DNA from: Streptococcus cristatus AS 1.3089
GTDB lineage: Bacteria; Bacillota; Bacilli; Lactobacillales; Streptococcaceae
Direction: 5' to 3'
Assembly (NCBI RefSeq): GCF_000385925.1
Contig: NC_021175.1
Span: forward strand, 248,501 to 312,500
DNA length: 64,000 nt
This document shows positions 1 to 64,000 of the stretch, one piece after another. Numbering within the stretch: the first letter of the stretch is position 1; every line of letters starts with the position of its first letter. The notes below the pieces were generated by a model. It saw nothing but the letters and a program-made list of their open reading frames with translations. It was not told where the DNA came from and ran no database searches. The translations under genes and the position numbers were made by a program.

Positions 1-194
1 ACTTCCTCATGGAATCTCTTCGGAATATAGCGAAGGGCATTTTTAAGAGCAATTTCGGTTTGAGCTTGAGTCAAACGGAAGCCTCGGTCAGGTGCGCGAC
101 GGATGCCTTCTTGGAAAACCGTTTTTTCAGGTAATACATCGTCTAATTTGACGGTCATTGCTGCTGCAATATCTTGTTCGCTGTAGAATGACAT
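1..194 (-). CDS. hutU: Urocanate hydratase, N-terminal part (cut by window edge)
   Basis: Reverse-strand translation from the ATG at 194 gives about 64 residues beginning MSFYSEQDIAAAMTVKLDD, with IRRAPDRGF and LTQAQTEIALKNALRYIP, which I recognise as the start of streptococcal urocanate hydratase. The enzyme hydrates urocanate to imidazolonepropionate, the step before HutI. A strong ribosome-binding site (GGAGGAAA on the minus strand, about 199-206) precedes the ATG. The gene diverges from hutI across a 195-bp control region and runs off the left edge, so catalytic residues cannot be checked. Confidence 0.85.
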   Translation of the reverse strand, partial: MSFYSEQDIAAAMTVKLDDVLPEKTVFQEGIRRAPDRGFRLTQAQTEIALKNALRYIPKRFHEE

Positions 195-300
195 GTTTAT
201 TTCCTCCTTGTAAAATAACTTAAGATTTGACCTTATTTTATAACAGCGCCGTCAGTACAAAGTCAAGAAAATATTTCTAAAGATAAAAATATCAATATAT

Positions 301-346
301 CCAATATATATTGGTTTTTGACTATAATTTGACGATAGTGTATTAT
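301..346 (+). promoter_or_regulatory. hutI promoter with adjoining palindrome
   Basis: TTGACT (318-323) and TATTAT (341-346) are separated by 17 bp and point to hutI. The perfect 14-bp palindrome CCAATATATATTGG (301-314) lies just upstream of the -35 box, between the divergent hutU and hutI genes. Its position suits an operator for the hut regulator; that role is inferred. Confidence 0.6.
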
Positions 347-389
347 GATGGAAAGCGAATAAGTTGGAAAATGAAATGGAGGAACAAGC

Positions 390-1655
390 ATGACTGCTGA
401 TTTACTATTAACTCACTTTAATCAAGTCTTCTGTCCCAAGGACCTCGGGCATCCCCTTTTTGGCGAGGAGATGAAGGAAGCTCAAGTCTTTGAGGACGGC
501 TACATTGCAGTCAAAGACGGCAAAATCCTAGCAGTTGGCAGCGGAGAGCCGGATGCCAGTCTGATTGGACCAGATACTAAGATTCAGTCTTATGAGGGCA
601 AGATTGCTACGCCTGGCTTGATCGACTGTCATACTCACTTGGTCTACGGTGGCAGCCGGGAGCATGAATTTGCTAAGAAGTTAGCTGGAGTCCCTTATCT
701 GGAAATTCTTGCTCAAGGCGGCGGTATTCTCAGTACGGTTCGCGCAACGCGAGAAGCTTCTTTTGACACTCTCTATGATAAGTCTAAGAGATTGCTGGAC
801 TATATGCTGCTACATGGGGTGACGACTGTTGAGGCCAAGAGTGGCTATGGTCTGGATTGGGAAACAGAGAAGCGCCAGCTGGATGTTGTTGAGGCTCTGG
901 ACCGTGACCACGAAATTGACCTCGTTTCTACCTTTATGGCTGCCCACGCCGTTCCACCAGAATACAAAGGACGTTCTCAGGAATATCTAGAGCTTATCGT
1001 CGAGGAAATGCTTCCTCGGGTAAAAGCAGAAAATCTAGCTGAGTTCTGTGATATTTTCTGTGAAAAAGGCGTCTTTACAGCTGACGAGTCACGCTACTTG
1101 CTTTCTAAGGCTAAGGAAATGGGCTTCAAGCTTCGTATCCATGCTGATGAAATCGAGTCTATCGGTGGAGTAGATGTGGCAGCTGAGTTGGGAGCAACCA
1201 GTGCAGAGCACTTGATGGTAGCGACAGATGAGGGCATTCGCAAGATGGCGGAAGCCAAGGTTATCGGTAATCTCCTGCCAGCAACTACCTTCAGTCTGAT
1301 GGAAGATACCTATGCACCAGCTCGCAAGATGCTGGAAGCTGGTATGGCCATCACTCTGACTACCGACAGCAATCCAGGCTCTTGTCCAACAGCTAACCTG
1401 CAGTTTGTCATGCAGCTGGGCTGCTTTATGATGCGTCTGACGCCAGTAGAAGTTCTGAACGCTGTAACCATCAATGCGGCCTACTCAGTTAACCGACAAG
1501 ATAAGATTGGCAGCTTTGACACTGGCAAGCAGGCTGATATTACCATCCTAGATGCTAAGAATATCGACTATCCACTTTATTTCTTTGCGACTAACCTGAC
1601 CCATCAGGTTTATAAAGCAGGCAAGTTGGTTGTTGATCAGGGTAGAATCGTCTAA
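390..1655 (+). CDS. hutI: Imidazolonepropionase
   Basis: This 421-residue protein is an amidohydrolase-superfamily enzyme that opens imidazolone-5-propionate to N-formimino-glutamate in cytosolic histidine degradation. Visible metal ligands are His81 and His83 (in GLIDCHTH), His251 (IHADE) and Asp326 (TTDSNPGS), the pattern known for HutI. Length matches the family. The ATG at 390 follows GGAGG at 378-382. It diverges from hutU, and the rest of the hut genes presumably lie beyond the left edge. A strong terminator follows at 1747. Confidence 0.95.
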
Positions 1656-1746
1656 TTTTATAAGTCGATCTCATTCTCACTTGATGGCAAAGATTTTCTT
1701 AGAAGTTCTATCGTTGATCATAGAAAAAGCAGATTTGTGTTCAAGA

Positions 1747-1787
1747 AAAGGTCGTGGCTTCAACACCACGACCTTTCTGTTTTTTTA
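1747..1787 (+). terminator. Rho-independent terminator after hutI
   Basis: An 11-bp perfect stem (AAAGGTCGTGG at 1747-1757 with its complement at 1766-1776), an 8-nt loop and a T-run at 1780-1786. It separates hutI from the convergent minus-strand operon. Confidence 0.9.
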
Positions 1788-1792
1788 TGAGA

Positions 1793-2212
1793 TTAAGACA
1801 TTGAGCTGGTTTCTTTATTTCCCCACACACTGCGCGTAAAGACCATGGAGAATAGAGCTAGAGCCGCAAAGGCTGCTCCTATATACCAGTAGGGTATATC
1901 CAGTGTCGTGGAGCGTCCAGAGAGATTGACGATACCACGGAAGAGCATGCCGGCTGTTATGATGGCTACAGCTGAGTTCCAGAGGTTGAGGCTGAGCCGA
2001 GAGAGGTTGGGAATCATTTTCATGAAGAGCAGGAGGAGGATACCGCCCGCTAGAGGAAGGGCAAAGAGATAGTGCATGTGGACAGATGTTTCCCCGAAAC
2101 TGAAGGATTCATAGATTCTGCTGAATGCAAAGAAGAAAATCGTTAGCAGGATGTAGGAGATAGCCGTTTTTTTGAAACGTTTTTTGCTGGGATTAGTAAC
2201 CGATGTAGACAA
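1793..2212 (-). CDS. Small four-helix membrane protein, unknown function
   Basis: This 139-residue protein has a basic N-terminus (NPSKKRFKK) followed by four hydrophobic segments at roughly residues 18-35, 44-63, 77-98 and 105-124. I do not recognise a named family. It is the last gene of a three-gene minus-strand operon; its start overlaps the end of the phosphodiester glycosidase gene by 20 bp, so translation is probably coupled. The context suggests a membrane partner in surface-glycan metabolism, which is inference from position only. Confidence 0.7.
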   Translation of the reverse strand: MSTSVTNPSKKRFKKTAISYILLTIFFFAFSRIYESFSFGETSVHMHYLFALPLAGGILLLLFMKMIPNLSRLSLNLWNSAVAIITAGMLFRGIVNLSGRSTTLDIPYWYIGAAFAALALFSMVFTRSVWGNKETSSMS

Positions 2213-3101
2213 TGTCGCTCACCGCCCTTTCTGAAATATTTCCGTTGGTGGTAGGCTTGTTGATGACCTGACCGTTGAAGTACATAGTGGACGAGCCGCC
2301 GCCGTCAAGGTTGTAGGCAGTCTTGACGCCATAAGATTTCATGACTTCAGCCATTTCATAGAGGGAAAGCCCCTGACTTTCTGAAGTGCGTCCGTCTGAA
2401 ACGATGATGATATAGTGGTTTTCATCAATGATACCGATAGCTGTCCGGGGATTGGAAGCCATGGACTGGCCGACTTCGGACTTGGTATTCACGACAATCT
2501 CACCATTTTCTACAAGGGCTGGGCCGAAGGCCAAGAGATTGACCACACCGTCTTTGACCAGTTGTTCGGCAGAGATTTCATTTTCATAAATGATTTTAAA
2601 GGAGCCGTCTTTGTAAATGGCCAAGTCCCCATTGCTGGCGTCCTCTCGGACGGTATCACGGTAGACGACGCCGTTGCGGATGACGTATCCGGTAGAATTG
2701 GCCCCGTAGTAGTCTCCGTTAACCGCTAGAATAGCCTTGTTATTAGCCGCTGTTTCTGAAGTCTTGGCCGTGACATTGGTTCCGTAGGTGTTATTGGCGA
2801 GGGCTGTTTTCAAGTATTCAGCGGAGCTGACGGTCACATCGGCAACGTAGACTTGGGTATTGTTGACGGTCTTTTCAGTCAGGGTGACCGAGATATTGTC
2901 GTCTGAGTAGCTGGTATCTGTTACTGTGGCTGTTTCGGCAGCCTTGCTGGCAGCCTCGGCATTGGACGAAGAAGCGGTGCTTGAGACTGTGGAAATGGTC
3001 TCTGCAATGACAAAGGTTTTCAGCATGGAGTAGCTAAAGGAAGCTGTCAGAAGTAGGCTAAAAATGGAGGCGTAGGCATAGCCTTTCTTTAAAAATTTCA
3101 T
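2193..3101 (-). CDS. Phosphodiester glycosidase (NAGPA-domain) exported protein
   Basis: This 302-residue protein has an N-terminal signal-anchor (about residues 8-32), a Ser/Ala-rich linker and a C-terminal NAGPA-type domain. Recognisable motifs are VNGDYYG, PRTAIGI, SDGRT and the conserved NLDGGGSSTMYFNG near the end. The family includes the enzyme that uncovers GlcNAc-1-phosphodiesters; bacterial members are often annotated as exopolysaccharide-related. The domain would sit outside the membrane. The gene overlaps the upstream glycosyltransferase by 4 bp (ATGA). The substrate is unknown. Confidence 0.85.
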   Translation of the reverse strand: MKFLKKGYAYASIFSLLLTASFSYSMLKTFVIAETISTVSSTASSSNAEAASKAAETATVTDTSYSDDNISVTLTEKTVNNTQVYVADVTVSSAEYLKTALANNTYGTNVTAKTSETAANNKAILAVNGDYYGANSTGYVIRNGVVYRDTVREDASNGDLAIYKDGSFKIIYENEISAEQLVKDGVVNLLAFGPALVENGEIVVNTKSEVGQSMASNPRTAIGIIDENHYIIIVSDGRTSESQGLSLYEMAEVMKSYGVKTAYNLDGGGSSTMYFNGQVINKPTTNGNISERAVSDIVYIGY

Positions 3102-4141
3102 GATGCAGTGTGTGTCCTTTCCTTAAAAATAAATCTCTTTTGTACCATCCAAGAGACGGTGAAGAGCAGCAGTCCGACGATGATTTTGACAATCAGAAGA
3201 TTGAGACCGAAGACAGCATAGAAGAGGCGAATCAGCAGTGTGTCTAAGATGAAGAGTCCCAGAGCTAGGCTGAAATAGCCAGTTCCTGTCTTGAGTATAC
3301 TGTCGTCGTTCTTAAAGACCAGCTTTTTATTGGTCGAATAGTTAAAGATTGAGCTGGTCACGCGGGCAATCCCATTGGCTAGGAGAATTCTCAGGCTGGT
3401 CGGAGCAGCAGCTAAAAATAAGAGAGCCAGTGCGTAGACCGTGTAGTCCACGATGAAGCTGCTGAGAGAAGTCAGGGCGAATTTAAAGATATTTTTATAA
3501 ATCATGAGTCCGTCTCTAACAGGTCGGAAGTGCGATCCTTGATTGTCATTGATATAGACCGTCTCAATGGGCACTTCCAAAATGGGGTATTCCTTGCTGG
3601 CTTCTAAGAGCATGTTCATTTCATACTCATAGCGCTGACCTTCTACCTTCAGCATAAAGGGAATCATGTTGGTCGTAAAGGCTCGTAAGCCTGTCTGCGT
3701 ATCGGAGACCCCCACCCCAGTCTGGAGCTTGAAGAGAGTCCGAGTCAGACTGTTACCGAATCGGCTGCGCAGAGGCACCTTGCCAGTAAAGGCGCGTGCT
3801 CCCAGAATCAGCCGATTGGGATGTTCAGCAGCCTTGCTTGCCACGCGGAAAATATCCCAGACCTTGTGCTGGCCATCCGCATCTGCTGTGATGACGGTTC
3901 CGTATTGACCCAGAGACTGGATGTAGGTGAAGGCAGTTTTCAGCGCTTGCCCCTTGCCTTGATTGTTCTCGTGATGGAGAACAGTCGCATATTGTTCAGC
4001 CTTGTCAAAGACTGTCTGGCGCTTGGCTGAGCTACCGTCATCGATGACAATGATATGAAAATCGCTCTTGCTCTGAATTTTTTGAATCAGTTTAATCAAA
4101 TTATAATCGGGCTCGTAAGCTGGAATCACTAGATAGTCCAT
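3098..4141 (-). CDS. GT2 glycosyltransferase fused to a GtrA-like membrane domain
   Basis: A GT-A family 2 domain fills about residues 1-215, with a DDG nucleotide-sugar motif near residue 36, DADGQ near 89 and DTQTGLRAF near 149. A GtrA-like domain with four hydrophobic segments follows (about 225-340). GT2 enzymes of this type load a sugar on undecaprenyl phosphate, and GtrA proteins are proposed flippases, so the fusion could make and flip one lipid-linked sugar. Two in-frame ATGs lie at 4147 and 4141; the second has better spacing to the AGAGGT site. It heads the operon with the NAGPA protein. The sugar and acceptor are unknown. Confidence 0.88.
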   Translation of the reverse strand: MDYLVIPAYEPDYNLIKLIQKIQSKSDFHIIVIDDGSSAKRQTVFDKAEQYATVLHHENNQGKGQALKTAFTYIQSLGQYGTVITADADGQHKVWDIFRVASKAAEHPNRLILGARAFTGKVPLRSRFGNSLTRTLFKLQTGVGVSDTQTGLRAFTTNMIPFMLKVEGQRYEYEMNMLLEASKEYPILEVPIETVYINDNQGSHFRPVRDGLMIYKNIFKFALTSLSSFIVDYTVYALALLFLAAAPTSLRILLANGIARVTSSIFNYSTNKKLVFKNDDSILKTGTGYFSLALGLFILDTLLIRLFYAVFGLNLLIVKIIVGLLLFTVSWMVQKRFIFKERTHTAS

Positions 4142-4283
4142 ATCCATACCTCTTTCTTAGATGATTTGTAGAAAGTATACAGATTGCGGCTTAAAGCTAG
4201 CTGATATCAGTTATCTTTAAGAAAAAGTTAAATCTTCTTTAAGGAAAAGGCGAGGAAATTGTTTCTCAGGCCAAAAAAAAACT

Positions 4284-4458
4284 GAGAGTGGGACAGAAAT
4301 CGGTAATTCATTAGAATTCGATTTCGTCGTCCCACCTCTGCACAGTTGAGCAGGGCTGTAAAAGTTGATAAAATCAGCCTAGTATAGCCCACTCAACCAC
4401 TGCGTCTTGCTCGACAATCCAAAGACAATTGAGAGGCTAGGACTTTTGTCCTAGCCTC
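4284..4458 (-). repeat. Intergenic three-stem repeat, copy 1
   Basis: This is a full copy (about 175 bp) of an element found six times in the window, here in minus orientation. It lies downstream of sstT and upstream of the GT2-GtrA gene. Read on the minus strand it starts with a hairpin around GGACAAAAGTCC, has a middle stem GTTGAGTGGGCT/AGCCCTGCTCAAC and ends with a GTGGGAC/GTCCCAC hairpin followed by a run of nine Ts. It probably terminates sstT transcription. Confidence 0.9.
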
Positions 4459-4468
4459 AGCGCTTTGT

Positions 4469-5686
4469 TTAATAACGTTTTTCCTTGGGCCAGGTGCTCA
4501 TTTCAGCAGTAGCTGTAAAAAGCACGTCTGTGGATGAGTTGAGGGCAGTTTTGCAAGAGTCTTGGATGACACCGATGACAAAACCAACACTGACGACTTG
4601 CATGGCCAGATCGTTTGGGATGCCAAAGAGGCTACAAGCCACAGGAATCAGGAGAAGCGAGCCTCCAGCCACTCCAGAAGCCCCGCAGGCGGAGATGGCC
4701 GCAACGATACTGAGCACAAAGGCTGTTCCGAAGTCCACCTGAATGCCTAGTGTATTGGCCGCTGCGAGGGTAAGCGTATTGATTGTCACCGCTGCTCCTG
4801 CCATGTTGATGGTTGAACCGAGTGGGATAGAGACCGAGTAGGTTTCAGGATTGAGGCCCAAATCTCGACAAAGTTTCATATTAACAGGGATATTGGCAGC
4901 AGAACTACGGGTGAAAAAGGCAGTGACGCCACTGACTTTTAAGCAGCGCCAAACCAGTGGATAAGGATTTTTTCGAAGAACGATGGAGACGATCAAGGGA
5001 TTGACGGCCAGAGCGACAAGAGCCATGGAAGCTAATAGTAGGAGCAGGAGCATGCCGTAGCTCTTGAGCGCCTCAAATCCTTTGCCAGAAATGGTCGTGT
5101 AAACTAGTCCTAAAATACCAAAGGGAGCCAGATTGATAATCCATTCGACAATCTTTGAAGTAATATCTGCCAGTGTTTTAAAGAGTTCTTTACTTTGCTG
5201 ACTGGCCTCTCGCATGGCCACCCCAAAAACAACTGCCCAAGACAGAATGCCGATATAATTGGCCTTGTTCAGGGCGTTGATTGGATTATCGACAAGGTTG
5301 AGAAGGAGATTGCTCAAAACTTGGCCGATGCCTTTCGGTGGACTAACTTCCGAGCTGGCTGCGGTTAGCTCAATGGTCACAGGATAGATATAGTTGGCGA
5401 GGACGGCGACAAGGGCAGCCGCAAAAGTTCCTATTAGATAGAGGATAGTGACGGTTTTCATATTGCTTTTCTGCCCTTTTTGGTGCTGAGAGAGGGCATT
5501 GGCAACGAGGGTGAAAACGAGCAATGGTGCGATAGCTTTTAGACCGCCGACAAAGATTTGTCCCAGTAGGCTAATGGCGCTGGCTTGTGGGAATATGAGA
5601 GCCAGCAGGGCGCCTGTGATAATCCCGATAGAAATCCGTTTGATAAGATTGGCACGATTCCAAGCAGAAAGAATTCGATGAAACAT
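4469..5686 (-). CDS. sstT: Serine/threonine:sodium symporter
   Basis: This 405-residue polytopic protein belongs to the dicarboxylate/amino acid:cation symporter family and matches SstT. Family-typical stretches are [22 protein letters not shown] and [12 protein letters not shown]. It would import serine and threonine with sodium. It is monocistronic on the minus strand and ends at repeat copy 1. The neighbours do not add information on its role. Confidence 0.93.
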
Positions 5687-5810
5687 AGTAGATTCCTTTC
5701 TAAAATAAACTGCTTTCCATTACACGCTAGAGGTCGTATAAAATCAATGTTTTTTAGTATTCACTATGCGGAATAGGGATGCTTTAATGCCTATCTGTTG
5801 CCCTTTGTGG

Positions 5811-5816
5811 TATAAT
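5811..5816 (+). promoter_or_regulatory. Extended -10 promoter for the MscS-type gene
   Basis: TATAAT at 5811-5816 is preceded by TGG, giving an extended -10 element. No good -35 hexamer is visible 17 bp upstream. The start codon lies 34 bp downstream, behind AGGAGGAAAG. Confidence 0.55.
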
Positions 5817-5849
5817 GAATAAGATTTTTGTATCTCATAGGAGGAAAGA

Positions 5850-6722
5850 ATGACAGCTAATGGGAATGTTTTTACGCGCTATTTCCAGCAATTTGACTGG
5901 TCAGCTATTCTGGATGATGTGTTTTCGAAATTCGTCTCCTTGGTCTTTTTGTGTTTACTATTTTGGGTGGCTAAGAAAATTCTCCATCTCTTTGTGACTA
6001 GACTGATTGCGCCATCTTTGAAATTATCTCGGCAGGATGAGGCACGACAAAAGACCATTACACGTCTGATTGAGAATTTGCTCAATTATGCCCTTTATTT
6101 TCTTTTGTTCTACTGGATTTTATCCATTTTGGGCATGCCGGTCTCAAGTCTTTTGGCTGGGGCAGGGATTGCTGGTGTAGCCATTGGGATGGGGGCACAG
6201 GGCTTTCTGTCCGATCTGGTCAATGGTTTCTTTATTCTCTTAGAGCATCAGTTGGATGTAGGGGACAATGTTCGCTTGACCAATGGTGCTATCAAGATTG
6301 CAGGAACCGTTGTCAGTGTTGGGATTCGGACTACGCAGGTACGTGATGCGGACGGAACTCTTCACTTTGTGCCCAACCGAAATATCACCGTCGTCAGCAA
6401 TCTTTCTCGTGGCGATATGCGAGTTCTGATTGATATTCCTATCTATGCTGAGACGGATTTGGATGAGATTTATCGGATTATCGCCGCTGTCAATCAGGAA
6501 GCTGTGCCACAACATCCAGAGATTATGAAGGAGCCTGATATTCTAGGTCCGCAGATGGCCGCTAACGGCCAGTTTAATTTTCGGGTCAGCTTGACAGTAG
6601 AGGGCGGCATGCAGACCAGTATCTATCATATTTTTTACAGGCTCTACCATGAAGCCCTGCTAAAAGAAGGAGTGGCGCTGCCAACCTTGGCTCCAGTTAC
6701 AGGAAATAATGGCAAAGTTTAG
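5850..6722 (+). CDS. Small-conductance mechanosensitive channel (MscS family)
   Basis: This 290-residue protein has three hydrophobic segments (about residues 25-48, 73-92 and 97-125). The last is the Gly/Ala-rich pore helix (AGAGIAGVAIGMGAQGF) typical of MscS. A soluble beta domain follows (residues 125-285). It opens under membrane tension to release solutes during hypo-osmotic shock. Length is close to E. coli MscS (286). It is monocistronic with a strong terminator at 6781. Confidence 0.93.
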   Translation: MTANGNVFTRYFQQFDWSAILDDVFSKFVSLVFLCLLFWVAKKILHLFVTRLIAPSLKLSRQDEARQKTITRLIENLLNYALYFLLFYWILSILGMPVSSLLAGAGIAGVAIGMGAQGFLSDLVNGFFILLEHQLDVGDNVRLTNGAIKIAGTVVSVGIRTTQVRDADGTLHFVPNRNITVVSNLSRGDMRVLIDIPIYAETDLDEIYRIIAAVNQEAVPQHPEIMKEPDILGPQMAANGQFNFRVSLTVEGGMQTSIYHIFYRLYHEALLKEGVALPTLAPVTGNNGKV

Positions 6723-6779
6723 CAGTGATCATGGAAACAAAAACAAACAACATCTATTGAAAATAAGATTTCTAATCAC

Positions 6780-6813
6780 TAAAAGGATGAATGCTCAGCA
6801 TTTATCCTTTTTC
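6780..6813 (+). terminator. Terminator after the MscS-type gene
   Basis: Stem AAAAGGAT(g)AATGC pairs with GCATT(t)ATCCTTTT, followed by Ts, between 6780 and 6813. Confidence 0.85.
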
Positions 6814-6847
6814 CTTTTAGCTTATCCGAGGTCTAATCTGCCTAAAT

Positions 6848-6876
6848 ATGACATGCTATGGCAAGTATTGTATAAT
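6848..6876 (+). promoter_or_regulatory. Promoter of the WYL regulator gene
   Basis: ATGACA (6848-6853) and TATAAT (6871-6876) are spaced by exactly 17 bp. This fixes the downstream ATG at 6899 as the real start, because the longer open frame from 6848 overlaps the promoter itself. Confidence 0.75.
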
Positions 6877-6898
6877 AGGAAGAGGGGAAGGAGCAAGC

Positions 6899-7798
6899 AT
6901 GCAGAATAATAGACTATTTCGGATATTGTACTACATTTTGGAGAGAGGGAAAGTGACTGCAACGGACCTAGCCGAGAAATTCGAAGTTTCGGTTCGGACC
7001 ATTTATCGAGATGTAGACTCTCTAAGTAGCGCTGGGATTCCGATTTATACCACACAAGGAAAGGGTGGTGGCATAGAAATCGCAAAGGATTATGTCTTGC
7101 GAAAGTCCCTGCTGACAGCGGAGGAGAAAGAGCAGATCATGGCGGCCCTGCAAGGTCTGGAGAGCACCAGTCAGCTTTACCAGAGTGACCTACTTACAAA
7201 GCTTTCGGCGCTATTTCAAGTCAAAAATTCCAACTGGATCGAAATCGATTTTAATCACTGGCAAAATGATAAAGCATATGAAGAAACCTTTCATCAATTA
7301 AAAACTGCGATTCTAGGCAAGCACCTTGTTTCTTTTTCTTACTTGGCTAGCGATGGACAGGAGACAAATCGCTGTGTCAAGCCTGTACGTTTGTTCTTTA
7401 AAAGTCAGAATTGGTATCTCTATGCTTTCTGCCTCTTGCGACAGGAATTCAGGTATTTTAAGCTATCTCGGATGAAAAATCTAGAGCAGCTGGAGAAAAG
7501 GTTTGAGGACAGCTTTGAAGATGTCGTCTTGGAAAAAGAGCTGACCTACGAAAATACCATTAAGCTGGTAGTCAAGTTTGATCGCAAAGCGGCCTTCAGG
7601 GTTTATGACGAATTAGGCGGAGACATTCGGACAGATGCCGAAGGAAATTTATATACAGAAATTGAAATTCCCAATGACCAGCGTCTATATAGTTACATCC
7701 TGTCCTTTGGAGACGCTGTGGAGGTCTTAGATCCGCCCGAAATCCGAGTGAAAATGAAAGAAATGATTCATCAGCTGGCAGAAAAATATAAAACTTGA
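6899..7798 (+). CDS. HTH/WYL-domain transcriptional regulator (YafY-like)
   Basis: The 299-residue protein has an N-terminal winged helix-turn-helix of the HTH_11 type (residues 5-60, with SVRTIYRDVDSL). A WYL ligand-sensing domain follows at about 135-215, including the tripeptide WYL at 172-174 and YFKLSRM near 187. A C-terminal WCX-type extension completes it. Such proteins bind DNA and respond to nucleic acids or small molecules. GGGGAAGGAG precedes the ATG at 6899. It probably controls the next two genes through the TGACA/TGTCA operator overlapping its own stop codon. Confidence 0.9.
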   Translation: MQNNRLFRILYYILERGKVTATDLAEKFEVSVRTIYRDVDSLSSAGIPIYTTQGKGGGIEIAKDYVLRKSLLTAEEKEQIMAALQGLESTSQLYQSDLLTKLSALFQVKNSNWIEIDFNHWQNDKAYEETFHQLKTAILGKHLVSFSYLASDGQETNRCVKPVRLFFKSQNWYLYAFCLLRQEFRYFKLSRMKNLEQLEKRFEDSFEDVVLEKELTYENTIKLVVKFDRKAAFRVYDELGGDIRTDAEGNLYTEIEIPNDQRLYSYILSFGDAVEVLDPPEIRVKMKEMIHQLAEKYKT

Positions 7799-7828
7799 CA
7801 TAGGGTGTCAGGTATCTTCTTGTATACT
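7795..7828 (+). promoter_or_regulatory. TGACA-N5-TGTCA operator and promoter before the GyrI-like gene
   Basis: A perfect inverted repeat TGACA (7796-7800), TAGGG, TGTCA (7806-7810) overlaps the -35 hexamer TTGACA (7795-7800). The next -10-like box is TATACT (7823-7828), giving an unusually long 22-bp spacer. It also overlaps the stop codon of the WYL gene. The WYL protein is the likely ligand, by analogy with WYL regulators that act on adjacent GyrI-like genes. Confidence 0.6.
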
Positions 7829-7858
7829 AATGGTAAGAAGAGAAAAGGAGGCAGTAAG

Positions 7859-8473
7859 ATGAAATATGAATGGAGAAAGAGTGAGAAAGGCCTTTATGGA
7901 GCCAAGCAAAAGCCAGAGCTGGTAGAGGTGCCAAGTCAACAGTTCATTGTGATCGAAGGAGAGGGCGACCCCAATGAAGCAGATTTCTCTGAGCGGGTAT
8001 CTGCCCTTTATTCACTGGCCTATTCCATAAAAATGCTCTTTAAATCCATGATGAAAGATGAGGCGGAGGACAAGGTGACGGATTTCACAGTTTATCCTTT
8101 AGAAGGTATCTGGGAAAAAGCTGCTGGGGAAGGCTTCGATAAAAGTCAGCTGCGCTATCAGCTCATGATTCAGCAGCCCAATGTCATCACTCAGGATATG
8201 TTTGCGGCGGCGCTTGAGAATGTTCGCAAGAAAAAGCCCAATCCCCTCTACGATGACATCCGTTGGCAAAGCCTGCCAGAGGAGCGAGCCATTCAGGTCT
8301 TACACATAGGAAGTTATGACAGTGAGCCGGCCTCTTTTAAGAAAATGGACGAGCTGGCAAGCAGCTTGGGACTGGAGAGATGCGACCAAGTCCACAGAGA
8401 GATTTACTTGAGCAACAAAAATAGGACAGCTGAAGAAAAGTTGAAAACCATCTTAAGGTATTCCGTCAGATAG
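7859..8473 (+). CDS. GyrI-like small-molecule-binding domain protein
   Basis: The 204-residue protein begins MKYEWRKSEKGLYGAK and matches the GyrI-like/SBP-bac family, with segments such as FIVIEGEGDPN and YDDIRWQSLPEERAIQVLHIGSY near the expected SHV-fold elements. These domains bind amphipathic small molecules and are often sensors or drug-binding sponges. The start at 7859 has AAGGAGG nine bases upstream; the frame opens at 7805, but that start lacks a ribosome site. It forms a short operon with the ClbS-like gene 12 bp downstream. Confidence 0.85.
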   Translation: MKYEWRKSEKGLYGAKQKPELVEVPSQQFIVIEGEGDPNEADFSERVSALYSLAYSIKMLFKSMMKDEAEDKVTDFTVYPLEGIWEKAAGEGFDKSQLRYQLMIQQPNVITQDMFAAALENVRKKKPNPLYDDIRWQSLPEERAIQVLHIGSYDSEPASFKKMDELASSLGLERCDQVHREIYLSNKNRTAEEKLKTILRYSVR

Positions 8474-8485
8474 GAGGAATGTAAC

Positions 8486-9037
8486 ATGCCAAGACCTGCA
8501 ACAAAAAACGATTTACTGGCTGCAGCTACAGAAAATTTCGAAAAACTCAATCTGCTCATTTCGAACATGACAGCAGAAGAGTTGGCAAGGCCCTTTGATT
8601 TTTCAAAGGATGAGAAAAAGAAAGAAGCTCACTGGAAGCGCGATCGGAATCTGAGGGATGTCTTAATACATCTTTATGAGTGGCACCAGCTGCTGCTCAA
8701 CTGGGTGCAGGCCAATCAAAGGGGAGAAGAGAAGTCCTTCCTGCCTGCTCCCTACAATTGGAGAACTTATGGTGAGATGAATATCGCATTTTGGGAAAAG
8801 CACCAGCAAACCTCTCTTGAGGAGGCAAGTTCTTTGCTGGCTAGTTCATATAGAGCTGTCCTAGACCTAGCCGCAACCTTGACCAATGAAGAATTATTTT
8901 CTAAAGGAGTTTATAAATGGACGGGTGGAACGACCTTGGGCTCCTATTTTGTCAGCGCCACATCCAGCCACTATGATTGGGCTATGAAAAAGCTTAAAGC
9001 TCACCAAAAGAATTGTAAAGGGAATTCCGTCCAATAA
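8486..9037 (+). CDS. ClbS/DfsB family four-helix bundle protein
   Basis: The 183-residue protein matches the ClbS/DfsB (DUF1706) family, related to DinB-like bundles, with an N-terminal MPRPATKNDLLAAA, the helix DVLIHLYEWHQLLLNW and a C-terminal TSSHYDWAMKKL. E. coli ClbS is a cyclopropane hydrolase that protects against colibactin; most members have no assigned substrate. It shares a transcript with the GyrI-like gene under the probable WYL operator, suggesting a small-molecule or genotoxin response. Start ATG 8486 follows AGGAGGAATG. Confidence 0.85.
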   Translation: MPRPATKNDLLAAATENFEKLNLLISNMTAEELARPFDFSKDEKKKEAHWKRDRNLRDVLIHLYEWHQLLLNWVQANQRGEEKSFLPAPYNWRTYGEMNIAFWEKHQQTSLEEASSLLASSYRAVLDLAATLTNEELFSKGVYKWTGGTTLGSYFVSATSSHYDWAMKKLKAHQKNCKGNSVQ

Positions 9038-9063
9038 AGTTTTCTAGGACTTGAGACTGATTT

Positions 9064-9090
9064 TTAGCACTCTTGCAAAAAGAGTGCTAA
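9064..9090. promoter_or_regulatory. CIRCE operator 1
   Basis: Perfect TTAGCACTC-N9-GAGTGCTAA, the HrcA-binding consensus, upstream of the hrcA -35 box. The stem is followed by six Ts, so it may also terminate the ClbS-like transcript. Confidence 0.97.
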
Positions 9091-9107
9091 TTTTTTGAGT
9101 TTTTGTC

Positions 9108-9135
9108 TTGACTTTCATTTTCAAGAGTGTATAAT
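9108..9135 (+). promoter_or_regulatory. SigA promoter of the hrcA operon
   Basis: TTGACT (9108-9113) and TATAAT (9130-9135) with a 16-bp spacer, lying between two CIRCE operators. Confidence 0.88.
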
Positions 9136-9146
9136 AGAATCATGGT

Positions 9147-9173
9147 TTAGCACTCGAGGTGTTAGAGTGCTAA
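9147..9173. promoter_or_regulatory. CIRCE operator 2
   Basis: A second perfect TTAGCACTC-N9-GAGTGCTAA, placed at the transcription start region downstream of the -10 box. Two CIRCE copies bracket the promoter, consistent with tight HrcA autoregulation. Confidence 0.97.
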
Positions 9174-9229
9174 ATATAAAAAATAAAATCTCGCCAGTGG
9201 CTGGAATTTTCTAAAGAGAGGTGAAGTCC

Positions 9230-10264
9230 TTGGTAACAGAACGCCAAAATGAGATTTTAAATCTAATTATTGATATCTTTACCAAGACGCAGGAGCCTGT
9301 CGGTTCTAAAGCTTTACAAGAGTCTATCCAGTCTTCGAGTGCCACCATCCGTAATGACATGGCGGCCTTGGAAAAGGAAGGACTGCTGGAAAAGGCCCAT
9401 ACATCGAGTGGTCGCAAGCCCAGTGTCGCTGGTTTCCAGTATTTCGTCCGGAATTCCTTGTCCTTTGACCAGCTGGCGGAAAATGAGCTCTACGAGGTCG
9501 TCAAGGCCTTCGATCAAGAGTTTTTCAAGCTGGAGGATATCCTACAGCGGGCGGCAGATGTCTTGGCAGAGTTGAGTGATTGCACGGTTGTAGCCCTTGA
9601 TGTCGAGCCTAGTCGGCAGCGACTGACAGCTTTTGATATCGTGGTTCTCAGTCAGCATGCAGCTTTAGCTGTCTTTACTTTGGATGAGTCCAATACCCTG
9701 ACCAGTCAGTTCATGATTCCTAGGAATTTTCTCCAGGAAGACCTACTGCGCTTGAGGGATATGATTCAGGAGCGCTTTCTGGGACAGACGGTATTAGATA
9801 TTCACTATAAGATTCGGACGGAGATCCCGCAGATTATCCAGCGTTACTTTACGACGACAGACAATGTTCTCGATCTCTTTGAGCATATTTTTGCTCAGAT
9901 GTTTTCGGAAAAAGTAACTGTAGCTGGTAAGGTCCAGTTGTTACGTTTTGCGGATCTTGAGGCCTATCAGTTCTTTGATGATCGACAGAAGGTAGCCTTT
10001 GAAATCCGTGACAGCTTAGCTGAGGATCAAATGCAAAATGTCCGAGTCGCAGCTAGCCAAGAGGACTGTCTGGCTAATCTAACCTTGATTTCCAGCAAAT
10101 TCCTGATTCCCTATCGGGGCTTTGGGATGTTGGCAGTGGTTGGTCCAGTTAATCTGGATTACCAAAAGGTGGTTAGTCAACTCAATGTTGTCAATCGGGT
10201 CCTAACTATGAAACTCATCGATTTCTACCGATATTTGAGTAGTAATCATTATGAGGTGAGTTGA
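9230..10264 (+). CDS. hrcA: Heat-inducible transcription repressor HrcA
   Basis: HrcA binds CIRCE and represses the grpE-dnaK-dnaJ genes. I chose the TTG at 9230, giving 344 residues beginning [11 protein letters not shown] as in other streptococci. A GTG at 9221 is in frame but sits inside the AGAGAGGTG ribosome site. The N-terminal winged helix (residues 1-75) contains [19 protein letters not shown] and [19 protein letters not shown]-like and dimerisation parts follow. The stop codon lies next to a possible upstream grpE ATG, so the genes are tightly linked. Confidence 0.95.
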
Positions 10265-10302
10265 ACATGAAATTACATAAATTCCTAAAAAGGAGGCGAA
10301 AA

Positions 10303-10827
10303 ATGTCTGAGGAAATAAAAAACGAAGAAGTAAAAGAAGAGGAAGTAGTAGAAACTGCTGAAGAGGCTGTTGAAACTGCTCCTGAAAAATCAGAATTAGA
10401 ATTAGCCAATGAGCGGGCAGAAGATTTTGAAAATAAATACCTTCGCGCTCATGCGGAAATGCAAAACATCCAACGTCGTGCCAACGAAGAACGCCAACTC
10501 TTGCAACGTTATCGAAGCCAAGATTTAGGGAAAGCTATTTTACCTTCCTTGGACAACCTTGAGCGTGCGCTTGCCGTTGAAGGCTTGACAGATGATGTTA
10601 AAAAAGGTCTGGAAATGGTACAAGAAAGCTTGATTCATGCCCTTAAAGAAGAAGGAATTGAAGAAATCGCGGCGGACGGAGCATTTGACCATAACTATCA
10701 CATGGCCATCCAAACCGTTCCAGCAGATGACGAGCACCCAGCTGATACCATCGCACAAGTCTTCCAAAAAGGCTATAAACTCCATGATCGCATCCTAAGA
10801 CCAGCAATGGTGGTGGTTTATAACTAG
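10303..10827 (+). CDS. grpE: Nucleotide exchange factor GrpE
   Basis: The 174-residue protein has an acidic disordered N-terminus, a coiled coil (about residues 40-90, with [17 protein letters not shown]) and the C-terminal beta domain with [18 protein letters not shown]. It releases ADP from DnaK. AAAAAGGAGGCG lies just upstream of the ATG at 10303, which makes the longer frame from 10261 unlikely. It is followed by a 260-bp structured spacer before dnaK. Confidence 0.96.
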
Positions 10828-10885
10828 GCTAGAGAACTTAAAAAACTTGTCCGAAACGACAATAAACTATGAAGAAAGATAAGAG

Positions 10886-11043
10886 GCAAGCCGGAGGCTT
10901 GCAAGGAAGATATTTCCCGCCGTGGTGAAAGTTTCAGTAGCTTATGCTACTGAAGCAGGGGATTTTTGAGACAATAGGCTCAAAAATAAGTGATGAAATC
11001 CCGTAGGGAGTTGCTCACGTCCCCACCACTTAAGGGGAATATC
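10886..11043 (+). ncRNA. Structured RNA leader candidate between grpE and dnaK
   Basis: Reading the spacer shows a hairpin GCAAGCC/GGCTTGC (10886-10902). After it comes a closed domain whose outer stem pairs 10909-10918 with 11034-11043 (10 bp, one G-U). Inside, GTGGTG (10922-10927) pairs with CACCAC (11024-11029). Further in are a 9-bp hairpin at 10933-10954 with loop TTAT and a hairpin pairing 10963-10970 with 10979-10986. No long open frame or T-tract terminator is present. I do not recognise a named family. An RNA-processing or regulatory role for dnaK is inference. Confidence 0.6.
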
Positions 11044-11075
11044 AAGAAAAATCAAAATTAGAATTAAAATAATAA

Positions 11076-12917
<1,842 letters not shown>

Positions 12918-12953
12918 GATGTTGAGGCGTTAAGAAAACGAAAGAAAAATAGG

Positions 12954-13244
12954 AAGCCATCGCCTTGTGCGATGCACAAAAGATGGCTTATCTTTTTTCC
13001 GAAGTTTTTAGCCGAAACTCAGTTAAGCATTGCTAGTTTGATTTTTAAAACTCGAACTAGTAAGTATAAGAAGAAATCCAGAGGTTGCAACCCAGCCTCT
13101 GTTTTTCGGTAAGAAAAGAGTTGGAACGTAAATTTTTGGTTTTTCTTTAAACTAAGTTAGAAAGGAACTGAACCCGACCTAAATTCTAGGAAAAAAGAGA
13201 AATCAGTCTGGGAGCATCACTCCGTCGCCTGATTTCCTATTTTT
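12954..13244 (+). terminator. dnaK-dnaJ spacer with a series of terminator-like hairpins
   Basis: The 357-bp spacer holds at least four stem-loops. First, AAGCCATC (12954-12961) pairs with GATGGCTT (12982-12989), with an inner TTGTGC/GCACAA stem and a T6 tract. Second, CTAGTTTGA (13033-13041) pairs with TCGAACTAG (13052-13060). Third, CAGAGG (13079-13084) pairs with CCTCTG (13096-13101), then T5. Fourth, GAAATCAG (13199-13206) pairs with CTGATTTC (13229-13236), with inner GGAG/CTCC, then T5. These should lower dnaJ transcription relative to dnaK. Confidence 0.75.
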
Positions 13245-13274
13245 CAGTCGAATTTTACGGTCTTGGTATCTTAA

Positions 13275-14405
13275 ATGAACAATACAGAATTTTATGATCG
13301 TTTAGGTGTCTCTAAGAATGCTTCTCAGGATGAGATCAAGAGAGCCTATCGGAAATTATCTAAAAAATATCACCCAGATATCAATAAGGAGCCTGGGGCG
13401 GAAGATAAATACAAAGAAGTCCAAGAGGCTTATGAAACGCTGAGCGATGAGCAAAAGCGGGCTGCCTATGACCAATATGGCGCAGCGGGTGCCAATGGTG
13501 GCTTTGGTGGTGCAGGCGGCTTCGGTGGCTTTGATGGCTCTGGTTTTGGCGGCTTCGAAGACATCTTTTCTAGCTTCTTTGGTGGTGGCGCAACTCGTAA
13601 TCCAAACGCTCCACGCCAAGGGGATGATCTCCAGTATCGGGTAAATCTCCGCTTTGAAGAGGCTATTTTCGGGGCAGAAAAAGAAGTGAAATACAATCGT
13701 GAGGCGAGTTGCCATACTTGTCACGGTTCAGGTGCCAAGCCAGGAACTAGCCCAGTAACTTGTGGCCGCTGTCATGGTTCTGGTGTTATCAATGTTGATA
13801 CGCAGACACCGCTGGGCATGATGCGTCGACAAGTGACTTGTGATGTCTGTCACGGTCGCGGACAAGAAATCAAAAGTCCATGCGAAACCTGCCATGGAAC
13901 AGGACATGAAAAGCAAGCGCATAGCGTTCATGTAAAAATCCCTGCTGGTGTGGAAACAGGTCAACGAGTTCGCTTGGCGGGTCAAGGTGAGGCAGGCTTT
14001 AATGGCGGTCCTTACGGTGACTTGTATGTAGTGGTGAACGTTGAGCCAAGCGATAAATTTGAGCGAGACGGTTCTACCATTTACTACAAGCTCAACCTCA
14101 ACTTTGTGCAAGCAGCTCTGGGTGACAGTGTGGAAATTCCGACTGTCCATGGAAATGTTGAATTGACAATCCCAGAAGGAACTCAGACTGGCAAACGTTT
14201 CCGCCTGCGTGGTAAAGGAGCACCAAATCTACGCGATGGAAGTGTCGGTGACCAATATGTCACTGTCAATGTCGTAACGCCGACAGGACTCAATGATCGT
14301 CAAAAGGCAGCTCTTAAGGATTTTGCGGCGGCTGGAGACATCACAGTGAGCCCTAAAAAGAAAGGCTTCTTTGATAAGATGAAAGATGTCTTTGAAGGGG
14401 AATAA
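13275..14405 (+). CDS. dnaJ: Chaperone DnaJ (Hsp40)
   Basis: The 376-residue type I J-protein has a J domain (residues 1-70, with HPD in [11 protein letters not shown]), a Gly/Phe-rich region (75-110), four CxxCxGxG-type zinc repeats ([32 protein letters not shown] at about 145-210) and C-terminal substrate domains. It stimulates DnaK ATPase. The ATG at 13275 matches the streptococcal start but has no visible Shine-Dalgarno sequence, which is unusual for a gene in this operon. Confidence 0.97.
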
Positions 14406-14416
14406 AGAAGGAAGAG

Positions 14417-14439
14417 GCAGAGTTAGTATTCTGCTTTTT
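14417..14439 (+). terminator. Short terminator after dnaJ
   Basis: GCAGA (14417-14421) pairs with TCTGC (14430-14434), followed by TTTTT. It is a weak hairpin and ends only 15 bp before the next gene. Confidence 0.55.
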
Positions 14440-14454
14440 CGTTAGGAGAAAAAA

Positions 14455-14859
14455 ATGACAGAATTTCAAGACTTTATCGAGCAAGTTTTCAAGGAGCAAT
14501 ATGAGGCTTCTTTTGGTCCAGATATGCTTGAAGAACTTGAGCCCAAGGATTATTATCTGATACGGGAAGAGGAAGGAAACTTGATCGCCGTGCTCCATGC
14601 CCAGCAGGTGTTGGAAAACATCCATATCAAGGCCTTAGTGGTAGATAAGGGACACCAGAAAAAGGGCTTGGGAGCTAGTCTGCTGGCAGAATTAGAAGAA
14701 AGGGCTGAGAAAGCGGGAGTCAGCAGCATCACCTTGTCCACCAAATCTTACCAAGCCAAGGATTTTTACATCAAGCAAGGCTATAAAATCTATGCCAGTC
14801 TGGAAGACGTGCCTCAAAAAGGTGCGACCAAATATCATTTTATCAAGCGACTGGGCTGA
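14455..14859 (+). CDS. GNAT family N-acetyltransferase
   Basis: The 134-residue protein has the GNAT fold with the acetyl-CoA motif A region ALVVDKGHQKKGLGASLLAELEERA (about residues 60-85; loop QKKGLG) and a C-terminal FYIKQGYKIYA motif B. The substrate cannot be deduced. Start ATG 14455 follows AGGAGAAAAA. It is flanked by short terminators and may be an independent unit downstream of dnaJ. Confidence 0.85.
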   Translation: MTEFQDFIEQVFKEQYEASFGPDMLEELEPKDYYLIREEEGNLIAVLHAQQVLENIHIKALVVDKGHQKKGLGASLLAELEERAEKAGVSSITLSTKSYQAKDFYIKQGYKIYASLEDVPQKGATKYHFIKRLG

Positions 14860-14868
14860 ATTGTTTTT

Positions 14869-14898
14869 AGAATAGAAGTCAAGTTGGCTTCTATTTCT
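14869..14898 (+). terminator. Terminator after the GNAT gene
   Basis: AATAGAAG (14871-14878) pairs with CTTCTATT (14888-14895), followed by a short T-rich stretch. Confidence 0.65.
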
Positions 14899-14907
14899 TA
14901 AATCATT

Positions 14908-14936
14908 TTACATACATACAGCGTGTATGTTATAAT
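14908..14936 (+). promoter_or_regulatory. TetR-type operator inside the promoter of the tetR-alk operon
   Basis: TTACAT (14908-14913) and TATAAT (14931-14936) are spaced by 17 bp. The spacer is filled by a perfect inverted repeat ACATACA (14910-14916), 7 nt, TGTATGT (14924-14930). An operator lying between -35 and -10 is typical for autorepression by TetR family proteins. The match to the downstream TetR gene is inferred from position. Confidence 0.7.
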
Positions 14937-15074
14937 TAAGACTGAAAAGTTTTTTTGGGAATTAAGACATTATTTTAATAAACAAAGATGTGCTGGCTCA
15001 GTACAAGGGGCTATTTCTGATTTTCAGAAAGACTTGCTTTAGAGTGTTAGAGCAGTTTAAAATGGAGAGTGAGA

Positions 15075-15662
15075 ATGAATAAAAAACAGCAGGCTTCACT
15101 AGAGACAAGTAGCAAAATATTAGCCATCGCCCGGAAACATTTTTCTTTAAAGGGTTATGCAGAAACTTCCTTGGAAGAAATTGTAGATGAGCTGGGAATG
15201 ACAAGAGGCGCACTTTATCATCATTTCGGGAATAAGAAAACTTTATTTACCGCCGTACTGGCACAAATTCAGTCCGAACTGGGATCTTATGTAGAAAAAA
15301 ACGCTCTGGAAGCACACGATTCTTGGGAGCAGTTGGTGGAAGGCTGTGTTGCTTTTGTTCGTTTTGCGACCTTGACCGAAAATAAACGTATTCTCCTGCT
15401 TGATGGTCCCAATGTCGTTGAGTGGAAAGAGTGGTGTCGTCAGGACGAGGCTAATTCTTTCTTTCATTTGAGAGAGCAATTAGACATTTTATATAAAGAA
15501 GGAAGACTTATCTCTATTGATCTGGGTATGGCGGCTCATATGATTTCAGGTGCCTTGAATGAATTGTCCCTCTATCTGGCAGAGAAAGAGGAAGAAGCAG
15601 ACATTAGAGGAGCAGTGAGCAGTCTTTTGAAAGGATTTAAAAATCATGGCGAAAAAGGTTAA
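15075..15662 (+). CDS. TetR/AcrR family transcriptional regulator
   Basis: The 195-residue protein has an N-terminal TetR helix-turn-helix (residues 10-56, with FSLKGYAETSLEEIVDELG and TRGALYHHFGNKKTLF) and an all-helical ligand domain. I chose the ATG at 15075 behind GGAGAG; a GTG at 15069 is also in frame. The last 17 bp overlap the DNA alkylation repair gene, so both are one operon. A perfect inverted repeat within the upstream promoter is its probable operator. The inducer is unknown. Confidence 0.9.
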   Translation: MNKKQQASLETSSKILAIARKHFSLKGYAETSLEEIVDELGMTRGALYHHFGNKKTLFTAVLAQIQSELGSYVEKNALEAHDSWEQLVEGCVAFVRFATLTENKRILLLDGPNVVEWKEWCRQDEANSFFHLREQLDILYKEGRLISIDLGMAAHMISGALNELSLYLAEKEEEADIRGAVSSLLKGFKNHGEKG

Positions 15663-16407
15663 GGATTATTATGATTTGGTTTATGCCGAGGATCTGAGTC
15701 GTCGTCTGCAAGAAGTAACAGATAAATTTGATGCTCAGCATTTTATGTCTCTAGTTGAAAGCGACTTAGAAGCCTTGGAATTTACTCAGCGTCAAGAGCT
15801 GCTGGCAAAGAGTATCAAAGAATGTTTGCCGCTTTCTTATGCGGATTCTCTGAAGGTTTTTGAGCAGATACTTGGTCCGGAGTTAGAGGGCGGCTTGGGG
15901 ATGTTCTCAGAAGGATACTGGTTGTGGCCGATTGGCAAATACCTAGAACTTTACGGAGGTCAGGAATTCGAGCTGAGTGCAGCCTTCAGTAAGGAATTAA
16001 CCAAGCGATTTACTGGAGAATTTTCCATGCGGCCTTTGCTGGCTAATTATCCCAAAGCTACGATGGATTTACTGTTAGAGTGGAGCCGAGATGAGAATAT
16101 GCGTGTCCGCAGGTTAGCCAGCGAGTGTATGCGGATCCGACTGCCTTGGGCTAAGAAGCAGACTGTGGTCTTAGATTATTTTGATGAATTTACCGCTATT
16201 TTAAGAAATCTAAAGGATGATGCGGATAAATCAATCCAAAAAAGCGTCGCGAATAATCTGAATGATTTATATAAAGAAGATCCTGAGAAATTTGAGCGTA
16301 TCATTCAGACTTGGCAAGCGGAAGAATTGAGTCCGAGTTGCGCTTGGATTATCAAGCATGCTTCGCGAACAAAAAATAAAGCAGAAAAACAAGCTTTGCT
16401 AGTCTAG
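15646..16407 (+). CDS. DNA alkylation repair protein (AlkC/AlkD-like HEAT-repeat glycosylase)
   Basis: The 253-residue helical protein matches the DNA alkylation repair family built from HEAT-like repeats. Recognisable parts are the N-terminal region with LPLSYADSLKVFEQILG, the WPIGKYLELYG segment and the repeat around RRLASECMRIRLPWAKK. Family members excise 3-methyladenine-type lesions. It overlaps the TetR gene, implying coupled translation and regulated expression. The stop codon lies within a bidirectional terminator shared with rnjA. Confidence 0.85.
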   Translation: MAKKVKDYYDLVYAEDLSRRLQEVTDKFDAQHFMSLVESDLEALEFTQRQELLAKSIKECLPLSYADSLKVFEQILGPELEGGLGMFSEGYWLWPIGKYLELYGGQEFELSAAFSKELTKRFTGEFSMRPLLANYPKATMDLLLEWSRDENMRVRRLASECMRIRLPWAKKQTVVLDYFDEFTAILRNLKDDADKSIQKSVANNLNDLYKEDPEKFERIIQTWQAEELSPSCAWIIKHASRTKNKAEKQALLV

Positions 16408-16421
16408 CAAAGCTTGTTTTT
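16385..16421. terminator. Bidirectional terminator between the alkylation repair gene and rnjA
   Basis: A long inverted repeat around AACAAGCTTTGCTAG and its complement, flanked by As on one side and Ts on the other, serves both converging genes. The repair gene stop codon (16405-16407) sits in the 3-prime arm. Confidence 0.9.
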
Positions 16422-18102
16422 AGTTATCTTCGTCTGGTGTAAGCACCATCGGAATAATAATAGGTTCGCGCTCGGTACTTTCGTAGAGGAAAGGACGCAA
16501 GGCGTTGACGATAGCGCCGCTGACAGATTGGACGCTGGCATCTTTATTCTTGAGTGCAATGCGAATTGCATTGAAGAGGATGCGTTGGCTTTGGCGAATG
16601 AGGTCACCTGATTCGCGCATGTAGATAAAGCCGCGGCTGAGAATATCTGGACCGGCCAAAATCATCTGGGACTCAAAGTCAACGGTTGCAACAGCCAGGA
16701 CAACACCGTCCTCAGATAGTTCTTTACGGTCGCGCAGGACAGCAGCTCCGATCTCACCAATGCGGCTCCCATCGACATAGATATCCTGAGCGTTGAAACT
16801 ACCAGCAATACGGGCTGAGTTAGCTGTCAGAGCCAGCACATCACCATTGCTCATAATGAAGATATTATCTTTTGGCACTCCAGTATCAACGGCCAGGCCT
16901 GCATGGATTTTCTGCATGCGGTATTCCCCATGGACTGGCATGAAATATTTAGGCTTAATCAAGCGGAGCATGAGTTTCTGCTCCTGCTGGCCACCGTGTC
17001 CAGAGGTGTGGATGTTGTTAATCTTACCGTGGATAACCTCTACACCGGCTTCGGAAATGATGTTAATCAATTTGTTAACACTGGTCGTATTACCAGGGAT
17101 AGGACTGGATGAGAAGATGACTGTATCTCCAGGCTGCAGCTGAACTTGACGGTGGGTGCCATTGGCAATCCGAGACAGTGCTGCCATAGGCTCACCCTGG
17201 CTTCCGGTACACATAATCAGCACTTCGCCAGCTGGATAGTCCTTGAGTTCATTTGGCTCGATGAAGGTATCTTTAGGAACCTTGATATAGCCCAGCTCAA
17301 TCCCGTTGACAATAGCCTTTTCCATGGAACGGCCAAAGACCGCAATCTTGCGACCGGTCTTGACAGCAGCCTCAGCAGCCTGCTGGAGGCGGAAGATGTT
17401 AGAGGCAAAGGAAGCGAAAATAATCCGTCCATGAATGCCTTCGATAATCTTCATGATAGATTGCCCGACCACTTTTTCGGAATTGGTAAAGGTCGGAACT
17501 TCAGCATTGGTCGAGTCAGATAGGAGACAGAGTACGCCTTCTTCGCCTAGAGCGGCCATACGGTGTAAGTCTGCTGGCTCACCGACTGGTGTAAAGTCAA
17601 ACTTGAAGTCACCGGTACAGACAATCTTACCTTGCGGCGTATGAATGACAATCCCCAAGGGCTCTGGAATAGAGTGGGTTGTCCGGAAGAAAGTCGCCTT
17701 CAGATTTTTAAAGGTCAGCTCTGTGTTTTGATTGATTTCATAGAGCTTGGCATCCCGCAAAAGTCCATGCTCTTCTAGCTTGCCCCGAATGAGGGCTAGC
17801 GCCAAAGGGCCGGCATAGATAGGTACATTGGCTTGCTTGAGCAGGAAAGGAATGCCGCCTATATGATCCTCGTGCCCGTGGGTGATGAGGACAGCTTTTA
17901 CGCGGTCAATATTTTCGACGATATAAGAGTAGTCGGGGATAACATAGTCGATACCCAAGAGATCGTCTTCTGGGAATTTAATCCCAGCATCGATGATGAT
18001 AATCTCATCTTGATACTCAATTCCGTAGGTATTTTTACCGATTTCGCCCAGACCGCCAATGGCGAAAACACCAACTTCTTCTTTCTTTAAGTTATATGCC
18101 AT
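16420..18102 (-). CDS. rnjA: Ribonuclease J1
   Basis: The 560-residue protein is a beta-CASP metallo-beta-lactamase RNase with the metal motif HGHEDH at residues 75-80, [11 protein letters not shown] near 165 and the C-terminal [10 protein letters not shown] (beta-CASP motif C). It is the 5-prime exonuclease and endonuclease of mRNA decay and rRNA maturation in Firmicutes. It lies 2 bp downstream of rpoY in a conserved two-gene operon. Confidence 0.96.
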
Positions 18103-18104
18103 AG

Positions 18105-18335
18105 TTATAACTCCGTCAATTCGAAGGCGCCTGACTCTTTTTCGTATTCAAGGTGTTTGTCAGACAAGAGTTCGATAAATTCGATATTGTATGGAGTCTT
18201 TTCTTCGACCAATTTGCGGGCTTTGATACGGCCTTCTAATTCATTGGCAGCTTCTACTTCTAAGTAAAGGACACGTGTTTTTTCACGGCGTGGGCTGCGT
18301 TCTTTTGTTTCTTGATAAAAAACTTTGTAAATCAT
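18105..18335 (-). CDS. rpoY: RNA polymerase epsilon subunit
   Basis: The 76-residue protein begins [18 protein letters not shown] and matches the small epsilon subunit (formerly DUF1447) of Firmicute RNA polymerase. It stabilises the enzyme and resembles phage Gp2. I use the ATG at 18335, behind GGAAGGAAAT; an upstream ATG at 18350 overlaps that site. The invariant pairing with rnjA downstream supports the call. Confidence 0.93.
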
Positions 18336-18621
18336 TTTATTTCCTTCCATTTTTCATGATCAAGCTACAGAAAACGACAGCTAATCAGCTGTTTTCTTTT
18401 ATTCAGTTTTATGAGTAGTAGATTGACCTTGATTCGATATAATTCTAACCAATTATATCATAAAACCAGCTTTTAGTAAAAGACATAGCCGAGAAAATAT
18501 TGTGGAGATTTTCAGAAAAGCTTTTAAGAGGTAATCTGGATAATCAAATGACTGCTTCTCTACCCTTGTGGTCACTTTTATAGTATAATAAGAAGCAAAC
18601 ACTCGAGTAAGGAAGAGAATG

Positions 18622-19308
18622 ATGAAAATTTTAGCGATGGATACGTCAAATAAGGCTCTGTCTCTAGCGATTTTAGAGAATGAGGAGACCTTGGGGCAGG
18701 TGACGCTCAATATCAAGAAAAATCATAGTATTACCCTTATGCCGGCTATCGATTTTCTGATGAATAGTCTGGATATGAAACCGACGGATTTGGATCGGAT
18801 CGCGGTGGCGCAGGGGCCGGGCAGCTACACAGGCCTGAGAATTGCGGTGGCGACAGCCAAGACCCTGGCGCATACCCTCAAGATTGAGCTGGTCGGTGTG
18901 TCTAGTCTGCTGGCTTTAGTACCAGAGCAGGTAGAAGACTTTGTCATTCCTATCATGGATGCTCGCCGCAATAATGTTTATGCTGGCTTTTACCAATCTG
19001 GTCAAGCTGTGCGACCGGAGGCTCATCTGCCTTTGGTAGAGGTTTTGGAAATAGCTGGCGCTGCTAACCAGCCAGTCACTTTTGTCGGAGAAACGACAGC
19101 TTTTGCGGAGCAGATCAAAGTTGCTCTTCCTCAGGCTGCCATTCAGCCGACCTTGCCAGATGCAGCAGTTGTTGGTCGTCTCGGTTTAGACCTGCCAGCC
19201 CAGTCCATTCATGACTTTGTCCCTAACTATCTCAAGCGGGTAGAGGCTGAGGAAAATTGGCTCAAGACCCATCAGGAATCCAGCGATTCTTACATTCAGC
19301 GCCTATGA
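18622..19308 (+). CDS. tsaB: tRNA t6A biosynthesis protein TsaB
   Basis: The ASKHA-fold protein (228 residues from the second ATG) begins MKILAMDTSNKALSLAILEN and contains AVAQGPGSYTGLRIAVATAKT, the TsaB signature. It is the inactive partner that activates TsaD in making threonylcarbamoyladenosine-37 in tRNA. Two adjacent ATGs (18619, 18622) share one AAGGAAGAG site; the second gives the usual N-terminus. Its stop overlaps the rimI start (ATGA), and tsaD follows, so this is a classic t6A operon. Confidence 0.95.
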   Translation: MKILAMDTSNKALSLAILENEETLGQVTLNIKKNHSITLMPAIDFLMNSLDMKPTDLDRIAVAQGPGSYTGLRIAVATAKTLAHTLKIELVGVSSLLALVPEQVEDFVIPIMDARRNNVYAGFYQSGQAVRPEAHLPLVEVLEIAGAANQPVTFVGETTAFAEQIKVALPQAAIQPTLPDAAVVGRLGLDLPAQSIHDFVPNYLKRVEAEENWLKTHQESSDSYIQRL

Positions 19309-19757
19309 TTGAGATGAGAAAATGGAGCGACAACTCGGATGTGGATGCGGCAGTTCTGGCAGAAAAGCTGGAACAGCTCTTAATTGCAGTCTATGAGGTC
19401 AGCCCATGGACTGCGGATCAAGTGGAAGAAGTGCTGCGCTCGGATGTGAATAGTTGTGCGCTAGCAGAAGATGGGAGTCAGCTTGTCGGCTTTTTAGTCT
19501 GGCAGGAGACCGACTTTGAAGCAGAAGTCCTGCAGATTGCTGTATTGCCTAGCTATCAGGGGCAGAAAATCGCGACAGCCTTGTTTGACTTTTTGCCAGC
19601 AGACAAAGAAATTTTCCTCGAAGTAAGGGAGTCCAACAAGCCAGCTCTGCTATTTTACAAAAAAGAAAAATTTGAAGAAATCGCGCGGCGGAAGGCCTAC
19701 TACCATGCACCAGTGGAAGACGCGATTGTTATGAAAAGAGAGAACCATGAAAGATAG
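19305..19757 (+). CDS. rimI: Ribosomal protein S18-alanine N-acetyltransferase
   Basis: The 150-residue GNAT protein has acetyl-CoA-binding [20 protein letters not shown] (about residues 83-102) and the RimI-type ending [28 protein letters not shown] (key [10 protein letters not shown]). It acetylates the N-terminal alanine of S18 in E. coli; the streptococcal role is by homology. Start at 19305 gives a 4-bp overlap with tsaB. It sits between tsaB and tsaD, the usual place for rimI. Confidence 0.9.
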
Positions 19758-20757
19758 ATATATTTTAGCTTTTGAGACGTCTTGTGACGAGACTAGTGTG
19801 GCGGTTCTGAAGAATGAGACGGAGCTTTTGAGCAATGTCATTGCTAGCCAGATTGAGAGCCACAAGCGTTTTGGCGGAGTGGTACCGGAAGTGGCCAGCC
19901 GTCATCATGTAGAGGTCATTACGGTTTGCATTGAGGAGGCCTTGGCAGAAGCAGGGATTACTGAGGAGCAAGTGACAGCAGTGGCCGTCACCTACGGTCC
20001 TGGTCTAGTTGGGGCGCTTTTAGTCGGCTTGGCAGCGGCCAAGTCTTTTGCCTGGGCTCATGATATTCCCTTGATTCCAGTCAATCACATGGCTGGACAC
20101 CTGATGGCAGCCCAGAGCGTGGAGCCCTTGGAATTTCCCTTGCTGGCTCTCTTGGTCAGTGGCGGCCATACTGAGCTGGTCTATGTCAGTCAGGCTGGCG
20201 ATTATAAAATTGTGGGGGAGACCCGCGATGATGCGGTCGGTGAAGCCTATGACAAAGTCGGTCGCGTTATGGGACTGACCTATCCAGCAGGACGGGAGAT
20301 TGATCAGCTGGCTCATGAGGGACAGGATATCTATGATTTTCCGCGGGCCATGATCAAGGAAGACAATCTGGAATTTTCTTTTTCTGGTCTCAAGTCGGCC
20401 TTTATCAACCTGCACCACAATGCTCAGCAAAAGGGAGAAGTCTTGTCTAACCAAGGCTTGTCAGCAAGTTTTCAGGCAGCGGTCATGGATATTCTCATGG
20501 CCAAGACTAAGAAAGCGCTGGAAAAATATCCAGTCAAGACTCTGGTCGTAGCGGGCGGTGTTGCGGCCAATCAAGGCCTGAGAGAACGCTTGGCAGCTGA
20601 GATTCAGGATGTGAAAGTAATCATTCCGCCATTGCGCCTCTGCGGTGACAATGCTGGTATGATTGCCTATGCCAGCGTCAGTGAGTGGAATAAGGGCAAT
20701 TTTGCCAGTTTGGACCTCAATGCGAAGCCGAGTCTGGCTTTTGAAACGATGGAGTAA
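19747..20757 (+). CDS. tsaD: tRNA N6-adenosine threonylcarbamoyltransferase
   Basis: The 336-residue ASKHA protein contains the metal-binding HMAGH (His114 and His118), [11 protein letters not shown] near the N-terminus and the nucleotide-binding VSGGHTEL. It transfers threonylcarbamoyl to A37 of ANN-decoding tRNAs, together with TsaB and TsaE. It overlaps the end of rimI by 11 bp. Confidence 0.97.
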
Positions 20758-20766
20758 AGGAGAAGA

Positions 20767-21462
20767 ATGCGCGGACAGACATTTAAACAGGGTGCACAAG
20801 CAGCAGTGCCAACGGCTCTAGGCTATGTCGGAATCGGTCTAGCCTGTGGCATTATGGCGGCGCCTTATATGAATCCTCTGGGAATGGGGCTGATGAGTAT
20901 TCTGGTTTATGCTGGCAGTGCCCAGTTTGCTATGATAGGTTTGATTGCGCAAGGTGCTCCGATTTTGGCCATTGCCTTGACTGTCTTTTTGATCAATCTG
21001 CGTTTTTTCTTGCTAGGGTTGCATGCCTCTAGCATTTTTAGAGACTTCAGCCTGTGGCAAAATATTGCGATGGGGAGCCTCCTTACCGATGAGTCCTACG
21101 GTGTTTTGATGGGAGAGCAGATTCACTCGAAGAGGATTTTGCCACAGTGGATGCATGGAAATAATCTGCTGAGCTATGGTGCTTGGTTCCTTGGAACGGT
21201 GCTGGGAACGATTTTAGGTGCCCTTCTGCCCAATCCTGAGAGCTTTGGCCTGGATTTTGCCCTAGTCGCCATGTTTATTGGCATTTTTTCTTCTCAGTTT
21301 ACAATCATGCTGCGACGGGTCAAGATAAAGAAGCTCTTTTTGGTCTTAGGTGTGGTGGGCCTTGCCTACTTGATCCTGACCATGCTGCTTCAAAATTCGC
21401 TGGCGGTGCTTTTTGCAACCTTACTAGGCTGTACGGTGGGGGTGATTCTAGATGATAAGTAA
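20767..21462 (+). CDS. azlC: AzlC family branched-chain amino acid export protein
   Basis: The 231-residue polytopic protein matches the large subunit of the AzlCD permease. Features are FKQGAQAAVPTALGYVGIGLACG at the N-terminus (core PTALGYVGIGLACG) and AGSAQFAMIGL. Family members export branched-chain amino acids or analogues. It overlaps azlD by 11 bp and starts 9 bp after tsaD, so it may be read through from the t6A operon. Confidence 0.92.
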   Translation: MRGQTFKQGAQAAVPTALGYVGIGLACGIMAAPYMNPLGMGLMSILVYAGSAQFAMIGLIAQGAPILAIALTVFLINLRFFLLGLHASSIFRDFSLWQNIAMGSLLTDESYGVLMGEQIHSKRILPQWMHGNNLLSYGAWFLGTVLGTILGALLPNPESFGLDFALVAMFIGIFSSQFTIMLRRVKIKKLFLVLGVVGLAYLILTMLLQNSLAVLFATLLGCTVGVILDDK

Positions 21463-21790
21463 GTATATTTTGCTGGCTATTCTTTTGTCAGCCTTGGTCA
21501 CTTGGATACCGCGGGTTTTGCCCTTTATCCTAGTCAAGTACAAGGTACTTCCGCCTATGGTAGAGCGTTTCCTCAAATATCTGCCAGTTTCCATCATCTT
21601 TGCCCTCATCCTGTCCAGTGTCACCAATGCTAAAATGGGTCAGTTGCCGAGTTTTAAATGGCTGGATTTGCTGGCTGTTTTTCCGACGACTTATGTGGCT
21701 TTTAAGTATAAAAACTTAATTGCAACTGTTGTATTGGGTGTAGTCTTGGTGGCCTTGCTGCGCTTTCTAGCTGGATTTCTTGGCTTGTAA
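21452..21790 (+). CDS. azlD: AzlD family small subunit of the branched-chain amino acid exporter
   Basis: The 112-residue protein has about four hydrophobic helices. It matches AzlD, with RVLPFILVKYK near residue 20 and YLPVSIIFALI near 43. It forms the exporter with AzlC, and the 11-bp gene overlap supports coupled expression. Confidence 0.9.
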   Translation: MISKYILLAILLSALVTWIPRVLPFILVKYKVLPPMVERFLKYLPVSIIFALILSSVTNAKMGQLPSFKWLDLLAVFPTTYVAFKYKNLIATVVLGVVLVALLRFLAGFLGL

Positions 21791-21877
21791 AGAAAGTACA
21801 AGACAGATTGAATCAGTCGATTCGGTCTGTTTTTCTGCTAAATTCTAAGAATTGTCTGAAAATATAATATTTTATGC

Positions 21878-21883
21878 TATAAT
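21878..21883 (+). promoter_or_regulatory. Extended -10 promoter for the methyltransferase gene
   Basis: TATAAT at 21878-21883 preceded by TGC forms an extended -10 element, 30 bp before the start codon. Confidence 0.6.
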
Positions 21884-21912
21884 GGAACCAATCAAAATTA
21901 TGGAGGTTCGAA

Positions 21913-22659
21913 ATGGCAGAAGCAGGTCATAAATTTTTAGCAAAATTAGGAAAGAAACGTCTTCGTCCCGGTGGCAAGCTGGCAACAGACTGGCTGATTG
22001 AGCAGGGGCAGTTTTCCAGCGAAAAGAAGGTTCTAGAAGTTGCCTGCAATATGGGAACCACAACAATCGAGCTGGCTAAAAGATATGGTTGCCAGATTAC
22101 TGCAGTTGATTTGGATAAGGCTGCGCTAAATCAGGCTCGGCTTGATGGAGACAAGGCTGGTGTTGGTAAGCTAGTTACCTTTGAGCAGGCTAATGCCATG
22201 AAGCTGCCTTATGATGACAATTCTTTTGATATCGTTATCAATGAAGCCCTGCTGACCATGCAGACAGATAAGGGGAAGGACAAATGTATGGATGAGTACT
22301 ACCGGGTGCTGAAGCCAGGCGGAGTACTCCTCACCCACGATGTTATGCTCAAACAAAAAGATGAGAATGTTCGGGAAGAGCTATCTCGTGCGATTAATGT
22401 CAATGTTGGTCCTCTGACAGAGGGCTCTTGGATTCAGTTGGCGCGATCTCACTCGTTTGATCGTGTAGACACCTTTGTCGGAGAAATGACCTTGATGAGT
22501 TTTCGAGGCATGATATATGACGAAGGATTGGGTGGCACTCTGAAAATCTGCTTCAATGCTCTTAAGAAAGAGAACTACAGCCAATTTATGAAGATGTTTA
22601 AGATGTTCCAAAAGAATCAAGAAAAACTGGGCTTTATTGCCATGGTTTCTCGCAAATAA
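21913..22659 (+). CDS. Class I SAM-dependent methyltransferase
   Basis: The 248-residue protein has the Rossmann SAM-binding motif VLEVACNMGTTTIEL (about residues 38-52), AVDLDKAALNQAR for motif II, and FDIVINEALLTM and YYRVLKPGGVLL for motifs IV-V. The substrate is not evident; small-molecule methylation is typical of this Methyltransf_11 type. ATG 21913 follows a GGAGG-containing site. It appears monocistronic. Confidence 0.88.
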   Translation: MAEAGHKFLAKLGKKRLRPGGKLATDWLIEQGQFSSEKKVLEVACNMGTTTIELAKRYGCQITAVDLDKAALNQARLDGDKAGVGKLVTFEQANAMKLPYDDNSFDIVINEALLTMQTDKGKDKCMDEYYRVLKPGGVLLTHDVMLKQKDENVREELSRAINVNVGPLTEGSWIQLARSHSFDRVDTFVGEMTLMSFRGMIYDEGLGGTLKICFNALKKENYSQFMKMFKMFQKNQEKLGFIAMVSRK

Positions 22660-22711
22660 ATACTAGCTACTTTGGAAAATTTAAAGTGATTAAAAAAATT
22701 TCATAAAAAGC

Positions 22712-22742
22712 TTGACTCTGCCCTAAGGTCAGGGCTTATACT
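22712..22742 (+). promoter_or_regulatory. MerR-type promoter with 19-bp spacer and central dyad
   Basis: TTGACT (22712-22717) and TATACT (22737-22742) are 19 bp apart. The spacer contains GCCCT-N6-AGGGC, centred between the hexamers. This over-long spacer with an internal dyad is the hallmark of MerR-activated promoters, and it precedes a MerR gene. Confidence 0.85.
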
Positions 22743-22763
22743 GTAAGGGCAAGGAGGTTTTTT

Positions 22764-23504
22764 ATGTACCATATCAAAGAAGCTGCGCAGCTTTCGGGAG
22801 TCTCTGTCAAAACCCTGCATCATTACGATAAAATCGGACTTTTAGTACCCGCTAAATCAGAAAATGGCTATCGGACATACAGCCAAGCTGATTTAGAGCG
22901 GTTGCAGGTCATCCTTTACTATAAGTATTTGGGCTTTTCTTTGGAGAAAATAGCAGAGCTGCTGAGCCAGGACGAACAGGCCTTACTGCCGCATCTGGTT
23001 AGGCAGTTAGAGTATTTGCAGCAGGAAAGAGACCGCTTGGATACCTTGATTTCCACCTTGCAAAAAACCATCCAAGAAGAAAAAGGAGAAAGAAAGATGA
23101 CAATGAAAGAAAAATTCGCAGGCTTTACCTACGAAGATAATCAAAAATATCAGCAAAAAGCTGTAGAAGAATACGGTCAAGAAGTCATGGCGGAAGCACT
23201 AGCTCGTCAAAATGGACGGGAAGAAGAATCTGTTGCAGCCTTCAATCAAGTTTTTCAAAGTCTGGCAGAGAATATGCAGCAAGGCTTGTCAATTGACGCA
23301 GTAGAAAATCAAGAACAGGCAGCGCATCTCTTACAAGCCATCCGCACTTATGGCTTTGACTGCTCTATTGAGGTATTCGGCTATATCGGTAAAGGCTATG
23401 TCTATAACCCAGAGTTTAAGGAAAACATTGACAAATTTGGGGCAGGAACTGCCCAGTACACAGCAGATGTCATTGCAGCTTATGTTCGGACAAATACAGA
23501 ATAA
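22764..23504 (+). CDS. MerR family regulator with TipA-like effector domain
   Basis: The 246-residue protein has an N-terminal MerR winged helix (residues 1-70: VSVKTLHHYDKIGLLVPA, NGYRTYSQADLERLQVI). A coiled coil (75-110) follows, then a C-terminal TipAS-like domain (about 125-245) with EDNQKYQQKAVEEYG and GYVYNPEFKENIDKFG. TipA-type proteins bind antibiotics such as thiopeptides and then activate transcription. An internal ATG (23098) behind AAAGGAGAAAG could give a separate TipAS-like short form, as in Streptomyces tipA. No target gene other than itself is adjacent. Confidence 0.88.
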   Translation: MYHIKEAAQLSGVSVKTLHHYDKIGLLVPAKSENGYRTYSQADLERLQVILYYKYLGFSLEKIAELLSQDEQALLPHLVRQLEYLQQERDRLDTLISTLQKTIQEEKGERKMTMKEKFAGFTYEDNQKYQQKAVEEYGQEVMAEALARQNGREEESVAAFNQVFQSLAENMQQGLSIDAVENQEQAAHLLQAIRTYGFDCSIEVFGYIGKGYVYNPEFKENIDKFGAGTAQYTADVIAAYVRTNTE

Positions 23505-23506
23505 AA

Positions 23507-23680
23507 GAGGCTGGGACAAAAGTCCTAGCCTCTCAATTGTCTTTGGATTGTCGAGCAAGACGCAGTGGTTGAGTGGGCTCTATTACGCTGATTTCATCAG
23601 CTTTTACAGCCCTACTCAACTGTGCGGAGGTGGGACGACGAAATCGAATTCTAACGAATTACCGATTTCTGTCCCACTCT
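23507..23680 (+). repeat. Intergenic three-stem repeat, copy 2
   Basis: Full 174-bp copy in plus orientation, directly after the MerR stop codon and between convergent genes. It opens with GAGGCTGGGACAAAAGTCC and ends with GTCCCACTCT followed by ATTTTTT. Confidence 0.9.
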
Positions 23681-23686
23681 CATTTT

Positions 23687-24142
23687 TTACTTCAAGTCAT
23701 AAAGCCAATCGTCGCCGTCTTTATAGTAAAAGAATTCACTTAAATCGTCCTCTAAAAAAACACGCAGCATATCTGACATATCTTCGGTTGCAAGTTTCAG
23801 ATGAGACAGATTTTGGAAATCTTCCCACCAAACCTTTCCTTCGTCTGAGGATTGTAGTACACCGGAATAGTACTCTGTCTTGTAGAGCAGGACGACATAA
23901 CGAAAATCCTTGTCATCATACCAATCCTTGATGCCGCAAAGTTGGGGTTTGGATATGGTTAGTCCAGTTTCTTCCTTGACTTCTCTGATAACGGCATCGG
24001 TAAAAGACTCCCCGCGCTCTACATGCCCACCGGGAAAGGTGATGCCAGGCCAGTCGGGACTAACTCGATCCTGGACAAGAACTTTTTCTCCGTCATAAAT
24101 CATGCACATGTTGACAAATTCAACGGTTTCGCGTCTGTTCAT
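23687..24142 (-). CDS. NUDIX hydrolase
   Basis: The 151-residue protein carries an intact Nudix box at residues 39-61 (G39, E45, REVKEETGL). It hydrolyses a nucleoside diphosphate derivative. The sequence resembles 8-oxo-dGTP diphosphatases of the MutT group, but substrate assignment from sequence alone is uncertain. It lies 19 bp downstream of the flavoprotein gene on the minus strand, and repeat copy 2 follows. Confidence 0.85.
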   Translation of the reverse strand: MNRRETVEFVNMCMIYDGEKVLVQDRVSPDWPGITFPGGHVERGESFTDAVIREVKEETGLTISKPQLCGIKDWYDDKDFRYVVLLYKTEYYSGVLQSSDEGKVWWEDFQNLSHLKLATEDMSDMLRVFLEDDLSEFFYYKDGDDWLYDLK

Positions 24143-24161
24143 CTTGTTCTCCCTTTAAATT

Positions 24162-25373
<1,212 letters not shown>

Positions 25374-25498
25374 CTAGTTCATCTTGTGCAAGATGATTTT
25401 GCCCTTTAAGCCTTACAGTGGACATGCTCTGGACAGTTTTTCTGCCAGTCCTTCAGCCAGCATCTTGGTAGAAAACTAATTGGATTTTAGGCTCATTT

Positions 25499-26425
25499 TT
25501 AAGGAAGATCTTTTCCAGAGGCCCAATAGATTTCGTACCATTCTTTTCTAGTCAGTTCAATATCTGCTGCCTTGGCTGATTCGATGATGCGGCTAGCCTT
25601 GGTCGTGCCGATGACCGCTTGCATGTGAGCTGGATAGCGTAGCACCCAAGCAATAGCCACTGTGGATGCTGATATTTGATATTTGTCGGCCAGTCGGTTG
25701 AGGACGGTATTGAGCTTGGGGTATTTATCCGAACCGACAAAAACGCCTTCAAAATAGCTATGTTGGAGGACAGACCAGGCTTGAATCACGACGTCGTTCA
25801 GGCGGCAGTATTCGAAAATGCTACCGTCGCGCATATTTGCGGCTGCTCCCTCCATGTTAACGTGGAAGCCAGCTTCAAAAGCAGGTGAGAAAGCTGCGCT
25901 TAGTTGGAGCTGATTTGCTACCAAGGGCTGCTTGACCTCTGTTTTTAGTAGCTCCATCATCATAGGATTCTGGTTGGACACTCCAAAATCAAGAACCTTC
26001 CCTTGAGATTTAAGCAGATCAAAAGCTTCAGCGATTTCACTGGGCTCCATCAGGGCATCAGGGCGATGCAAGAGCAGAGAGTCCAGATGGTCTACACCTA
26101 GACGCTGTAAAATACCATCCGTTGCTTCGAGGATATGGTCTTTGGAAAAGTCGAAGTAGGTGAATTCTTCTATGCGGATTCCCACCTTGGACTGAATCCA
26201 CATCTTAGCCCGCAGGTCAGGTCGATTTTTGAGCACTTGTCCCAGAATTTCTTCGCACTTGCCTCCACCGTAGATATCGGCGAGATCGAAAGCATTGATC
26301 CCGACTGACAAGGCTGTTTCGATCAGTTCTTCCACCTCTTTGGGTGTCATTTGGGCAATTCGCATCAGCCCTATGATAATCTGGGAAATTTCTCGCTTGC
26401 TTTCTCCAAATTCAAGGTATTTCAT
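25499..26425 (-). CDS. Aldo/keto reductase (YdhF-type)
   Basis: The 308-residue NADPH-dependent TIM-barrel protein has the catalytic Asp/Tyr region DLADIYGGGKCEEILG, the Lys of IQSKVGIR and His of LLLHRPDALM. It ends with the cofactor motif TTKASRIIESAKA. I start at MKYLEFGES (26425), behind AGGAGAAGAG; seven more residues are possible from 26446. The substrate is unknown. Confidence 0.9.
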   Translation of the reverse strand: MKYLEFGESKREISQIIIGLMRIAQMTPKEVEELIETALSVGINAFDLADIYGGGKCEEILGQVLKNRPDLRAKMWIQSKVGIRIEEFTYFDFSKDHILEATDGILQRLGVDHLDSLLLHRPDALMEPSEIAEAFDLLKSQGKVLDFGVSNQNPMMMELLKTEVKQPLVANQLQLSAAFSPAFEAGFHVNMEGAAANMRDGSIFEYCRLNDVVIQAWSVLQHSYFEGVFVGSDKYPKLNTVLNRLADKYQISASTVAIAWVLRYPAHMQAVIGTTKASRIIESAKAADIELTRKEWYEIYWASGKDLP

Positions 26426-26580
26426 AAGCTCTTCTCCTCGTATCATTTTAATCTCAGTATAAGCTAAAGCCGCTCCAAAGTCAAAAAGCGACTAGCTAGA
26501 TCGAGCCTTGGAGCAAATGTGTAGAAAATTTTTGTTTTGGCTAGTGAAATTTGGCTGACTTTGTTGGAAAAGTAGAAGAT

Positions 26581-26609
26581 TTGACAAAAACTTGGCTTCC
26601 TGATAGAAT
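26581..26609 (+). promoter_or_regulatory. rpsO promoter
   Basis: Consensus TTGACA (26581-26586), 17-bp spacer and TAGAAT (26604-26609) preceded by TGA (extended -10). Transcription should start near 26616, leaving an 84-nt leader. Confidence 0.88.
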
Positions 26610-26632
26610 AAGAATGTCTTAAAGACAAATAA

Positions 26633-26678
26633 CTTCTTCTTGGTTGCAGGAATTGCCAAGCCTGCCACTCGGATGAAG
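26633..26678 (+). promoter_or_regulatory. rpsO leader with pseudoknot potential (candidate S15 autoregulatory element)
   Basis: CTTGG (26639-26643) can pair with CCAAG (26656-26660), and GCAGG (26646-26650) with CCTGC (26661-26665). The order 1-2-1'-2' defines an H-type pseudoknot. An outer CTTC/GAAG pair (26633-26636 with 26675-26678) encloses it. S15 leaders that bind their own protein are known in several bacterial groups; this assignment is inference. Confidence 0.6.
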
Positions 26679-26699
26679 CGTAAAGAAAAGGAGCTTATC

Positions 26700-26969
26700 A
26701 TGGCAATCTCAAAAGAGAAAAAAAATGAAATCATTGCACAATACGCACGTCACGAAGGTGACACTGGTTCAGTAGAGGTTCAAGTTGCTGTCCTTACTTG
26801 GGAAATCAACCACCTTAACGACCACATCAAACAACACAAAAAAGACCACGCTACTTACCGTGGTTTGATGAAGAAAATCGGTCGCCGTCGTAACTTGCTT
26901 GCATACTTGCGTAAAAACGACGTTAACCGTTACCGTGAGTTAATCAACTCTCTAGGACTTCGTCGCTAA
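26700..26969 (+). CDS. rpsO: 30S ribosomal protein S15
   Basis: The 89-residue protein ([21 protein letters not shown] onward, with [22 protein letters not shown] core [14 protein letters not shown]) is S15, which binds the central domain of 16S rRNA. The ATG at 26700 follows AAAAGGAGC; the frame open from 26640 is the leader. It is monocistronic with strong codon bias. Confidence 0.98.
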
Positions 26970-26970
26970 T

Positions 26971-27104
26971 CTTGCGTCTAAAACGTTTTTATACTTCGTT
27001 GGCTTCGGCTCGATGTACCATTAGTACAATCTTCGTCTCGTCGCCTAGTCTATAAACGTTTTATCCAGCAAGACTGGAGCTCTCTGATTTCAGAGGGCTT
27101 TTTT
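26971..27104 (+). terminator. Long hairpin and terminator downstream of rpsO
   Basis: TAAAACGTTT (26979-26988) pairs perfectly with AAACGTTTTA (27054-27063). The pairing continues as ATA/TAT across a 2-nt bulge, with an outer CTTGC (26971-26975)/GCAAG (27068-27072) stem. GTAC/GTAC forms an apical stem. A simple terminator follows: GCTCTCTG/CAGAGGGC (27079-27098) and six Ts. The simple terminator is sufficient; the role of the long hairpin is unknown. Confidence 0.75.
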
Positions 27105-27188
27105 ACTTTTGTCACCGTACCTCTATATACTCAAGTATTATCTTCGGTTACGGTTCCTAGCATTGTAAGGTAAAATAAACCAGTTCTT

Positions 27189-27210
27189 ATCCCTTCGGGG
27201 AGATTTTTTT
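27189..27210 (+). terminator. Second terminator upstream of glmS
   Basis: ATCCC-TTCG-GGGA stem-loop followed by seven Ts. It would stop residual read-through toward glmS. Confidence 0.65.
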
Positions 27211-27260
27211 GTTTTCACTAATATTTTAGGTCGAGTTCAGATTAGCTTTCTTCTTTGCTC

Positions 27261-27352
27261 GACTATACCAATTTTATGTTGACAAATATCAAATCGTTGT
27301 GTATAATGTTTTCGTCTCTCGATAAAAAGATAAATAAGACTATACCAATTTT
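27261..27352 (+). promoter_or_regulatory. glmS promoter flanked by two identical 15-bp repeats (candidate NagR dre sites)
   Basis: Consensus TTGACA (27279-27284) and TATAAT (27302-27307) have a 17-bp spacer. GACTATACCAATTTT occurs at 27261-27275 and again, identical, at 27338-27352. The reverse complement AAAATTGGTATAGTC resembles the dre sites bound by GntR-family NagR regulators, which control glmS and nag genes in other Firmicutes. NagR binding here is inference. Confidence 0.7.
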
Positions 27353-27357
27353 GAATG

Positions 27358-27405
27358 AAGGAGGAACTAGCTTTTTGCCAGCAAAAGGCTAGAAGTAAAA
27401 CTATG
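27358..27405 (+). promoter_or_regulatory. glmS Shine-Dalgarno separated from AUG by a hairpin
   Basis: AAGGAGGA (27358-27365) lies 37 nt before the ATG at 27403, too far for normal initiation. Between them a hairpin pairs CTAGCTTTTTGC (27367-27378) with GCAAAAGGCTAG (27381-27392). Folding it out leaves about 11 nt between the site and the start codon, a workable spacing. The start cannot move upstream because GlmS needs Cys directly after the initiator Met. Confidence 0.7.
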
Positions 27406-29214
27406 TGTGGAATCGTCGGAGTTGTGGGAAACCGCAATGCAACAGATATTTTAATGCAAGGACTTGAAAAGTTAGAATACCGAGGCTATGATTCGGCTGG
27501 AATTTTTGTGACAACAGGAGAAAAATCTAGCCTGATCAAGTCTGTTGGCCGAATTGCAGATCTTCGTGCCAAGATTGGCATGGATGTAGCGGGTTCAACA
27601 GGTATTGGACATACCCGCTGGGCAACCCACGGAAAACCAAGTGAGAATAACGCCCATCCTCACACTTCTCAGACAGGTCGTTTTGTTTTGGTTCACAATG
27701 GTGTGATTGAAAATTACCTGGATATCAAAAATAACTATCTTTCTGGTCATGATTTTAAAGGGCAGACAGATACAGAAATTACAGTTCATTTGATTGGGAA
27801 ATTCGCGGAAGAAGACGGTCTCTCTGTTCTTGACGCTTTCCGCAAGGCTCTTCACATTATCGAAGGTTCTTACGCTTTTGCCTTGGTAGACGCTCAGGAT
27901 CCTTCTACGATCTACGTTGCCAAAAACAAATCTCCGCTTTTGATCGGCTTGGGCGAAGGCTACAATATGGTCTGCTCCGATGCCATGGCTATGATTCGTG
28001 AGACCAGCGAATACATGGAAATCCATGATAAAGAGCTGGTTATCGTGACGGCTAATAGCGTAGAAGTGCAGGACTACGAAGGCAATGTTCTTGAACGTGG
28101 TAGCTATACAGCTGAGCTGGACCTGTCTGATATCGGCAAAGGCACTTATCCTTACTACATGCTGAAGGAAATTGACGAGCAGCCGACCGTGATGCGGAAG
28201 CTGATCAGCACCTATGCGGATGAAAATAATCAGATGCTGATTGATCCTGCGATCATCAAGACAGTTCAAGAAGCTGATCGTATTTATATCATTGCTGCTG
28301 GAACTTCTTATCATGCTGGTTACGCTTCTAAACGAATGCTGGAAGAGTTGACGGATACGCCAGTTGAGCTGGGCATTTCTTCAGAATGGGGCTATGCTAT
28401 GCCGCTTCTGAGCAAGAAGCCACTCTTTATCTTCATCAGCCAATCTGGTGAGACAGCTGATAGCCGCCAAGTCTTGGTCAAGGCTAATGAGCTGGGTATT
28501 CCTAGTCTGACAGTGACCAATGTGCCAGGCTCAACCTTGTCTCGTGAAGCCAAGCATACTCTGCTTCTCCATGCTGGACCAGAAATTGCCGTGGCTTCAA
28601 CCAAAGCCTATACCGCGCAAATCGCTGCCCTAGCTTTCTTGGCCAAGGCAGTCGGTGATGCCAATGGCAACGAAAAAGCTAAGAAGTTTGATTTGGTTCA
28701 TGAGCTGTCTATCGTAGCCCAGTCTATCGAGTCTACCCTTTCTGAGAAAGAATTGATCGAAAGCAAGGTTCGTGACTTGTTGGCAGAAACTCGCAGCGCC
28801 TTTTATATCGGTCGTGGTCAGGACTATTATGTGGCGATGGAAGCCAGCCTTAAGCTTAAGGAAATTTCCTACATTCAGTGTGAAGGCTTTGCGGCAGGAG
28901 AACTCAAGCATGGTACTATTTCTCTGATTGAAGAGGGAACACCTGTTCTAGCTCTGCTTTCAGACGAAGTCTTGGCTAGCCATACTCGCGGAAATGTTTC
29001 TGAAGTTGTGGCGCGTGGAGCCAAGGTGTTGACCATTGCGGAGGAAAATGTGGCTAAGGATGGAGACGATATTGTCCTGAGCCAAGTTCACCCTTACCTG
29101 TCACCAATTTCGATGGTGGTACCGACTCAATTGATTGCTTATTTTGCAACCTTGCACCGCGGTTTGGATGTAGATAAACCACGCAACCTCGCTAAGTCTG
29201 TAACGGTAGAATAA
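27403..29214 (+). CDS. glmS: Glutamine-fructose-6-phosphate aminotransferase (isomerizing)
   Basis: The 603-residue enzyme makes glucosamine-6-phosphate, the first step to UDP-GlcNAc for cell wall synthesis. It begins [10 protein letters not shown], with the nucleophile Cys at residue 2, and GHTRWATHG in the glutaminase domain. Two SIS sugar-isomerase domains follow ([26 protein letters not shown]), and the C-terminus is LAKSVTVE, as required for GlmS. No glmS ribozyme is visible upstream. A terminator follows at 29264. Confidence 0.97.
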
Positions 29215-29263
29215 AAACAGTAGTTGCTTATCTAGTAGAATCTTGAAATTTTAGATATTGAAG

Positions 29264-29298
29264 ATCCCCTATTTTAGTTTAGGGGATTCTTTGTTTTT
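29264..29298 (+). terminator. Terminator after glmS
   Basis: ATCCCCTA (29264-29271) pairs with TAGGGGAT (29280-29287), then a T-rich tract. Confidence 0.9.
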
Positions 29299-29393
29299 AC
29301 TCATTATTTTATCAAGTAAATGAATCTTTCTAAATTAATGTGGAGGAAGTTTTTTGATTTTTAAAAAATTATGTAAATTTTTACTCAAACCTA

Positions 29394-29447
29394 TTGACAA
29401 GCGGGAAAGAAGAGTGTATAATTACAACTGTAAACAAAAAGTTTACA
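29394..29447 (+). promoter_or_regulatory. clpL promoter with an inverted repeat at the start site
   Basis: Consensus TTGACA (29394-29399), 17-bp spacer and TATAAT (29417-29422). TGTAAAC-N5-GTTTACA (29429-29447) begins at the predicted +1, so it may be an operator or a 5-prime protective hairpin. Neither a CIRCE nor a clear CtsR heptad repeat is visible here, although clpL is a heat-shock gene elsewhere. Confidence 0.75.
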
Positions 29448-29491
29448 CAGAATTTATTCAGAAGATGAGGAAATAGCCGGAAGGCGATTAT

Positions 29492-29725
29492 TTTTGGGAG
29501 GATTAAAAATTATGTAAAATTATCTTCTTTTGAATGAGATTTGATTCACTCATAAAAACAGAGACTGACTCAGTCTTGATTTTTGGAAATCGAATAAGTT
29601 ATGTAAAGTAATAGATAGGAGAAGATCTCCCAAATGAATATTTATAGTGGATAAGGAAGAGATTTCTTATCTGAAATTTTGGTAAAAATAAAAATTATGT
29701 AAAGAAAAATATATAAAAGTGAGGC
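29492..29725 (+). promoter_or_regulatory. clpL leader with three AUG-UAA modules
   Basis: The ~300-nt leader contains TTTTGG-N12-TTATGTAAA three times with identical internal spacing: TTTTGG at 29492, 29581 and 29677; TTATGTAAA at 29510, 29599 and 29695. Each holds an ATG directly followed by TAA, the first behind GGGAGG. Hairpins lie between modules: AGACTGA/TCAGTCT (29562-29576), GGAGA/TCTCC (29618-29630) and GATAAGGAA/TTTCTTATC (29650-29671). A related TTATGTAAA lies before the promoter at 29369. The function is unknown. Confidence 0.65.
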
Positions 29726-29731
29726 AATGCT

Positions 29732-31843
29732 ATGAACAACAATTACAACAATTTTAACAGTATGGATGACCTTTTCAACCAACTCATGGGGCGTATGGGT
29801 GGCTACAATAGCGAACACCGGCGTTACTTGATCAATGGTAGAGAGGTCACACCGGAAGAGTTTGCTCAGTACCGAGCTACTGGAAAGCTCCCTGGTCAAA
29901 TGGCTAGCGAACAGGATTTGCAAGCTGGAGCGCATGGGCCTAAGCAAGACGGCATTCTGGCTAAGCTAGGTCGCAATCTGACCCAAGAAGCGCGTGAAGG
30001 CAAGCTGGATCCAGTCATTGGACGCAATAAGGAAATCCAAGAAACAGCGGAAATCCTTTCCCGCCGGACCAAGAATAATCCAGTTCTGGTCGGAGATGCA
30101 GGTGTCGGAAAGACCGCTGTCGTAGAAGGATTGGCTCAGGCTATCGTCAATGGTGACGTGCCAGCGGCCATCAAGAACAAAGAAATTATTTCTGTTGATA
30201 TTTCTGGCTTGGAAGCTGGTACTCAATATCGTGGTAGCTTTGAAGAAAATATCCAAAACTTGGTCAATGAAGTCAAGGAAGCCGGGAATGTTATCCTCTT
30301 CTTTGACGAAATCCATCAAATTCTGGGTGCAGGATCTACTGGCGGAGACAGTGGTTCTAAGGGACTGGCAGATATTCTCAAACCAGCGCTTTCGCGTGGT
30401 GAACTGACTGTTATCGGGGCTACTACTCAGGACGAGTACCGCAATACTATTCTCAAAAATGCAGCTTTAGCTCGTCGTTTCAATGAAGTTAAGGTCAATG
30501 CACCGTCTGCTGAGGATACTTATCAGATCCTTCGAGGTATTCGGGACCTGTATGAAAAGCACCACAATGTCATCCTGCCGGATGAAGTGCTGAAAGCGGC
30601 TGTGGATTACTCTGTTCAGTATATTCCACAACGGAGCCTGCCAGACAAGGCCATTGACCTGGTCGACGTGACTGCTGCCCACCTGGCAGCCCAGCATCCA
30701 GTAACCGATGTCCATGCGGTTGAACATGAGATTGCTGAGCAAAAAGACAAACAGGAAGCAGCTGTTGAGAAAGAAGATTATGAAGCAGCTCTGAATGCCA
30801 AGACCCGCATCGAAGAGCTGGAAAAGAAAATTCAAAACCACACCGAGGATATGAAGGTAACGGCGACAGTCAACGATGTAGCTGAGTCTGTTGAGCGGAT
30901 GACGGGAGTGCCGGTATCTCAGATGGGTGCCAGCGACATTGAGCGCCTCAAGGGCATGAATGACCGCCTCAAAGCCAAAGTTATTGGCCAAGACAAGGCT
31001 GTAGAAGCTGTGGCTAGAGCCATCCGCCGTAACCGTGCAGGCTTTGACGAAGGTAACCGTCCGATCGGCAGCTTCCTCTTCGTTGGTCCGACAGGGGTTG
31101 GTAAGACTGAGTTGGCTAAGCAACTGGCTCTGGATATGTTCGGTACCAAGGATGCTATCATCCGTCTGGACATGTCTGAGTACTCTGACCGCACCGCTGT
31201 TTCCAAGCTGATTGGTACGACTGCTGGTTATGTCGGCTATGATGACAACAACAACACTCTGACCGAGCGCGTGCGCCGCAATCCATACTCTATCATTCTC
31301 TTGGATGAGATTGAAAAGGCTGATCCACAAGTGATTACCCTTCTCCTTCAAGTTCTGGATGATGGACGTTTGACGGATGGTCAAGGGAATACAGTCAACT
31401 TCAAGAACACGGTTATCATTGCAACTTCTAATGCTGGCTTTGGCTATGAAGCAGGCTTGGAAGAGGATGCAGAAAAGCCTGAGCTGATGGATCGACTCAA
31501 ACATTATTTCCGCCCAGAGTTCCTCAATCGTTTCAATGCAGTGATCGAGTTCTCTCATCTCAAGAAAGAAGATTTGATGGAAATTGTGAATCTCATGCTG
31601 GTTGAAGTAAATCAAACTTTGAGCAAGAAGGAAATTGATCTGGCTGTATCTGATGCAGCTAAGGAGTTCCTGCGTGATGCTGGTTATGACCAAGTCATGG
31701 GTGTTCGTCCACTCCGCCGTGTCATCGAGCAGCAAATTCGTGACAAGGTGACTGACTTCCACTTGGATAACCTAGATGCTAAGCACCTGACTGCAGATAT
31801 GGAAGATGGAACTTTGGTGATCCGTGCAAAATCAGCAGAATAA
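29732..31843 (+). CDS. clpL: Clp protease ATPase subunit / chaperone ClpL
   Basis: The 703-residue HSP100 protein starts [18 protein letters not shown], the Asn/Gln-rich ClpL N-terminus with no Clp N-domain or zinc finger. AAA1 has GDAGVGKT and AAA2 has GPTGVGKT; a UVR-like coiled region ([19 protein letters not shown], middle part) sits between them. No ClpP-binding loop motif is obvious. ClpL is a stress disaggregase important for heat and penicillin tolerance in streptococci. GTGAGG precedes the ATG. It is monocistronic, and repeat copy 3 follows. Confidence 0.95.
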
Positions 31844-31873
31844 GGATCGAGCAATCTCAAAATTTCGTAAAGC

Positions 31874-32047
31874 GAGGCTAGGACTTTTGTCCTAGCCTCT
31901 TAATTGTCTTTGGATTGTCGAGTAAGACGCAGTGGTTGAGTGGGCCCTACTCCGCTGATTTCATCGGCTTTTACAGCCCTACTCAACTGTGCGGAGGTGA
32001 GACGACGAAATCGAATTCTAACGAATTACCGATTTCTGTCCCACTCT
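31874..32047 (+). repeat. Intergenic three-stem repeat, copy 3 (first loop inverted)
   Basis: Full 174-bp copy between convergent clpL and the AraC gene. Its first hairpin reads GGACTTTTGTCC where the others, in the same orientation, read GGACAAAAGTCC, so the loop is inverted relative to the stem. It ends in GTCCCACTCTC followed by six Ts. Confidence 0.9.
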
Positions 32048-32150
32048 CTTTTTTAGTCAATCCTGTCAAAGTCATTTCCTTGCCTCGCAGGAGCATTTTT
32101 GGTCTTGGTGTCCAGATAAAAAATCTCCAATCATCTGGCTGGAGATTGTC

Positions 32151-33023
32151 TTATTTTCTTCTATATTGACTTGGTGTCATTCGATAGTATTTTTTAAATT
32201 GCCGATTGAAATTAGAAAGGTTATTAAAACCAGACTGGCTTGAGATTTCTAGAACGGACAGAGTGGAGTGCTGGAGGAGCTCGGCAGCCCTGCGAAGGCG
32301 AAATTGAATCAGGTACTCAATGCAGGAAACGCCCAGATGCTTTTTGAAGAAATTCATGAAGTGCGTCGGACTGTAGCCGCAGATGCCAGACAGCTGATTA
32401 ATAGAGAGTTCTTCCTGATAATGTTCATTGATATAGTCGATGATGGAGCGGATTTTCTCTTCCTTGCGGTAGCCCTCGGCAGACAGCTCCTTAGAAACGA
32501 TATAGTCGTTCTCAAAGAGCAAGTAGAAGAGCTGGTTGAGCTGGGCTTTGAGCTGAAATTCATAGTATTTCTTTTGACAATAACCTGTTTCCATAGTAGC
32601 CAGCAGGCATTGACGAATTTCCTCATAGGCTTGATCAGTCGGCTTGATGACATGGACAAAGTCCAGTTGTCCGTTGTAGAGAGGTTGTAGGTAGTGGATA
32701 CCAGCTTGATCCATGGCCGAATAGCCCATTAAGTCCAAATGAAAGTTAATGGCATCCATATAGTGGCGCTGCTGCTCAATCGGATGAATGGAGTGGAGGG
32801 CATTGGGACGAATCAGGACAATATCGCCTTTATTACTATTAAAATAATGATAGTCGATATGAAATTGGGCGCTTCCTTCGTGGACATAAATGATTTCAAC
32901 ATCTGTGTGCCAGTGGAAGAGGATGTCAGGTTGACCGTTTTCCGTAATGGTCCGCGTCAGGGAATAGGGGGTCCCTTGATTCTTATATTCAGTAGTTTTG
33001 TGCAACTGCCCCAAATCCATCAT
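32151..33023 (-). CDS. AraC family transcriptional regulator
   Basis: The 290-residue protein has an N-terminal cupin-like sensor domain (about residues 20-150, with FHWHTDVEIIYVHEGSAQFH, core HWHTDVEIIYVHEG). Two AraC helix-turn-helices follow (190-290, with LSINQLSGICGYSPTHFMNFF and LEISSQSGFNNLSNFNRQFK). It probably controls sugar genes; no target is adjacent. AAGGAGG precedes the ATG. A 10-bp inverted repeat lies 20 bp upstream. Confidence 0.9.
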   Translation of the reverse strand: MMDLGQLHKTTEYKNQGTPYSLTRTITENGQPDILFHWHTDVEIIYVHEGSAQFHIDYHYFNSNKGDIVLIRPNALHSIHPIEQQRHYMDAINFHLDLMGYSAMDQAGIHYLQPLYNGQLDFVHVIKPTDQAYEEIRQCLLATMETGYCQKKYYEFQLKAQLNQLFYLLFENDYIVSKELSAEGYRKEEKIRSIIDYINEHYQEELSINQLSGICGYSPTHFMNFFKKHLGVSCIEYLIQFRLRRAAELLQHSTLSVLEISSQSGFNNLSNFNRQFKKYYRMTPSQYRRK

Positions 33024-33042
33024 GGCAGCCTCCTTCGTAGAA

Positions 33043-33071
33043 TACTATCATTTTTTAAGATAATGATAGTA
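33043..33071. repeat. Inverted repeat upstream of the AraC gene
   Basis: TACTATCATT (33043-33052) and AATGATAGTA (33062-33071) are perfect 10-bp arms with a 9-nt spacer. It is a candidate operator or 5-prime hairpin for the minus-strand AraC gene. Confidence 0.6.
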
Positions 33072-33281
33072 GAAAATGTGTTTGCCAACTATTATAATAT
33101 AACTAAAAAGAAAATGAAAGTGGGAAAACAAATTTCTGAAAGCTCGGTTTGGCACGGACCGAGAGTGCTGGGAAATTTTGAGTAAGTAGGTGAAAAAGAG
33201 AGATCAGTATTGTATTTATGCACTATAAGAAATATTCATTTGGGTAAGAAGAAGTCATTGTGACGAATGGAGGAAATATTT

Positions 33282-33668
33282 ATGAAGATTGAGCATATAG
33301 GTCTTTATGTTCGAGATTTGGAAGCGGCTCGGCATTTTTTCGAAACATATTTTGCAGCCACAAGCAGTGTTTTCTATCATAATCAGAAAACAGGTTTTCA
33401 GTCTTATTTTTTGACCTTTGCTGAGGGGGCGCGCTTGGAGATTATGACACGGGCTGATGATTTAGCAGATGGCAGTCGGGAGTTGCTTTTTACAGGCTAC
33501 CATCATCTAGCTTTCAGTTTAGGTAGTCCGGAAGCAGTTGATGAGCTGACGGCTCGCTTGGAGAAGGATGGCTATCTTGTTTTGAGTGGTCCTAGAGTGA
33601 CGGGGGACGGCTATTATGAAAGCAATATCCAAGCTTTTGAAGGCAATCAGATTGAACTGACCGTTTAA
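33282..33668 (+). CDS. VOC (glyoxalase/bleomycin resistance) superfamily protein
   Basis: The 128-residue protein MKIEHIGLYVRDLEAARHFF has the paired beta-alpha-beta-beta-beta modules of the vicinal oxygen chelate fold. Potential metal ligands are His5, Glu in LEIM, His in YHHLAFSL and the final Glu of NQIELTV. It is close to lactoylglutathione lyase-like proteins, but the substrate is unknown. ATG 33282 follows GGAGGAAAT. It is monocistronic and ends in a bidirectional terminator. Confidence 0.88.
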   Translation: MKIEHIGLYVRDLEAARHFFETYFAATSSVFYHNQKTGFQSYFLTFAEGARLEIMTRADDLADGSRELLFTGYHHLAFSLGSPEAVDELTARLEKDGYLVLSGPRVTGDGYYESNIQAFEGNQIELTV

Positions 33669-33703
33669 ACATTTTTAGCTATCACCAGTTCCTTATAAAA
33701 TAA

Positions 33704-33756
33704 AAAAAGTGTGGAATCCATGGCTCTTTTGAGCTCATGTTGCTTCCACACTTTTT
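33704..33756. terminator. Bidirectional terminator between the VOC gene and a membrane-protein gene
   Basis: AAAAAGTGTGGAA (33704-33716) is perfectly complementary to TTCCACACTTTTT (33744-33756), with A and T tracts at both ends. It lies between convergent genes. Confidence 0.9.
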
Positions 33757-33767
33757 ATTGTGCTGTT

Positions 33768-34118
33768 CTATCTAGCGGCCTTCTGTTCTTTATTTTTGTG
33801 AAGGATAAAGGAGTTTGAAAAACTCAGGCTCGCTAGTACAAAAAGAAGAAGGGTTGTTGCTGGATAGCTAAGGGAGATATGATTGGTTTTGATGATAAAG
33901 AGAAGGGCAAAGGCAAGAATGGCAAAGAAAATGCTGAGGCTCCAAGTCATACGGCGACTTAATAAATGCTGCTCAAAGAGCAGAGGAATGAGGAGACAGC
34001 CTAGAAGAAGGCTCGTTGGGAAAACGACATACTCGGCAGAAAAAATCGTCAAGATGCTCAGGGTGACAAAAAGGCAGCTAAGCACGTGATGGGTATAGTT
34101 GAGCCAATTTATTTTCAT
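33768..34118 (-). CDS. Small membrane protein, unknown function
   Basis: The 116-residue protein MKINWLNYTHHVLSCLF has four hydrophobic segments (about residues 10-28, 33-50, 58-76 and 82-103) and a charged tail KNKEQKAAR. I do not recognise a family. Start ATG 34118 lies behind GGAGG; the frame extends upstream to 34175 without another ribosome site. It is divergent from ctsR. Confidence 0.7.
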   Translation of the reverse strand: MKINWLNYTHHVLSCLFVTLSILTIFSAEYVVFPTSLLLGCLLIPLLFEQHLLSRRMTWSLSIFFAILAFALLFIIKTNHISLSYPATTLLLFVLASLSFSNSFILHKNKEQKAAR

Positions 34119-34329
34119 TGGAAAACCTCCTTTTGATGATGATTGTTTGGATACGGTTGATGGTGTAAAAACCACACTTTCACATCTTTATTATAAGTCT
34201 TTAAAAGCAAAAAGCAAGCGTTTACACTCTTTTTTATCCAGTCCATCAATCTTTTTCATTACTCTGAATTATCAGATATTTTCAAGCTTTCTGTTACTTC
34301 TTTTTCTTTCAAAAAATAGATTTTTTCGG

Positions 34330-34352
34330 TATAATAGTCAAAGATAGTCAAT
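34330..34352 (+). promoter_or_regulatory. CtsR operator and promoter of ctsR-clpC
   Basis: TATAAT (34330-34335) is followed directly by the heptad direct repeat AGTCAAA (34336-34342), GAT, AGTCAAT (34346-34352), matching the CtsR consensus RGTCAAA-N3-RGTCAAA with one mismatch. TTTCAA at 34307-34312 is a possible -35. This indicates autoregulation by CtsR. Confidence 0.88.
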
Positions 34353-34406
34353 GTTAGAGAAGACTTGAATGCTTATTCTTAGATATAACAGATAGAAAGG
34401 TATATC

Positions 34407-34865
34407 ATGGGCATCAAAAATACCTCGGATAGTATAGAAGAATATATCAAAAGAATTTTGGCGCAGGCAGGCATGGTCGAGCTGAAGCGCAGTGAGTTAG
34501 CTGATGTTTTTCAGGTAGTTCCGAGTCAGATCAATTATGTGATTAAGACACGCTTTACAGAGAGTCGGGGCTATATCGTGGAGAGCAAGCGCGGTGGCGG
34601 TGGCTATATCAGGATTGGTAAGATTGAATTTTCCGATCGGCACCAGATGCTGTCTGATTTGTTGACCAATGTTGGTGAGTCGCTCAGCCAGCCAATTTTT
34701 TCAGATATTTTGCAGCTGCTCTTTGATGAAAAAATTATCAGCCAGCGTGAAGGAGATTTGCTCCTAGCGAGTGCCAGCGATGCTGTCTTGGGGACAGATG
34801 CTCCGAGGATTCGAGCCAGAATGTTACGGAAAATTTTGCAGCAATTAGATAGAAAAGGAAATTAA
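34407..34865 (+). CDS. ctsR: Transcriptional repressor CtsR
   Basis: The 152-residue class III heat-shock repressor has the winged helix with SQINYVIKTRF and the glycine-rich wing ESKRGGGGYIRI (about residues 60-71) that reads DNA and senses heat. It represses clp genes through heptad repeats, one of which lies at its own promoter. clpC starts 4 bp downstream. Confidence 0.97.
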   Translation: MGIKNTSDSIEEYIKRILAQAGMVELKRSELADVFQVVPSQINYVIKTRFTESRGYIVESKRGGGGYIRIGKIEFSDRHQMLSDLLTNVGESLSQPIFSDILQLLFDEKIISQREGDLLLASASDAVLGTDAPRIRARMLRKILQQLDRKGN

Positions 34866-34869
34866 GGAT

Positions 34870-37298
34870 ATGAATTATTCAAAAGCTTTAGTAGAAAGCT
34901 TGGAGGCGGCTCAGCTCTTAGCTGGTCATTTTGCTACAGATTATTTAGAATCGTGGCAGGTGCTGATGGCTCTGGCTAATAATCCCTACAGCGTGGCAGG
35001 CTCGGCTCTAAATGAATTCCCTATTGAAGTGGATAAACTAGAAGAAGCGGCCTTTGACATTACTGGAAAAGAGTACCGAAAAAGGGTGGTTTTGACTTAT
35101 TGCCTTTCTCTCACCGTTTGGAGGAGCTCTTTGCTCAAGCAGGGCAGATTGCGGAAGCTGTCCATGCTAAAAGCTTAGGAACAGAGCACCTGCTCCTAGC
35201 TATGCTATTTGACCGTGGCACCTTGGCAGCTCGTGTGTTAGAAGCCGCAGGTTTTAGCTATGATGATAAGAGTATAGTCCCTCGATTTAGCGATTTGCGA
35301 AAGGCTTTAGAGCAGCGTGCTGGCTGGGGCAGAGAGGAAATCAAGTCGATTCGCTCGCTAAATAAAAACACGGCCTCTGCCAAACAAACCATGGCAAATA
35401 TGATGGGCATGCCTCCTTCAACTAGCGGTGGTCTGGAAGACTATACTAGAGATTTGACAGAGCTGGCTCGGGCTGGTCGTCTGGAACCAGTCATCGGGCG
35501 GGATGAGGAAATTTCTCGGATGATTCAGATTCTTAGTCGCAAGACCAAGAATAATCCCGTTTTAGTCGGTGATGCGGGGGTCGGTAAAACGGCTTTGGCT
35601 CTGGGCTTGGCTCAGCGCGTGGCAGCTGGCCAGGTTCCGGCAGAACTTGCTAAGATGCGCGTCTTGGAATTAGACTTGATGAATGTTGTCGCTGGGACTC
35701 GTTTCCGCGGAGACTTTGAAGAGCGGATGAACAACATTATCAATGACATCGAAGAAGACGGCCATGTCATCCTCTTTATCGATGAGCTGCATACTATTAT
35801 GGGCTCTGGTAGCGGGATTGACTCGACCTTGGATGCGGCCAATATCCTGAAACCTGCTCTGGCTCGTGGAACCTTGCGAACAGTTGGAGCTACGACGCAG
35901 GAAGAATATCAGAAACATATCGAAAAAGATGCAGCTCTGTCTCGGCGTTTTGCCAAGGTAACCATTGAAGAGCCTACTGTAGCCGACAGCATTGCTATTT
36001 TGCAGGGTTTGAGAAAGAGTTATGAGGATCACCACAAGGTGCAGATTAGTGATCAGGCTATTGAAACAGCGGTCAAGTATGCTCATCGCTATCTGACCAG
36101 CAAGCATTTGCCAGACTCTGCCATTGACCTTTTGGATGAGGCTAGTGCAACTGTGCAGAATAAAGGACCGCAGAATTATAAACAGTCGGATTTGACGCCT
36201 GTGGATCAGGCTTTGATGGCTGGAAAGCTGAAAAAAGTCAGCCAGTTACTAGCCAAAGAGCAGGAACCAGCTGTTTACAAGCTGAAGGTGGAAGAAGGAG
36301 ATATCCTAGAGACTCTCAGTCGCTTGTCTGGTATTCCTGTGCAGAAATTAACTCAGACAGATGCCAAAAAATATCTCAATTTGGAAAAAGAACTGCACAA
36401 GCGAGTTATTGGACAGGATGCGGCAGTTTCGGCTGTCAGCCGAGCTATTCGTCGCAATCAGTCAGGTATCCGCACCGGCAAACGCCCAATAGGTTCCTTT
36501 ATGTTCCTAGGGCCAACGGGTGTCGGAAAGACAGAGCTGGCTAAGGCCCTGGCAGAAGTTCTCTTTGATGATGAATCAGCCCTGATTCGCTTCGACATGA
36601 GTGAATATATGGAGAAATTCGCGGCGAGTCGTCTCAACGGGGCGCCTCCGGGCTATGTAGGCTATGAGGAAGGCGGCGAATTGACGGAAAAGGTGCGCAA
36701 CCGACCTTATTCTGTCTTGCTCTTTGACGAGGTGGAAAAGGCTCACCCAGATATCTTCAATGTCCTCTTGCAGGTTTTAGATGATGGCCAGCTGACCGAC
36801 AGCAAAGGGCGTAAAGTGGACTTCTCCAATACCATCATTATCATGACCAGCAATCTGGGGGCAACGGCCCTGCGGGATGATAAGACGGTTGGTTTTGGGG
36901 CGCGGGATATCCGCTTTGATCAGGCCAATATGGAAAAACGCATTCTGGAAGAATTGAAAAAGACCTACCGGCCTGAATTTATCAATCGGATTGATGAAAA
37001 GGTGGTCTTCCACAGTCTGTCTGCTGAGGATATGCAGGAAGTGGTCAAGATTATGGTGCAACCGTTGATTAGGAGTCTGGCAGAGCAAGGCATCGTGCTT
37101 AAATTCCAAGCTAGTGCCCTGAAACTACTGGCTCAGGAAGGCTATGATCCAGAAATGGGAGCACGTCCGCTGCGTCGCACTCTGCAGACGCAGGTGGAGG
37201 ACAAGCTGTCTGAGTTGCTCCTGACTGGAGATTTAGCAGCTGGTCAAACGCTCAAGGTTGGCGTCAAAGGCGGTCAACTCAAATTTGAAATGACTTAG
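34870..37298 (+). pseudogene. clpC: ATP-dependent protease ATPase ClpC, frameshifted near residue 70
   Basis: The first frame (34870) encodes the start of the Clp N-domain (MNYSKALVESLEAAQLLAGHF) through ITGKEYRK, then drifts out of frame and stops at 35178. The second frame, open from about 35100 to 37298, carries LPFSHRLEELFAQAG, the second N-repeat, and both AAA modules ([16 protein letters not shown]) to the end. Joining the frames with a -1 shift at the A5 tract 35079-35083 restores a ClpC of about 809 residues with the family spacing. So one A is missing, or ribosomes slip there. ClpC unfolds substrates for ClpP; it follows ctsR under the CtsR operator. Confidence 0.85.
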
Positions 37299-37313
37299 GA
37301 AAGGATGTTTGCA

Positions 37314-37754
37314 ATGGAAATTCGTGTGATGGCAGAAAAGGATTATGCCTTTGTTTACCAGCTGTGGCTCTCTTGCAGTGGTGTAGGAATCAATAGTTTA
37401 GATAACTCTGAGGAAGGGATTGCCCGTTTTCTGAAGCGAAATCCTGAGACCTGTCTGGTTGCCTTGGAGAACAATAGCTTGATTGGTGCTATTCTGATTG
37501 GAACGGATGGCTACCGAGCTTACATTTATCATATCGCTGTTCATCCATATTTTCGTAGAAAAGGAGTGGGCAAGGCCCTGGTTGAACAGGCCTTGTCAGC
37601 AGTGAAAAAGCTTGGCATCCATAAAGTATCATTAGTCGGTTTTGAAAAAAATCAGCAGACCAACCTTTTTTGGGAGAAAATGGGATTTTCGGCCAGAAAT
37701 GATCGCCTTTACCAAAATCAGGGACGGACGGAGATGATTCGACAGGATACGTAA
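37314..37754 (+). CDS. GNAT family N-acetyltransferase
   Basis: The 146-residue protein MEIRVMAEKDYAFVYQLW contains the acetyl-CoA loop HPYFRRKGVGKALVEQAL (about residues 74-91, RRKGVG) and GFEKNQQTNLFWEKMGF near the C-terminus. The substrate is unknown. ATG 37314 follows AGGAAAGGA, 15 bp after clpC, so it may share the ctsR-clpC transcript. An 8-bp inverted repeat GTAAGTAA/TTACTTAC overlaps its stop codon. Confidence 0.85.
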   Translation: MEIRVMAEKDYAFVYQLWLSCSGVGINSLDNSEEGIARFLKRNPETCLVALENNSLIGAILIGTDGYRAYIYHIAVHPYFRRKGVGKALVEQALSAVKKLGIHKVSLVGFEKNQQTNLFWEKMGFSARNDRLYQNQGRTEMIRQDT

Positions 37755-37777
37755 GTAAGCTGATTTACTTACCATTC

Positions 37778-37807
37778 TTGCTAGGCTGATCAGAGTCGCG
37801 TTATAAT
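37778..37807 (+). promoter_or_regulatory. Promoter of the ECF S-component/lipoprotein operon
   Basis: TTGCTA (37778-37783) and TATAAT (37802-37807) with an 18-bp spacer. No riboswitch-length leader follows; the start codon is 33 bp downstream. Confidence 0.65.
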
Positions 37808-37839
37808 ACTAGAGAATATCGTTTAGAAAGGCAGTAGTT

Positions 37840-38322
37840 GTGTCTCTTCGTTACCTTACTCGAATCGCTCTTCTGGCGGCTGTCTGCGTCGTGCTTCGTT
37901 ATACCTTTGCTGGCCTACCCAATATCAAGCCGATTACAGCGCTGTATTTTCTCTTGGTGGATTTTGAGGACTTGAAGGGCTCGCTTCTAATCATGTCTAT
38001 CAGTATCTTTGTATCTTCTTTCCTCTTTGGAATGGGGCCTTGGGTCCTTTTCCAGATCTTGTCCTTTGCGGTGGTCATTTGCTTATGGTACCTGCTGTAT
38101 CGGCGACTGGGCTTGTTTGGCCAGAGTATGTTGGCCTTGCTTTTAGCCTTTAGCTATGGTCTTGTGATTGATGGTATCACAGCCTTGATTTATCAAATGC
38201 CTTGGTGGACCTATGTGGTGGCAGGGGCAGGTTTCAATCTAGCTCATGCCTGTTCAACCATGCTCTTTTATCCTATCTTGTATTTTATTTTAAGGAGACT
38301 TTATCATGAAAAAAATCTTTAG
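37840..38322 (+). CDS. ECF transporter S component-like membrane protein
   Basis: The 160-residue polytopic protein has five or six helices and an N-terminal TRIALLAAVCVVLRYTFAGLPNIKP region (key LPNIKP), typical of ECF substrate-binding subunits. It would capture a vitamin or similar ligand for a shared EcfAAT module encoded elsewhere. The start is GTG 37840. Its last 17 bp overlap the DUF4430 lipoprotein gene, so the two proteins likely act together; a corrinoid-like ligand is possible but unproven. Confidence 0.8.
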   Translation: MSLRYLTRIALLAAVCVVLRYTFAGLPNIKPITALYFLLVDFEDLKGSLLIMSISIFVSSFLFGMGPWVLFQILSFAVVICLWYLLYRRLGLFGQSMLALLLAFSYGLVIDGITALIYQMPWWTYVVAGAGFNLAHACSTMLFYPILYFILRRLYHEKNL

Positions 38323-38707
38323 CTTGCTTACGCTTACCTTTGCTCTCTTTTTGGTGGGCTGTAGTAATAACCAAACAACAACAGATACCAACTCTAGTTC
38401 AGCAGCTTCTTCTGTCAAAAAGGAATTGAACATCAGCATCAGTATTGCACCAGAGGGACAGGAGAAGAGCGAAAAGACAGTGGCTGTCGAAGAAGGCAAG
38501 ACAGCGATGGATGCTTTGAAGAAAGCCTACAAGGTCGAAGAAAAAGAAGGTTTTATCACTTCCATTGACGGTCATGCTCAGGATGAAGCGAAAGGTCTCT
38601 ACTGGATGTTTAAGGTTAATGGAGAAATGGCTTCTAAGGGAGCCAATCAAATCACGCTCAAGGATGGAGACAAGCTGGAATTCTACCAAGAAGTCTATCA
38701 GCAATAA
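38306..38707 (+). CDS. DUF4430 lipoprotein (transcobalamin-like domain)
   Basis: The 133-residue protein has a lipoprotein signal peptide with lipobox LVGC (Cys about residue 19), a Ser/Thr-rich linker (20-40) and a C-terminal DUF4430 domain containing GLYWMFKVNGEMASKGANQI (residues about 92-111). DUF4430 resembles the C-terminal domain of transcobalamin. It should be anchored outside the membrane and present ligand to the overlapping ECF S component. Confidence 0.85.
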   Translation: MKKIFSLLTLTFALFLVGCSNNQTTTDTNSSSAASSVKKELNISISIAPEGQEKSEKTVAVEEGKTAMDALKKAYKVEEKEGFITSIDGHAQDEAKGLYWMFKVNGEMASKGANQITLKDGDKLEFYQEVYQQ

Positions 38708-38840
38708 ATCTTATAAAAAAGCGGTGGGCAGAACCAAATGATCAAAAATCTAGTTTCGGCTCAGTTGTTTCTAGACTCAATAGCCGTTGACTCTTGAGCA
38801 ATCAGTTGCCGCGCCAATAGTTTCTGAATATGATAAACGC

Positions 38841-38981
38841 GAGGCTGGGACAAAAGTCCTAGCCTCTCAATTGTCTTTGGATTGTCGGGCAAGACGCAGT
38901 GGTTGAGTGGGCTCTACTAACTGTGCGGAGGTGGGACGACGAAATCGAATTCTAACGAATTACCGATTTCTGTCCCACTCT
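38841..38981 (+). repeat. Intergenic three-stem repeat, copy 4 (internal 33-bp deletion)
   Basis: This 141-bp copy lacks the apical part and 3-prime arm of the middle stem. The sequence passes from GGGCTCTA directly to CTAACTGTGCGG, consistent with deletion between short CTA/CTACT repeats. Both terminal hairpins and the T6 tail are intact. It lies after the DUF4430 gene and before nadR. Confidence 0.9.
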
Positions 38982-39048
38982 CTTTTTTGTGCTCTGAATG
39001 TATTTTTTAGATGTTTGAAAATATTTTTATATTTTTTATAAAAAACTA

Positions 39049-39076
39049 TTGACAGAAGGAAAATATAGTATATAAT
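39049..39076 (+). promoter_or_regulatory. Promoter of the nadR-pnuC operon
   Basis: TTGACA (39049-39054) and TATAAT (39071-39076), 16-bp spacer. Just upstream, TTTTTATA (39024-39031) and TATAAAAA (39037-39044) form an inverted repeat that could be an operator, possibly for the NrtR-like protein of the same cluster; this is speculative. Confidence 0.75.
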
Positions 39077-39116
39077 AAAAACATAGAAAGAGAAAAAATA
39101 ACAAAAAGGTAGAATC

Positions 39117-40175
39117 ATGAAAAAACAAATTGCAATCGTCTTTGGAACCTTTGCTCCCTTGCATCAGGGGCATATCGATTTGATTCAGAAGGCTAAGCGT
39201 TCTTATGACAAAGTGCGCGTGGTGGTTTCTGGCTATCAGGGAGACCGTGGCGAGGAAGTAGGTCTATCTCTGCAGAAGCGATTCCGTTATACGCGTGAGA
39301 CATTCGCCGATGATGAATTGACTCAGGTTTATAAACTAGACGAAACGTCTTTTCCCCGCTATCCTCTGGGTTGGGACAAGTGGCTGTCGACTTTATTAGA
39401 GTTGGTGGGCTATGATGCAGAACGGGAGAAACTGATTTTCTTTGTCGGAGAATCAGACTATCAAGCGGAGCTGACAAAGCGTGGTTTTGAAACCTGCTTG
39501 GAGGAGCGACAGTTTGGGATTTCAGCTACGATGATTCGGGAAAATCCTAGCCTTTATTGGAAATATATCGCCCAACCTTTCCGCCGTCACTTTACCAAGA
39601 AAGTGCTGATTATGGGCAGCGCCAGCAATGGTAAAACGACCTTGGCCAAGGACTTAGCTCGTTACTATGATGCTCCGGTTAGTATGGAATATGCTCGAGA
39701 ATACCAGATTCAAAATAACGTGCGAGATGATGAGCTGACCTCTAAAGACTATTATTATTTGCTCTTAGGACAATATGCTCAGACTTCCCGCTTGATTGAC
39801 AGCAGCGCCAACCGTGGTCTGGTCGTGGCCGATACAAATTCCTTGGTAACCAAGGCTTACTATGATTACTATCTGAAAGAAAGTCCCGTTCAAAACGAGG
39901 AGACAGACACCTTTGACAACCTCTTTGCTAGCATTTTGGCCAAGGAGAAATGGGATTTGATTCTCTTTGCTGAGCCGATTGGAGCCTATGTCAACGACGG
40001 CTTTCGTGATATGAGCATGGCAGACGAGGCTATCCGCAGTGATTTTTCAAGCTATCTGAAAAAGCTGAAAGAGCAGTGTTTAGCTCATATTCCGACGGTT
40101 TATCTAGCTGGCAGTTATTTAGACAATTATCAGGCGGCTAAAGAAGCGATTAACAAGATTTATCAAGCAGATTAA
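39117..40175 (+). CDS. nadR: NadR-type NMN adenylyltransferase / ribosylnicotinamide kinase
   Basis: The 352-residue bifunctional enzyme has an N-terminal nucleotidyltransferase with GTFAPLHQGH (residues 10-19) and ISATMIR (135-141), and a C-terminal kinase with P-loop GSASNGKT (167-174). It phosphorylates nicotinamide riboside to NMN and can adenylate NMN to NAD. The DNA-binding domain of enterobacterial NadR is absent. It is followed by pnuC, the riboside importer. Confidence 0.93.
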   Translation: MKKQIAIVFGTFAPLHQGHIDLIQKAKRSYDKVRVVVSGYQGDRGEEVGLSLQKRFRYTRETFADDELTQVYKLDETSFPRYPLGWDKWLSTLLELVGYDAEREKLIFFVGESDYQAELTKRGFETCLEERQFGISATMIRENPSLYWKYIAQPFRRHFTKKVLIMGSASNGKTTLAKDLARYYDAPVSMEYAREYQIQNNVRDDELTSKDYYYLLLGQYAQTSRLIDSSANRGLVVADTNSLVTKAYYDYYLKESPVQNEETDTFDNLFASILAKEKWDLILFAEPIGAYVNDGFRDMSMADEAIRSDFSSYLKKLKEQCLAHIPTVYLAGSYLDNYQAAKEAINKIYQAD

Positions 40176-40195
40176 AAAGAAAGTGGTAAAATAGA

Positions 40196-41011
40196 ATGGT
40201 AGTAAAAAATCAAAAACTCTCTCCTGCAGCTCTCTACGCAGGACTAAAACAAAAATCTCAAACCTTTGCTCGGAATTTCCAGAATGTCTGTGCAGCAGCA
40301 AAAGAACAGGGCCTTAGCGGTATCGCCAAATTGCTCTGGCAGGATTTATTCGGCGGGCGCAGCTTGTCGCAATGGCTCTACTTGATCGCTCTTTCCAGTC
40401 TGCCCTTCATTCTGGAGTTCACCAGTGGGCAAGAGCAACATGACTGGTTGGGACTCTTTGCTTCCTGGACAGGCATCGTCTGCGTCATCCTAGTAGCTGA
40501 GGGGCGGGCCAGCAATTATCTCTTTGGAGCTGTTAATTCGGCCATTTATCTCATCTTGTCCTTCCAGGCTAGCTTTTATGGAGAAGTACTGACAACCATC
40601 TACTTCTTTATCATGCAGCCGATTGGCCTTTATACTTGGCTGTCCAACCGGGTCAATGAACAAGATAAGGCAGAACCCTCTCATTTTGAGGCTAAGAAGT
40701 TAGACTGGCGTGGCTGGCTTAAATATTTGGCCTTGACTGCTCTGATTTGGATTGGTATGGGCTTTGCTTATAAGAGCATTCACAGTCACCGGCCTTTCCG
40801 TGATAGTGTGACAGATGCGACCAATGGTATCGGCCAGCTTCTCATGACGGGTCTCTACCGCGAGCAGTGGATTTTCTGGATTGCGACCAATCTCTTCAGT
40901 ATCTACCTCTGGTGGGGCAGCAACCTTCATATCCAGGCCATGTACTGGGTTTATACCCTCAATAGTATCGTCGGCTGGTATCAGTGGACCAAGGCAGTGA
41001 AGAAAGCTTAG
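40196..41011 (+). CDS. pnuC: Nicotinamide riboside transporter PnuC
   Basis: The 271-residue protein has seven or eight hydrophobic segments after a soluble N-terminus. It contains the PnuC hallmarks WTGIVCVILVAEGRASNYLFG (core GRASNYLFG), QPIGLYTWL and IYLWWGSNLHIQAMYW. It imports nicotinamide riboside by facilitated diffusion, trapped by NadR phosphorylation. It lies 20 bp after nadR. Confidence 0.93.
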   Translation: MVVKNQKLSPAALYAGLKQKSQTFARNFQNVCAAAKEQGLSGIAKLLWQDLFGGRSLSQWLYLIALSSLPFILEFTSGQEQHDWLGLFASWTGIVCVILVAEGRASNYLFGAVNSAIYLILSFQASFYGEVLTTIYFFIMQPIGLYTWLSNRVNEQDKAEPSHFEAKKLDWRGWLKYLALTALIWIGMGFAYKSIHSHRPFRDSVTDATNGIGQLLMTGLYREQWIFWIATNLFSIYLWWGSNLHIQAMYWVYTLNSIVGWYQWTKAVKKA

Positions 41012-41068
41012 AGCAAGATTTGGAGGATTTTTGATAGAAAAGATAGCTTAGGAAAGGAAGAAAAATTC

Positions 41069-41857
41069 ATGACCAAACAGGATATCCCAGCGGGAATGTC
41101 GGAAAAAGAATATTACGAAACAATGGCGGATGAGTCCGCCTTTTTGGCATGGTACAAAACACAGGATTTGCCCAAGTATGAGACGCCCAGCGTAACAGCG
41201 GATATGGTGGCCTACTGCTTCGTAGAAGGCCAGTTGAAACTCTTGGTTATCAAGCGCAAGGCCCACCCCTATCAGAATAAATATGCTCTGGTCGGAGGCT
41301 TTGTGGACAAAAATGAGGATGCCTATCAAGCCTGCATTCGCGAGGTCAAGGAAGAAGTAGACCTCGAGATACCGCTAGAAAAAGTGGAGCAGCTGATGAC
41401 GGTCTCCACTCCAGGACGTGATCCGCGTGGTTGGGTCATCACCATTGCCCATTTGGTCTATCTGCCGGCAATCGCTATCAACCAAGTCAAGGCTGGTGAT
41501 GATGCTAAGGAAGTCACTTTCCTTGATGTGGACTTTAAGACAAGGAGTTTTAGGGATGGCGAGCGCCTTCTAACAGCAGAGGACTTTGCCTTTGACCACT
41601 ACCAAATCCTGCTGGAATCTATCAAGCGCATTCAAGGACGACTGGACTGGAATCCAACTTTTCTCCATTTACTGGAATCGCCCTTTACTGTCTATGAAGG
41701 GACTGAGCTGGTCAATCTCATCTCGCCTAGACGACCGATCGTCAGCAATAATTTTCTCGTAAAATTTGGAGAATACTTGGAAGAGGCTGGTGTCAAGCGC
41801 GTGCCTAAGAAGAAACCGAGAAAAGTGTATCGGCTGAAGACAGGAAAATCGGATTGA
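41069..41857 (+). CDS. NrtR-like NUDIX protein with C-terminal winged helix
   Basis: The 262-residue protein has a Nudix domain (residues 45-180) whose box runs from Gly77 through Glu83 and REVKEE (91-96), with Asp98 replacing the usual Gly. A C-terminal winged-helix-like region follows (about 185-255, ending KKKPRKVYRLKTGKSD). This architecture matches NrtR, which senses ADP-ribose and represses NAD salvage genes; some relatives are active ADP-ribose hydrolases. Being the third gene after nadR-pnuC favours the regulator. A strong terminator follows. Confidence 0.82.
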   Translation: MTKQDIPAGMSEKEYYETMADESAFLAWYKTQDLPKYETPSVTADMVAYCFVEGQLKLLVIKRKAHPYQNKYALVGGFVDKNEDAYQACIREVKEEVDLEIPLEKVEQLMTVSTPGRDPRGWVITIAHLVYLPAIAINQVKAGDDAKEVTFLDVDFKTRSFRDGERLLTAEDFAFDHYQILLESIKRIQGRLDWNPTFLHLLESPFTVYEGTELVNLISPRRPIVSNNFLVKFGEYLEEAGVKRVPKKKPRKVYRLKTGKSD

Positions 41858-41883
41858 AAGAAAATTGATGCTTTATTTTACTT

Positions 41884-41909
41884 GCAGAACAAAAATGTTC
41901 TGCTTTTTT
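41884..41909 (+). terminator. Terminator after the NAD salvage cluster
   Basis: GCAGAACA (41884-41891), loop AAAA, TGTTCTGC (41896-41903), then six Ts. Confidence 0.92.
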
Positions 41910-42018
41910 ATTTTCATTACGAATATAAAAGTAAGAACATATCTGCTGAGGAAGAGAGGAGGACTAATCTCTGGATACTGTTTGCTTCAAAACTTTTTGA
42001 AAAATCCCATATATCTAG

Positions 42019-42047
42019 TTGACAGGCTTTATTGCAAGTGTTACAAT
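42019..42047 (+). promoter_or_regulatory. Promoter of the Ser/Gln-rich lipoprotein gene
   Basis: TTGACA (42019-42024) and TACAAT (42042-42047), spacer 17 bp. TGTTACAA occurs at the -10 and again near 42071. Confidence 0.75.
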
Positions 42048-42092
42048 AATATTACAAAAAAGTTTCCGAATGTTACAAAAGGAGGAGAAAAA

Positions 42093-42854
42093 ATGAAAAC
42101 AAAGACTTATACAAAATTGATGGCTGCTACTGTTCTAGCTTCTAGCTTGCTTTTAGGAGCTTGTGGTCACAAAGAAGAAACCAAGCCTAGTGCAAATTCT
42201 AGCAAGACAGTGCAAGCTTCTTCTAGCTCTAAAGTTGCCTCATCTAGTAAGGCTAGCAGCGCTCCAAAAGCCAGCAGCAATGCTTCTTCAAACAGAACAG
42301 TTGGCCAAGCAGAACAAGTACAGCAAGCTGTGGAATCTGTTCAGCCTTCACAAAATCAAACACAACAAGGAGTAGACCAGCAGGTTCAAAGTCAACAAAA
42401 TACACAGGCTCAATCAAGCCAATCTCAACAAGCTCCTAGCCAACAAACTACGCCGACTCAACCAACTAAACCAAATCAAGCGACTCAGCCAGCCCAACCG
42501 AGTCAACCAGCTCAAAATCCAGCCACTGATCGTCAGCTTCAAAACAAGCAAGCAGAAACAAATGCTCGCTATAAAGGCGTTTTGAATATGGTGGATGGAG
42601 ATTTCTCTGCGGCTGCTGGTAGTTGGACGGATGCAGGAGGCAGTACAGTGACTGTTTCAGCAGGCGGACAATTTAGTGTCAAGTCAGCGAATGGAACTGT
42701 CAATACTTACCATGTTGCTTCATATGCCTATACTTTGGATGATGGTCGCTATACAGCTCAGCTGGGTTCTGCTGAACCATCTGCTCCTAAATTGGGCATC
42801 CAAATCACCACTGGCGCTGATGGTAAAGTAGCTAGTGTTCAATTGATCAAATAA
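42093..42854 (+). CDS. Secreted lipoprotein with Ser/Gln-rich linker and small C-terminal domain
   Basis: The 253-residue protein begins MKTKTYTKLMAATVLASSLL with lipobox LGAC, so it is lipid-anchored outside. A low-complexity linker (about residues 25-160) rich in Ser, then Gln, Pro and Thr, follows. A C-terminal domain (about 170-253) contains MVDGDFSAAAGSW and ends VASVQLIK, resembling small DUF domains of streptococcal lipoproteins (possibly DUF6287). Start ATG 42093 follows AAGGAGGAG; the longer frame from 41865 lacks a site. The function is unknown. Confidence 0.85.
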   Translation: MKTKTYTKLMAATVLASSLLLGACGHKEETKPSANSSKTVQASSSSKVASSSKASSAPKASSNASSNRTVGQAEQVQQAVESVQPSQNQTQQGVDQQVQSQQNTQAQSSQSQQAPSQQTTPTQPTKPNQATQPAQPSQPAQNPATDRQLQNKQAETNARYKGVLNMVDGDFSAAAGSWTDAGGSTVTVSAGGQFSVKSANGTVNTYHVASYAYTLDDGRYTAQLGSAEPSAPKLGIQITTGADGKVASVQLIK

Positions 42855-42877
42855 GCGAGAAAGAATTGCAAAACAAA

Positions 42878-43051
42878 GAGGCTGGGACAAAAGTCCTAGC
42901 CTCTCAATTGTTTTTGGATTGTCGAGCAAGACGCAGTGGTTGAGTGGGCTCTACTAGGCTGATTTCATCATCTTTTACAACCCTACTCAACTGTGCGGAG
43001 GTGGGACGACGAAATCGAATTCTAACGAATTACCGATTTCTGTCCCACTCT
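42878..43051 (+). repeat. Intergenic three-stem repeat, copy 5
   Basis: Full 174-bp copy in plus orientation between the convergent lipoprotein and dusB genes. It opens with GAGGCTGGGACAAAAGTCC and ends with GTCCCACTCT then ATTTTTA. Confidence 0.9.
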
Positions 43052-43064
43052 TATTTTTATTTCT

Positions 43065-44042
43065 TTAATGTTGGAGTTGCAAGAGTTCCTCGATCTCTGC
43101 CAATGTGCTGGCCTGTGAAATGGCACCGCGAAGTTTAGCTGCACCAGATGTTCCACGAAGGTAGTGGGGTGCTAGACCACGGAATTCTCGGACAGCAATG
43201 TGTTCGCCTTTAAGGTTAATCAAGCGTTTGAGGTGCTCATAAGCAATCTTCATCTTGTCTTCAAAGGTCAAGTCTGGCAGGATTTCACCCGTTTCAAAAT
43301 AGTGGTTGATTTGGTTGAAGAGGTAGGGATTTCCCATGGCAGCTCGTCCAATCATGACAGCGTCAGCGCCGACTTCTTCGATACGTTGTTTGGCTTCTTG
43401 CACGCTGCGGATATCACCGTTGGCGATGAAAGGAATCTTTGTCAGGGCTTGGGCTACGTCATGCAAGGTTTCGAGGTCAGCATGCCCTGTGTACATTTGC
43501 TCGCGGGTGCGGCCGTGCATAGCCAAGGCTGAAACGCCAGCTGCTTCGGCTGCCAGAGCATTTTCTACAGCCAGTGAGCTGTCGGACCAACCCGTCCGCA
43601 TCTTGACTGTCAGAGGGATATCCAAAACAGACTGAACCTTGTTGATGATTTTATAGATTTTCTCAGGATCCTTGAGCCACATAGCGCCAGCTTCGTTTTT
43701 GACGATTTTGTTGACCGGGCAGCCCATGTTGATATCAACGATATCTGTCTTGGTATTTTCTTGGATAAATTCCGCTGCGCGTGCGAGGCTGTCTTCATCG
43801 CTACCGAAAAGTTGGATAGAAACCGGGTTTTCGCCTTCATCGATATGAAGCATGTGCAGGGTTTTTTCGTTGTTGTATTGGATGCCCTTGTCAGAGACCA
43901 TTTCCATCACGACGAGACCTGCTCCCAGCTCTTTGGCAATAGTTCGGAAAGCAGAGTTGGTTACACCAGCCATAGGTGCCAGAACCGTACGGTTAGGAAT
44001 TTCAACATTTCCAATCATAAAAGGGGTATTAAGATTTGTCAC
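43065..44042 (-). CDS. dusB: tRNA-dihydrouridine synthase (DusB-type)
   Basis: The 325-residue FMN enzyme begins with [17 protein letters not shown] and contains [17 protein letters not shown] (active-site Cys within MGCPVNKI), KMRTGW and the FMN-binding [13 protein letters not shown]. It reduces uridine in the tRNA D-loop. It overlaps hslO by 14 bp, a common streptococcal pairing. Confidence 0.93.
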
Positions 44043-44901
44043 GAATCAGTTCCTCCAAGTCATTTTGGTCAAAGTGGTAGGCTGTCTGGCAGAATTGACA
44101 GATGATTTCAGCCCCGTGGTCTTGATCATGCATCTCTTCTAAGTCAGCCTTTGGCAGAGTAGCCAAGGCATTCATGAAGCGCTCTTTGCTGCAATCACAC
44201 TGGAAGCGAATTTCCTCTTCAGACAGGCGTTTGTAGGGCTCATCTCCATAGATGGCAGCCAGTAGAGCTTCGATATGGTCATCGGATTCTAACAGCGTAG
44301 AAATGGCAGGCATTTCTTGGATCCGCTTCTCGAAGCGGGCGATATCAGCTTCTTTAGCACCAGGCAGAGCTTGTACCAAGAAACCACCAGCAACCTTGAC
44401 TTTATCGTTCTCATCCAAGAGAACATTGAGACCAACTGCGGAAGGTGTTTGCTGGCTTTCAGTCAGATAGAAGGCTAGGTCTTCGCCGATTTCTCCAGAG
44501 ATGAGAGGAGTCATGGAGTTGTAAGGATTGCCAGTGCCGTAGTCCGTGATAACCAAAAATTGACCAGAGCCGACAAAAGGGCCAACCAGAACTTCGCCAG
44601 TGGCTGTCTTTTTAATATCGACACCGGGATTTTGCACATAGCCCTTGACATTGCCTTCGGTATCTGCCACGGTGATGATTGCGCCTAGCGAGCTGGTGCC
44701 AAGAACTTTGACGGTAATCTTAGTCTGGCCTTTTTCATTTGCAGCCAGAATCTGGCTGGCAATCAGTGTGCGGCCAAGTGCCACGGTAGAACTTGCTTGA
44801 GTTCGATGTTTTTCTTGAGCGGTCCGAACGGTCTCCGTGCTGTCCAGCACATAGGCCCGAAAAGAACCGTTTTCTGAGATAGTTTTGATAATTTTGTCCA
44901 T
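44029..44901 (-). CDS. hslO: Redox-regulated chaperone Hsp33
   Basis: The 290-residue protein has the Hsp33 substrate-binding core and the C-terminal zinc switch with Cys235 and Cys237 (CDC) plus Cys268 and Cys271 (CQFC). Oxidation of these releases zinc and activates holdase function under oxidative stress. It is cotranscribed with dusB and is part of the stress set in this window. Confidence 0.95.
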
Positions 44902-45070
44902 ACCTTTTATTTTAACACAAAAATAAAAACAAACGTAGCCTTTGTGCTTGTTTTTCTTTCAGATTTCTTCTTGCATTGTACTTTGCTCAAGTCAAACAAA
45001 AAGGAGAAGATTGATAAATGATGATTTTAAAGTGACTATCTGGGATCTGACAGTGGTAGATGCGTTTGAC

Positions 45071-45099
45071 TTGAAAATTGTAACGAAATTGATTACAAT
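45071..45099 (+). promoter_or_regulatory. Promoter of the DUF4649-trxA operon with internal inverted repeat
   Basis: TTGAAA (45071-45076) and TACAAT (45094-45099) are 17 bp apart. ATTGTAA (45077-45083) and TTACAAT (45093-45099) form a perfect 7-bp inverted repeat with a 9-nt spacer covering the spacer and -10 box, the position of a repressor operator. The regulator is unknown. Confidence 0.65.
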
Positions 45100-45139
45100 A
45101 AAGGCATAAAATTACGAATGGAATCAAAAAGGAGAGCTT

Positions 45140-45361
45140 ATGATTGAAATTACCTATCTAGACGCAGCTAAAGCTGAACGGAAGATGACTTTCGAGTCTT
45201 ATGAAGACTTTGAACTATCCCAGCAAGCTTGCTTGATCGGGGTGGCGGATTATCATCCAGTTAAAAAGTTAGTTTATAATGGTCATGATTTGAACTACCA
45301 AGGGACTTATGGGGATGTGTACTTTTTCCTGATGAAACAGGATTTGAGCCAATATAACTAA
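45140..45361 (+). CDS. DUF4649 family small protein
   Basis: The 73-residue protein MIEITYLDAAKAERKMTFES is acidic and soluble, with YEDFELSQQACLIGVADYHPV in the middle and GTYGDVYFFLM near the end; I recognise it as DUF4649-like. The function is unknown. It sits 14 bp upstream of trxA behind AAAGGAGAG, so the two are cotranscribed, hinting at a redox-linked role. Confidence 0.75.
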   Translation: MIEITYLDAAKAERKMTFESYEDFELSQQACLIGVADYHPVKKLVYNGHDLNYQGTYGDVYFFLMKQDLSQYN

Positions 45362-45375
45362 AAAGGAGAAATACA

Positions 45376-45690
45376 ATGGCAAAAGCAATTACAGATGCAA
45401 CATTTGAACAAGAAACAAAAGACGGTTTGGTCTTGGTAGACTTCTGGGCAACTTGGTGTGGTCCATGTCGTATGCAAGGTCCAATCTTGGATAAATTGTC
45501 TGAAGAACTTTCAGAAGATGTCTTGAAAATCGTTAAAATGGACGTTGATGAAAATCCAAACACAGCCCGTGCCTTTGGAATCATGTCCATCCCAACCCTT
45601 CTCTTCAAAAAAGACGGCCAAGTGGTCAAGCAAGTTGCAGGTGTTCACACAGCAGAGCAAATCAAGGCCATCGTTGCTGAATTGAGTTAA
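45376..45690 (+). CDS. trxA: Thioredoxin
   Basis: The 104-residue protein has the active site WCGPC (Cys28 and Cys31) and the cis-Pro segment IMSIPTLLFKK. It reduces cytosolic disulfides using thioredoxin reductase. AAAAGGAGAAA precedes the ATG. Two terminators follow. Confidence 0.96.
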   Translation: MAKAITDATFEQETKDGLVLVDFWATWCGPCRMQGPILDKLSEELSEDVLKIVKMDVDENPNTARAFGIMSIPTLLFKKDGQVVKQVAGVHTAEQIKAIVAELS

Positions 45691-45695
45691 AAGCA

Positions 45696-45729
45696 AAGCA
45701 CTCCCCATTCAAAAAGGGAGCGCTTTTTT
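45696..45729 (+). terminator. Terminator after trxA
   Basis: A CTCCC/GGGAG stem with flanking AGC/GCT pairs and a T6 tract. Confidence 0.85.
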
Positions 45730-45739
45730 GTTTGCATAG

Positions 45740-45780
45740 AAAAAGCCCTGTTCCTCAAATTGAGGAGCAAGGCTCTTTTT
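45740..45780. terminator. Bidirectional terminator between trxA and the aquaporin gene
   Basis: AAAAAGCC...TTCCTCAA pairs with TTGAGGA...GGCTCTTTTT, with A and T tracts on both sides; it mainly serves the minus-strand gene. Confidence 0.8.
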
Positions 45781-45785
45781 ATTTA

Positions 45786-46453
45786 TTATTCTTCTGTGCC
45801 AAGGCAGTTTTTTGCAACAAGAGCTGCAAGAACGCCACCAACGATTGGAGCAAGGATGAAAATCCAAACTTGTTGAAGGGCTTCACCACCTACCAAGACA
45901 GCTGGGGCCAAGCTACGAGCTGGGTTTACTGAAAGTCCAGTGATATTCAATCCCACAAGGATCATAGCCATCAAGGACAAACCGATTACCAAACCAGCAA
46001 TCGCGCCATTACCTTTGCTTGCTGAAGTGACAGTCATGATAACTAGGACAAACAAGAAAGTTGCAATGACTTCAAACAAGAAACCACCAAAGACAGTTAC
46101 ACCGTTTGCCAAGGCATTTTCACCAAGACTAGCAGTTGACATTCCTGAGTTAGCCAAGAGGAAGAAGACCGCACCTGACGCAAGGAAAGCTCCAACCACT
46201 TGTCCAAGGATGTAGTTTACAAGCTCTTTTGATGACAAGCGTTTGTTTACAAACATAGCGATTGAAACAGCTGGGTTCAAGTGCGCACCTGAAACAGTTC
46301 CGATTGAGAAAGCTGCAACCACGATTGCCAAACCAAAGGCAAAAGCAATTCCAAGGTGTCCAAGACCCTCTGTACCATTTCCAAAACAACGGCTCCTGTT
46401 CCGATGAACACAAGCATGAAAGTACCGATTAATTCAGCGACAAATTTTTTCAT
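45786..46453 (-). pseudogene. Aquaporin / MIP family channel, frameshifted near residue 23
   Basis: The minus-strand ATG at 46453, behind AAGGAGATAG, starts MKKFVAELIGTFMLVFIGTG, the usual aquaporin N-terminus. After GAVV the frame shifts: the T4 tract complementary to 46383-46386 should have five Ts to continue with FGNGTEGLGHLGIAFAFG. From about 46385 the other frame runs intact to 45786 with both NPA boxes (HLNPAVSIA and SVNPARSLAP). The intact product would be about 222 residues, conducting water or glycerol. One T is missing in the gene or in the assembly. Confidence 0.82.
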
Positions 46454-46717
46454 TTTCTATCTCCTTTTTTTAAAACTATGTATCAGTTTACCAAAACAAA
46501 TGAGCGGATTCAAGAAAAGTGCTTTGAAAATAGATCTGCCCTCTTACTCAAACGGTAGCTGGTGTCTATCAGGCCCCTAGCTTGCCTTATTAGTTCTCTA
46601 TTGATTTAAGAAAAATGATATATTCCAGTTTTTTTGTTTGAAAATAAAATTTTTAGGTTATAATAGGAAGAAGGTAAATCAGCTGTGTTTTACAAAATTT
46701 AGAAAAGGGCGCTGTTT

Positions 46718-47062
46718 ATGTTTGAGTCATTATCGCAGTTTTGCTTTATTTTAATGGTTTTTACGCCGTTTATCGCGGTGCCGATTTTCTGTTTCTTTTT
46801 GGGCTGGATGATTCCTCGGTCGCAGATAACAGAAAAAAGTATCATGCTTGTACTCAGTTTTGTCCTTTTTAGTCTAGTTTTGATTTCTTACTATGCTCCT
46901 CAATTGCTGGGAATGTTTTTTTGGGGGCTTATCTGGTTCTTTATCGGCCTCTTGCGTGCTAAAAATTATAGCAAGTCACAGTTCTGGATCAGGTGGCTCG
47001 TATTTATCGTCTGCTTTACGATTTATATTTTGGTTTATTTACATTTCTTCAAGCCTTTTTAA
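46718..47062 (+). CDS. Small membrane protein, unknown function
   Basis: The 114-residue protein MFESLSQFCFILMVFTPF is almost entirely hydrophobic, with about four segments (residues 8-30, 42-60, 64-80 and 90-110) and few charged residues. I recognise no family. It stands alone between the aquaporin gene and a bidirectional terminator. A TATAAT-like sequence lies about 55 bp upstream of the ATG. Confidence 0.6.
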   Translation: MFESLSQFCFILMVFTPFIAVPIFCFFLGWMIPRSQITEKSIMLVLSFVLFSLVLISYYAPQLLGMFFWGLIWFFIGLLRAKNYSKSQFWIRWLVFIVCFTIYILVYLHFFKPF

Positions 47063-47149
47063 AAATAGAACGGTGGCAGGGCAAGAAACTAATCTTTAAA
47101 AATTTAGGTTCGCTCACTTGTTTCTAGGAGCAGGTTTAATTGAATCATA

Positions 47150-47190
47150 AAAAAACAAGACTGGAAATTTTTCTCCCAGTCTTGTTTTTT
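47150..47190. terminator. Bidirectional terminator between convergent genes
   Basis: AAAAAACAAGACTGG (47150-47164) is the exact complement of CCAGTCTTGTTTTTT (47176-47190). The minus-strand stop codon overlaps its last base. Confidence 0.92.
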
Positions 47191-48045
47191 CATTCCTTGC
47201 TAGTATGCCGCTTTCCTGAAGCAATAGCATCTGCTTCAGTCATGGCTACGACTCGATCAAAACGTGTATTGGATGGCATATTCTCCATGCTATACCAATA
47301 GACATCTGCTTTCCCAGAACGAGCGACATAAACCGTTCTTGTTTGTTGCTGTTCCGCTGCCAGTCTCTCCGCTTCTTGGCGTGCTTCCTCTGCAAGGTGA
47401 GCCTCTTCAGCCCGTTGATTAATTGCATTTTGAATTTGTCCGATTCGATCCGTCAAGTTAGATTTTGTAGTTGGATCCGCAACGCGTTCGACAGCAGCTT
47501 GTGCTGAAGAAATATTTTCTTGAATCGGATTGTTTTCGAGTTGTTGGACAGCCTGATTGGCTTCCTCAACAATTTTCTTAGTCTCCGCTTCCTTACGCGC
47601 TTGTTCCTCGCGAGCTTTTTTCTCCTCTTCCTGCTTTTGTTTCTGCGCTTCTTGTAGCTCTTTTTCTTTGCGTTCTTTCTCCTGCTTTTTCTTTTTCCTT
47701 TTCTTTTTTACTGCTAGATGCTATAGGGCTGCTAGTTTGTGATGATGAGCTAGTCGAGGAACTATTAGATGTAAATTTTGTTACCTGGCTTTGTTCTGTC
47801 TGCTCTTTAATAACATTAGGAGTTAGTTTACCTACTGCATAGCTTCCTAGTATTCCGATAATAGTAACAGCAATAGCGATATTGCGCTTTCTAATATTCG
47901 GCTTTCGTTTTGTGAATCGCCAAATACCAAAGCATCCTCCTAGGAACATCAATGGCATAGTGATTGGTGCAAGAATGATGATGAAGAGAACTGCCAGAAC
48001 AAACAGTATTTTCTTCAAGGTCGGCTTTTCAAAAAATTTTTTCAT
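47190..48045 (-). pseudogene. Membrane protein with Lys/Glu coiled coil and C-terminal domain, frameshifted
   Basis: The ATG at 48045 starts MKKFFEKPTLKKILFVLAV, with two or three hydrophobic segments (residues 10-40 and 55-75) and a Ser-rich linker (95-115). Near residue 115 the frame drifts. A second frame, shifted by one extra base in the T tracts between 47686 and 47709, stays open through a long Lys/Glu/Gln coiled coil. It continues to a C-terminal domain ending YVARSGKADVYWYS...ASGKRHTSKE at 47190. The joined product would be about 284 residues. Function is unknown; the C-terminal domain is likely extracytoplasmic. Confidence 0.75.
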
Positions 48046-48163
48046 ATTAAAACTCCCTTCAGATATTTATCCAAGCGTATCATATCACAAAAGGGAAGCG
48101 TTCTCAACAAATGATTTGTAGTATTTGAAAATATAGATTTGATTTTGTTCTTTAAAAGAATAA

Positions 48164-48200
48164 AGAATCAGACTCAGATGATTCATCTGAGTCCGATTCT
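48164..48200. terminator. Strong hairpin downstream of pepF
   Basis: AGAATCAGACTCAGATGA (48164-48181) pairs with TCATCTGAGTCCGATTCT (48183-48200) with one mismatch; on the minus strand a T-rich stretch follows, so it likely terminates pepF. Confidence 0.8.
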
Positions 48201-48212
48201 AAAGATATGAGT

Positions 48213-50009
48213 TTATTCCCCCAACTCCTCGCTGTAGGCAATAATCTGATCAACTGTGTCAGATAAGAATTGAATCGTATCGCGGAGTGGCTTGTCTGTC
48301 GAAATATCTGCTCCGATAATCATAGCTGACTCAAGCGGAGTCTTGCTGCCGCCAGATTTGAGCAGCTCAAGCCAGTCACGGGCACCATTTTCGTCATTCT
48401 TCAGGTGGAGGTATCCGGCGGTAGAAATGACCAAGCCTGCGGAGTAAGTGTAGCTGTAAAGCCCCATGTAGTAATGTGCTTGGCGCATCCAAGTCAGGGC
48501 AGCGTCGTCGTCAATCTCAACGGCATCGCCCCAGAATTCTGTCAAGACTTCTTTCATGATAGCGTTGAGTTTACTTGCGCCGAAGGTTCCGCCTTCTTCA
48601 ATCAAAGTATAGACCTTGCGTTGGAAGGCAGCTTCCAGCAAGTGAGTAATGAAATTGTGGAAGTAAGTATCCGTCAGACGGTGAGCCAGGGCAAAGCGTT
48701 TCTGGCGTGGGTTATCAAATTGGCGCTCCAAATAATCACTGAGCAGGAGCTCGTTAAAGGTAGATGGAGCTTCCACATAGTAGGTGGACATGTGGGCGTT
48801 GAAATAGCTTTGGTGATTGTCAGAGAAGATAAACTGACCAGAATGACCAATCTCGTGAATCAGAGTGTAGACATCGCTCATACGGCCAGTCCAGCTCATG
48901 AGGACATAAGGGTGGACCCGATAAGGATCCGCAGCATAGCCTCCAGAGTCTTTCCCAGCATTGGCCGCAAAGTCGACCCAGCGTTCTTCCTTGTAGCGGG
49001 CAACTTCTTGACAATACTCTTGTCCGAGCGGCTCAACTGACTTCATGACGAGATCGTAGGCATCATCAATGCTGACTTCAGGATTGAGCTCGCTGTCCAA
49101 GTCCAGCTTCCAGTCGGCAAAGGTCATTTTTTCAAGTCCGTTTACCTTAGCGACATGCTTGAGGTATTTCTGGGCTACTGGGGCAAATTCGCTCATAATC
49201 AAGTCAATCTGTCGGTCAAACATAGAGCGATCAACTTCTTGCTCAGCTAGTAAGTAGTCAAAGACAGAGTCATAGCCCTTCATGTCAGCCAGTAGTTTTT
49301 CAGACTTGACCTGAGCCAGATAGGCAGCAGCAGCGGCGTTTTGATGCTGACGAAGCCCTTCAGAGAAAGAGCGGAAAGATTTTTCGCGGATTTCTGCATT
49401 TTCATGGTTTTGATAGAAATTCTCATAGGTGACAAAGCTGTTTTTGTAAACTTTGCCGTCTACTTCGAAGTCAGCCATAGCAAAGTCGCCGGCCCGCATC
49501 TTGGTGTAAATATCCTGTGGACTGTAAAAGACCTCGCCTAGATTTGTCAAGGCTTTTTCGACATCCGCTCCCAGATAGTGGGCTTTTTTGATTTTAGCTT
49601 GGCGAATGGCTGAGGTCAAATGGGGCTCTTGGCCTAGTCTCTCTAAGACAGCCTCGTCTGCACCGACCAGGGCGTCGTCAAAGAAGCTGAGTGCAACATT
49701 GGCTTCGGTCTCAAACTCCATGGCTGCTTGGGCAATCTGCGCAAAACTCTCGTCACCAAAATCAGTGGTCTGTGGCATAAAGCCGTAGTTGCCGATGTGG
49801 CTGATTTGGATATAAATCTGCTCTAACTCAGCAAATGCCCGTTCAAAATCTTCGAAAGTACTAAGCTTGCCTTGGTAATCACGGACGAATTTCTGGATGT
49901 CCTCTCTGGCCTTCTCAATTGCCCGCAGGAAGTCCTCTTGGTCTTGGTAAAGGGCGGTTAGGTCCCAGAGTTCATTTTCTGGAAATTCAGAACGATGTTT
50001 TTGTTCCAT
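48213..50009 (-). CDS. pepF: Oligoendopeptidase F (M3 family)
   Basis: The 598-residue zinc metallopeptidase has the active-site HEIGH (in TLIHEIGHSGQF) around residue 388, followed by the third-ligand region EAPSTFNELLL. It cleaves cytosolic oligopeptides, usually of 7-17 residues. AAGGAGTAAAC precedes the ATG. It is monocistronic and divergent from pnp. Confidence 0.95.
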   Translation of the reverse strand: MEQKHRSEFPENELWDLTALYQDQEDFLRAIEKAREDIQKFVRDYQGKLSTFEDFERAFAELEQIYIQISHIGNYGFMPQTTDFGDESFAQIAQAAMEFETEANVALSFFDDALVGADEAVLERLGQEPHLTSAIRQAKIKKAHYLGADVEKALTNLGEVFYSPQDIYTKMRAGDFAMADFEVDGKVYKNSFVTYENFYQNHENAEIREKSFRSFSEGLRQHQNAAAAAYLAQVKSEKLLADMKGYDSVFDYLLAEQEVDRSMFDRQIDLIMSEFAPVAQKYLKHVAKVNGLEKMTFADWKLDLDSELNPEVSIDDAYDLVMKSVEPLGQEYCQEVARYKEERWVDFAANAGKDSGGYAADPYRVHPYVLMSWTGRMSDVYTLIHEIGHSGQFIFSDNHQSYFNAHMSTYYVEAPSTFNELLLSDYLERQFDNPRQKRFALAHRLTDTYFHNFITHLLEAAFQRKVYTLIEEGGTFGASKLNAIMKEVLTEFWGDAVEIDDDAALTWMRQAHYYMGLYSYTYSAGLVISTAGYLHLKNDENGARDWLELLKSGGSKTPLESAMIIGADISTDKPLRDTIQFLSDTVDQIIAYSEELGE

Positions 50010-50194
50010 AGTTTACTCCTTTTGATTAAATAACTATATTCAGTATAGCAAAAAATCCTTCAGAATACCTTGCTCATAGGAAAAAATTAAGGAAATATGA
50101 CTTCAGCCGTCTGCTTAGAAAAAAGAAAAATAAATTTTCAGTATTTTTATAGAAAAAGCCATTTCCGGTCTTTTTCTTTTGGCTGAAATTGTGG

Positions 50195-50343
50195 TAAAAT
50201 AGGGTCTGTACGTGCTTGATACAAAGATGAGGATATAATAAACTACTAAGACCATGATATCAAAGCTAAAATGCTGAGAAGGTTAGTTGTCAGCTGTGAT
50301 TATGCTATGAGCTTTTGACGGTCTTAATATCTTGATCTTTGTA
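50195..50343 (+). promoter_or_regulatory. pnp promoter and long double-stranded leader
   Basis: TAAAAT (50195-50200), preceded by TGG, is an extended -10. The leader then folds into a long rod. Bases 50220-50236 pair with 50327-50343 (16 of 17 positions, one G-U), and TAAGACC (50247-50253) pairs with GGTCTTA (50320-50326). TCAAAGCT (50260-50267) pairs with AGCTTTTGA (50310-50318, one bulge), and GCTGA (50273-50277) with TCAGC (50290-50294). In E. coli a comparable pnp leader stem is cut by RNase III and PNPase for autoregulation; the same mechanism here is inference. Confidence 0.7.
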
Positions 50344-50391
50344 GCCAAGGCGTATGAAAAAATTTGAGCATGTGCTCGGCAAGGAGTCTTT

Positions 50392-52590
50392 ATGACAAAA
50401 CAAGTTTTTAAAACCGTTTTTGCAGGTCGTGAGCTGGTAGTTGAAACCGGTCAGGTTGCAAAACAGGCAAATGGCAGCGCCGTTGTTCGATATGGAGAAA
50501 GTACCGTTTTAACTGCGGCAACCATGTCCAAAAAGATGGCTACTGGTGACTTTTTCCCATTGCAGGTCAACTATGAGGAAAAAATGTATGCGGCTGGGAA
50601 ATACCCTGGTGGCTTTATGAAACGGGAAGGCCGTCCGTCAACAGATGCGACTTTGACTGCCCGCTTGATTGACCGCCCGATTCGTCCTATGTTTGCGGAA
50701 GGTTTCCGCAATGAAGTTCAGGTTATCAATACTGTTCTTTCTTATGACGAAGATGCTTCGCCTCAAATGGCTGCTATGTTCGGTAGTTCTCTGGCTCTTT
50801 CTATTTCAGATATTCCTTTTAACGGCCCTATCGCAGGAGTTCAGGTCGGCTATGTAGATGGTGAATTCATCATCAACCCTAGCAAGGAACAAAAAGAAGT
50901 TTCACTTTTGGAACTAACTGTAGCTGGTACCAAAGAGGCTATCAACATGGTAGAATCCGGAGCTAAGGAGCTGTCTGAAGATATCATGCTGGAAGCTCTT
51001 CTCAAAGGGCATGAAGCGGTCAAAGAATTGATTGCCTTCCAAGAAGAAATCGTTGCGGCATTTGGTAAGGAAAAAGCAGAAGTCGAATTGCTGCATGTTG
51101 ATAAAGAGCTACAGGCAGAGATTGTCGCAGCCTACAACAGCGACCTCCAAAAGGCTGTTCAGGTAGAAGAAAAGCTGGCGCGTGAAGCCGCGACTCAGGC
51201 TGTCAAAGACCAAGTCACAGCGGTTTATGAAGAGAAATACGCGAACCACGAAGAATTCGACCGTATCATGCGTGATGTGGCTGAAATCTTGGAGCAAATG
51301 GAGCATGCAGAAGTGCGCCGTTTGATTACTGAAGATAAGGTCCGTCCTGACGGTCGTAAGGTTGATGAAATCCGTCCGCTGGATGCGGAAGTGGATTACC
51401 TGCCGCGCGTGCATGGTTCTGGTCTCTTTACTCGTGGTCAAACCCAAGCCTTGTCTGTTCTGACTCTGGCACCAATGGGCGAAACGCAGATTGTGGACGG
51501 ATTGGATCCGGAATACAAGAAACGCTTCATGCACCACTATAATTTCCCGCAATACTCTGTTGGTGAGACAGGCCGTTATGGTGCTCCTGGTCGTCGTGAA
51601 ATTGGACACGGTGCTCTTGGGGAACGTGCCTTGGAGCAAGTCTTGCCTAGTTTAGAAGAGTTTCCTTACGCTATCCGTCTGGTAGCAGAAGTCTTGGAGT
51701 CAAACGGTTCATCCTCCCAAGCCTCTATCTGTGCAGGTACTTTGGCTCTGATGGCCGGTGGTGTGCCGATTAAGGCACCGGTTGCTGGTATTGCCATGGG
51801 CTTGATTTCAGATGGTAGCAACTACACGGTTCTGACGGACATTCAAGGTTTGGAAGACCATTTTGGCGACATGGACTTTAAAGTGGCTGGTACTCGCGAA
51901 GGGATTACAGCTCTTCAAATGGATATCAAGATTGAAGGAATTACAGCGGAAATCTTGACTGAGGCTCTGGCTCAGGCTAAGAAAGCCCGCTTTGAAATTC
52001 TGGACTTGATTGAAGCGACGATTCCAGCTCCGCGTCCTGAGTTGGCTCCAACTGCTCCGAAAATCGATACCATCAAGATTGATGTGGACAAAATTAAGAT
52101 TGTCATCGGTAAAGGTGGCGAAACCATTGACAAGATTATCGCTGAAACAGGTGTTAAGATTGATATCGACGAAGAAGGAAATGTATCAATCTACTCTAGC
52201 GATCAAGCGGCCATTAACCGTGCCAAGGAAATCATTGCTGGCTTGGTTCGCGAAGCTAAAGTGGATGAAGTTTACCATGCCAAGGTTGTTCGGATTGAGA
52301 AATTCGGTGCCTTTGTCAACCTCTTTGACAAGACCGATGCCCTCGTTCACATCTCTGAAATGGCTTGGACTCGAACCAACAATGTCGAAGACTTGGTACA
52401 AATTGGTGATTTTGTCGATGTTAAGGTCATTAAAATTGACGAAAAAGGCCGCGTAGATGCGTCTATGAAAGCTCTCTTGCCACGTCCGCCTAAGCCAGAC
52501 AAGCCAAAGAGAGACCACGATAAACATCAGGAAAAAGGGCATTTTCATAAGAAACATGAAGAAGCCCCTAAAGCTAAATCAGAAGAATAA
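50392..52590 (+). CDS. pnp: Polyribonucleotide nucleotidyltransferase (PNPase)
   Basis: The 732-residue phosphorolytic 3-prime exoribonuclease has two RNase PH domains (residues about 10-230 and 310-545, with [22 protein letters not shown], core [10 protein letters not shown]). A KH domain ([11 protein letters not shown], about 570), an S1 domain (about 625-695) and a Lys/His-rich tail follow. It acts in mRNA decay with RNase J and Y. AAGGAGTC precedes the ATG. The long structured leader suggests autoregulation. Confidence 0.97.
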
Positions 52591-52594
52591 TGAA

Positions 52595-52652
52595 AAGGGA
52601 GTGATCAGGCTCAATTACCTTGCAAAGTTCTTTGTATGGAGCCTACTCCCTT
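52595..52652 (+). other. Extended hairpin between pnp and cysE
   Basis: AAGGGAGT (52595-52602) pairs with ACTCCCTT (52645-52652), AGGCTC (52607-52612) with GAGCCT (52639-52644), and CAAAG with CTTTG at the tip. No T-run follows, so it looks more like a processing or 3-prime-end-stabilising structure than a terminator. Confidence 0.65.
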
Positions 52653-52677
52653 ATTTACCTAATGAAAGGAGAAGAAG

Positions 52678-53295
52678 ATGGGCTGGTGGAAAGAAGCCAT
52701 TGAGATTGTAAAAGAAAATGATCCAGCTGCTCGTACTTCGCTGGAGGTTATCCTGACCTATCCAGGTGTCAAGGCCTTGGCAGCCCACCGTCTTTCTCAT
52801 TTCCTCTGGAAGAGAGGCTTTAAGCTGCTGGCACGCATGCACAGCCAATTTTGGCGCTTTTGGACTCAGATTGAGATTCATCCTGGCGCTCAGATTGAGT
52901 CTGGAGTCTTCATTGACCACGGTGGCGGGCTGGTTATAGGTGAAACGGCGATCGTGGAAAAGGGAGTGCTCTTGTATCATGGGGTGACCCTAGGAGGGAC
53001 TGGCAAAGATACTGGGAAACGCCACCCGACTGTCCGTCGAGGAGCTCTTATCTCTGCTCATGCTCAAGTTATTGGCCCAGTGGAAATTGGCGAAAATGCC
53101 AAAGTTGGAGCGGGTGCAGTCGTCGTGGCGGATGTGCCTAGTGATGTAACTGTAGTTGGAATCCCGGCTAAGATCGTGCGTGTTCATGGTCAGAAAGATG
53201 AGCCGACCATCCACGAGGTGGAAGAACAGCGAGAATATTATTTGGACAAGCTGGAGCATGCCCGCGAAGCCAGCCACCATTCGTCGGAGCTTTAA
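52678..53295 (+). CDS. cysE: Serine O-acetyltransferase
   Basis: The 205-residue protein MGWWKEAIEIVKENDPAART has a short helical N-domain and a left-handed beta-helix of hexapeptide repeats (about residues 65-165, with IHPGAQIESGVFIDHGGG and HPTVRRGALISAHAQVIG). It makes O-acetylserine for cysteine synthesis. AAAGGAGAAG precedes the ATG. The pnp-cysE-cysS order is conserved in streptococci. Confidence 0.93.
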   Translation: MGWWKEAIEIVKENDPAARTSLEVILTYPGVKALAAHRLSHFLWKRGFKLLARMHSQFWRFWTQIEIHPGAQIESGVFIDHGGGLVIGETAIVEKGVLLYHGVTLGGTGKDTGKRHPTVRRGALISAHAQVIGPVEIGENAKVGAGAVVVADVPSDVTVVGIPAKIVRVHGQKDEPTIHEVEEQREYYLDKLEHAREASHHSSEL

Positions 53296-53420
53296 GAAAG
53301 GCCAATTTTGGACAGTTAACAAGATACTTTAGGAGGTCTTGCCAAGGAGTAATTTGGCAAACTGTAACTCAATAGAAAAGATGAAAGAGGCTTTGCTGAA
53401 GCCTTAAAGAAAGAGGAGCT

Positions 53421-54188
53421 ATGCTCTTAGAAGAGTTTGAAGATGTAGCTGGGGTTATTGAGCCAACAGATAGGCAGATTATGGACAAGGGTGAGGTTTG
53501 TGAAACTATCATCCTGTCCTTTAATGGAGAAATTCTGCAACGTTTGATTGAGTCAGAAGAAGTCTATCAAGGAGGCTATTTAAAAAATCTTAACGCTCAA
53601 TTCCCTTGGTATGTATATAATTATGATGGAAATCAAGTTGCGATCATGACTGCGCTTATTGGAGCTCCGATGGTAGTCGGCCAGCTGGAGGAGTTGGCGG
53701 CCAGAGGCTTCAAGAATTTCATCGTTCTAGGTTCTTGTGGCGTTTTGGATCGTTCAATTGAGGCGGACAAGATTATCCTGCCGGCTGCTGCTTTGCGAGA
53801 TGAAGGAACTAGTTATCACTATGCCCCACCGGGTGATGAAGTCGCTTATGACGAGTCTCTGTTAGTTAAGCTTGAAGCTATCTTTGACAAGTACGATATT
53901 GAGCATATCCGCACCAAGTCTTGGACGACTGATGCTTTTTACCGAGAAACTCCTGAGAAAGTCAAGCGTCGCTTAGCTGCTGGTGCCCAAGTGGTGGACA
54001 TGGAAGCATCGGCGATCATGGCTTGGAGTCAATTCCGCAAGACCAAGGTCTATCAGTTCTTCTACACAGCTGACTATGTGGATCACCATAACAGAATCTG
54101 GGATGCCCGCCATGAAGAGCGGACAGCTGATGCCATGACTTTTTTCATTATCGCTTTGACAATAGCAAAGGAACTAGAAAGGAACTGA
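53421..54188 (+). CDS. Nucleoside phosphorylase
   Basis: The 255-residue protein matches the PNP/UDP family 1 nucleoside phosphorylases: a phosphate-binding loop GSCGVLDRSI (about residues 102-111), VVDMEASAIMAW (about 193-204) with the ribose-contacting Met-Glu, and the late Asp region. Substrate (uridine or purine nucleosides) cannot be fixed by eye. AAAGAGGAGC precedes the ATG. A small hairpin AGGCTT/AAGCCT lies in its leader. Confidence 0.87.
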   Translation: MLLEEFEDVAGVIEPTDRQIMDKGEVCETIILSFNGEILQRLIESEEVYQGGYLKNLNAQFPWYVYNYDGNQVAIMTALIGAPMVVGQLEELAARGFKNFIVLGSCGVLDRSIEADKIILPAAALRDEGTSYHYAPPGDEVAYDESLLVKLEAIFDKYDIEHIRTKSWTTDAFYRETPEKVKRRLAAGAQVVDMEASAIMAWSQFRKTKVYQFFYTADYVDHHNRIWDARHEERTADAMTFFIIALTIAKELERN

Positions 54189-54214
54189 GCAGAACTAGAA
54201 AGGAAACTACAAGA

Positions 54215-54736
54215 ATGGCAGTATATTTTTACGGCTGTATCACCATGGATGGCTACTTGGCAGACAGCCAGCACAGGATAGACTGGCTGCATCAGCTTGG
54301 TTCTGTAGAGGATACAGGCTATGATGACTTTTACAGGCAAATGGATATCACCATCATGGGCAAGCGGACCTTTGAGGAAATCCAAGATTTGCAAGATGTA
54401 GAAAGTTTTTATCAAGCTACGGAAAACTATGTCTTTACGCATGATAGGCACCTGCCTGTCAGCAATTACCAGCCAGTAGCTGGGGATGTGGTGGACTTTG
54501 TTCACCAGATTGACAAAGGCAAAAATGTCTTTGTGATTGGTGGTAATTCCTTGGTAGGACCGCTCTTGGATGCGGATCTTTTCGACCACCTCATTATTCA
54601 GATAGCGCCCCTTATCCTGGGAAAGGGGGTTCCCCTCTTTACCCAAGAGGAAGGGCAGCGCTTTTACCAACTGGATAGCCTCAGACAATTTGGCCCTTTT
54701 GCAGAGCTGGTTTTCAGCCGAAAAAGTCAGAAATAG
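54215..54736 (+). CDS. Dihydrofolate reductase family (RibD C-terminal domain) protein
   Basis: The 173-residue protein MAVYFYGCITMDGYLADSQH has the RibD-C/DHFR-like fold with TIMGKRTFEEI near residue 46, VFVIGGNSLVGPLL near 109 and IIQIAPLILGKGVPLF near 129. It is probably an NADPH-dependent reductase of unknown substrate; true DHFR is encoded elsewhere in streptococci. It lies between the nucleoside phosphorylase gene and cysS with short spacers. Confidence 0.85.
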   Translation: MAVYFYGCITMDGYLADSQHRIDWLHQLGSVEDTGYDDFYRQMDITIMGKRTFEEIQDLQDVESFYQATENYVFTHDRHLPVSNYQPVAGDVVDFVHQIDKGKNVFVIGGNSLVGPLLDADLFDHLIIQIAPLILGKGVPLFTQEEGQRFYQLDSLRQFGPFAELVFSRKSQK

Positions 54737-54753
54737 AGAAAGGAGTGGACCGC

Positions 54754-56097
54754 ATGATTAAAATTTACGACACTATGACCCGCAGCCTACGTGAATTTGT
54801 GCCCATTGAGGAGGGCAAGGTTCGCATGTATGTCTGTGGTCCGACGGTTTATAACTATATCCATGTCGGCAATGCCCGCTCAACAGTAGCTTTTGACACA
54901 GTTCGTCGCTATTTTGAGTATCGGGGATTTGAAGTCAACTATATTTCCAATTTTACTGATGTAGATGATAAAATTATCAATCGCGCCAAGGAAGAAGGCA
55001 TCACACCCCAAGAAGTGGCTGATAAGTACATCGCAGCTTTTCGTGAGGATGTATCAGCTCTGGGTGTAAAACCTGCGACTCGTCATCCGAGGGTGGTAGA
55101 GTTTATGGGAGACATCATCCGCTTTGTGGAGGACTTAATTGACAAAGGCTACGCCTATGAGTCAGAGGGTGATGTCTATTTCCGAGTGGAAAAGTCGCAC
55201 AATTATGCTAAACTAGCTAACAAAACTTTGGCAGACTTGGAGCTAGGTGCTTCTGGTCGGACAGACGAGGAGACCGCTCGTAAGGAAAATCCGGTAGATT
55301 TTGCTCTCTGGAAGGCAGCCAAGCCGGGTGAGATTTCCTGGGACAGTCCTTGGGGAGCAGGTCGTCCGGGCTGGCACATCGAGTGCTCAGTCATGTCAAC
55401 GGAGATTTTGGGTGATACCATTGATATCCACGGTGGAGGAGCAGACTTAGAATTTCCTCACCATACTAATGAAATCGCCCAGTCAGAGGCCAAGACTGGT
55501 CAGACTTTTGCCAACTACTGGATGCACAATGGCTTTGTCAACATCGACGACGTCAAGATGTCCAAATCTCTAGGCAATTTTATCACTGTTCATGATGCCC
55601 TCAAGACCATTGATGGTCAGGTGCTGCGTTTCTTCTTTGCGACCCAGCATTATCGCAAGCCGATTAATTTCACGGAAAAAGCCGTTCATGATGCAGCGAC
55701 CAATCTTAAGTATTTGAAGAATACCTATGAGCAGCCATTTACTGGTCAGGCGGATTCTGCTCAGCTTCAGGCCTTTCTAGACAAGTTCACCGCCGCTATG
55801 GACGAAGACTTCAATGCGGCTAACGGCATCACGGTTGTCTTCGAGTTAGCCAAGTGGATTAACTCTAGCAACTACACCGCTGAAGTTAAGGAAGCTTTTG
55901 CCAAGCTCTTAGAAGTTTTTGGTATCGTCTTTGTAGAAGAAGTCTTGGATGCGGACATTGAGCGCTTGATTGAGGAACGCCAAGAAGCGCGTGCTAATCG
56001 GGACTTTGCGACCGCAGACCGTATTCGGGATGAATTGGCCGCTCAAGGCATCAAGCTTTTGGATGCTAAGGACGGAGTGAGGTGGACCCGTGACTGA
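54754..56097 (+). CDS. cysS: Cysteine--tRNA ligase
   Basis: The 447-residue class I synthetase begins MIKIYDTMTRSLREFVPIEE, with the zinc Cys in MYVCGPTVYNYIHVGNA (HVGN is the HIGH motif), WHIECSVMS, HHTNEIAQSEA and KMSKS. It charges tRNA-Cys. I use ATG 54754; a GTG at 54745 is also in frame. Its last 8 bp overlap mrnC. Confidence 0.96.
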   Translation: MIKIYDTMTRSLREFVPIEEGKVRMYVCGPTVYNYIHVGNARSTVAFDTVRRYFEYRGFEVNYISNFTDVDDKIINRAKEEGITPQEVADKYIAAFREDVSALGVKPATRHPRVVEFMGDIIRFVEDLIDKGYAYESEGDVYFRVEKSHNYAKLANKTLADLELGASGRTDEETARKENPVDFALWKAAKPGEISWDSPWGAGRPGWHIECSVMSTEILGDTIDIHGGGADLEFPHHTNEIAQSEAKTGQTFANYWMHNGFVNIDDVKMSKSLGNFITVHDALKTIDGQVLRFFFATQHYRKPINFTEKAVHDAATNLKYLKNTYEQPFTGQADSAQLQAFLDKFTAAMDEDFNAANGITVVFELAKWINSSNYTAEVKEAFAKLLEVFGIVFVEEVLDADIERLIEERQEARANRDFATADRIRDELAAQGIKLLDAKDGVRWTRD

Positions 56098-56482
56098 TGT
56101 CAACCTGATTAACGGTATTGCCCTCGCCTTTGAGGGAGATGCTGTCTACTCCATGTATATCCGCCGGCACTTGATTTTTCAAGGGCTGACCAAGCCCAAT
56201 CAGCTACACAGGGAAGCGACCAAGTACGTTTCTGCCAAGGCACAGGCAAATCTCATCTCGCTCATGCTGGAAGAAGGGATTCTGACGGAGAAGGAAGAGG
56301 ATATCTATAAGCGTGGCCGCAATGCCAACAGCCACACCAAAGCTAAGAATACGGACATCGTCACCTACCGTATGTCTACTGGCTTTGAGGCGGTCATGGG
56401 CTACCTGCATATGACCGAATCTATTGAGCGACTGGAAGACCTGATTGACTGGTGTATTCGGAAGATAGAGGATTCGTTCTGA
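56090..56482 (+). CDS. mrnC: Mini-ribonuclease 3
   Basis: The 130-residue protein is the RNase III catalytic domain without a dsRNA-binding domain. It shows ALAFEGDAVYSMYIRRHL (with catalytic acidic residues) and GRNANSHTKAKNTDIVTYR. It matures 23S rRNA ends. It overlaps cysS by 8 bp, the standard Firmicute arrangement. Confidence 0.95.
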   Translation: MTDVNLINGIALAFEGDAVYSMYIRRHLIFQGLTKPNQLHREATKYVSAKAQANLISLMLEEGILTEKEEDIYKRGRNANSHTKAKNTDIVTYRMSTGFEAVMGYLHMTESIERLEDLIDWCIRKIEDSF

Positions 56483-56553
56483 TTCATTGTCATCTTGTTT
56501 ATTCTGAGATAGATCTCTTTTATGAACAATCACTAAAATTCAAATATCAAAAA

Positions 56554-56580
56554 CGAGCTTGACATAAAGCTCGCTTTTTT
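56554..56580 (+). terminator. Terminator after mrnC
   Basis: CGAGCTT (56554-56560) pairs with AAGCTCG (56567-56573), loop GACATA, then six Ts. The remainder of the 391-bp gap up to the next gene shows no coding region or recognised RNA. Confidence 0.9.
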
Positions 56581-56808
56581 ATAAACAAGCATGCTGTTTC
56601 CAGAAAAAATGGAAGATTTTGTAGGAGAGTGTGTTTGAAACTTTAAATAGATTGTTTGAGTACTTTTTGGCTCTCCTGCTTGCGATTTCTATCCTCTTCA
56701 CCTTCAATTTTTAGTGAGGTTGGAGAATGATCTTGATATCTACTGAGATGGTTTTCATCAAGCATTTGGATAAAAATCAGGAAGTTTAAATTCATGAAAA
56801 CTTATTTC

Positions 56809-56847
56809 CAGAAAAGTATTGACATGTTTTCTGAAAAGAGGTAGAAT
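56809..56847 (+). promoter_or_regulatory. Promoter of the KimA-like gene with a surrounding inverted repeat
   Basis: TTGACA (56819-56824) and TAGAAT (56842-56847), spacer 17 bp. CAGAAAA (56809-56815) and TTTTCTG (56827-56833) form an inverted repeat around the -35 box, a possible operator. The predicted start leaves only a ~20-nt leader, so no ydaO-type c-di-AMP riboswitch fits. Confidence 0.75.
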
Positions 56848-56873
56848 GGCTCATGTTTTTAAAGGAGGAACTT

Positions 56874-58721
56874 ATGTTTTCCAAGTTAAAAGGATTTTTT
56901 ATTGGACGCCCATTAAAATCTGGGAAAGAGGGCGAGGATGGTCATTTACTGACCAAGATGCAAGCCTTGGCTATGCTCTCCAGTGACGCTTTATCTTCGA
57001 TTGCTTATGGACCAGAGCAGGTTGTTTTGGTCTTGACTTCTGTTTCTATTGGCGCCATTTGGTGGTCGCTTCCCATAGGAATTGTCGTATTGGTTTTATT
57101 AGCGAGTTTAACGATTTCTTACCGTCAGGTTATCCATGCTTACCCTCAAGGAGGAGGAGCTTATATGGTGACGACAGAAAATCTATCTCCAACGGCAGGT
57201 TTGATTGCTGGCGGAAGCTTGCTGGTAGATTACATGTTGACAGTAGCCGTTTCAGTCGCTTCTGGAGCGGACGCAATTACCTCTGCAATTCCTGTCTTAC
57301 ATCCTTACAATTTACATATTTCCATTTTCCTAGTTCTCTTGTTGATGCTAATGAATCTCCGAGGATTAAAAGAATCGGCCACTTCCTTGATGATTCCTGT
57401 CTATCTTTTTATTGTCAGCACCTTATTGTTGATTGGTTTTGGTTTTGTGAAAATCCTGACAGGAAATTTAGACTATCACGCAACTGCGCGGATTGGTAGT
57501 CCGATTGCTGGAGTAAGTTTGATCTTACTGCTTCGTGCTTTCACCAGCGGCTCTGCTTCCTTGACAGGAGTGGAAGCTATTTCCAATTCGGTTCCCTTTT
57601 TCAAGAAACCAAAAGCCCATAATGCCGCAGCTACCCTCTCGATTATGGCTTTCATCCTAGGTATCATGTTTGCGGGCATTACCTTCTTGAATTATTGGAT
57701 TGGCATCGTGCCTGTCAAAGGTGTAACGACCTTGGCTCAGATGGCGCAAGCAATTTTGGGGACTTCTCCTCTTGGTCTTATCTTGTTCTATGTTTTCCAA
57801 TTGTCGACTGCTTTGATCTTAGCAGTGGCAGCCAATACAGGCTTTTCAGCCTTTCCGATGCTCTCCTACAATATGGCTAAGAATAAATACATGCCTCATA
57901 TGTACATGGAAAAAGGAGATCGTCTCAGCTATTCTAATGGTATTTTCACTTTGGCTTTTGGGGCCATTGCTCTTTTGTTCATCTTTAAGGGAAATACAGA
58001 ACGCTTGATTCCCCTGTACACGATTGGCGTGTTCGTACCTTTTGCTCTCTCCCAGACGGGTATGGTTGTCCATTGGAAGAAAAAATATGGAAATAATTTC
58101 TTGAAGCATTCGATTGCGAATATCCTTGGAGCGATCATTTGTTACGGGATTGTCCTTATCTTGCTCTTGTTCCGTCTTCAAGATATTTGGCCTTTCTTCC
58201 CTATTATCATTGTCTTGACTTGGCTGTTTTTATCTATCAAGCAGCACTATAATAGAGTCGCTAAACAGTTGAGATTGCATGACCATATTGAGCGTCAGAA
58301 CTATACTGGTAATACAGTAATTGTCCTGGTCGGGAATGTCACCCGAGTCAGTGTTGGTGCGATGAGCTATGCTCGCAGTATCGGAGATGAGGTCGTGGCG
58401 ATGCACGTTTCAACAGCAGAAACTGCTGAAAAAGATGCTGAAGTCGCCGAGGAATTTGCGAACTACTTCCCTGATATTCGCTTTGAGACAGTTACGACTA
58501 GCTACCGCAATATCATTAGTCCGACAGTTCAGTATGTGATTAAAGTGGCCAAGCGAGCCAAAAAAGAAGGCCGAACAGTGACGGTCCTAGTACCTCAGTT
58601 TATACCTAAAAAGAGATGGCAAAATGTCCTGCATAACCAGATGAGCTTGAAATTGAAATACTATCTGAAATGGTATGAGGATGTCGTGGTTGCAAGCTAT
58701 TCTTATCACTTAAAAGAATGA
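56874..58721 (+). CDS. KimA-like APC-family potassium importer
   Basis: The 615-residue protein begins MFSKLKGFFIGRPLKSGKEG, then ALAMLSSDALSSIAYGPEQV, with about 12 transmembrane helices to residue 460 and a C-terminal USP-like cytoplasmic domain (480-615). It resembles Bacillus KimA (YdaO) along its length, including SYRQVIHAYPQGGGAY and LTGVEAISN. KimA is a high-affinity H+/K+ symporter inhibited by c-di-AMP. An amino acid permease role cannot be excluded. ATG 56874 follows AAAGGAGGAAC. It is monocistronic. Confidence 0.82.
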   Translation: MFSKLKGFFIGRPLKSGKEGEDGHLLTKMQALAMLSSDALSSIAYGPEQVVLVLTSVSIGAIWWSLPIGIVVLVLLASLTISYRQVIHAYPQGGGAYMVTTENLSPTAGLIAGGSLLVDYMLTVAVSVASGADAITSAIPVLHPYNLHISIFLVLLLMLMNLRGLKESATSLMIPVYLFIVSTLLLIGFGFVKILTGNLDYHATARIGSPIAGVSLILLLRAFTSGSASLTGVEAISNSVPFFKKPKAHNAAATLSIMAFILGIMFAGITFLNYWIGIVPVKGVTTLAQMAQAILGTSPLGLILFYVFQLSTALILAVAANTGFSAFPMLSYNMAKNKYMPHMYMEKGDRLSYSNGIFTLAFGAIALLFIFKGNTERLIPLYTIGVFVPFALSQTGMVVHWKKKYGNNFLKHSIANILGAIICYGIVLILLLFRLQDIWPFFPIIIVLTWLFLSIKQHYNRVAKQLRLHDHIERQNYTGNTVIVLVGNVTRVSVGAMSYARSIGDEVVAMHVSTAETAEKDAEVAEEFANYFPDIRFETVTTSYRNIISPTVQYVIKVAKRAKKEGRTVTVLVPQFIPKKRWQNVLHNQMSLKLKYYLKWYEDVVVASYSYHLKE

Positions 58722-58750
58722 GCGATTGCCTTTGATTAATGAGAAAAAGA

Positions 58751-58924
58751 GCGTGGGACAGAAATCGGTAATTCGTTAGAATTCGATTTCGTCGTCCCAC
58801 CTCCGCACAGTTGAGTAGGGCTGTAAAAGCTGATGAAATCAGCGTAGTAGAGCCCACTCAACCACTGCGTCTTGCTCGACAATCCAAAGACAATTGAGAG
58901 GCTAGGACTTTTGTCCCAGCCTCC
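58751..58924 (-). repeat. Intergenic three-stem repeat, copy 6
   Basis: Full ~174-bp copy in minus orientation between the convergent KimA-like and exporter-like genes. Both ends run into T tracts on their exit strand (TTTTT after the right end on the plus strand), so it should act as a bidirectional terminator. Confidence 0.9.
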
Positions 58925-58954
58925 TTTTTATTATTTATTGGAAATGGCACAGAG

Positions 58955-59920
58955 CTAATTTGCTTGCACCTTTTGGTAATTTTGATAAAATTCTACCTTG
59001 ATCTTAATAAAAGTCTCCAAGTCTCGTAAAAGTTGTAGGAGCGTGGCACGAGTTTCAAATTCTTGCCGGGTCTTAGGGAGAGGGCGTTCGCGAAAAACAG
59101 TTAAGCAGGTTTCGATTTCTTCAACCAGCTCGTGAGCAGGATTTTCTTGACTGAGCTGTTGGGCTGTCTTGGAGAACAGACGGGCCAAAATCAAGCTCTC
59201 ACTGGCTGCCAACTGGCAGTTGTTGATGTTGCCTGCCATGTCTTCTAGAATGCGATTTTGGGCCTGCCGCATTTCAAAATAGTGAATGTGGTAGTTGGTC
59301 TGATGAAAGAGATGGTTGGAATGGTCCAGATAAACTAGTTGTAAGGCTCCTTGAAGGATAGTATCTAGTTCCTTGATTAGAGTCGCATCGTTTCGGCCGT
59401 CTCCAGCTTTCAAAAAATATTCAAAACGCAACAGAATTTTCTTCAGTTGCTTTTCGACTTGAACACGATAGTTCTCGATATCTTGCTGGTTCGAAGTCAT
59501 ATAAAAGTTGGCTAGGAGAGCGAATCCTGTTCCGATAAGGAAAACAGCCATTTCATTGGCCAAAAGAGACCAAGAAACGGAATGGGCCAGCAGCAGATGG
59601 GTGACCAAAACTGTGCTGGGGGTGATGCCTATTTCCCAGCCAAAGAGATAAGCCAAGGGAACGTAGAGTAGGATATAAATCCCTAAGCTCCAAAGGTTAA
59701 ACCCCAAAAGGATGAAAGCTAAGCTCCCGATGGCTAGTGCTAAAATAGTAGACAAGAGGCGGTTGCGGGCTAGTTTGATAGTGCTTCTGCGGGTGTCGGA
59801 AACGCTGAGGATGGCAATGATACCGGCTGATATAGCATTGCTTAGACCTAAAAAAGCAGCTAGAGCCGCAGCAAGACATGTTGCAAGAGCTAGTTTGATG
59901 GTACGTTGGAGGAGAGGCAT
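58955..59920 (-). CDS. Aromatic acid exporter (ArAE/DUF939) family membrane protein
   Basis: The 321-residue protein has an N-terminal ArAE-like membrane domain with about six helices (residues 10-145, including AISAGIIAILSVSDTRRST) and a helical cytoplasmic part (150-321). It resembles YqjA-type DUF939 proteins of Firmicutes. Transport of aromatic acids or polyamine-like compounds is proposed for relatives, but the substrate here is unknown. Confidence 0.82.
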   Translation of the reverse strand: MPLLQRTIKLALATCLAAALAAFLGLSNAISAGIIAILSVSDTRRSTIKLARNRLLSTILALAIGSLAFILLGFNLWSLGIYILLYVPLAYLFGWEIGITPSTVLVTHLLLAHSVSWSLLANEMAVFLIGTGFALLANFYMTSNQQDIENYRVQVEKQLKKILLRFEYFLKAGDGRNDATLIKELDTILQGALQLVYLDHSNHLFHQTNYHIHYFEMRQAQNRILEDMAGNINNCQLAASESLILARLFSKTAQQLSQENPAHELVEEIETCLTVFRERPLPKTRQEFETRATLLQLLRDLETFIKIKVEFYQNYQKVQAN

Positions 59921-60089
59921 AAGCTTCTTTCTATTAAATAAAGTTTTTTCTATTATATCATGATTAGTCGAAGACTTGTGAGAACAAATATGTCAATGTG
60001 TAAATTGAAGGAAGCTGCTGTTTTATAGATGGTCAAAAGCATAGTAGGAAGGCTGGACTTGAAAAGTCGGGTTGCCTAGGTGAAATTTT

Positions 60090-60118
60090 TTGACTAGACG
60101 GCAAATTTATCGTACAAT
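60090..60118 (+). promoter_or_regulatory. rpoE promoter
   Basis: TTGACT (60090-60095) and TACAAT (60113-60118), spacer 17 bp, 58 bp before the chosen start. Confidence 0.8.
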
Positions 60119-60176
60119 AGAAAGTAGCGAAAAAAATGCCTGGCTAAATGCCTGTGTAATCTTAAGGAGAATAACT

Positions 60177-60767
60177 TTGGAATTAGAAGTATTTGCAGGA
60201 CAAGAAAAAAGTGAGCTTTCGATGATTGAGGTAGCACGTGCCATCTTAGAATTGCGCGGGCGTGACCATGAAATGTATTTCGATGAGCTTGTTAATGAAA
60301 TTCAAAATTATCTGGAGAAATCAAATAGCGAAATCCGAGAAGCACTGCCTCTATTTTATACAGAACTGAATGTAGATGGCAGTTTCATCCCACTTGGTGA
60401 CAATAAATGGGGTCTTCGTTCTTGGTATGCGATTGACGAAGTCGATGAAGAAATCATCGCTTTGGAAGAAACAGACGAGGAAGATGAGCCTAAGAAACGC
60501 AAGAAAAAACGTGTTAATGCCTTTATGGATGGCGACGAAGATGCGATTGATTACAGCGATGATGATCCTGAAGATGAGGACTCTTATGAAGAGGATCCAG
60601 CTCTTTCATATGATGAAGATAACCCAGATGATGAAAAGAGTGAGGTTGAAGCCTACGATGCTGAAATCAATGAAATAGCTCCAGATGATCTCGGCGAAGA
60701 AGTTGAGTTAAATGAAGAAGACGATGAATATTCTGACGATGATCAGGATGTTGAAGACGAAGAATAA
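60177..60767 (+). CDS. rpoE: DNA-directed RNA polymerase delta subunit
   Basis: The 196-residue protein [20 protein letters not shown] has the N-terminal HARE-HTH domain (residues 1-90, with [14 protein letters not shown] and KWGLRSWY) and a long Asp/Glu-rich disordered tail (95-196) interrupted by KKRKKKR. Delta speeds RNA polymerase recycling. The start is the TTG at 60177 behind AAGGAGA, supported by the streptococcal N-terminus; the longer frame begins inside the promoter. Confidence 0.95.
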
Positions 60768-60775
60768 TAATCAAG

Positions 60776-60806
60776 AAACAACTGCTTTTTGAAGCAGTTG
60801 TTTTTG
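60776..60806 (+). terminator. Terminator after rpoE
   Basis: AAACAACTGC pairs with GCAGTTGTTT around a TTTTTGAA loop, followed by Ts. Confidence 0.9.
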
Positions 60807-60853
60807 CGTTCTAACATGTCATAAAAAGTCCCTGAGATGTCTCAAATTTTTTT

Positions 60854-60877
60854 GTTAGGAACCAGTTAGGGTATAAA
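60854..60877 (+). promoter_or_regulatory. comX promoter region with tandem GTTAGG repeats
   Basis: GTTAGG occurs at 60854-60859 and 60865-60870, an 11-bp period (one helical turn), just before a TATAAA -10-like box (60872-60877). There is no -35 consensus, as expected for an activator-dependent promoter. Binding by the competence regulator ComE is a guess; the repeats do not match the pneumococcal ComE consensus. Confidence 0.45.
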
Positions 60878-60956
60878 ATAGACAGGATAGGGAGAGGGTC
60901 ACTAAAGAAGAAGCTTTTCTTGTAGAATCATATTATCAAGGAATAAAGGAGAAAAA

Positions 60957-61439
60957 ATGAACTTCAAGGAACGCTATGAGAAAGTGCAGTGGATTGTTCG
61001 GCGCTGTGCACGGGATTATTATGTACATTTATGGGAGAATAGTGATTGGGAACAAGAAGGGATGTTGATCTATCACCAGCTGGAAGAAAGCCATCCAGAT
61101 ATCAGTCAAGACGAAAGTCGCCTCTATCGCTACTTCAAGACAAAATTCCGCAATCATATTCATGACATCCTTCGCAAGCAAGAGAGTCAAAAACGGTGCT
61201 TTGATCGCCAGTCCTATGAGGAAGTCAGCACCATTAGTCATAGACTGAGTCAGCGAGAACTAGCTTTAGATGATTTGGTTGCTCTTCGCAGCTTGCTAGC
61301 AGCCTACACCTCGGGCTTAAATGAAGAACAATTAGATCTATACCACCGCTTGTTAGGCGACGAACGCTTCAAGGGCCGGAAAAGTCTGTTGCTCGAATTG
61401 AGGGACTACTTATCAGATTTTTCTGGGACGCTTTTATAG
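60957..61439 (+). CDS. comX: Competence-specific sigma factor ComX/SigX
   Basis: The 160-residue ECF-like sigma factor contains YYVHLWENSDWEQEGMLIYHQL (region 2, core DWEQEGM), RYFKTKFRNHIHDILRKQESQKR (core KTKFRN and RKQESQKR) and a C-terminal region 4-like helix with ERFKGRKSLLLELRDYL. It directs RNA polymerase to late competence genes (cin-box promoters). AAGGAGAAAAA precedes the ATG. Location immediately upstream of an rRNA operon is the classical streptococcal site; many strains carry a second copy at another rrn. Confidence 0.93.
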   Translation: MNFKERYEKVQWIVRRCARDYYVHLWENSDWEQEGMLIYHQLEESHPDISQDESRLYRYFKTKFRNHIHDILRKQESQKRCFDRQSYEEVSTISHRLSQRELALDDLVALRSLLAAYTSGLNEEQLDLYHRLLGDERFKGRKSLLLELRDYLSDFSGTLL

Positions 61440-61565
61440 AGGTTAAAGACAAAAGGGAGAGGCGAGTATAGGTAACCTTTCCTTTTTGAATGTTGATTTA
61501 TCAATGATTTTGTGGGTGTTAGGGAATAAAATTGCAAAAAAAGATAAAAAAGTTTCAAAAAAGTG

Positions 61566-61594
61566 TTGACAAGATATTGGATAGGTGATATACT
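61566..61594 (+). promoter_or_regulatory. rRNA operon promoter
   Basis: TTGACA (61566-61571), 17-bp spacer, TATACT (61589-61594), preceded by an A/T-rich UP-like tract. The leader to the 16S gene is about 140 nt. Confidence 0.9.
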
Positions 61595-61743
61595 GATATA
61601 GTTGTCGCTTGAGAGGGCGACAAAGACCTTTGAAAACTGAACAAGACGAACCAATGTGCAGGGCACTACAACTTTAGTTGTAGTACTGAACAATGAAAAA
61701 ACAATAAATCTGTCAGTGACAGAAATGAGTGAGAACTCAAACT

Positions 61744-63302
<1,559 letters not shown>

Positions 63303-63348
63303 AAAATGGAAGCCATTGGTCGTCATGTTTAGTTTTGAGAGGTCTTGT

Positions 63349-63421
63349 GGGGCCTTAGCTCAGCTGGGAGAGCGCCTGCTTTGCACGCAGGAGGTCAGCG
63401 GTTCGATCCCGCTAGGCTCCA
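63349..63421 (+). tRNA. tRNA-Ala (anticodon TGC)
   Basis: A 73-nt cloverleaf: acceptor GGGGCCT pairs with AGGCTCC, D arm AGCTCAGCTGGGAGAGC, anticodon stem-loop CCTGC-TTTGCAC-GCAGG with TGC at 63382-63384, T arm with GGTTCGATCC. CCA is not encoded. It lies in the 16S-23S spacer, as in most streptococcal rrn operons. Confidence 0.97.
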
Positions 63422-63549
63422 TTAGGATAGTGATGACTATTCTAAACTTGTCCATTGAAAATTGAATAACTATATCAAATAGTAACAAGAAAATAAACCG
63501 AAAACGCTGTGAATATTAATGAGTTTAAGACTGAAAGGTCTAAAAATAA

Positions 63550-64000
63550 GGTTAAGTTAGTAAGGGCGCACGGTGGATGCCTTGGCACTAGGAGCCGAAG
63601 AAGGACGTGACAAACGACGAAATGCCTCGGGGAGCTGTAAGTAAGCGCAGATCCGGGGATGTCCGAATGGGGGAACCCAGCAGGTACTACCTGTTACCCA
63701 TCTCTGTTAAGGAGATGAGGAGGAAGACGCAGTGAACTGAAACATCTAAGTAGCTGCAGGAAGAGAAAGCAAAAGCGATTGCCTTAGTAGCGGCGAGCGA
63801 AACGGCAGGAGGGCAAACCGAAGAGTTTACTCTTCGGGGTTGTAGGACTGCAAAGTGGACTCAGATTTTATAGAAGAATGACATGGGAAGGTCAGCCAAA
63901 GAGAGTAAGAGCCTCGTATTTTAAATAGAATCTGTACCTAGCAGAATCCTGAGTACGGCGGGACACGCGAAATCCCGTCGGAATCTGGGAGGACCATCTC
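63550..64000 (+). rRNA. rrl: 23S ribosomal RNA, 5-prime part (cut by window edge)
   Basis: The sequence from GGTTAAGTTAGTAAGGGCGC with CACGGTGGATGCCTTGGC matches the 23S 5-prime end. About 451 bases are present before the right edge. Confidence 0.96.

Follow-up and report, generated by a model that had tools for sequence, protein, structure and literature searches.

Repeat copies and promoter at the clpL locus

The clpL gene of Streptococcus cristatus AS 1.3089 (29732..31843, plus strand) encodes a ClpL disaggregase of 703 aa with 99% identity to Streptococcus cristatus ClpL; positions given here and below are those of the window, that is, the whole 64-kb stretch of DNA that was analysed. Its promoter, TTGACA-17-TATAAT (29394..29422, plus strand; TTGACA at 29394, TATAAT at 29417-29422), matches the consensus at 12 of 12 positions, and a stem-loop, TGTAAAC-AAAAA-GTTTACA (29429..29447, plus strand), is predicted at the 5' terminus of the mRNA, directly after the predicted start. 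The initial annotation had described three occurrences of TTTTGG-N12-TTATGTAAA in the leader and a fourth copy ahead of the promoter. All are present, the three at 29492, 29581 and 29677 and the fourth with its TTATGTAAA core at 29369, as are the hairpins said to separate the copies in the leader and the GGGAGG ahead of the first leader copy.

All four copies are on the plus strand. The pre-promoter copy (P copy; AAAAATTATGTAAA, 29364..29377) has its TTATGTAA string starting 25 bp before TTGACA. Leader copy 1 (AAAAATTATGTAAA, 29505..29518) stands behind the GGGAGG, leader copy 2 (29594..29607) has its TTATGTAAA core at 29599, and leader copy 3, the last copy (AAAAATTATGTAAA, 29690..29703), lies immediately 5' of the clpL ribosome site. 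In the 64-kb window, TTATGTAAA is found at these four places only (29369, 29510, 29599 and 29695), all at most 335 bp upstream of clpL, against 0.66 occurrences expected, and none of 100 shuffles reached four. In the genome of this strain, WAAAAWTATGTAAA is matched exactly at four sites, three of them at clpL; allowing one mismatch gives 27 matches against 20 for a control, which is little excess. Gene names used below for glmS, tkt, msrAB and the ulaA-like, SPFH-like and AraC-type genes are presumed from the look of the sequences.

Conserved placement of the motif upstream of clpL

Upstream regions of clpL came from three sources: named loci (the best 80 of 455), 30 loci from a search of 197 streptococcal genomes and 60 fetched regions, the last picked so as to omit most mitis-type genomes. 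These 170 regions, in which the named and other sets overlap, include 145 that are distinct over 300 nt. Motif-type regions were defined by the presence of at least two TTATGTAA copies together with the absence of any CtsR-like site at up to two mismatches. Because the copies were located by exact TTATGTAA, its eight columns are invariant by construction, and the A-run and the placement constitute the sole independent conservation. The conserved repeat unit is AAAATTATGTAA.

The P copy is located upstream of the -35 box in all 45 distinct motif-type regions. The distance from its TTATGTAA to TTGAC is either 13-15 bp (28 cases; 1, 15 and 12 at 13, 14 and 15 bp, respectively) or 25-27 bp (17 cases; 3, 12 and 2 at 25, 26 and 27 bp) and takes no other value, so that the two narrow bands are about one helical turn apart. 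Four A residues 5' of TTATGTAA are fixed in the pre-promoter copies (39 of 39 distinct 50-mers), and the flanks vary. A further copy is placed at +1 in 16 of the 45 regions, and the last copy lies 22-39 bp before clpL in 39 of the 45; it has been lost in three regions (L034-L036) with the clpL start intact. Orientation is almost uniform, with 168 forward copies against 2 reverse copies over the 145 regions, the latter belonging to L062 (Leptotrichia) and L251.

Motif-type regions occur in S. cristatus, S. sanguinis, the parasanguinis/australis type, the anginosus group, S. massiliensis and a few further species. Conservation in close relatives, which had been suggested as a check on the repeats, did not tell against them: the core is kept in several lineages, though the TTTTGG-N12 part is not. 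Exact TTTTGG-N12-TTATGTAAA is present in 21 of the 45 motif-type regions, almost exclusively from the sanguinis/cristatus lineage, and the remaining 24 lack it.

The motif is also largely restricted to this gene. Exact WAAAAATTATGTAAA was found at 73 places in the 197 streptococcal genomes, and at least 60 of these, spread over 41 genomes, precede clpL by less than 600 bp and share its strand; 60 of 73 is a lower bound, since the clpL coordinates used do not cover every genome with a match. The reversed control of WAAAAATTATGTAAA gave 16 places in the same genomes by our own tally. In a sample of 335 genomes of the family, the motif followed by a TTGAC/TATWAT promoter was found in 36, once in each, and the reversed control in none. 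Motif status was assigned to the unfetched genomes by exact-pattern search only; G027 and G041, whose upstream regions show copies, were also counted as motif genomes.

These distributions bear on the earlier suggestion that the repeats are remnants of tandem duplication. Copies in S. cristatus AS 1.3089 do share up to 34 nt at 71-74% identity; however, several lineages keep copies with different spacings and differing flanks, and at least 60 of the 73 genus-wide exact sites are at clpL, which makes such an origin without function hardly credible.

Evidence for the repeats as probable DNA operators

The initial annotation favoured a translational role, in which AUG-UAA elements in the leader hold ribosomes and thereby control the stability or translation of clpL mRNA. 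Consistent with this proposal, GGGAGG precedes leader copy 1, S. sanguinis and the anginosus group have a comparable string ahead of their first leader copy, and a ribosome-site-like string is found before the ATG in 26 of 63 mid-leader copies. Yet no such string precedes any of 39 last copies, 17 start-site copies or 48 pre-promoter copies, and in S. cristatus AS 1.3089 itself leader copy 1 is the only in-transcript AUG-stop behind a ribosome site. Moreover, the pre-promoter copy is outside any mRNA begun at the clpL promoter and is nonetheless kept, with helical phasing, in 45 of 45 regions, and the conserved A-run would be superfluous for a start-stop element. With most leader copies devoid of a ribosome site, we consider a start-stop sensor very improbable.

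A related proposal places the action of the copies in the RNA, as an attenuation device or an RNA-binding array in which each copy comes after a terminator-like hairpin. Hairpins with short U-runs do lie ahead of the leader copies in S. cristatus AS 1.3089, and the fold of the leader has a z of -2.74, with 3 of 100 shuffles equally good. Against it stand the pre-promoter copy and the start-site copies that overlap +1; besides the 5' stem, no cross-lineage hairpin was seen by eye at matching places in the motif-type leaders among 17 folded, and an Rfam search of the leader (29430-29731) returned no match up to E 5. We therefore regard action in RNA as likewise a very improbable account of the whole set, and the leader copies by themselves could still act in that way.

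In the 5-kb stretch searched against Rfam, two matches were obtained, both below the gathering score and both outside the clpL leader. A sub-threshold match at 31875-32060 of the window is to S35, at E 9e-5 and 29.6 bits (gathering score, 69). The translation of this stretch resembles one near 23.6 kb of the window, suggesting that it is perhaps an intergenic repeat.

The invariable presence of the P copy (45/45), its helical phasing and the conserved A-run instead favour the alternative also raised in the initial annotation, namely that the repeats bind a protein. On this placement evidence, we conclude with considerable confidence that the repeats are DNA operators.

Probable replacement of CtsR sites by the motif at clpL

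Among the 145 distinct clpL upstream regions, 45 contain the motif only, 85 a CtsR site only, one both and 14 neither. The sole region with both, L096 of S. infantis, combines CtsR-like sites with a single stray motif copy. CtsR operators (tandem heptamer RGTCAAA-N3-RGTCAAA) and the motif are different in sequence and, save for that region with its stray copy, mutually exclusive in the 145 upstreams; they lie at the same gene and in the same two places. Of the 81 CtsR-type upstream regions examined for site placement, 76 had a paired promoter and five did not. Among the 76, all but one have a CtsR-like site beginning 21-25 bp before TTGAC (75 regions), and the other has one beginning at 15 bp. 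The final CtsR-like site begins 46-60 bp ahead of clpL in 65 of the 81. Motif copies occupy these same two places, ahead of the -35 box and near the start of clpL.

In agreement with the initial annotation, clpL of S. cristatus AS 1.3089 is devoid of obvious CtsR and CIRCE operators. No CtsR site with up to three mismatches is present between glmS and clpL. The CIRCE element of HrcA, likewise a heat-shock operator, is absent in front of clpL; TTAGCACTC-N9-GAGTGCTAA, with up to three mismatches allowed, occurs in the window only at 9064 and 9147. Both of these are perfect CIRCE elements (9064-9090 and 9147-9173).

CtsR itself is found in 196 of the 197 genomes. In S. cristatus AS 1.3089, ctsR (34407..34865, plus strand) lies 2.6 kb downstream of clpL and carries a CtsR-like site, AGTCAAAGATAGTCAAT, at its promoter (34336..34352, plus strand). 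CtsR-like sites with 0 or 1 mismatches are present at ctsR and at a gene that, from the look of its sequence, we take to be clpP, although 0-1 mismatch matches also arise elsewhere in this genome by chance. CtsR is kept, with sites at ctsR and clpP, and the motif stands in the CtsR places at clpL, a pattern to be expected had the regulator changed at a single gene; the regulator of the operators probably replaced CtsR there at matching positions. A reading of the repeats as diverged CtsR sites was rejected on the ground that ordinary CtsR sites persist at ctsR and clpP.

Passages of one published account state that clpL is under CtsR control in many streptococci and report control of clpL by SirR in S. 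pneumoniae (PMC7447016), and passages of another describe CtsR operators preceding S. thermophilus clpL and an effect of Rgg0182 on clpL (PMC3199253). A regulon reconstruction in lactic acid bacteria includes S. sanguinis SK36, and there is no mention of clpL in its main text (PMC3616900). In S. anginosus, clpC, clpX and a putative ctsR are described as essential, in passages that contain nothing on a clpL operator (PMC12464299). Among the matches listed from the open-licence literature, judged by titles and the beginnings of abstracts, neither this motif nor the protein introduced below was described, and none of those listed for the motif string concerned clpL by title.

A small HTH protein co-occurs with the motif

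S. cristatus AS 1.3089 has a gene for an 80-aa helix-turn-helix (HTH) protein at C1:1252918-1253157, and the parasanguinis, australis and L109 loci have a gene for an HTH-like protein of 81-83 aa directly 3' of clpL. Close homologues of the HTH protein (E below 1e-30) were found in 38 of the 197 genomes, comprising 37 of the 43 motif genomes and 1 of the 154 others (37 genomes with both, 6 with the motif only, 1 with the HTH protein only and 153 with neither). The one genome with the HTH protein only (G108) is 83% complete and 4% contaminated, and the match falls within a 541-aa frame. In the 335-genome sample, all ten further motif-promoter genomes have the HTH protein. Its gene is 2659-2662 bp downstream of the motif-promoter pattern (from which, rather than from clpL, these distances were taken) and on the same strand in nine of them, and on another contig in the tenth. 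These ten genomes look alike, with promoters of the parasanguinis/australis type, and motif/HTH genomes in general are not independent, since HTH and motif share history. One genome (G308) has the HTH protein and no match to the strict motif-promoter pattern. In the one S. gordonii genome examined, which belongs to the same ClpL branch, neither the motif nor a close HTH homologue was found, an absence made less sure by the 90% completeness of that genome.

Linkage to clpL is also frequent: in 27 of the 37 genomes, the HTH gene follows clpL on the same strand at a distance of up to 15 kb, and in 18 of them at up to 315 bp. In the remaining ten, which include S. cristatus AS 1.3089 and its eight closest relatives, the gene has a different location or lies on a separate contig. 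The S. cristatus AS 1.3089 gene lies between the presumed msrAB and tkt genes, and the order in G157 is clpL-HTH-tkt, suggesting that clpL has moved away from the HTH gene. The AraC-type gene adjoining clpL was discarded as a candidate regulator, as the anginosus, parasanguinis, australis and massiliensis loci examined showed no such gene next to clpL.

No Pfam or NCBIfam family matched the HTH protein above cut-off, and its database relatives are nameless or 'hypothetical' (e.g., Spaf_0389). An AlphaFold model built with 30 sequences (mean pLDDT 86.9, pTM 0.79) predicts a four-helix HTH fold. Foldseek placed it nearest, among PDB folds, to the DNA-bound N-terminal domain of AcrIIA15 (query TM-score 0.60) and to Aca11 (0.59-0.67). 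The first eight rows have a probability of 1.00, query TM-scores of 0.57-0.67 and identities of 16-27%, with weak E-values of 0.05-0.22 and none below 0.001; the profile match to AcrIIA15 has an E of 0.16. The predicted fold of the candidate is thus like those of AcrIIA15 and Aca11, small HTH DNA-binding proteins that act as autorepressors. Unlike them, the HTH genes described here are chromosomal streptococcal genes, often beside clpL, and DNA binding by their products is putative. Perfect palindromes of 14 and 16 bp are present near the -35 region in two of six HTH gene promoters examined, and none of at least 10 bp was found there in the other four. The full operator is missing from the HTH gene's own promoter: the sanguinis and cristatus types have only TATGTAAA in common with it, and two other HTH promoters bear a palindrome that differs from the operator. 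Any autoregulation of the HTH gene through the clpL operator would depend on TATGTAAA, the sole likeness, in two lineages.

The six motif genomes with no close HTH homologue (four of the anginosus group, G041 and G090) still have conserved operators, which implies that the HTH protein cannot be the sole binder. The anginosus loci have clpL followed by the ulaA-like gene, in contrast to clpL-HTH-ulaA-like in G132 (S. sanguinis type), and no remnant of an HTH gene is visible in them. At the S. massiliensis locus, where the motif is kept, no HTH ORF was found within 1.5 kb downstream. All six genomes have only shorter paralogues, about 46-50% identical to the HTH protein and mostly of a single type that is widespread in streptococci and lies beside the SPFH-like gene. 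Either a paralogue or another protein serves in these genomes, or the HTH gene does not encode the binder.

A rival reading is that in all motif genomes the operators bind a different protein, for instance the paralogue of about 74 aa or an unrelated regulator, with the HTH gene as a passenger or co-regulator. The presence of the paralogue in the six genomes, the residues S42, K52 and N55 that it has in common with the HTH protein, and the operators conserved in the anginosus group with no HTH gene are all compatible with this idea. However, the paralogue is also present in many genomes with CtsR sites and no motif at clpL, and no TTATGTAA was found in the 220 nt before it at the seven loci inspected. 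We consider this explanation unlikely, but it deserves weight. For the clpL-linked HTH protein as the binder, co-occurrence and linkage on the one hand and the six exceptions on the other leave the chances about even.

Probable repeated exchange of the clpL upstream region

On a ClpL protein tree of 29 rows, the motif label requires five changes, at least four of which are forced by well-supported branches. S. sp. DD10, which has the motif, groups with S. vestibularis, which has CtsR-like sites, and the neighbours of clpL differ between lineages. Recombination between the coding and upstream sequences would equally give these changes of label. The upstream region has likely been exchanged repeatedly, with or without the gene.

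One record in the upstream set, L062, is assigned to the fusobacterium Leptotrichia hongkongensis and encodes a ClpL that is 89% identical (best segment) to streptococcal ClpL, suggesting either transfer between phyla or a mislabelled contig.

Proposed model for the control of clpL

Based on these data, we propose a plausible scheme in which AAAATTATGTAA repeats would serve as operators for a clpL-specific transcription regulator, one that took over from CtsR in several lineages, the HTH protein or its paralogue being the likeliest regulator; we hold this to be reasonably likely. One operator would adjoin the -35 box on its upstream side, always on one face of the helix, and further operators would be arrayed through the leader, with usually one near the clpL start; 16 of 45 regions have a copy at +1 as well. 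The regulator would most likely be the 80-aa HTH protein, or else the widespread paralogue of about 74 aa. Given this placement, bound molecules could block the promoter or loop over it, and a repressor therefore seems a better guess than an activator, with heat as the presumable signal. More tentatively, and with somewhat less than even confidence, we suggest that this is a one-gene heat-shock circuit that had escaped description, in which a phage-repressor-like HTH protein replaced CtsR at clpL, in the same two places and more than once.

ClpL is described as a potent stand-alone disaggregase (PMC11006417). If the proposed scheme is true, whole streptococcal lineages uncouple clpL from CtsR and give it a small switch of its own. 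The locus would then be a clear instance of one operator replacing another at corresponding positions, and a small family of hypothetical HTH proteins would receive its first proposed function.

Other features of clpL leaders

The 5'-end stem-loop is predicted in 43 of 45 motif-type, 77 of 80 CtsR-type and 7 of 13 other leaders, with differing stem sequences. A leader peptide precedes clpL in CtsR-type relatives (e.g., L045, L054 and L092) and also in the parasanguinis type (L071 and L087). Peptide endings of the form EKPEI[IV][RP]RVA recur in the mitis, infantis and oralis types, and MLFP..RxLIDKR... in the parasanguinis type; KPEIIRRV was read by eye in an S. vestibularis leader too. In L045, the 3' end of the leader ORF overlaps a hairpin that is followed by a T-run.
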